Assembly (NCBI GenBank): GCA_013698525.1
Contig: JACCSM010000261.1
Span: 1 to 20,501, forward strand
Source: Rubrobacteraceae bacterium
GTDB lineage: Bacteria; Actinomycetota; Rubrobacteria; Rubrobacterales; Rubrobacteraceae
DNA: 20,501 nucleotides
Direction of reading: 5' to 3'
Shown here: piece after piece, positions 1-20,501 of the stretch
Position numbering within the stretch: position 1 is the stretch's first letter
Layout of the letters: every line of letters begins with the position of its first letter
Program-made: the position numbers and the translations under genes
Notes under the pieces: model-generated
The model's input: only the letters and a program-made list of their open reading frames with translations
What the model was told of the DNA's origin: nothing
Databases searched by the model: none

Positions 1-1217
1 TTCTTGTCCGCGACGAAGAACATCCAGTCGCCCTCTTCGGCCCCGAGCACTGTGCGCAGGGTATCTTGCTCGGCTTCGGAGAAGAACTTCGCGACGGGGC
101 TCTTCAGGCCATCGCTTTGCACCAGAAAGTGGGCCAGGCCCTTTGCGCCTCCCGAGGTTGCGACCGCGGTGAGCTCGTCGAGCTCCCTGCGGGTCAGGTC
201 CCCGAGCTCTCCGACGGCGATGCCACGCACCGAGCCCCCCGATTCCACCGCTCCCTCGAAGACCTTGAAGTCCGAACCTGCGGCGAGTTGCGAGACGTCG
301 TTGAGCTCCAGGCCGAAGCGGATATCCGGCTTGTCCGTACCGAAGCGGTCCATCGCCTCGAAGTAGGTGAGGCGAGGGAAAGGCTTGGCGAGGAGCCGCT
401 TCTGAGTAAGCTGCTCGACGATCCCGGCGTAGAGACCTTCTACGAGGTCCAGGACCTCGTCCTGCGTCGTGTAGCTCATTTCCAGGTCGAGCTGCGTGTG
501 CTCGGGTTGGCGGTCCCCGCGCTGGTCCTCGTCGCGCAGCGCGCGGGCTATCTGGAAGTAGCGTTCGAAGCCAGCAACCATAAGGAGCTGCTTGAACTGC
601 TGCGGGGACTGGGGGAGCGCGTAGAACTGCCCAGGATAGAGGCGAGCAGGCACCAGGTAGTCCCTTGCGCCTTCCGGCGTAGAGGCCGTGAGGAGCGGGG
701 TTTCGATCTCGACGAAGCCCCGATCGTCGAGGTAGTCGCGCATGTGCTTGACGACGCGGTGGCGCAGCAGGATCTTGTCACGCATCCTCTCCCTGCGCAG
801 GTCGAGGTAACGGTACTTCAGGCGCAGCGTCTCGTCCACGGGCCTGTCGCGTTCGATCTCGAAGGGCGGCGTCTCGGAGGGGTTGAGGATCTCGAGCCCA
901 GTAGCCTCGACCTCTATCGCTCCTGTCGGCAGGTCGGGATTCTCGTTACCCTCTGGACGGCGCACCACTTCGCCCTCTACGGAGATGGACCATTCGGGCC
1001 TGAGTCGCTCGGCCGAGGAGAATACCTCGGCCCGTTCCGGGTGGAACGTGACCTGTGTGATGCCCCAACGGTCGCGCAGGTCGATGAAGATCAGACCCCC
1101 GTGGTCCCTGCGCCTATGTACCCAGCCTGCGAGCCTGACCTCTTCTCCGGCGTTGTCTTTGCGCAGCTCACCTGCGCTGTGGGTCCTGTACGGGTTGCTC
1201 TGGTCCTGAAGGGGCAA
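1..1217 (-). CDS. aspS: Aspartyl-tRNA synthetase (partial, C-terminus outside window)
   Basis: This gene charges tRNA-Asp (possibly also tRNA-Asn) with aspartate in the cytoplasm. The 405 residues visible show the bacterial AspRS domain order. The N-terminal OB-fold anticodon-binding domain (about residues 15-110) contains GWVHRRRDHGGLIFIDLRDR. The class II core follows with the motif 2 region (QFKQLLMVAGFERYFQIARA, then RDEDQRGDRQPEHTQLD). The bacterial GAD insertion begins near residue 285. Motif 3 and the C-terminus lie beyond position 1. The start is TTG at 1217, preceded by AAGGAG (1225-1230) at a workable spacing; no ATG fits the OB-fold start. It is transcribed divergently from the lipoprotein gene at 1375. 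Identity is very secure. Discrimination between an Asp-only and a non-discriminating enzyme is not possible from this fragment. Confidence 0.97.
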   Translation of the reverse strand, partial: MPLQDQSNPYRTHSAGELRKDNAGEEVRLAGWVHRRRDHGGLIFIDLRDRWGITQVTFHPERAEVFSSAERLRPEWSISVEGEVVRRPEGNENPDLPTGAIEVEATGLEILNPSETPPFEIERDRPVDETLRLKYRYLDLRRERMRDKILLRHRVVKHMRDYLDDRGFVEIETPLLTASTPEGARDYLVPARLYPGQFYALPQSPQQFKQLLMVAGFERYFQIARALRDEDQRGDRQPEHTQLDLEMSYTTQDEVLDLVEGLYAGIVEQLTQKRLLAKPFPRLTYFEAMDRFGTDKPDIRFGLELNDVSQLAAGSDFKVFEGAVESGGSVRGIAVGELGDLTRRELDELTAVATSGGAKGLAHFLVQSDGLKSPVAKFFSEAEQDTLRTVLGAEEGDWMFFVADK

Positions 1218-1243
1218 TTTCCTATCTCCTTGTGTGTGCCTAC

Positions 1244-1294
1244 GGACCCGCTTGCGGGCTGGTCCACGAATGTTAGCCGATAATTCCTTGGACC
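1244..1294 (-). promoter_or_regulatory. aspS leader with mutually exclusive hairpin arms
   Basis: In the aspS leader (read on the minus strand) a GGACC at 1265-1261 can pair either with an upstream GGTCC (1294-1290) or with a downstream GGGTCC (1249-1244). The downstream pairing is strengthened by CCCGC/GCGGG around a short AA turn. Alternative pairing is what leader regulation needs, but there is no T-tract and no convincing T-box. The ribosome-binding site at 1225-1230 lies outside both stems. This may be only a stable 5'UTR stem. Confidence 0.3.
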
Positions 1295-1322
1295 GAGGGC
1301 CACCCTTTATCCTGGCTGCGCA

Positions 1323-1351
1323 TTGCGGCGTTTTCGCTACCGTGCTAACTT
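1323..1351 (+). promoter_or_regulatory. Candidate promoter of the lipoprotein gene
   Basis: TTGCGG (1323-1328) and TAACTT (1346-1351) are separated by 17 nt and lie 24 nt ahead of the TTG start at 1375. The -10 box matches the consensus only partly. The assignment rests on spacing and position alone. Confidence 0.3.
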
Positions 1352-1374
1352 AGCGCAAATCGAGTCGGAGCCCG

Positions 1375-2412
1375 TTGGTTGCGCCGGATCTCCGCAGAGC
1401 TGTAGGGGAGAGGTCTATCCGAGGGAAGGACAAGGGAGGGTCGCACGCGGGTATCTGGGCGTATCTGGCACTCGTCCTCGGCTGTCTGTTTGTGTTCGCG
1501 GGATGCGGAAGCGACGAGAGCCAGGTCCCTGTAACGCCCACCCAGAGTTCGGAGACGCCCCCCGCAGGCACCACTACAGGCAACGCCGTGGTTGGGGAAG
1601 GACAGGCCGAGAGCACCGAGGACATGCCTTTCACGCTCAACACGACCCAACCCGTGCCGCCCAACTTCGAGGAAGCGTACGGGCGGAGGGCCAGGCTCGT
1701 GGTCCAGTTCTACAAGCTGGATCAGGACTCGCTCTCCTATCCACAGGGCCTCTCTGTGGACCGCAAGGTCAACAAGTCCATGATGCGACTGAGCACCAAG
1801 TATCCGACCATCGAGTTCTTCACCTACGACATCGCGACCCCCGGGCCCGTCGGCGACGAGCAGAGTCTGCAGCCTGGCGAGTACGGTACGCTGGCCGCGC
1901 AACTCGGGGTCGGGATCACGCCGTTCGTCGCGATGGTCGCGCCGAGTGGCGAGGAATATGTGATCACCAACCTCTTCGAAGGATACGTGCCAAGACCCGT
2001 GTTGAGCCAGGCGCTCTTCGACCTCGCGGCGGTGCAGGTCGAGGACAACACGAGCGATGCCAACGTGACGCTGGAACAGGTACAGACGACCGACAAGGGC
2101 GGCGGAATCGAGTACTTCAGCGTGCAAAATCGGGGTGTCAAGTCCATGAACCTGCAGGGCTTTACCCTGAGGGTCCTCGATCCCGAGACGGCGCAGGTAA
2201 CACCTGGCGCGCCGGGTGTTACGATCAATAGCGATATCAAGGTGAAGCGGGGTCAGAACGTCTCCATCGGCCGCGTTCCCGACATAGTAGACGACAAGGG
2301 CAAGCGCGTGGCAGGCACGTTCGAAGGAGGCACGTCGCTCGATCTGGCGCCAGGAGACCAGATCGCACTCCTCGACCCTGGTGGCGCAGTCGCCTCCACC
2401 ATCACCGTCTGA
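1375..2412 (+). CDS. Lipoprotein with thioredoxin-like and lamin-tail-like domains
   Basis: A 345-residue exported lipoprotein of unknown function. Residues 1-44 form a lipoprotein signal with a basic N-region, a hydrophobic stretch (WAYLALVLGCLFVFAG) and lipobox Cys44. A Thr/Pro/Gly-rich linker follows to about residue 95. Residues about 100-225 look like a thioredoxin fold (RLVVQFYKLDQ strand; VGITPFVAMVAPSG with the cis-Pro-like TPF), but no CxxC redox pair is present. Residues about 240-345 resemble a lamin tail (LTD) beta-sandwich (EYFSVQNRG, MNLQGFTLRVLD, then LDLAPGDQIALLDPGG). The start is TTG at 1375 with GGAG 4 nt upstream; no other in-frame start precedes the signal. The gene stands alone and ends in a hairpin. 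The domain calls are made by eye, and function cannot be named. Confidence 0.8.
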   Translation: MVAPDLRRAVGERSIRGKDKGGSHAGIWAYLALVLGCLFVFAGCGSDESQVPVTPTQSSETPPAGTTTGNAVVGEGQAESTEDMPFTLNTTQPVPPNFEEAYGRRARLVVQFYKLDQDSLSYPQGLSVDRKVNKSMMRLSTKYPTIEFFTYDIATPGPVGDEQSLQPGEYGTLAAQLGVGITPFVAMVAPSGEEYVITNLFEGYVPRPVLSQALFDLAAVQVEDNTSDANVTLEQVQTTDKGGGIEYFSVQNRGVKSMNLQGFTLRVLDPETAQVTPGAPGVTINSDIKVKRGQNVSIGRVPDIVDDKGKRVAGTFEGGTSLDLAPGDQIALLDPGGAVASTITV

Positions 2413-2430
2413 TGGCACATCGTGCCATCA
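2410..2430 (+). terminator. 9-bp perfect hairpin at the lipoprotein stop codon
   Basis: TGATGGCAC, loop ATC, GTGCCATCA: a perfect 9-bp stem whose first three bases are the stop codon itself. There is no T-tract, so this could be a Rho-independent-like or mRNA-end-stabilising stem. Its 3' arm runs directly into the first TCAGC octamer of the repeat element. Confidence 0.6.
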
Positions 2431-2611
2431 GCGAGTCAGCATTTCAGCGAGTCAGCGCTGTTAGTAGTGGTCCGGGTTCGTTTTGCTCTGCGGTGGATAA
2501 GTAGCCGCATCGTTTGCCAAGTAGACTGGCTCTGAGTGTGGGAGCGAGTCTGTCAGGCACTTGCCGAAATGCTGACTAGCCGCCGCAGGCGGCGGGCTGA
2601 CTCGCTGACAT
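2428..2611. repeat. Intergenic repeat element 1: inverted arrays of 8-nt units around a structured core
   Basis: The left arm (2428-2459) is four perfect 8-nt units: TCAGCGAG, TCAGCATT, TCAGCGAG, TCAGCGCT. The right arm carries the complement: GCTGACTA (2571-2578), a GC-rich hairpin insert (GCCGCC-GCA-GGCGGC, about 2579-2593), then GCTGACTC and GCTGACAT (2596-2611). Segment 2444-2456 is exactly complementary to 2596-2608 (13 nt), and 2434-2445 to 2566-2577 (12 nt), so the arms can pair. The core between them holds two further stems: TGCGG/CCGCA (2489-2509) and AGACTGGCTC/GAGCGAGTCT (2523-2551, one mismatch). No coding potential was seen. Sister arrays lie at 11350-11553 and 15504-15543. Confidence 0.8.
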
Positions 2612-2632
2612 TTCGGCCCATTAGGATAAACT
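2605..2632 (+). promoter_or_regulatory. Promoter of the desulfurase operon, -35 inside the repeat
   Basis: CTGACA (2605-2610) and TAAACT (2627-2632) are separated by 16 nt. The -35 hexamer is part of the last GCTGACAT octamer of repeat element 1. The start point would fall about 2638-2643, at or next to the ATG at 2643. No ribosome-binding site precedes that ATG, which fits a leaderless or near-leaderless mRNA. Confidence 0.5.
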
Positions 2633-2642
2633 AGACTCGGTC

Positions 2643-3803
2643 ATGACTGATCCTGTTTACCTGGACAACGCCGCCACCACGCCACTCGACCCGCGCGTTC
2701 TGGAGGCAATGCTTCCGCACCTTGGCGGCCGACGCGGCAATCCTTCTTCGCTTCACGCATTCGGAGACTCGGCGCGTGAAGGGTTGGAGGAGGCCCGCGC
2801 CGGTGTGGCCTCTCTGATCGGAGCTTCGCCCGGGGAGATAGTGTTTACCAGCGGCGGGACCGAATCCGATGACCTGGCCGTCCTCGGTCTGGCTAGATCC
2901 GCAGGCCCTGACAAGCGGCACGCGGTCGTCTCCTGCGTCGAGCACGCGGCGGTGCGGGAGGCAACAAAACGCCTGCAGTCCGAAGGTTTCGAGGTGTCCT
3001 GGATCGGGGTCGACGAGGACGGCCTCGTCGACCCTGCCGAGTTCGCCGCTTCGCTGCGCCGCGACACCGTGCTGGCCGCTGTCATGTGGGCGAACAACGA
3101 GGTTGGCACAGTAGAGCCTGTGCTCGAGCTTGCCGATATCTGCGCGGCGAAGGATGTCCCTTTCCACGCCGACGCCGTCCAGGCTGCTGGCAGGGTCCCT
3201 ATCGACGTCTCGGAGACGCCGGTCTCGACGCTGGCTCTCTCGGGCCACAAGCTCTACGGCCCGCAGGGCATCGGCGCCCTGTACGTGCGTGAGGGCGTCT
3301 CGCTCGAACCCATAGTCTACGGCGGAGGGCAGGAGAAGGGTCTAAGGAGTGGTACCGAGAACGTCGTAGGGATCGTCGGCCTTGGCACGGCTGCGAGGCT
3401 GGCCCGCGAGGAGATGGACGACCGTGTCACGCACGAAAGGGAGCTACGCGACCGCATCATGGCCGGGGTGGAGGAGATTCCTGACGTGCTCGTAAACGGG
3501 CATCGCGGGCGGCGATTGTCCAACAACGTCCACCTAACGGTATCCGGCGTCCAGGCTGAGAGCCTGGTCCTCTTCCTCGATTCGCTCGGCTACGCAGTCG
3601 GGAGTGGATCGGCCTGCTCTTCGGGCGGGCACAAGGCTTCACCGGTCTTGCTCGCGATGGGCCTTCCCGAGCGAGAAGCGTTCTCTGTCGTCAGGATCAC
3701 GGTCGGCAAAGACAACACTTTGGAAGAGGTCGATGACTTCCTCGAGGCGTTCTCTACCGCGGTGGCGCAACTACGAGAGCTCTCTCCGCTCTACGCGGGC
3801 TGA
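2643..3803 (+). CDS. Cysteine desulfurase (NifS/IscS-like)
   Basis: A 386-residue PLP enzyme that removes sulfur from L-cysteine as a persulfide and hands it to acceptors. The N-terminus YLDNAATTPLDPRVLEAM is the standard start of the family. FTSGGTESDDLAV is the PLP phosphate-binding region, HAVVSCVEHAAV holds the ring-stacking His, and SGHKLYGP carries the Schiff-base Lys203. GSACSSGG has the persulfide Cys325 in the flexible IscS-type loop. Length is normal. The ATG at 2643 lacks a ribosome-binding site and lies next to the predicted transcription start. Thirteen nt separate it from the IscU-MnmA fusion, so a dedicated role in tRNA thiolation is likely, as for the B. subtilis desulfurase YrvO beside mnmA. 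A wider Fe-S role is possible. Confidence 0.95.
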   Translation: MTDPVYLDNAATTPLDPRVLEAMLPHLGGRRGNPSSLHAFGDSAREGLEEARAGVASLIGASPGEIVFTSGGTESDDLAVLGLARSAGPDKRHAVVSCVEHAAVREATKRLQSEGFEVSWIGVDEDGLVDPAEFAASLRRDTVLAAVMWANNEVGTVEPVLELADICAAKDVPFHADAVQAAGRVPIDVSETPVSTLALSGHKLYGPQGIGALYVREGVSLEPIVYGGGQEKGLRSGTENVVGIVGLGTAARLAREEMDDRVTHERELRDRIMAGVEEIPDVLVNGHRGRRLSNNVHLTVSGVQAESLVLFLDSLGYAVGSGSACSSGGHKASPVLLAMGLPEREAFSVVRITVGKDNTLEEVDDFLEAFSTAVAQLRELSPLYAG

Positions 3804-3816
3804 AGGCGGGTTATTC

Positions 3817-5280
3817 ATGTCCGATCGTTACAGACAGCAGGTCGTAGACCACCTTGTCCGGCCGCGCAACGCTGGTGAGTTAGGCGATCCTTCTGGCAGG
3901 GGCGAGTCCGGCGACGCCGCGTGCGGCGACGTCGCCTGTTTTACGGTCGGGATCTCGGACAACGTCCTCGAACAGGTCCGCTACAAGGTCTACGGCTGTG
4001 CGGCGTGCATAGCCGCCGGCTCGGCACTTGCCGAACTGGTCGAAAGCAAACACCTCCTCGATGCCGCCAGCGTCTCTAAGGCTGATCTGCAAGATGCGCT
4101 TGGCGGACCCCTTCCCGCTGGGAAAGAACACGCGCTCACGCTCGTCCTCGACGCAATGCACAAGGCCTTCGAGGACCACTGGAACCGCAAGGCGGGCGAG
4201 ATGCTCTCTGAGGCAGAGAGAGGACGGGTAGCCGGTGGCAAGAGCGTCGTGGCCGCGATGAGCGGGGGTGTTGACTCGGCGGTCACGGCCCTGCTTCTCA
4301 AAGAGGCCGGCTACGAGGTCGCAACCGTGACGTTCCGGCTGCACGACGGCGAGAGGGGCAGCCGCTCGTGCTGCTCGCCGGACACGGTGCTCTTCGCCCG
4401 CGACACGGCGCACAGGATGGGCCTGCCGCATTTCACGCTCAACCTCAAGGAGCTCTTCGACAGGCGCGTTATGCAGGACTTCGTAGGCTCCTACAGCGAA
4501 GGCAGGACCCCCAATCCCTGCGTCGCGTGCAACGCCCACGTCAAGTTCCACGCTTCCTCGTTCCTCGCTGACGAGCTTGGATACCACCACGTCGCGACGG
4601 GGCACTACGCCAGGGTAGAAGAAGGTCCGACGCTCGCGCGCCCCGTGGACGCGAGCAAAGATCAGACCTACGTCCTCTGGCCTGTGCCGCGGGATCTCCT
4701 GTCGCGTACGATCTTCCCCCTCGGCGAATACCGTAAGGCGCAGGTCCGCGCCATCGCCGAGGAGCGTGGTCTCGCCGTCGCCTACACCCCGGAGAGCCAG
4801 GATATCTGCTTTATCCCCGATGGAGACTACCGCAGGTTCGTCCGCAAGAAGGCGGCTGCGGAGCCCGGGGATGTTGTAGACCGCGAAGGACGAGTACTCG
4901 GCCGTCACACCGGCGTCGTCGACTTTACGGTCGGACAACGGCGCGGAATAGGCGTCTCGGCGCCGACGCCGCTGTACGTCAGCGAGGTGCGTCCGCGTAC
5001 CGGCCAGGTCGTCGTCGGACGTAAGCAGGATCTCGAGGTGCGCGAAGTGGGGATCAGGGATCTGAACTGGTTCCTCGACCCTGAGAAAGCTGCTTGCGTG
5101 CAGGTCCGCTACAACGGCTCGCCGGTCCCTTGCACGGTCGAGGAGGCCGATGACGGTCGGTGGCTAGCCTCTCTCGATGAGCCGGTCATCGGTGTCGCGC
5201 CTGGCCAGTCCGCCGTGTTCTATACCGGGGACGGGGAGCGGGTCGTCGGGGGTGGCGTCGTTGTGCGCAGTGACTCTTGA
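3817..5280 (+). CDS. mnmA: IscU-like scaffold domain fused to tRNA-uridine 2-sulfurtransferase MnmA
   Basis: A single 487-residue frame carries two modules. Residues 1-125 are an IscU/NifU-N domain (RYRQQVVDHLVRPRNAGELGD; Cys36 in ACGD; Cys61 and Cys64 in YGCAACIAAGS; PAGKEHALTLVLDAM). The third usual ligand Cys is Ala106, just after His105. The Cys61-to-106 spacing lacks the SufU insertion. Residues about 138-487 are MnmA, which makes 2-thiouridine at position 34 of Lys, Glu and Gln tRNAs: PP-loop SGGVDSA (149-155), NPCVAC (Cys235, Cys238), GHYARV, and SQDICFIPDG with Cys331. The start is ATG 3817; the longer upstream frame only overlaps the desulfurase gene. An internal ATG at 4201 (residue 129) has only a weak ribosome-binding site, so a separate MnmA product is possible but less likely. 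Sulfur or cluster is presumably donated by the desulfurase upstream. Confidence 0.93.
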   Translation: MSDRYRQQVVDHLVRPRNAGELGDPSGRGESGDAACGDVACFTVGISDNVLEQVRYKVYGCAACIAAGSALAELVESKHLLDAASVSKADLQDALGGPLPAGKEHALTLVLDAMHKAFEDHWNRKAGEMLSEAERGRVAGGKSVVAAMSGGVDSAVTALLLKEAGYEVATVTFRLHDGERGSRSCCSPDTVLFARDTAHRMGLPHFTLNLKELFDRRVMQDFVGSYSEGRTPNPCVACNAHVKFHASSFLADELGYHHVATGHYARVEEGPTLARPVDASKDQTYVLWPVPRDLLSRTIFPLGEYRKAQVRAIAEERGLAVAYTPESQDICFIPDGDYRRFVRKKAAAEPGDVVDREGRVLGRHTGVVDFTVGQRRGIGVSAPTPLYVSEVRPRTGQVVVGRKQDLEVREVGIRDLNWFLDPEKAACVQVRYNGSPVPCTVEEADDGRWLASLDEPVIGVAPGQSAVFYTGDGERVVGGGVVVRSDS

Positions 5281-5309
5281 GAGCGGTACATATTGCGTGC
5301 GATCACAGC

Positions 5310-5315
5310 TATAAT
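5310..5315 (+). promoter_or_regulatory. Consensus -10 box before the DUF948-sigma-alaS unit
   Basis: TATAAT at 5310-5315 lies in the 74-nt gap after mnmA, 39 nt ahead of the next start. No good -35 is visible at 16-18 nt. The perfect -10 suggests a promoter for the downstream genes, although read-through from mnmA is also possible. Confidence 0.45.
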
Positions 5316-5354
5316 CCTGGTTTCCAGGGACCCCGGACGGAGGTGCTGTAAGGT

Positions 5355-5735
5355 TTGGAACTATTCGTAGAGCTGATGAAAGGATTGCTCTTCGCGGGCA
5401 TCGCCGTCGCGTTCTTCGTCCTCGCGTGGCTGTTCTCGAGGCTGGCGAGGGTCTTCTCGACCACAGAGCAGACGATCAAGGACGTCACGGGGGAGGTCGT
5501 TCCACTTCTCGGGAAGACGCATGTCACGGTGGACAACATAAACAGCCAGCTCACGCAGCTCGACGAGGCCGTCGGGGACGTGGCAGGCATGACGGGCGAG
5601 CTCGACCAGACGACCGCCGTGATCACGCGCGGCGTCAGGGGCGGTGTGATCAAGGTCTCCTCGGCGACGGCCGGCATCTCGCGGGGGGTCAGCACTTTCC
5701 TCGGCGGCGAAAAGCGTTCTGAGAAGGAGGAGTAG
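5355..5735 (+). CDS. DUF948 membrane-anchored coiled-coil protein
   Basis: A 126-residue protein with one N-terminal membrane segment (about residues 9-27, LKGLLFAGIAVAFFVLAWLF-like). A polar region rich in heptad-like Thr, Val and Leu follows (TTEQTIKDVTGEVVPLLGKTHVTVDNINSQLTQLDEAV, split here as about residues 36-75), ending in a charged tail. This matches the DUF948 family, small cell-envelope proteins of unknown function common in Gram-positive bacteria. The chosen start is TTG 5355, with GGAGG 11 nt upstream, which is rather far. ATG 5376 is the alternative but would cut into the sequence before the membrane segment. Two nt separate it from the next gene, so the two are probably co-translated. 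Confidence 0.78.
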   Translation: MELFVELMKGLLFAGIAVAFFVLAWLFSRLARVFSTTEQTIKDVTGEVVPLLGKTHVTVDNINSQLTQLDEAVGDVAGMTGELDQTTAVITRGVRGGVIKVSSATAGISRGVSTFLGGEKRSEKEE

Positions 5736-5737
5736 CG

Positions 5738-6067
5738 GTGGCAAGCTGGGGCAGGGTCATGGCCGGCGTCGTGATCGGGGTGGCAGGTACGATCTACGCG
5801 ACGAACGAAGACGTACGCAAGAACCTGCCGAAGGCGGCGCGAGATCTGCCCGACAACGTCAGGCGCCGCTACAGGAGATCGGTCTCCGCGGCGCGCGAGG
5901 CCTCCGCCCGGCGGCGGGAGGAGATCCTGCACGACCTCGAGGAACACGGCGGCGGGAACCACGCCGCGCGCGGAGTGGTTCCCGATCCTGGCGCAGGGGA
6001 AGCGGCGAGAGCCGCACCGGACGAAAGGACCACCGAAGTATCGGAAGAAGAGCCCGAGCAACGCTAA
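5738..6067 (+). CDS. Small YtxH-like hypothetical protein
   Basis: A 109-residue protein. A short hydrophobic stretch (about residues 6-21, RVMAGVVIGVAGTIYA) is followed by a strongly basic helix-forming region (RRRYRRSVSAAREASARRREE, about residues 45-66) and an acidic, disordered C-terminus. The layout resembles YtxH-type small envelope proteins that often sit beside DUF948 genes; the family call is tentative. The start is GTG 5738 with AGGAGG ahead of it, within the end of the preceding gene. No function can be assigned beyond probable membrane association. Confidence 0.65.
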   Translation: MASWGRVMAGVVIGVAGTIYATNEDVRKNLPKAARDLPDNVRRRYRRSVSAAREASARRREEILHDLEEHGGGNHAARGVVPDPGAGEAARAAPDERTTEVSEEEPEQR

Positions 6068-6080
6068 GGAAGGAATCGGC

Positions 6081-6368
6081 TTGACCGAAGGTGATCCCCA
6101 AGAGTACGCTTATCTAAGGCTCCCTCCTGACGAACAGCTGCGGTCCTGTGTCGGCCTCGTGCTGGCAGGGATGGCGGCGCGGGCCAGGGTAGGAGTTGGG
6201 GGGTTGGAGGAGGCCGTGGAGGTTCTGGAGGGCTTTCACGCCGGTGACGCTCCGACCCGCTACCGCTTCTCCCTGGCCGGGGAGGGGGTTCTCGCCGAAG
6301 TCGAGGAACCGGCCTCCGGGGGGGACACAGAGACGAGCTGGCGCACTGTAGTGGAGCTGGTGTCGTGA
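6081..6368 (+). CDS. Truncated RsbW-like protein next to the sigma factor
   Basis: A 95-residue protein beginning at TTG 6081 after AAGGAAGG. The segment YAYLRLPPDEQLRSCVGLVL and AGMAARARVGVGGLEEAV aligns by eye with the first strand and helix of RsbW/SpoIIAB anti-sigma kinases (IRLTLSGVASRMG...DEIEDLKIAVSEA pattern). A later strand (TRYRFSLAGEGVLAEVEE) matches the next RsbW sheet. The N-box that should bind Mg-ATP (EACTNAV-type) is replaced by VLEGFHAG, and the G1/G2 ATP-lid motifs are missing, so it should not be an active kinase. Its stop overlaps the sigma start (GTGA), implying coupled synthesis and a regulatory link. The homology is my reading and needs a profile search; an unrelated small protein is possible. 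Confidence 0.6.
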   Translation: MTEGDPQEYAYLRLPPDEQLRSCVGLVLAGMAARARVGVGGLEEAVEVLEGFHAGDAPTRYRFSLAGEGVLAEVEEPASGGDTETSWRTVVELVS

Positions 6369-7168
6369 GCCGGCGCTATCGAAGGCCTGACAAGGTGCGC
6401 ACGCGGCGCCTGCTCGTGCGCTACCACAAGCAAGGCGACCAGAATGCCCGCGAGCGTGTCATCCAGGAACAACTGCCCCTGGCTGAGTTTTTGGCCCGCA
6501 AGTTCGCTGGTCGTGGGGAGCCTCTGGACGATCTGATCCAGGTCGCCTCCGTCGGATTGATCAAGGCGGTGGACCGCTTCGACGTGGACAGGAAGATCGA
6601 GTTCTCGACCTACGCCACCCCGAACATCCTCGGCGAGATCAAACGCTACTTTCGTGACAAAGGCTGGGCAATGCGGGTCCCTCGCGGCCTGCAGGAGCTT
6701 CGCCAGTCGGCCAAGGAAGTGATCCGCAACGAGACCGTCAGGACGGGGCGGTCGCCAAGCCTGCAGGAGCTCGCCGAGACGCTCGACGCCGATGTAGAGG
6801 GCGTCGCAGAAGCGTTGACGCTGGGAAGGGCCTACAACACGGCCAGCCTCGACGCGCCCGTAAGCCAGGACGAGCCCGACGGGGACACGATCATGGACTT
6901 CCAGGCCGATGACAGATCTGCGATAGAAGGATTGGAGGACAGGATCCTGCTCAAGGAGGCCATTGAAGGTCTCAAGGGCCAGCAGCAGCAAATCCTGAAG
7001 CTCCGCTTCAACGAGGGCAAGACGCAGACCGAGATCGCGGACCACATAGGCGTAAGCCAGATGCACGTCTCCCGCCTCCTAAGGCGCGCTCTGGAAGACC
7101 TGCGGGTCGAACTCGAGCAGATGGAACGCGACCGCGAGCTATCTCCGGATGGGGCGCATGCAGAGTAG
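6365..7168 (+). CDS. SigB/SigF-type alternative sigma factor
   Basis: A 267-residue sigma-70 family protein of group 3. Region 2 spans residues about 24-105: LPLAEFLARKFAGRG, DDLIQVASVGLIKAVDRFD, FSTYATPNILGEIKRYFRDK, then WAMRVPRGLQEL. Region 3 (about 112-160) has RTGRSPSLQELAETL. Region 4 (about 196-250) has the helix-turn-helix TQTEIADHIGVSQMHVSRLL. The SQMHVSRLLRR signature is typical of the SigB/SigF/SigG branch controlled by partner switching. The start is GTG 6365, overlapping the truncated RsbW-like gene by 4 nt. The 3' end overlaps alaS by about 20 nt. Regulation by an anti-sigma factor is expected from the family; the neighbour at 6081 is the obvious but degenerate candidate. Confidence 0.94.
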   Translation: MSRRYRRPDKVRTRRLLVRYHKQGDQNARERVIQEQLPLAEFLARKFAGRGEPLDDLIQVASVGLIKAVDRFDVDRKIEFSTYATPNILGEIKRYFRDKGWAMRVPRGLQELRQSAKEVIRNETVRTGRSPSLQELAETLDADVEGVAEALTLGRAYNTASLDAPVSQDEPDGDTIMDFQADDRSAIEGLEDRILLKEAIEGLKGQQQQILKLRFNEGKTQTEIADHIGVSQMHVSRLLRRALEDLRVELEQMERDRELSPDGAHAE

Positions 7169-9791
7169 CGAGATACGAAAGCGATTCTTAGACTTTTTCG
7201 GAGTACGGGCCCACAGGTACTATCCGAGTGCTTCTCTCGTCCCTCACAACGACCCTACTGTCCTCCTGACCACGGGCGGGGTCCAGCAATTCATACCGTA
7301 CTTCCTCGGTCAGGAGAGGCCGGCTTCCACGCGGGCGATGAGCGCGCAGAAGTGCTTCCGTACCCCCGACATCGAGGATGTCGGCGACTGGCATCACCTA
7401 ACCTTCTTCGAGATGCTCGGGAACTTCTCGTTCGGGGACTACTTCAAGAAGGAAGCCATCGAGTGGGCCTGGGAGTTCCTCACGGAAGATCTGAAGATTC
7501 CGCCTGAGCGGTTGTGGATCACGATCTTCGAGGGTGATGACGACGCCCCCGAAGACGTCGAGGCAAAAGAGTTGTGGAAGAGCGTCGGCGTACCCGAGCA
7601 TAAGATCTTCGGACTTCCCAAGAGCGAGAACTGGTGGGGACCACCGGGAGAGACCGGTCCGTGTGGCCCGTGTTCGGAGGTCTACTACGATCACGGTGAA
7701 GAATTCGCCAATGGCGACCCGACCGAGGATTCGAAGTACGGTCCCGGCGGGGACGAAGGAGATCCGCGCTTCCTCGAGATATGGAACCTCGTCTTCAACC
7801 AGTACGAGCAGTTGAAAGACAAATCCTTCGTTCCTTTGAGCAAGACCGGCATCGATACCGGCCTTGGCCTGGAGCGGACCACAGCGGCCGTTCAGGATGT
7901 CCTCTACGTCTACGACACCGACGTCTACGCGCCCATCTTCGAGAAGGCGAACGAGTACACGGGCATCTCATTGGGCGACTCCGAGAGTACAGATCGCGCG
8001 CTACGCATCGTCGCCGACCACGCGCGCGGGATGGCTTTCCTCATCGCCGACGGCGTCAGGCCTGGGAACCAGCGCCGCGAGTACGTACTTCGCCGCTTAA
8101 TCCGCCGGGCGATGTTGCAGGCTCACTCGCGTCTCGGCATGAGCCCCGGCCAGCTCGCCGGGCTGGCTGAGACTGTTGTCGACTACATGGGCGATTTCTA
8201 TGGGGAACTGAATTCGGCGCGGGAAAACATCCTCCGCATTGTCACCGGCGAGGCCAGTAGGTTCGTCGAGATCTACGAGTCGGGGATGTCGCTATTGGCT
8301 TCTGAGATAGAGCGGATGCGGGGCGGATACTTCCCTGGTGACGTGGCATTCATGTTGCACGATACCTACGGATTCCCCGTCGAGGTGACGCGGGAGGTGC
8401 TCGCCGAGAGAGGTTTGTCGCTCGATGAGGCGGGTTTCGAGGCTGCTATGGACGCGCAGCGGGAGCGTGCCAGGGAGGCCATGCAGGGCTACGAGCGGGT
8501 CGTCGCCGCGTTCAGGGATCAAGAGATCCGGAGCCGCTTTGTGGGCTACGAGCGCGAGCAGGTCGAGACCAGGATAGTCGCCATCGAGCCCGTGCCCGAC
8601 GCCGGGGGAGAGGTGTTTGTGGTGCTGGCCGAGAACCCCTTCTATGCTACGGGTGGCGGGCAGGTGGCGGATGCCGGTTGGATCACCTCCGAGGATGGAC
8701 AGCTCGAGGTCTTCGACGCGATCCCTGCGGGTGACTATCAGGTGCTGAGGGCCAGGTTCGAAAGCGGCGCGTTCGAGGCCGGAGATGCGGTAACAGCTTC
8801 CATAAACAGGGTGCGCCGTCAGCAGATAGAGGCGAACCACACGGCAACGCACATCCTGCACTGGGCCTTGAGGGCTGTCCTCGGCCAGGACGTTGTGCAG
8901 GCCGGTAGCTACGTCGGGCCTGACAGGTTGCGCTTCGACTACCGCCACGCAGGGAAGGTAACAGACGATGAGGTCGGCCGCGTTCAGGAGCTCTCTCTGC
9001 AGAAGATAACCGAGAACCAGCCGGTCCGATACTTTACGACGACACTCGAGGAGGCGCGTAACCTAGGCGCGATGATGCTCTTCGGAGAGAAGTACAGCGA
9101 TCTCGTGCGCGTCGTCGAGGTGGACGGCTTCTCGCGCGAGCTATGCGGCGGGACGCATGTGCGCGGCACGGCCGAGATCGGGGCTTTCAAGATACTCTCG
9201 AACAGGAAGCACGGCGCCGACCTGTACCGCATCGAGGTCATAACCGGCCGGGATGCCCTCTACTACCTGACCGGCGCGACAGAGAGGGCAGAAGAGGTCT
9301 CGGAGGCTCTGAAGGTCGACATCGACGACCTCCCTGCGGCCGTAGGGCGGCTGCGCGAAGAGGTGCGGACGTCTCGCGAGGCGGCCAGGGAGCACGCCCT
9401 GAAGCAGGGCCTCGAGGAGGTTGGCGACCTCATAGAAGGCGCCCGCCAGGTCAACGGAACACGGGTGGTGACGGGCCAGGTCGCCGCCGCCGACGTCAGG
9501 GGGCTGCGCCAGATCTCCGACGACGTTAAGAATCGTCTCGGCGGTCCTTCTGCCGTGGTGCTTGCCGCTGCGCTCGGCGGCAAGGCGGTCCTCGTCGCCA
9601 ATCTCCACCCTGACGTCTCGCAGAGGGTCGAGGCCGGGGAGATAGTACGCGAGGTCTCGGGCGTACTCGGGGGCGGCGGGGGTGGTGGCGCGACGATGGC
9701 CCAGGCCGGCGGCGGCAATCTCGAAGCGATCCCCGAGGCCCTCGCGAGGGTACGAGTGATCCTCGACCAGCGTCTCGCGGACCCGGAGTAA
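7149..9791 (+). CDS. alaS: Alanyl-tRNA synthetase
   Basis: A full-length class II enzyme (880 residues) that charges and proofreads tRNA-Ala. The N-terminal catalytic core includes SSEIRKRFLDFF, FFEMLGNFSFGDYFK and PPGETGPCGPCSEVYYD. The editing/SAD domain carries the zinc-type residues His564, His568 (HTATH), Cys666 and His670 (CGGTH). The DHHA1/C-Ala region ends with a glycine-rich loop and MAQAGGGN. Two starts are close: ATG 7149 and ATG 7158. The second would begin MQSSEIR, the usual AlaRS start, and has GGATGGGG just ahead; the longer form is given because neither site is decisive. It overlaps the sigma gene, so its translation probably depends on sigma gene translation. Confidence 0.97.
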   Translation: MGRMQSSEIRKRFLDFFGVRAHRYYPSASLVPHNDPTVLLTTGGVQQFIPYFLGQERPASTRAMSAQKCFRTPDIEDVGDWHHLTFFEMLGNFSFGDYFKKEAIEWAWEFLTEDLKIPPERLWITIFEGDDDAPEDVEAKELWKSVGVPEHKIFGLPKSENWWGPPGETGPCGPCSEVYYDHGEEFANGDPTEDSKYGPGGDEGDPRFLEIWNLVFNQYEQLKDKSFVPLSKTGIDTGLGLERTTAAVQDVLYVYDTDVYAPIFEKANEYTGISLGDSESTDRALRIVADHARGMAFLIADGVRPGNQRREYVLRRLIRRAMLQAHSRLGMSPGQLAGLAETVVDYMGDFYGELNSARENILRIVTGEASRFVEIYESGMSLLASEIERMRGGYFPGDVAFMLHDTYGFPVEVTREVLAERGLSLDEAGFEAAMDAQRERAREAMQGYERVVAAFRDQEIRSRFVGYEREQVETRIVAIEPVPDAGGEVFVVLAENPFYATGGGQVADAGWITSEDGQLEVFDAIPAGDYQVLRARFESGAFEAGDAVTASINRVRRQQIEANHTATHILHWALRAVLGQDVVQAGSYVGPDRLRFDYRHAGKVTDDEVGRVQELSLQKITENQPVRYFTTTLEEARNLGAMMLFGEKYSDLVRVVEVDGFSRELCGGTHVRGTAEIGAFKILSNRKHGADLYRIEVITGRDALYYLTGATERAEEVSEALKVDIDDLPAAVGRLREEVRTSREAAREHALKQGLEEVGDLIEGARQVNGTRVVTGQVAAADVRGLRQISDDVKNRLGGPSAVVLAAALGGKAVLVANLHPDVSQRVEAGEIVREVSGVLGGGGGGGATMAQAGGGNLEAIPEALARVRVILDQRLADPE

Positions 9792-9794
9792 GTC

Positions 9795-10199
9795 CTGTCG
9801 CCAGCCGACCGCGGGCGAGTCGCCGCCCTCGACCTTGGAGAGGTACGCATCGGCGTCGCCGTCTCTGATACTGGCGGCGTTTTGGCCAGCCCTCTCGACG
9901 TGATACCCAGTGGGGATCTCTCCGGCTACCTGCGCGGGCTCGTGGACGAACAGGGCGTCTGCGAGGTCGTCGTCGGGGTGCCGAGAACGCTCGGTGGGGA
10001 GGTCGGCTTCCAGGCCCGCAAAGTTTTGTCTAGACTAGACGCCCTGAAAACAGAGTTCCCTGGCGTGCGGTTCGTGAAGTGGGACGAGCGGTTCACGACC
10101 CGTCTCGCCGCTAGCCGCGGCAGGAGGAAGGGGAGGGTGGATCACCTGGCGGCCGCAAGGATGTTGCAGGAATACCTCGAGGCGAGGGAGAACCTTTGA
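9795..10199 (+). CDS. ruvX: RuvX/YqgF family RNase H-fold nuclease, CTG start
   Basis: A 134-residue RuvX (YqgF) protein, implicated in pre-16S rRNA 5' processing. The N-terminus RVAALDLGEVRIGVAVSD holds the first catalytic Asp (Asp13), VVVGVPRTLGG is the second strand, and WDERFTT and VDHLAAARMLQEYL supply the remaining acidic residues. The first ATG/GTG/TTG in frame is TTG 9882, which would delete the LDLG strand and Asp13. CTG 9795 restores them and has GGAG (9785-9788) 6 nt upstream. The frame is closed just above by the alaS stop at 9789. A CTG start 3 nt after alaS is therefore the best reading. The middle of the protein is slightly shorter than usual. It overlaps mltG by 4 nt (TTGA). 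Confidence 0.9.
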   Translation: MSPADRGRVAALDLGEVRIGVAVSDTGGVLASPLDVIPSGDLSGYLRGLVDEQGVCEVVVGVPRTLGGEVGFQARKVLSRLDALKTEFPGVRFVKWDERFTTRLAASRGRRKGRVDHLAAARMLQEYLEARENL

Positions 10200-11311
10200 G
10201 GCGCTACGACAAGAGCGAACGACGAAACCGTGAGGAGCTCGATGCTAGGCTCGACGCTCTCCAGCCCTCCGGTCCCAGAAAGTTCCGGCGCAAACGCCGC
10301 TCCAGCGCAGGGCCGACGGTGCTCGGCCTCCTGCTCGTGCTCGCCGTTCTGGTGGCCATCTTCGTCATTTACTCTGCGGCAATAGCGGGCAAGAACGGGC
10401 CTGCGCCCGAAAAATCAGCCAGGGTGGAGGTGGTCAAAGGAGATACGCTCTCGGACGTCGCGACCAAGCTGGAAGAGGCCGGGGTCATAAAGAGTGCCTT
10501 CGTCTTCGAACTGCAGGCCAGGTATGAAGGGTATGGAACAGAGATAAAGACAGGACGTTACACCTTCGAGACCGGACAGGACAGCGGGGAGATCCTCCAG
10601 AAACTGACCGCCGGCCAGGCCGCTCCTACGATCACCGTCACCATCCCAGAGGGGCTCACCATCAAGGAGACCGCCAGAACCGTCGCCGCGGACAGCAGTG
10701 TCCCCGCATCAGCGTTAGAGGAGGCCGCGCGTAGAACCGACTACGGATACGCGTTCCTCGAATACCCTGAGGTCAAGACCACGGAAGGGTACCTCTTTCC
10801 TGCCAGATACGATTTCGAGAAGGGCGTTAGCGCCAGACAGATAGTCGACAGGCTCCTCGGACAGTATCTACTCGAGACCCAGGACCTCGACATCGCCGAC
10901 GCTAAAGAGCGTCTCGACCTCACGGAGTATCAAGTCGTGACCGTGGCGTCCCTGATCGAGAAGGAGGCCGCCACTCCCGATGAGAAGCAGCTGATAGCGT
11001 CGGTGATCTACAACCGCATGCAAAGGGATATGCCGCTCCAGATCGACGCCTCGATCCAGTACGCACTCAAGAGACCCAAGGCGAACCTCTCGCTGGCTGA
11101 CCTGAAGATAGACTCGCCGTACAATACCTACAAGAACGACGGACTGCCCCCAGGACCCATCTGCAGCCCGGGCCGCGAGTCGATCCAGGCCGCACTGAAC
11201 CCCGCTGATACCAACTACCTCTACTACGTCCTCGAGGCAGACGGCCGGAAGCACTTCTTCACCAACAACTACGATGATTTTCTCCGGGCGAAGGCGGAGG
11301 CGGGACGATAG
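10196..11311 (+). CDS. mltG: Endolytic murein transglycosylase MltG
   Basis: A 371-residue inner-membrane lytic transglycosylase that cuts nascent peptidoglycan and is thought to end glycan strand growth. It has a charged cytoplasmic N-terminus (1-40), one membrane helix (about 41-63, TVLGLLLVLAVLVAIFVIYS), and a LysM-like region (VVKGDTLSDVATKLEEAGVI). The YceG domain contains TEGYLFPARYDF and ASLIEKEAATPDEK with catalytic Glu255. IQYAL, SPYNTY and GLPPGPICSPG are the other conserved patches. The start is TTG 10196, overlapping the ruvX stop, with GAGGGAG ahead. It is the last gene of the unit and is followed by a 12-bp hairpin. The alaS-ruvX-mltG order is a common bacterial neighbourhood. 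Confidence 0.95.
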   Translation: MRRYDKSERRNREELDARLDALQPSGPRKFRRKRRSSAGPTVLGLLLVLAVLVAIFVIYSAAIAGKNGPAPEKSARVEVVKGDTLSDVATKLEEAGVIKSAFVFELQARYEGYGTEIKTGRYTFETGQDSGEILQKLTAGQAAPTITVTIPEGLTIKETARTVAADSSVPASALEEAARRTDYGYAFLEYPEVKTTEGYLFPARYDFEKGVSARQIVDRLLGQYLLETQDLDIADAKERLDLTEYQVVTVASLIEKEAATPDEKQLIASVIYNRMQRDMPLQIDASIQYALKRPKANLSLADLKIDSPYNTYKNDGLPPGPICSPGRESIQAALNPADTNYLYYVLEADGRKHFFTNNYDDFLRAKAEAGR

Positions 11312-11316
11312 GAAAG

Positions 11317-11343
11317 TTGGCAAAGAGGGAACCTCTTTGCCAA
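11317..11343 (+). terminator. 12-bp perfect hairpin after mltG
   Basis: TTGGCAAAGAGG, loop GAA, CCTCTTTGCCAA: a perfect 12-bp stem beginning 5 nt after the mltG stop. No T-tract follows; the sequence goes directly into the TCAGC octamers. It probably ends or protects the transcript of the 5355-11311 unit. Confidence 0.7.
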
Positions 11344-11349
11344 AGCTAG

Positions 11350-11553
11350 TCAGCATTTCAGCCAGTCAGCACTTCAGCTTCTCGTTTTCGCTAGTAGCCG
11401 GGCGCTCGTATTCGAAAGTGCGATTTTGAGGTTGGACCTGCGCTGGACGCACATCTCTGGTCTTGCAGCGCCGTGCATAAAGCTTGCGCGTTACGCAGGA
11501 TGAGCCATCAGTAATCAAATAGCTGACTGGCTGACAAGCTGAAGTGCTGACCA
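11350..11553. repeat. Intergenic repeat element 2: inverted octamer arrays
   Basis: The left arm (11350-11381) has units TCAGCATT, TCAGCCAG, TCAGCACT, TCAGCTTC, with a degenerate unit just before. The right arm (11522-11553) has GCTGACTG, GCTGACAA, GCTGAAGT, GCTGACCA. The arms are complementary over 16 nt (11365-11380 with 11536-11551) and 13 nt (11358-11370 with 11522-11534). The 140-nt core between them has no convincing gene; GCGCTG/CAGCGC can form one long-range stem. The whole is bracketed by hairpins 11317-11343 and 11556-11590. It has the same plan as element 1 at 2410-2611. Confidence 0.8.
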
Positions 11554-11555
11554 GC

Positions 11556-11590
11556 GCGGGTAGGGGAATGATTGTCCTTCCCCTACCCGC
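11556..11590. terminator. 13-bp perfect hairpin bounding repeat element 2
   Basis: GCGGGTAGGGGAA, 9-nt loop TGATTGTCC, TTCCCCTACCCGC: a perfect 13-bp stem 2 nt after the last octamer. No T-tract lies on either side. It mirrors the hairpin at 11317-11343 across the repeat element. A terminator, an RNA-end structure or a boundary of the repeat itself are all possible. Confidence 0.6.
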
Positions 11591-11821
11591 TGTCAGTGGC
11601 GTTTGATCTTGCAAAACCGCGGCTTTTCATGGAAGATCCATCGTGACAGGGCCGATCCGCAAAGGTAGTGCGTGCACTCGTGAGGCGCTTCGAGCCCGCC
11701 AAAACTCCTGGACGGAGCTGATGTAGCGCGGGTGTAGGTCTTCGTGGCTTGCGCTCGTGTGGAGGGGAGCAGGCCGGGTGCCTACTCCCTTTCAACGCTG
11801 ACTAGAGATGAGAGGGCGAAC
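11591..11821 (+). other. Noncoding stretch upstream of the arylsulfotransferase gene
   Basis: No gene is recognised here. A small palindrome AGTGC-GT-GCACT lies around 11665-11676. A weak promoter-like pair, GTGACA followed 16 nt later by GTAGTG (about 11643-11670), can be drawn but is not convincing. In-frame GTG codons at 11744 and 11759 could extend the next gene upstream, but they lack good ribosome-binding sites. Confidence 0.35.
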
Positions 11822-13378
11822 TTGGGCAAGCGGTCGAGAACTGGGAGACTCGAAGCAAAGATCACACGTCGAAGGTTTCTCGGGGCGGCCACGGCCGGGA
11901 CCGCCTTGGTCGCACTTTCGGGTTCCCTTGGATGCGAGCCGACCGCGCGCACCAGGGCGACCGCCGCGCCCCAGGGAGAGGGCCAGGCGATGATTTTCCG
12001 CTCGCGTCCGGATCTTCGCCCGCCGGTCATCCAGGTGAACACGAACCTCCCTGGCACGGCGCCAGGCCACATCTTCGTCTCTCCCAAGAAGGGTCCTGGG
12101 GAGGAAGCCCCAACCCAGGACGCACCGCTAATAGTCGACGCCAGCGGTGAGCCTGTCTGGTTCCATCCACTGCAGGATGCGGAGGCCGACGCCTTCAACT
12201 TCGAGGTCCAGACGTACAAGGGAGAGACGGTGCTCACGTGGTGGGAAGGACAACACACGGGCTACGGCCAGGGCGAGTACGTGATCTGTGACCACTCCTA
12301 TCGGGAGATAAAGAGGGTAAGGGCCGGCAACGGCTTCGAGGGGGACCACCACGAGTTCCTCATCACGACCGAGGATACGGCGTTGATCACGATCTACAGC
12401 AAGGTGTCCAGGGACCTGTCTGGCGTCGGCGGTCCCGTGGACGGTGAAGTTCTCGACGGGATAGCCCAGGAGGTCGACATCGAGACCGGCGAGGTGATCT
12501 TCGAGTGGCACAGCCTCGACTACGTCGAGCTCGACGAGTCTTATTACGAACCGCCGCCCGACCTCGAGGCGGCTTTCGACTACTTCCACATCAACTCCAT
12601 AGATCCGGATCCAGACGGATATCTGATCATCTCGGCCCGCAGGACTTGCGCCGTGTACAAGGTCGACCGAAAGACGGGCGAGGTCGTCTGGCGACTCGGC
12701 GGGGAAAAGAGCGACTTCGACATGGGATACGGTACCAGAACGGACTGGCAGCACGATGCCCGCCTCCACCCCGATGGCATCATAACGATCTTCGACAACG
12801 GCGGGGTCCAAAAGGACGTCCAGTCTCGCGCCATAGTGGTCGAGATCGACGAAGATGACATGAGTGCCACCCTCGTTGGTGAGTACACGCATCCGGACAA
12901 GATACTCGCGGCTACGCAGGGCAACGCGCAGGTGTTGCCCAACGGAAACGTGTTCGTCGGGTGGGGAAGCGAGCCCTACTTCTCCGAGTTCAGCCGAGAC
13001 GGCAAGCTGCTATTCGATGCCAGCTTCCCTTCACAGGTCGAGTCCTACAGGGCCTTCCGCTTCCCGTGGAAAGGCCAGCCAGAGGATCGGCCCGCGGTCG
13101 TGGCCGAATCCGGGGCCGGAGACGAGGTAACACTCCACGTCAGTTGGAACGGCGCGACGGAGGTAGACACCTGGCAGGTGCTCGCCGGTGGTGGTCCCGA
13201 CAAGCTCGAGCCCGCAGGCTCCGCTCCCCGCAAGGGCTTCGAGACCGCTGTAACCCTGAACACCAGTGAGCCTTACGTCGCCGTCAGAGCCAAAGACAGC
13301 TCGGGCCGGATACTCGGTAGCTCCGAGGCGATCAAGCCGGTAGAGCCTTCCGCTTCGACGGGCCAAACGCGCTCGTAA
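11822..13378 (+). CDS. Tat-exported arylsulfotransferase-family (ASST) lipoprotein
   Basis: A 518-residue surface protein. Residues 1-38 form a twin-arginine signal (TRRRFLGAATAG) ending in lipobox SLGC, so it is probably folded before export and lipid-anchored at Cys38. The body (about 70-420) matches the arylsulfotransferase-like beta-propeller family: TWWEGQHTGYGQGEYVICDH, GDHHEFLITTEDTALIT, DYFHINSIDPDPDGYLIISA, GEVVWRLGG, WQHDARLHPDG, and VLPNGNVFVGWGSEPYFSEF. The C-terminal 90 residues look like an FN3-type sandwich. Known ASSTs move sulfate between phenols, but many members of this branch are untested. The start is TTG 11822, with GAGAGG 6 nt upstream and a normal Tat N-region; GTG 11744 is the longer option. 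The next gene follows after 6 nt. Confidence 0.85.
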   Translation: MGKRSRTGRLEAKITRRRFLGAATAGTALVALSGSLGCEPTARTRATAAPQGEGQAMIFRSRPDLRPPVIQVNTNLPGTAPGHIFVSPKKGPGEEAPTQDAPLIVDASGEPVWFHPLQDAEADAFNFEVQTYKGETVLTWWEGQHTGYGQGEYVICDHSYREIKRVRAGNGFEGDHHEFLITTEDTALITIYSKVSRDLSGVGGPVDGEVLDGIAQEVDIETGEVIFEWHSLDYVELDESYYEPPPDLEAAFDYFHINSIDPDPDGYLIISARRTCAVYKVDRKTGEVVWRLGGEKSDFDMGYGTRTDWQHDARLHPDGIITIFDNGGVQKDVQSRAIVVEIDEDDMSATLVGEYTHPDKILAATQGNAQVLPNGNVFVGWGSEPYFSEFSRDGKLLFDASFPSQVESYRAFRFPWKGQPEDRPAVVAESGAGDEVTLHVSWNGATEVDTWQVLAGGGPDKLEPAGSAPRKGFETAVTLNTSEPYVAVRAKDSSGRILGSSEAIKPVEPSASTGQTRS

Positions 13379-13384
13379 GGGACC

Positions 13385-15502
13385 TTGCAGGAAGGGATAG
13401 TGAACAAGGGCCGAATCCACGTTCGATGGTTCGAGGCCGGCTCCGTGCTCGCGGTCGTCGCGGCATTCACCGTTATCGGGCCGCTCAGGGGCGCCTTCGC
13501 GTCGGTACCTGGGGTCATGTTGCTGGCCACGCTAGTCTTGTTCTCGACGCCGGGAGTAGTGATCGTGCGCTGGTTCTTCAGGGAGTATTTCTCAGGTGCC
13601 GCGCTCGCGCCGGCGGCTTTCGTAACGAGCGTCGGGCTCTTCGCCCTGTTGGCAGTGCCCATGCTCATCTTACAGGTCACCCTGGCCGCCTACCTGTGGG
13701 CCTGTGGCATAACGGTCGCCGTCTGCTGGCTGGCCGCCGTGGTGTTGACGCTTCGCCCCGAGCGGGCGGCTGGCGGGCCGGCCGGGGTCGAGCTCTCCGA
13801 CCGTGGGGGGTTGCTCTGGGTTCCTTTCGCCGCCCTCGTCGCGGCGTTGGCGTACATCGCCAGGATCACAGCCCCCAGCTACTACGGCGACGTCTGGATC
13901 TACCTTTCCTGGGTCAGGGAGTACCTCGGCGGAGACAGGCTCGCCTCCGTCGAACCGTTCTTCGGTGGGGACGTCGGCCTCTCGCGCGCCAGGATCAATG
14001 GCTGGCTGCTGGAGCAGACCGCTGTCGCCAGGGTCTCGGGGGTCGACCCCGTAGACCTGGCTTTCTCGTACCTGAACCCGGCACTCGTGGTCGTAGCGTT
14101 CCTGGTCTTCTACGCGCTGGCGCGCATCCTGTTAGAGAGCGAGGGGGCTGCGCTGTGGTCCGGTTGCCTCTACTCGCTGTTCTTCATGGTCCACCTGAGT
14201 CAGTCGCGCATAGCGTGGGGGGGCGAGTTCGTCCAGCGCTTGCCCGAGGACAAACTGGTAGCCAAATTTCTCTTCTTGCCCCTCGCCCTCGCGTGCGCTT
14301 TCGCGTTCCTGGAAGGCGGAGCAAAGCGGTATTTCGTGGGCTTCGCTTTCCTGTGTTGCGCCGTAATGGCCGTGCATCCAATAGGATTGGCGATCATCGG
14401 GATCTCTATGGCCGGGTTCGCCGTTATGCACCTCGCCGCCGGCCCGCGCAGCCGCGCGGCTTGGGCCAGGATCTCGGCCATGGGCCTCTCCGGTGTCGCG
14501 ATCGTCGCCGTTCCTGCGGTCCTCGTCTCGGCGTTCACCGATGAGCCGCTGTCGAATGCGCTAGCCGACTCGGATATCAACTCCGGTGACCCTGACGTGC
14601 TGCGGAACATGATCTTCGTCAGCCCCGAGAGGAATCGCATCTTCGAGTTTGCCGACGGCTCTTACATGATGCATCCTTCATTGCTCCTCGACCCCATGAT
14701 CGCCACGGCCTTCTTGATCGGGCTTCCTTTCTTGCTCTGGCGCGTAAAGCGGAGCCTGGCCGCACGACTGCTCTTCGGCGTGATGTACGTGACGACCGTG
14801 GTCGTGTACGTACCCCCGATCACCACGTTCCTCGGTGACAATGTCGTGCTCCCGGGCCAGATCTGGCGTCTGGCGTGGCCCATTCAGCTCGTCGCCGTGC
14901 TTACGCTTGGCTGGCTCGCTTGGACTGCCATAGGCTATGTGACGGCGTGGGTGCAGGGTGTCGGGCCTGCGCGTCTCCTCGCAGGGGCGTTGCCGGCCCT
15001 ACTGGTCGTCGTCCTTACGGCCACGGCCGTGCCTCAGGCGCGGCAGGGTATGGAGTCTATACAGGCACACAGTGAGGCGAGCCGTTCGTCTGGGTTCTAC
15101 CCGTCGGACCCCATCTTTCCCTGGTTCCGCGACGAAATGCACTCGCCCGTCGTCGTGCTCGCGCCCGATATCCAGAGCGCCCGTATCCCGGCTTACTCCT
15201 CAGAGGCGAACGTGGCCAGCCGCAGGGGAGGATTGGTCCTAAGAGTCCTCCCCGAGCTGGAGAAGCGGGCGTCGGGCCAGATCGAGGTGCCCCAGGGCTC
15301 GCTGGACGTGCGGGACTTTTTCAGCGGGACCACGCTGCAAGAAGGCGTCGAGATCCTGCGGCGCAACAATGTGGACTACGTGATGGTCGCGAACGACTCG
15401 CAGCTGACCGGGGCGCTCGACCGCCTGTCCGGCTTCACTCCTGTGGAGACACCGAGTGAGAGATACGCCCTTTACGCTGTGGACCTCCAGAAGCTGCCGT
15501 AG
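13385..15502 (+). CDS. Large multi-pass membrane protein, GT-C glycosyltransferase-like
   Basis: A 705-residue protein with about a dozen predicted membrane segments over residues 15-560 and a soluble C-terminal domain (about 565-705). After the first four helices comes APSYYGDVWIYLSWVREYLGG, an acidic loop placed like the catalytic loop of GT-C enzymes. WLLEQTAVARVSGVDPVDL follows, and AVHPIGLAIIG lies further on. The tail (VVVLAPDIQSARIPAYSSEA; NNVDYVMVANDSQLTGALDR) resembles the periplasmic-side domains of lipid-linked sugar transferases. Substrate is unknown and the class call is by overall pattern. Start options are TTG 13385 and GTG 13400; the latter has GGAAGGG close by. It lies 6 nt after the sulfotransferase-like gene, so the two are probably co-transcribed. 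Confidence 0.75.
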   Translation: MQEGIVNKGRIHVRWFEAGSVLAVVAAFTVIGPLRGAFASVPGVMLLATLVLFSTPGVVIVRWFFREYFSGAALAPAAFVTSVGLFALLAVPMLILQVTLAAYLWACGITVAVCWLAAVVLTLRPERAAGGPAGVELSDRGGLLWVPFAALVAALAYIARITAPSYYGDVWIYLSWVREYLGGDRLASVEPFFGGDVGLSRARINGWLLEQTAVARVSGVDPVDLAFSYLNPALVVVAFLVFYALARILLESEGAALWSGCLYSLFFMVHLSQSRIAWGGEFVQRLPEDKLVAKFLFLPLALACAFAFLEGGAKRYFVGFAFLCCAVMAVHPIGLAIIGISMAGFAVMHLAAGPRSRAAWARISAMGLSGVAIVAVPAVLVSAFTDEPLSNALADSDINSGDPDVLRNMIFVSPERNRIFEFADGSYMMHPSLLLDPMIATAFLIGLPFLLWRVKRSLAARLLFGVMYVTTVVVYVPPITTFLGDNVVLPGQIWRLAWPIQLVAVLTLGWLAWTAIGYVTAWVQGVGPARLLAGALPALLVVVLTATAVPQARQGMESIQAHSEASRSSGFYPSDPIFPWFRDEMHSPVVVLAPDIQSARIPAYSSEANVASRRGGLVLRVLPELEKRASGQIEVPQGSLDVRDFFSGTTLQEGVEILRRNNVDYVMVANDSQLTGALDRLSGFTPVETPSERYALYAVDLQKLP

Positions 15503-15503
15503 A

Positions 15504-15543
15504 GAAGCATTTCAGCTCGTCAGCACTTCAGCTTGTCAGCTTG
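15504..15543. repeat. Octamer array 3 (single arm)
   Basis: A degenerate unit GAAGCATT is followed by TCAGCTCG, TCAGCACT, TCAGCTTG, TCAGCTTG, starting one base after the stop of the membrane-protein gene. Positions 15519-15540 are the exact reverse complement of 11530-11551 in element 2 (22 nt). No inverted mate is seen before rpe. Confidence 0.75.
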
Positions 15544-15579
15544 TTGGTTTCGCCTACCGCCTCGCGCTTTTGGTCAGAT

Positions 15580-15626
15580 GTTTCTACCTGCAGAGGGTCG
15601 ATACCTCTGTAGATCGCCTCAGAAAC
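15580..15626 (+). other. Nested stem-loop between the membrane-protein gene and rpe
   Basis: The inner stem is CTGCAGAGG (15588-15596) with CCTCTGTAG (15604-15612), 7-nt loop and one G-T pair. The outer arms GTTTCT (15580-15585) and AGAAAC (15621-15626) can close it. It could be a terminator for the upstream gene, a leader structure of rpe, or the core remnant of repeat copy 3. Confidence 0.4.
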
Positions 15627-15659
15627 CAGTACGGGCGATGAGTTTGCCTGTGACCTTTC

Positions 15660-15680
15660 TGTAGAATGGCCGTCTCTACA
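15660..15680 (+). promoter_or_regulatory. Inverted repeat and possible -10 boxes upstream of rpe
   Basis: TGTAGA (15660-15665) and TCTACA (15675-15680) form a 6-bp inverted repeat with a 9-nt spacer, 24 nt before the rpe start. TAGAAT (15662-15667) and TATAAG (15681-15686) are -10-like, but neither has a good -35. An operator or a small hairpin is possible. Confidence 0.3.
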
Positions 15681-15703
15681 TATAAGATCTGGGAGGCAGT
15701 CTC

Positions 15704-16381
15704 TTGACATTTTTCGGAAGACTCGGTGATAGGGTGGTCGGCGCCCCTTCGATTCTCGCGGCCGATTTTGCGGAACTGGCTGAGGAGGTGCGGCGGGCCG
15801 AGAGGGGGGGCGCCGAGCTCGTGCACTTCGACGTTATGGACAACCACTTCGTCCCTAACCTGACGGTCGGCCCCGCCGTTGCGGCCTCGCTCGCCGCCGC
15901 GGTCGACCTTCCCATAGACGCCCACCTCCAGGTGACGAACCCTGACAACCTGATCCCATCTTTCATCGAGGCCGGGGTCGTCAGCATCTCCGTCCAACCC
16001 GAGGTCGTCACCCACCTGCACCGCACCCTGGACCTGATTCGGACCGGCGGCTGCGAGGCCGGCGTTGCCCTCACCCCGACGACTCCTCCCGAGACTATAG
16101 GGTGGGCTCTGCCGTACGTGAGCTACGTGAACGTCATGAGCGTCAACCCAGGCTTCGGAGGCCAGGACTTCATCCCCGAGATGGTCGAGAAGGTCAGGCG
16201 CATCAAGGAGATGGTCGACGTCCCCGTTGAGGTGGATGGCGGTATCACGGCCGAAACCGCGCCGCTCATGGTCGAAGCCGGCGCCCAGGTCCTCGTCGCC
16301 GGTTCGGCGGTCTTCAAGGGCGACCCGGCGGCGGAGATGCGCAGGATCATCGAGGCAGGCCAGGGCGCCAGGCGCGAATAG
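15704..16381 (+). CDS. rpe: Ribulose-phosphate 3-epimerase
   Basis: A 225-residue TIM-barrel enzyme that interconverts ribulose-5-phosphate and xylulose-5-phosphate. APSILAADFAEL, HFDVMDNHFVPNLTVGP, MSVNPGFGGQDFIP and VEVDGGITAET are all family signatures. Metal ligands His41, Asp43, His74 and Asp178 are present. Two nearby positions differ from most members: DAHLQV has Gln76 where Met is usual, and SVQPE has Gln98 where His is usual. The start is TTG 15704 with GGGAGG 7 nt upstream. The gene lies at the head of the riboflavin region, where ribulose-5-phosphate is the substrate of RibB; similar linkage occurs in mycobacteria. It converges on the small minus-strand gene with a 52-nt gap that holds a TCTTGCAAGA palindrome. 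Confidence 0.95.
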   Translation: MTFFGRLGDRVVGAPSILAADFAELAEEVRRAERGGAELVHFDVMDNHFVPNLTVGPAVAASLAAAVDLPIDAHLQVTNPDNLIPSFIEAGVVSISVQPEVVTHLHRTLDLIRTGGCEAGVALTPTTPPETIGWALPYVSYVNVMSVNPGFGGQDFIPEMVEKVRRIKEMVDVPVEVDGGITAETAPLMVEAGAQVLVAGSAVFKGDPAAEMRRIIEAGQGARRE

Positions 16382-16433
16382 TGCTATCTGAGATACTCGC
16401 CTTCGCCCCCGTCTTGCAAGAAGGTGGAGCGGA

Positions 16434-16814
16434 TTAGGTGTGCAGTACGTGGCGCAGCGCGAGGCATCCAGGTTGTCGCAGGAGGATTTCACCCCCCTTT
16501 GCGACCCACGCTTCGTCATCCCACATCTGGCCCGGCTCGACCTCATGCCATCGGCCGTCTGGGGTGACGATCGCCTCTACCTGAAGCTGCCCGAGTTTGT
16601 CTGCTATGTCGCCCGCCCGCCAGACGTTGCGATCGCCTTCGTCCTCGCCGATGACGGAGATGTCCTCGGGATCGAGCAGGTAATCGAATTTGGCATCCTC
16701 GGGCTGTCCCGAATCGGTGAGAATGAAGGGTGACAAGAGGTCGAACGCTGCGTCGCACGCTTCGTCCTCAGGGACATCCTCAGGAACGAGGACGAGTGCA
16801 TAGTAGCGCGTCAT
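16434..16814 (-). CDS. Small hypothetical protein
   Basis: A 126-residue acidic protein on the strand opposite rpe and the rib genes. It starts MTRYYALVLVPEDVPEDEAC, then YLLDPEDISVIGEDEG and VEAIVTPDGRWHEVEPGQMW. The VTPDGRWHE...GQM stretch resembles small actinobacterial or phage proteins I have no name for. No membrane or signal segment is present. The start is ATG 16814 with GGAGG at ideal spacing, and a TAGAAT -10 box lies at 16852-16857; a longer upstream frame exists but would run into the rib promoter. Codon use looks coding on this strand (GC-rich third positions). Function is unknown. Confidence 0.72.
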   Translation of the reverse strand: MTRYYALVLVPEDVPEDEACDAAFDLLSPFILTDSGQPEDAKFDYLLDPEDISVIGEDEGDRNVWRAGDIADKLGQLQVEAIVTPDGRWHEVEPGQMWDDEAWVAKGGEILLRQPGCLALRHVLHT

Positions 16815-16851
16815 CGGGTTGCCTCCAGAGACATATCCTTGCCCGCAGATA

Positions 16852-16857
16852 ATTCTA
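16852..16857 (-). promoter_or_regulatory. -10 box of the small minus-strand gene
   Basis: TAGAAT read on the minus strand, 38 nt ahead of the ATG at 16814. The segment 17 nt upstream (TTCTCC) is a poor -35. It is back to back with the rib promoter at 16903-16931. Confidence 0.35.
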
Positions 16858-16902
16858 CCCGCACCGGGAGCGCAGGAGAACCTCGCAGTGCGTGGGCGTT
16901 CC

Positions 16903-16931
16903 TTGCTGCCGTGGTCCTTCTGTGGTATAGC
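16903..16931 (+). promoter_or_regulatory. Promoter of the riboflavin operon
   Basis: TTGCTG (16903-16908), a 17-nt spacer, then TATAGC (16926-16931). The predicted start near 16938 falls a few nt before the P1 stem of the FMN riboswitch, as expected for a riboswitch-led transcript. Confidence 0.6.
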
Positions 16932-16942
16932 TTGCTGCGTAA

Positions 16943-17108
16943 CTTTCGGGGGCGGGTGGAATTCCCGCACCGGCGGTGAGCCCAGCAGGGTCGCCTAGCG
17001 TTTCTGCCGGGGAGCCCGCGAGCCTCCTTGGAGGTTGAGCCGGTGAAGGTTCGCTTTCGTGACGAGCCGTAATCCGGCGCCGACGGTCAGAGTCCGGATG
17101 GGAGAAAG
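16943..17108 (+). ncRNA. FMN riboswitch (RFN element)
   Basis: This cis-acting aptamer senses flavin mononucleotide and switches off riboflavin genes. Conserved RFN blocks occur in order: GGGCGGGTGGAATTCCCGCA, CCGGCGGTGAGCCC, AGCCCGCGAGCC, GGTGAAGGTTC, then CCGACGGTCAGAGTCCGGAT and GGGAGAAAG. P1 is formed by CTTTC (16943-16947) with GAAAG (17104-17108). The ribD ribosome-binding sequence AAAGGA (17105-17110) overlaps the 3' strand of P1, and no terminator separates aptamer and gene. This points to translational control by hiding the site. The aptamer identity is secure; the mechanism is inferred. Confidence 0.95.
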
Positions 17109-17114
17109 GAAGAC

Positions 17115-18233
17115 GTGCTGCAGGATTCGATGATGGATCTTGCCCGCTGCCTCGCCGAGCGCGGGCGTTACACGGTTGCGCCGAACCCTCTTGTAGGAGC
17201 CGTTATCGGGCGCGACGGTAGCGTGCTAAGCGAGGGCTGGCATTCCAGGGCAGGAGAAGACCACGCAGAGATAGTAGCCCTCGATAGGGCCGGAGGGTCG
17301 GTGCGTGGGGCCACGCTTTACGTAACGCTCGAGCCCTGCAACCATTACGGCAGAACGCCGCCGTGCGTCGAGGCCATCTTGCGGACTGGCATCTCGCGGG
17401 TAGTCATTGGCCACCTCGACCCCGATCCCAGGATGCAGGGCAGGAGCGTTGGGATTCTCCGCGAGGCTGGCGTCGAGGTGGATGTAATCGACGACCCGGC
17501 CTTCGAGCGGCAAAACGAACAGTTTCTCCACCACATGCGAACCGGAAGGCCGTTCGTGCACCTCAAGCTCGCCACCACCCTCGACGGCAGGATCGCCGCT
17601 TCCGGTGGTGACAGCAGGTGGGTGACGGGCGAGGACGCGAGGCTGCGGGCCCACGAACTGAGGGCCGAGGCCGGGGCCGTACTCGTCGGCGCGAACACCG
17701 TGCGGACCGACGACCCTATGCTCACGCCAAGGAACCTTCCTGTGCGGTCGCCCCGTATCACCCGTGTGATCCTAGATCCCCGCTTGACGACCAGCCCGGA
17801 GAGCAAGCTCGCAAGGAGCGCCGGAGAGGCGCCCGTCGTCGTCTTCGCCTCTGAGTCCACGCTCGACGGGCGCGAGATAGAGTTGGAGAGGTTCGGCGTC
17901 GAGGTCGTTGCGACGCCGCCTTCTGAGGAGGGCCTCGACCTTCTCCATGTCTTGGATGAGTTGGGCGGACGTGGGATCAAAGGCCTGCTCGTCGAGGGAG
18001 GCGGCGAGACCGCGACGCGCTTTGTCCGCAAGGGGCTCGCCGACAAGCTGACCCTGTTCTACGCGCCGAAGCTCCTCGGCTCTGAGGGCGTGCCCATGAT
18101 CGGCGCGCTCCGGGCTACGAAGGTGGCTGAGTCGTTGCAATTCTCGGTTTCGGAAGTCGGGAAAGTCGGGAATGACGTCGCCGTGACGCTCTACCCCAGC
18201 GGAGAGGAGGAACGTGTTCACCGGGCTTGTTGA
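17115..18233 (+). CDS. ribD: Bifunctional pyrimidine deaminase/reductase RibD
   Basis: A 372-residue enzyme for the second and third steps of the GTP branch of riboflavin synthesis (deamination, then side-chain reduction). The N-terminal cytidine-deaminase fold has zinc ligands His50 (HAE, with catalytic Glu52), Cys75 and Cys84 in TLEPCNHYGRTPPC. The C-terminal NADPH-dependent reductase domain (about 145-370) has LKLATTLDGRIAASGGDSRW, VTGEDARLRAHELRAEAGAV and LLVEGGGETATRF. The start is GTG 17115, 4 nt after AAAGGA at the end of the riboswitch; ATG 17130 is possible. It overlaps ribE by 20 nt, and expression should fall when FMN is plentiful. Confidence 0.96.
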   Translation: MLQDSMMDLARCLAERGRYTVAPNPLVGAVIGRDGSVLSEGWHSRAGEDHAEIVALDRAGGSVRGATLYVTLEPCNHYGRTPPCVEAILRTGISRVVIGHLDPDPRMQGRSVGILREAGVEVDVIDDPAFERQNEQFLHHMRTGRPFVHLKLATTLDGRIAASGGDSRWVTGEDARLRAHELRAEAGAVLVGANTVRTDDPMLTPRNLPVRSPRITRVILDPRLTTSPESKLARSAGEAPVVVFASESTLDGREIELERFGVEVVATPPSEEGLDLLHVLDELGGRGIKGLLVEGGGETATRFVRKGLADKLTLFYAPKLLGSEGVPMIGALRATKVAESLQFSVSEVGKVGNDVAVTLYPSGEEERVHRAC

Positions 18234-18849
18234 GGAAGTAGGGCGCGTCTCGTCACTCGAGAGAGGTGAGATGCTGCGCCTGACCATCTCCGCCGGAAGG
18301 GTGCCCGAGGGCACGCACGCCGGCGACAGCGTCTGCGTGAACGGGGCTTGCCTGACGGTCGGCGAGGTCGATGGCCCGACGCTCACCTTCTTCGCCATGC
18401 CCGAGACGCTGAGGCGCACGGTACTCGGCGGCCTCTCTGCGGGGAGTCCCGTCAACCTGGAGCGGGCGATTTCAGCGGGGAGCAGGTTCGGAGGCCACAT
18501 CGTGCAGGGGCACGTCGACGGCGTTGGCGAGGCGCTCTGGGTAGGGCCTGAAGGCGACGCGGAGATATGGGAGTTCCGGGCGCCTGAGGCGGTGCTTCGC
18601 TACTGCGTCGAGAAGGGCAGCATCTGCGTCGACGGAATAAGCCTGACGATCGTCTCGGTCGGGGAGGGCTCCTTCACGGTCTCGATACTGCCCCAGACGC
18701 GCGCGAACACGAACCTTGGGGAGCTTGGGGTGGGGAGCAAGGTAAACCTCGAGGCCGACGTTATAGGTAAGTACGTAGAGCGGCTGCTGGAGCCGCGAAT
18801 GGTAGAGAGAGTTTCAACCTTCGAGAGGAGTACCGGAGATGCCTTTTAG
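18214..18849 (+). CDS. ribE: Riboflavin synthase alpha subunit
   Basis: A 211-residue enzyme that dismutates two 6,7-dimethyl-8-ribityllumazine molecules to riboflavin. It has two lumazine-binding barrels: [12 protein letters not shown] with [12 protein letters not shown] in the first, and [17 protein letters not shown] with [16 protein letters not shown] in the second. A C-terminal trimerisation helix follows ([17 protein letters not shown]). The TRANTNLG stretch is preceded by PQT; many homologues have PHT, but the position varies. The start is GTG 18214 with GAGGAGG just ahead, inside the ribD end. Its last codons overlap the ribBA start by 11 nt, so the genes are translationally coupled. 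Confidence 0.95.
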
Positions 18850-20041
18850 TCCAATAGAGGACATCGTCGAGGACATCAAGCAGGGCAAGATGGTCATCGT
18901 CTGTGACGACGAGGACCGTGAGAACGAGGGCGATCTGACCATGGCCGCCGAGCTCGTAACCGCAGACGACATCAACTTCATGGCCGTCCACGGTCGTGGT
19001 TTGATCTGCCTGCCGATGGCTGAGGAGATGGTCGACCGACTCGACATACCGCAGATGGTTACCCACAACGCCTCGAGGATGGGCACGGCGTTCACGGCCT
19101 CGATCGAGGCGAAGGAGGGCATCACGACAGGCATCTCCGCTGCCGACAGGGCCCACACCTGCAGAGTCGCTGTCGACGAGGCGACGGGCCCGGAAGACCT
19201 CGTGATGCCTGGACATGTATTCCCCTTACGGGCGAAGCCAGGGGGGGTCCTGCAGCGCGCCGGCCAGACCGAGGCCGCAGTCGACCTCGCCAGGCTGGCC
19301 GGGTTCAAGCCCGCCGGCGTGATCTGCGAGATCATGAAAGAGGACGGCACGATGGCCCGTGTCCCAGACCTGGAGAGGTTTTCCAGGGAGCACGGCGTCA
19401 AGCTGGTGACGGTTGCCCAGATCATCGAGTATCGCCATGCCTTCGAGACGCAGGTCAGGTGCGCCGTAGAGACGCGGCTGCCCACCCCGTTCGGAGAGTT
19501 CAGGCTGCGCGCCTACGAGAACGAGATAGACGACCTTACCCACGTTGCGCTCGTGATGGGCGAGCCCGAGGGCAAGGATGACGTGCTCGTCAGGGTTCAT
19601 TCGGCGTGCCTGACCGGCGACGCGTTGCACTCCCTGCGTTGCGACTGCGGCGAGCAACTGGAAGCAGCGATGGAGCGCATCGCGGAGGAGGGCGAAGGCG
19701 TCATCGCATACATGCAGCAGGAAGGTCGGGGCATCGGACTCCTGAACAAGATGAGGGCCTACCACCTCCAGGATGAGGGGATGGATACCGTCGAGGCCAA
19801 CCAGAAACTCGGTCTCGCGCCGGACCTGAGGGACTACGGGGTAGGGGCCCAAATCCTCAAAGATCTCGAGCTCAAGCGCATCCGCCTTCTCACCAACAAC
19901 CTGACCAAGGTCGTAGGGCTCAGGGGCTTCGGGCTGGAGATCACCGAGCGTGTCCCGATCGAGATGGAGCCCAACGGGCATAACGAGCGCTACCTGAAGA
20001 CGAAGCGGGAGAAGCTCAACCACGTCTTCGAGAAGTTCTAG
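18839..20041 (+). CDS. ribBA: Bifunctional RibBA (DHBP synthase / GTP cyclohydrolase II)
   Basis: A 400-residue fusion that opens both branches of riboflavin synthesis. The RibB half (1-200) makes dihydroxybutanone phosphate from ribulose-5-phosphate: [32 protein letters not shown], and [12 protein letters not shown] with the usual Glu. In the RAGxTEAAVDL motif the metal-binding His is Gln143 (CAG at 19265-19267). The RibA half (about 205-400) opens GTP: zinc Cys257, Cys268 and Cys270 (CLTGD...RCDC), [22 protein letters not shown] and LLTNN are all present. The ATG is at 18839 after GGAG. The RibA half looks intact; activity of the RibB half is in doubt unless Gln is tolerated. Confidence 0.95.
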
Positions 20042-20049
20042 GAGGAGAC

Positions 20050-20501
20050 GTGGACGGAGTCAACCACATCGAGGGGAACCTCTCTGCCGAAGGGAGATCC
20101 TTCGGGATCGTCGCCTCGCGTTTCAACGACTTCGTCGTAAAGGCTCTGCTCGAAGGGGCAATCGAGGCGATCCGACGCCACGGGGGCGACGCCGGGGCGG
20201 TTGACGTCGTCTGGGTGCCAGGTTCTTACGAGATACCGGTCGTCGCCAGAGAGCTTGCCCTCTCAGGACGCTACGACGCCATCGTTTGCCTGGGGGCTGT
20301 GATCCGGGGCGCAACGGCCCACTTCGACTACGTCGCCGGTGGGGTGTCCGGCGGCATCTCGAACGTGGCACTCGAGACCGGGGTGCCGGTGATCTTCGGC
20401 GTCATCACCACGGAGACTATCGAGCAGGCGATAGAACGCGCCGGCACGAAGATGGGCAACAAGGGTTTCGAGGCCGCAGTCTCGGCGATGGAGATGGCCG
20501 A
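20050..20501 (+). CDS. ribH: 6,7-dimethyl-8-ribityllumazine synthase (partial, cut by window end)
   Basis: This enzyme condenses dihydroxybutanone phosphate with the ribitylamino-uracil to give the lumazine substrate of RibE, and typically forms 5- or 60-subunit shells. The 150 residues present show [44 protein letters not shown] (with the catalytic His) and [20 protein letters not shown]. Little of the usual 155-160 residues is missing. The start is GTG 20050 with GGAGGAG from 20041, 8 nt after the ribBA stop. It completes the riboflavin operon under the FMN riboswitch. Confidence 0.95.

Follow-up and report, generated by a model that had tools for sequence, protein, structure and literature searches.

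The IscU fold binds the cysteine desulfurase in complexes of IscS with IscU. According to the extract cited here for human ISCU2, iron in the free protein is held by Cys69, Asp71, Cys95, and His137, and Cys138 is the persulfide acceptor; persulfide on the C138S variant does not exceed background, and the transfer requires neither Cys69 nor His137 (PMC11021402). In the SufU passages cited, the first cysteine accepts the persulfide in the proteins from B. subtilis and M. tuberculosis, and zinc helps docking to SufS; Zn-SufU from M. tuberculosis is stated there not to be an intermediate in Fe-S formation, and the third cysteine was proposed as the acceptor in E. faecalis (PMC10216065). For MnmA, the sections cited give C102 and C199 as the catalytic cysteines of the E. 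coli enzyme, define the C-type enzyme by the motif CC-CxxC-C, and have the B. subtilis enzyme receiving sulfur directly from its desulfurase with no adaptor; they describe as disputed both the sulfur route to MnmA in bacteria without Tus and the need of MnmA for an Fe-S cluster (PMC11784392). The C-type MnmA from T. thermophilus is reported, in the part of the source cited, to contain a [4Fe-4S] cluster and to be active only under anaerobic conditions (PMC8584467), and a man-made MnmA-YrvO fusion is described in another extract as functional in Plasmodium complementation (PMC10219651). No description of a NifU_N-MnmA fusion was found in the titles and abstract openings of the papers listed by literature searches.

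In this report, we describe a natural fusion of an IscU-like domain to MnmA. The window is a 20,501-nucleotide stretch of DNA from a Rubrobacteraceae bacterium, and the fused gene, its parts, and the desulfurase before it are all on the plus strand. The fused gene (3817..5280) is one frame of 487 aa with no stop. The Pfam NifU_N profile matches residues 5-125 (3829..4191) with an E value of 1.1e-22 and 80.9 bits against a cut-off of 22. A linker of residues 126-141 (4192..4239), of which 132-139 are modeled with low confidence in the predicted structure, leads to MnmA (4243..5262), where three Pfam MnmA domains span residues 143-482 and the PP-loop SGGVDS lies at residues 149-154. For the MnmA structures 2hma, 2det, 2deu, and 2der, alignment is confined to residues 140-487. 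The equivalog cut-offs for MnmA are passed (NF001138, 377.8 versus 284; TIGR00420, 298.5 versus 236.95). The C-type cysteines (CC-CxxC-C, 4369..4809) are C185 and C186 (4369-4374), C235 (4519-4521), C238 (4528-4530), and C331 (4807-4809), each found in 121/121 sequences; C238 and C331 align with the cysteines of PNPDILC and ICFI in E. coli MnmA, the catalytic pair. Elsewhere in the window, positions 11744-13378 encode a protein of the arylsulfotransferase (ASST) type (PF14269, E 7.5e-59), and the next one along is a DUF6077 protein.

The original prediction of an in-frame fusion was confirmed. NifU_N and MnmA occur together in 120/120 homologues among the matches listed (120 of 7,999), which come from several sources, are 97% to 79% identical, and are mostly 485-490 aa long. 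With the frame uninterrupted and the architecture repeated in all of these, a frameshift or assembly error in the linker, which could have produced a false fusion, is very unlikely. Ten genes from Rubrobacteraceae were each compared with the window's own gene. The values of dN and dS for the N-terminal domain were 0.03-0.21 and 0.26-1.76, respectively, with dN well below dS in all ten comparisons, and those for the MnmA part were 0.04-0.15 and 0.35-1.18. Both parts are under purifying selection in the window lineage, the domain somewhat less, since its dN exceeds that of MnmA in 9/10 comparisons. The low dN relative to dS supports a protein-coding role for the upstream part of the frame. Judged from the sequence, translation from ATG 4201 only is still possible. 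This codon, located in the linker, specifies Met129, which is present in 103/121 relatives and is another residue in 18; it could possibly serve as an additional internal start that makes free MnmA.

The original prediction also called the IscU domain complete, and this holds for the fold and fails for the active site. The first cysteine and the aspartate of the IscU site are retained in Cys36-Gly-Asp38 (3922..3930), with Cys36 in 121/121 and Asp38 in 120/121 Rubrobacter-type proteins. The second cysteine is retained in Cys61-Ala-Ala-Cys64 (3997..4008), where Cys64 is an extra residue typical of this family; both cysteines are found in 121/121. The KxHC loop reads Lys103-Glu-His105-Ala106 (4123..4134), with Lys103, His105, and Ala106 each in 121/121, and the third IscU cysteine is thus alanine in every one of these proteins, its position having been set by alignments to solved IscU. 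Glycine occupies this position in two other Rubrobacteraceae rows and in the fused protein of Rubrobacter sp. M04BS1SP1A68 (L137). The extra Cys64 is ruled out as a general stand-in for the lost residue, because it is Ser or Thr in two of the six split Rubrobacteraceae genes and Ser in L137; in the window protein itself it may possibly be a replacement. The NCBIfam IscU/NifU models, scored against the whole fused protein, fall below their equivalog cut-offs (TIGR01999, 63.3 versus 192.4; TIGR03419, 95 versus 187.9), as does the SufU model (TIGR01994, 39.9 versus 92.5). The NifU_N domain and IscU fold of a scaffold are present, and its three ligand cysteines with a KxHC loop are reduced by the change to alanine. 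The acceptor cysteine of SufU is kept as Cys36 (121/121), and of the SufU three-Cys-plus-Asp zinc site the window protein has Cys36, Asp38, and Cys61 and is missing the third Cys. This SufU-type site was found in 9/69 fused domains, all from other families.

Among 36 Rubrobacteraceae genomes, counting that of the window, the fused frame is uninterrupted in 23 and truncated by a contig edge in one (G020). The split state, with two abutting or overlapping genes, is found in six (G010, G011, G018, G023, G033, and G034), a partial MnmA in two (G003 and G005), and no MnmA match in four that are 60-82% complete. A search of 396 genomes of the phylum, in which stretches with long matches were fetched and read, gave at least 47 fused loci outside Rubrobacteraceae. 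By the family handles of our survey, these number at least 9 in f5, 8 in f14, 7 in f21, 3 in f27, 5 in f29, 7 in f39, 5 in f49, 1 in f57, and 2 in f68; they include L058, with a stop inside MnmA, and L102, cut by a contig end. The search for IscU plus MnmA that had been proposed with the original prediction therefore extends the architecture from the 120 listed homologues to at least ten families of Actinomycetota, Rubrobacteraceae included, and shows that the fusion is restricted neither to the window nor to Rubrobacter. When one protein from each of the nine other families was scanned, together with a remnant from f24 (L098), 9/10 passed the NifU_N cut-off and L098 gave no match. Named fused loci are from Thermoleophilaceae (L133), Solirubrobacterales (L134 and L135, the latter cut), Rubrobacter (L137), Actinobacteria Ga0077541 (L138), and Thermoleophilia (L139, with a domain indistinguishable in sequence from that of L061); the third cysteine is missing in 6/6. 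In a cross-phylum contig scan with the single pattern AMSGGVDS, the genes of other phyla among the matches listed are unfused and mostly follow a desulfurase, and the unfused order desulfurase-NifU-mnmA occurs in loci of Bacillota, Chloroflexota, and Thermodesulfobacteriota. The fusion joined neighbors in a common gene order, iscS-nifU-mnmA, that is still seen in the window and in Rubrobacteraceae.

Two further observations were made in the survey. In one Rubrobacteraceae genome (G380), the fused copy is accompanied by a further MnmA match on another contig (C492 and C358; 81%, residues 169-485); its contamination is 6%, and it is perhaps a mixed bin. In family f43, L129 (G137) and L166 have about 75 aa before MnmA that resemble, by eye, a shrunken IscU remnant without the Cys loops; their N-terminal profile E values, 0.06 and 0.05, improve little on the 0.23 reached by the best of 1000 shuffles.

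The ligands were counted in an alignment of 71 fused domains from which nine duplicate loci had been omitted; with the incomplete fused rows L027 and L094 set aside, all five positions were readable in 69. The full Cys/Asp/Cys/His/Cys set was found in 0/69, across ten families. Cys-Asp-Cys-His without the third Cys is present in 43 (23 from f1, 8 from f14, 5 from f29, and 7 from f39), and Cys-Asp-Cys with the third Cys and without His in 9 (2 from f27, 5 from f49, and 1 each from f57 and f68). Four metal-type ligands are retained in these 52/69, and the other 17 have fewer (9 from f5, 6 from f21, and 1 each from f27 and f68). The unfused neighbors in the phylum outside Rubrobacteraceae have the full set in 10/10 cases (8 from f18 and 1 each from f45 and f62), as do 19/21 further separate NifU-like proteins, not all of which adjoin mnmA; the latter are L130 (f73) and 20 loci from the pattern scan (L144 also from Actinomycetota, the rest from other or unassigned phyla). 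The split Rubrobacteraceae genes resemble the fused domains in their active-site residues (6/6). By family, the full set is found in 0/10 fused versus 4/4 unfused (f18, f45, f62, and f73), where the rows are related by descent and are not independent. Separate proteins can also diverge: in L155 (Candidatus Latescibacterota), a NifU upstream of mnmA has Asn for both the first Cys and the Asp, and in L168 (Chloroflexi bacterium) an unfused IscU-like frame before mnmA (1599-3273), which stops just before the start of MnmA homology, no longer has the His in its KxHC loop (CDCKAC). The earlier reading of the fused domain as a working Fe-S scaffold is weakened by these counts and by the invariant Ala106.

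The gene directly before the fused gene encodes, as originally predicted, a cysteine desulfurase (2643..3803; Aminotran_5, E 3.3e-79), with 13 bp between the two; it is of the IscS/NifS type. Its best NCBIfam match is NifS, at 452.7 bits and below the cut-off of 530.75, and by analogy with IscS we take the cysteine of the loop SGSACSSG (3615-3617) to be catalytic. The desulfurase is directly upstream in 9/9 Rubrobacteraceae loci inspected (6 split and 3 fused). Beside the fused gene of L137 it reads as two consecutive open frames, one ending at 2060 and the next starting at 2063 (70% and 73% identity), which points to either a disrupted gene or an error in sequencing. Outside Rubrobacteraceae, no match to the window desulfurase lies within the fetched stretch, some of these stretches ending at contig ends, in 46/47 fused loci, with L096 as the exception. 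The desulfurase was searched for in 30 fused genomes. The ten from f29 and f39 gave one match each (27-34% identity, 60.7-106.2 bits); all four of those that were profile-scanned exceed the SufS cut-off, and three of the four have a SufU-like frame beside them. The only desulfurase candidate found in f29 and f39, in 10/10 genomes searched, thus appears to be SufS-like. In the eight f14 genomes the matches are IscS-like (36-43%) and lie on other contigs or, in the case of G107, at a long distance. The genomes of f21, f27, f49, and two of three from f5 have stronger matches, and the genome search of G376 (f5) returned no match to the window desulfurase. Two to three further NifU_N matches were found in each of six near-complete Rubrobacteraceae genomes searched, and scaffolding could therefore proceed without the fused domain. 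Some of these are presumably SufU-like, judged by motif, such as L002, a separate protein in the window genome.

The fusion may have arisen once or twice. A quick tree of 124 rows gave eight changes of the fused state, at least four of them forced by well-supported branches. In a careful MnmA tree of 87 rows, which counts split genes and the putative remnants L097, L098, L129, and L166 as fused, the fused lineages form two clades with support of 100/98 and 99/93, the latter of which also contains the unfused row L124. The bootstraps of this tree gave two to three changes, with a single group in 0% of 200. The AU test on the 124-row set did not reject one clade (p 0.838), and the constrained tree scored above the quick free search. 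The row sets are rich in fused loci by choice, and rows were removed by hand before both trees, 37 of 124 before the careful one.

We propose, at roughly even confidence, that the N-terminal domain is a captured IscU turned into a tethered module for desulfurase docking and sulfur hand-off. From the fusion, predicted fold, residue losses, selection, and distribution, we infer metal binding, docking, and a sulfur path as follows. The domain, having retained the IscU fold, would dock the desulfurase. Of the five residues of the IscU active site, it has kept Cys36, Asp38, Cys61, and His105, which would bind zinc or iron, as their equivalents in free human ISCU2 are the metal ligands. The missing fifth, the third Cys, is the persulfide acceptor of ISCU2, and the domain would therefore not be expected to assemble clusters by the ISCU2 route. 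From the docked desulfurase, sulfur could then pass to MnmA directly, or via Cys36, at the position of the persulfide acceptor in SufU of B. subtilis and M. tuberculosis. In Rubrobacter the IscS-type enzyme of the adjoining upstream gene would act as donor, and in f29 and f39 this part would fall to SufS, the only candidate found. The residue pattern, read with the SufU and ISCU2 data, suggests that in the majority of fused domains the requirements of docking or of a SufU-like relay are preserved and something required of a scaffold is missing. Of the dedicated sulfur or Fe-S cluster delivery module for 2-thiouridine first predicted, dedication remains plausible with the fusion beside a desulfurase, and the working Fe-S scaffold has lost ground.

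Several findings stand against sulfur hand-off. More of the site is gone in f5, f21, and f24 (17/69 have fewer ligands), the domain evolves somewhat faster than MnmA, B. subtilis MnmA needs no adaptor, and the E. faecalis proposal places the acceptor at the third Cys. The f24 protein L098 has 0/5 active-site residues at the aligned positions and keeps the predicted fold, so relay chemistry cannot be general, and docking could be. The six Rubrobacteraceae with separate genes and the same residues indicate that tethering is not essential. The state of L098, together with the loss of Asp and the second and third Cys in 6/6 complete f21 rows, would also fit an IscU fold that stabilizes MnmA or touches tRNA, its old chemistry dispensable and eroding. 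We consider this structural or RNA-binding role unlikely, since if the role were purely structural there would be no need for Cys36, Cys61, Lys103, and His105 to be invariant in 121 Rubrobacter-type sequences or for Cys-Asp-Cys-His to be common to four families.

Fe-S cluster delivery, the second option of the original prediction, is improbable; here the domain would still build or hold a cluster, to be passed on to the C-type site of MnmA. The window MnmA is C-type, the T. thermophilus C-type enzyme has a [4Fe-4S] cluster in the section cited (PMC8584467), and four possible ligands plus Cys64 remain; set against this are the absence of the third Cys in 121/121 and of the full ligand set in all 69 fused domains. 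The CxxC motif, moreover, does not track fusion: it is found in 60/60 fused rows, 30/30 separate-gene rows, and 31/34 rows without the neighbor (the pattern being unmatched in the other three), and with the motif in nearly all of these rows no link between the fusion and C-type MnmA was seen. A near-neutral joining of two adjoining operon genes without new function would suit their common order and the fused and split states within Rubrobacteraceae, and is made highly improbable by purifying selection on the domain in the window lineage and its fusion in at least ten families.

The sulfur hand-off reading can be taken further. In deep Actinomycetota, the captured Fe-S scaffold may have become an in-built, metal-gated sulfur relay that lost the cluster cysteine and kept the metal site and docking surface, with the SUF desulfurase SufS alone feeding s2U34 in Thermoleophilia-type genomes, in place of IscS and Tus; we offer this as tentative and rather doubtful. 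The broken site in fused domains, set beside the intact one in nearly all unfused neighbors elsewhere, allows cluster delivery to be distinguished from sulfur hand-off, and natural IscU-fold::MnmA fusions provide single polypeptides for testing both. They also present a case of a scaffold losing its own function while bound to its client.

The fused domain resembles the IscU/NifU N-terminal scaffold (nearest NCBIfam model TIGR03419, NifU_clost) in fold and in the first two Cys, Asp, Lys, and His, but it is without the third Cys, scores below the NCBIfam cut-offs, and is fused to MnmA. It differs from the SufU zinc sulfurtransferase in falling below the SufU cut-off, in having Ala for the third Cys, and in the presence of the His. 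The MnmA part is, like the T. thermophilus C-type enzyme, complete, with the PP-loop and type-defining cysteines, whereas the window protein has an extra N-terminal IscU-fold domain. Delivery of sulfur from a desulfurase to MnmA is shared with the TusA-TusBCD-TusE relay of E. coli, in which sulfur travels on a different sort of protein that is not part of MnmA, and with YrvO-MnmA of B. subtilis; in the window protein, however, an IscU-derived domain is built into MnmA. In the man-made MnmA-YrvO fusion it is the desulfurase itself that is joined to MnmA, whereas in the window it is the IscU-derived domain.
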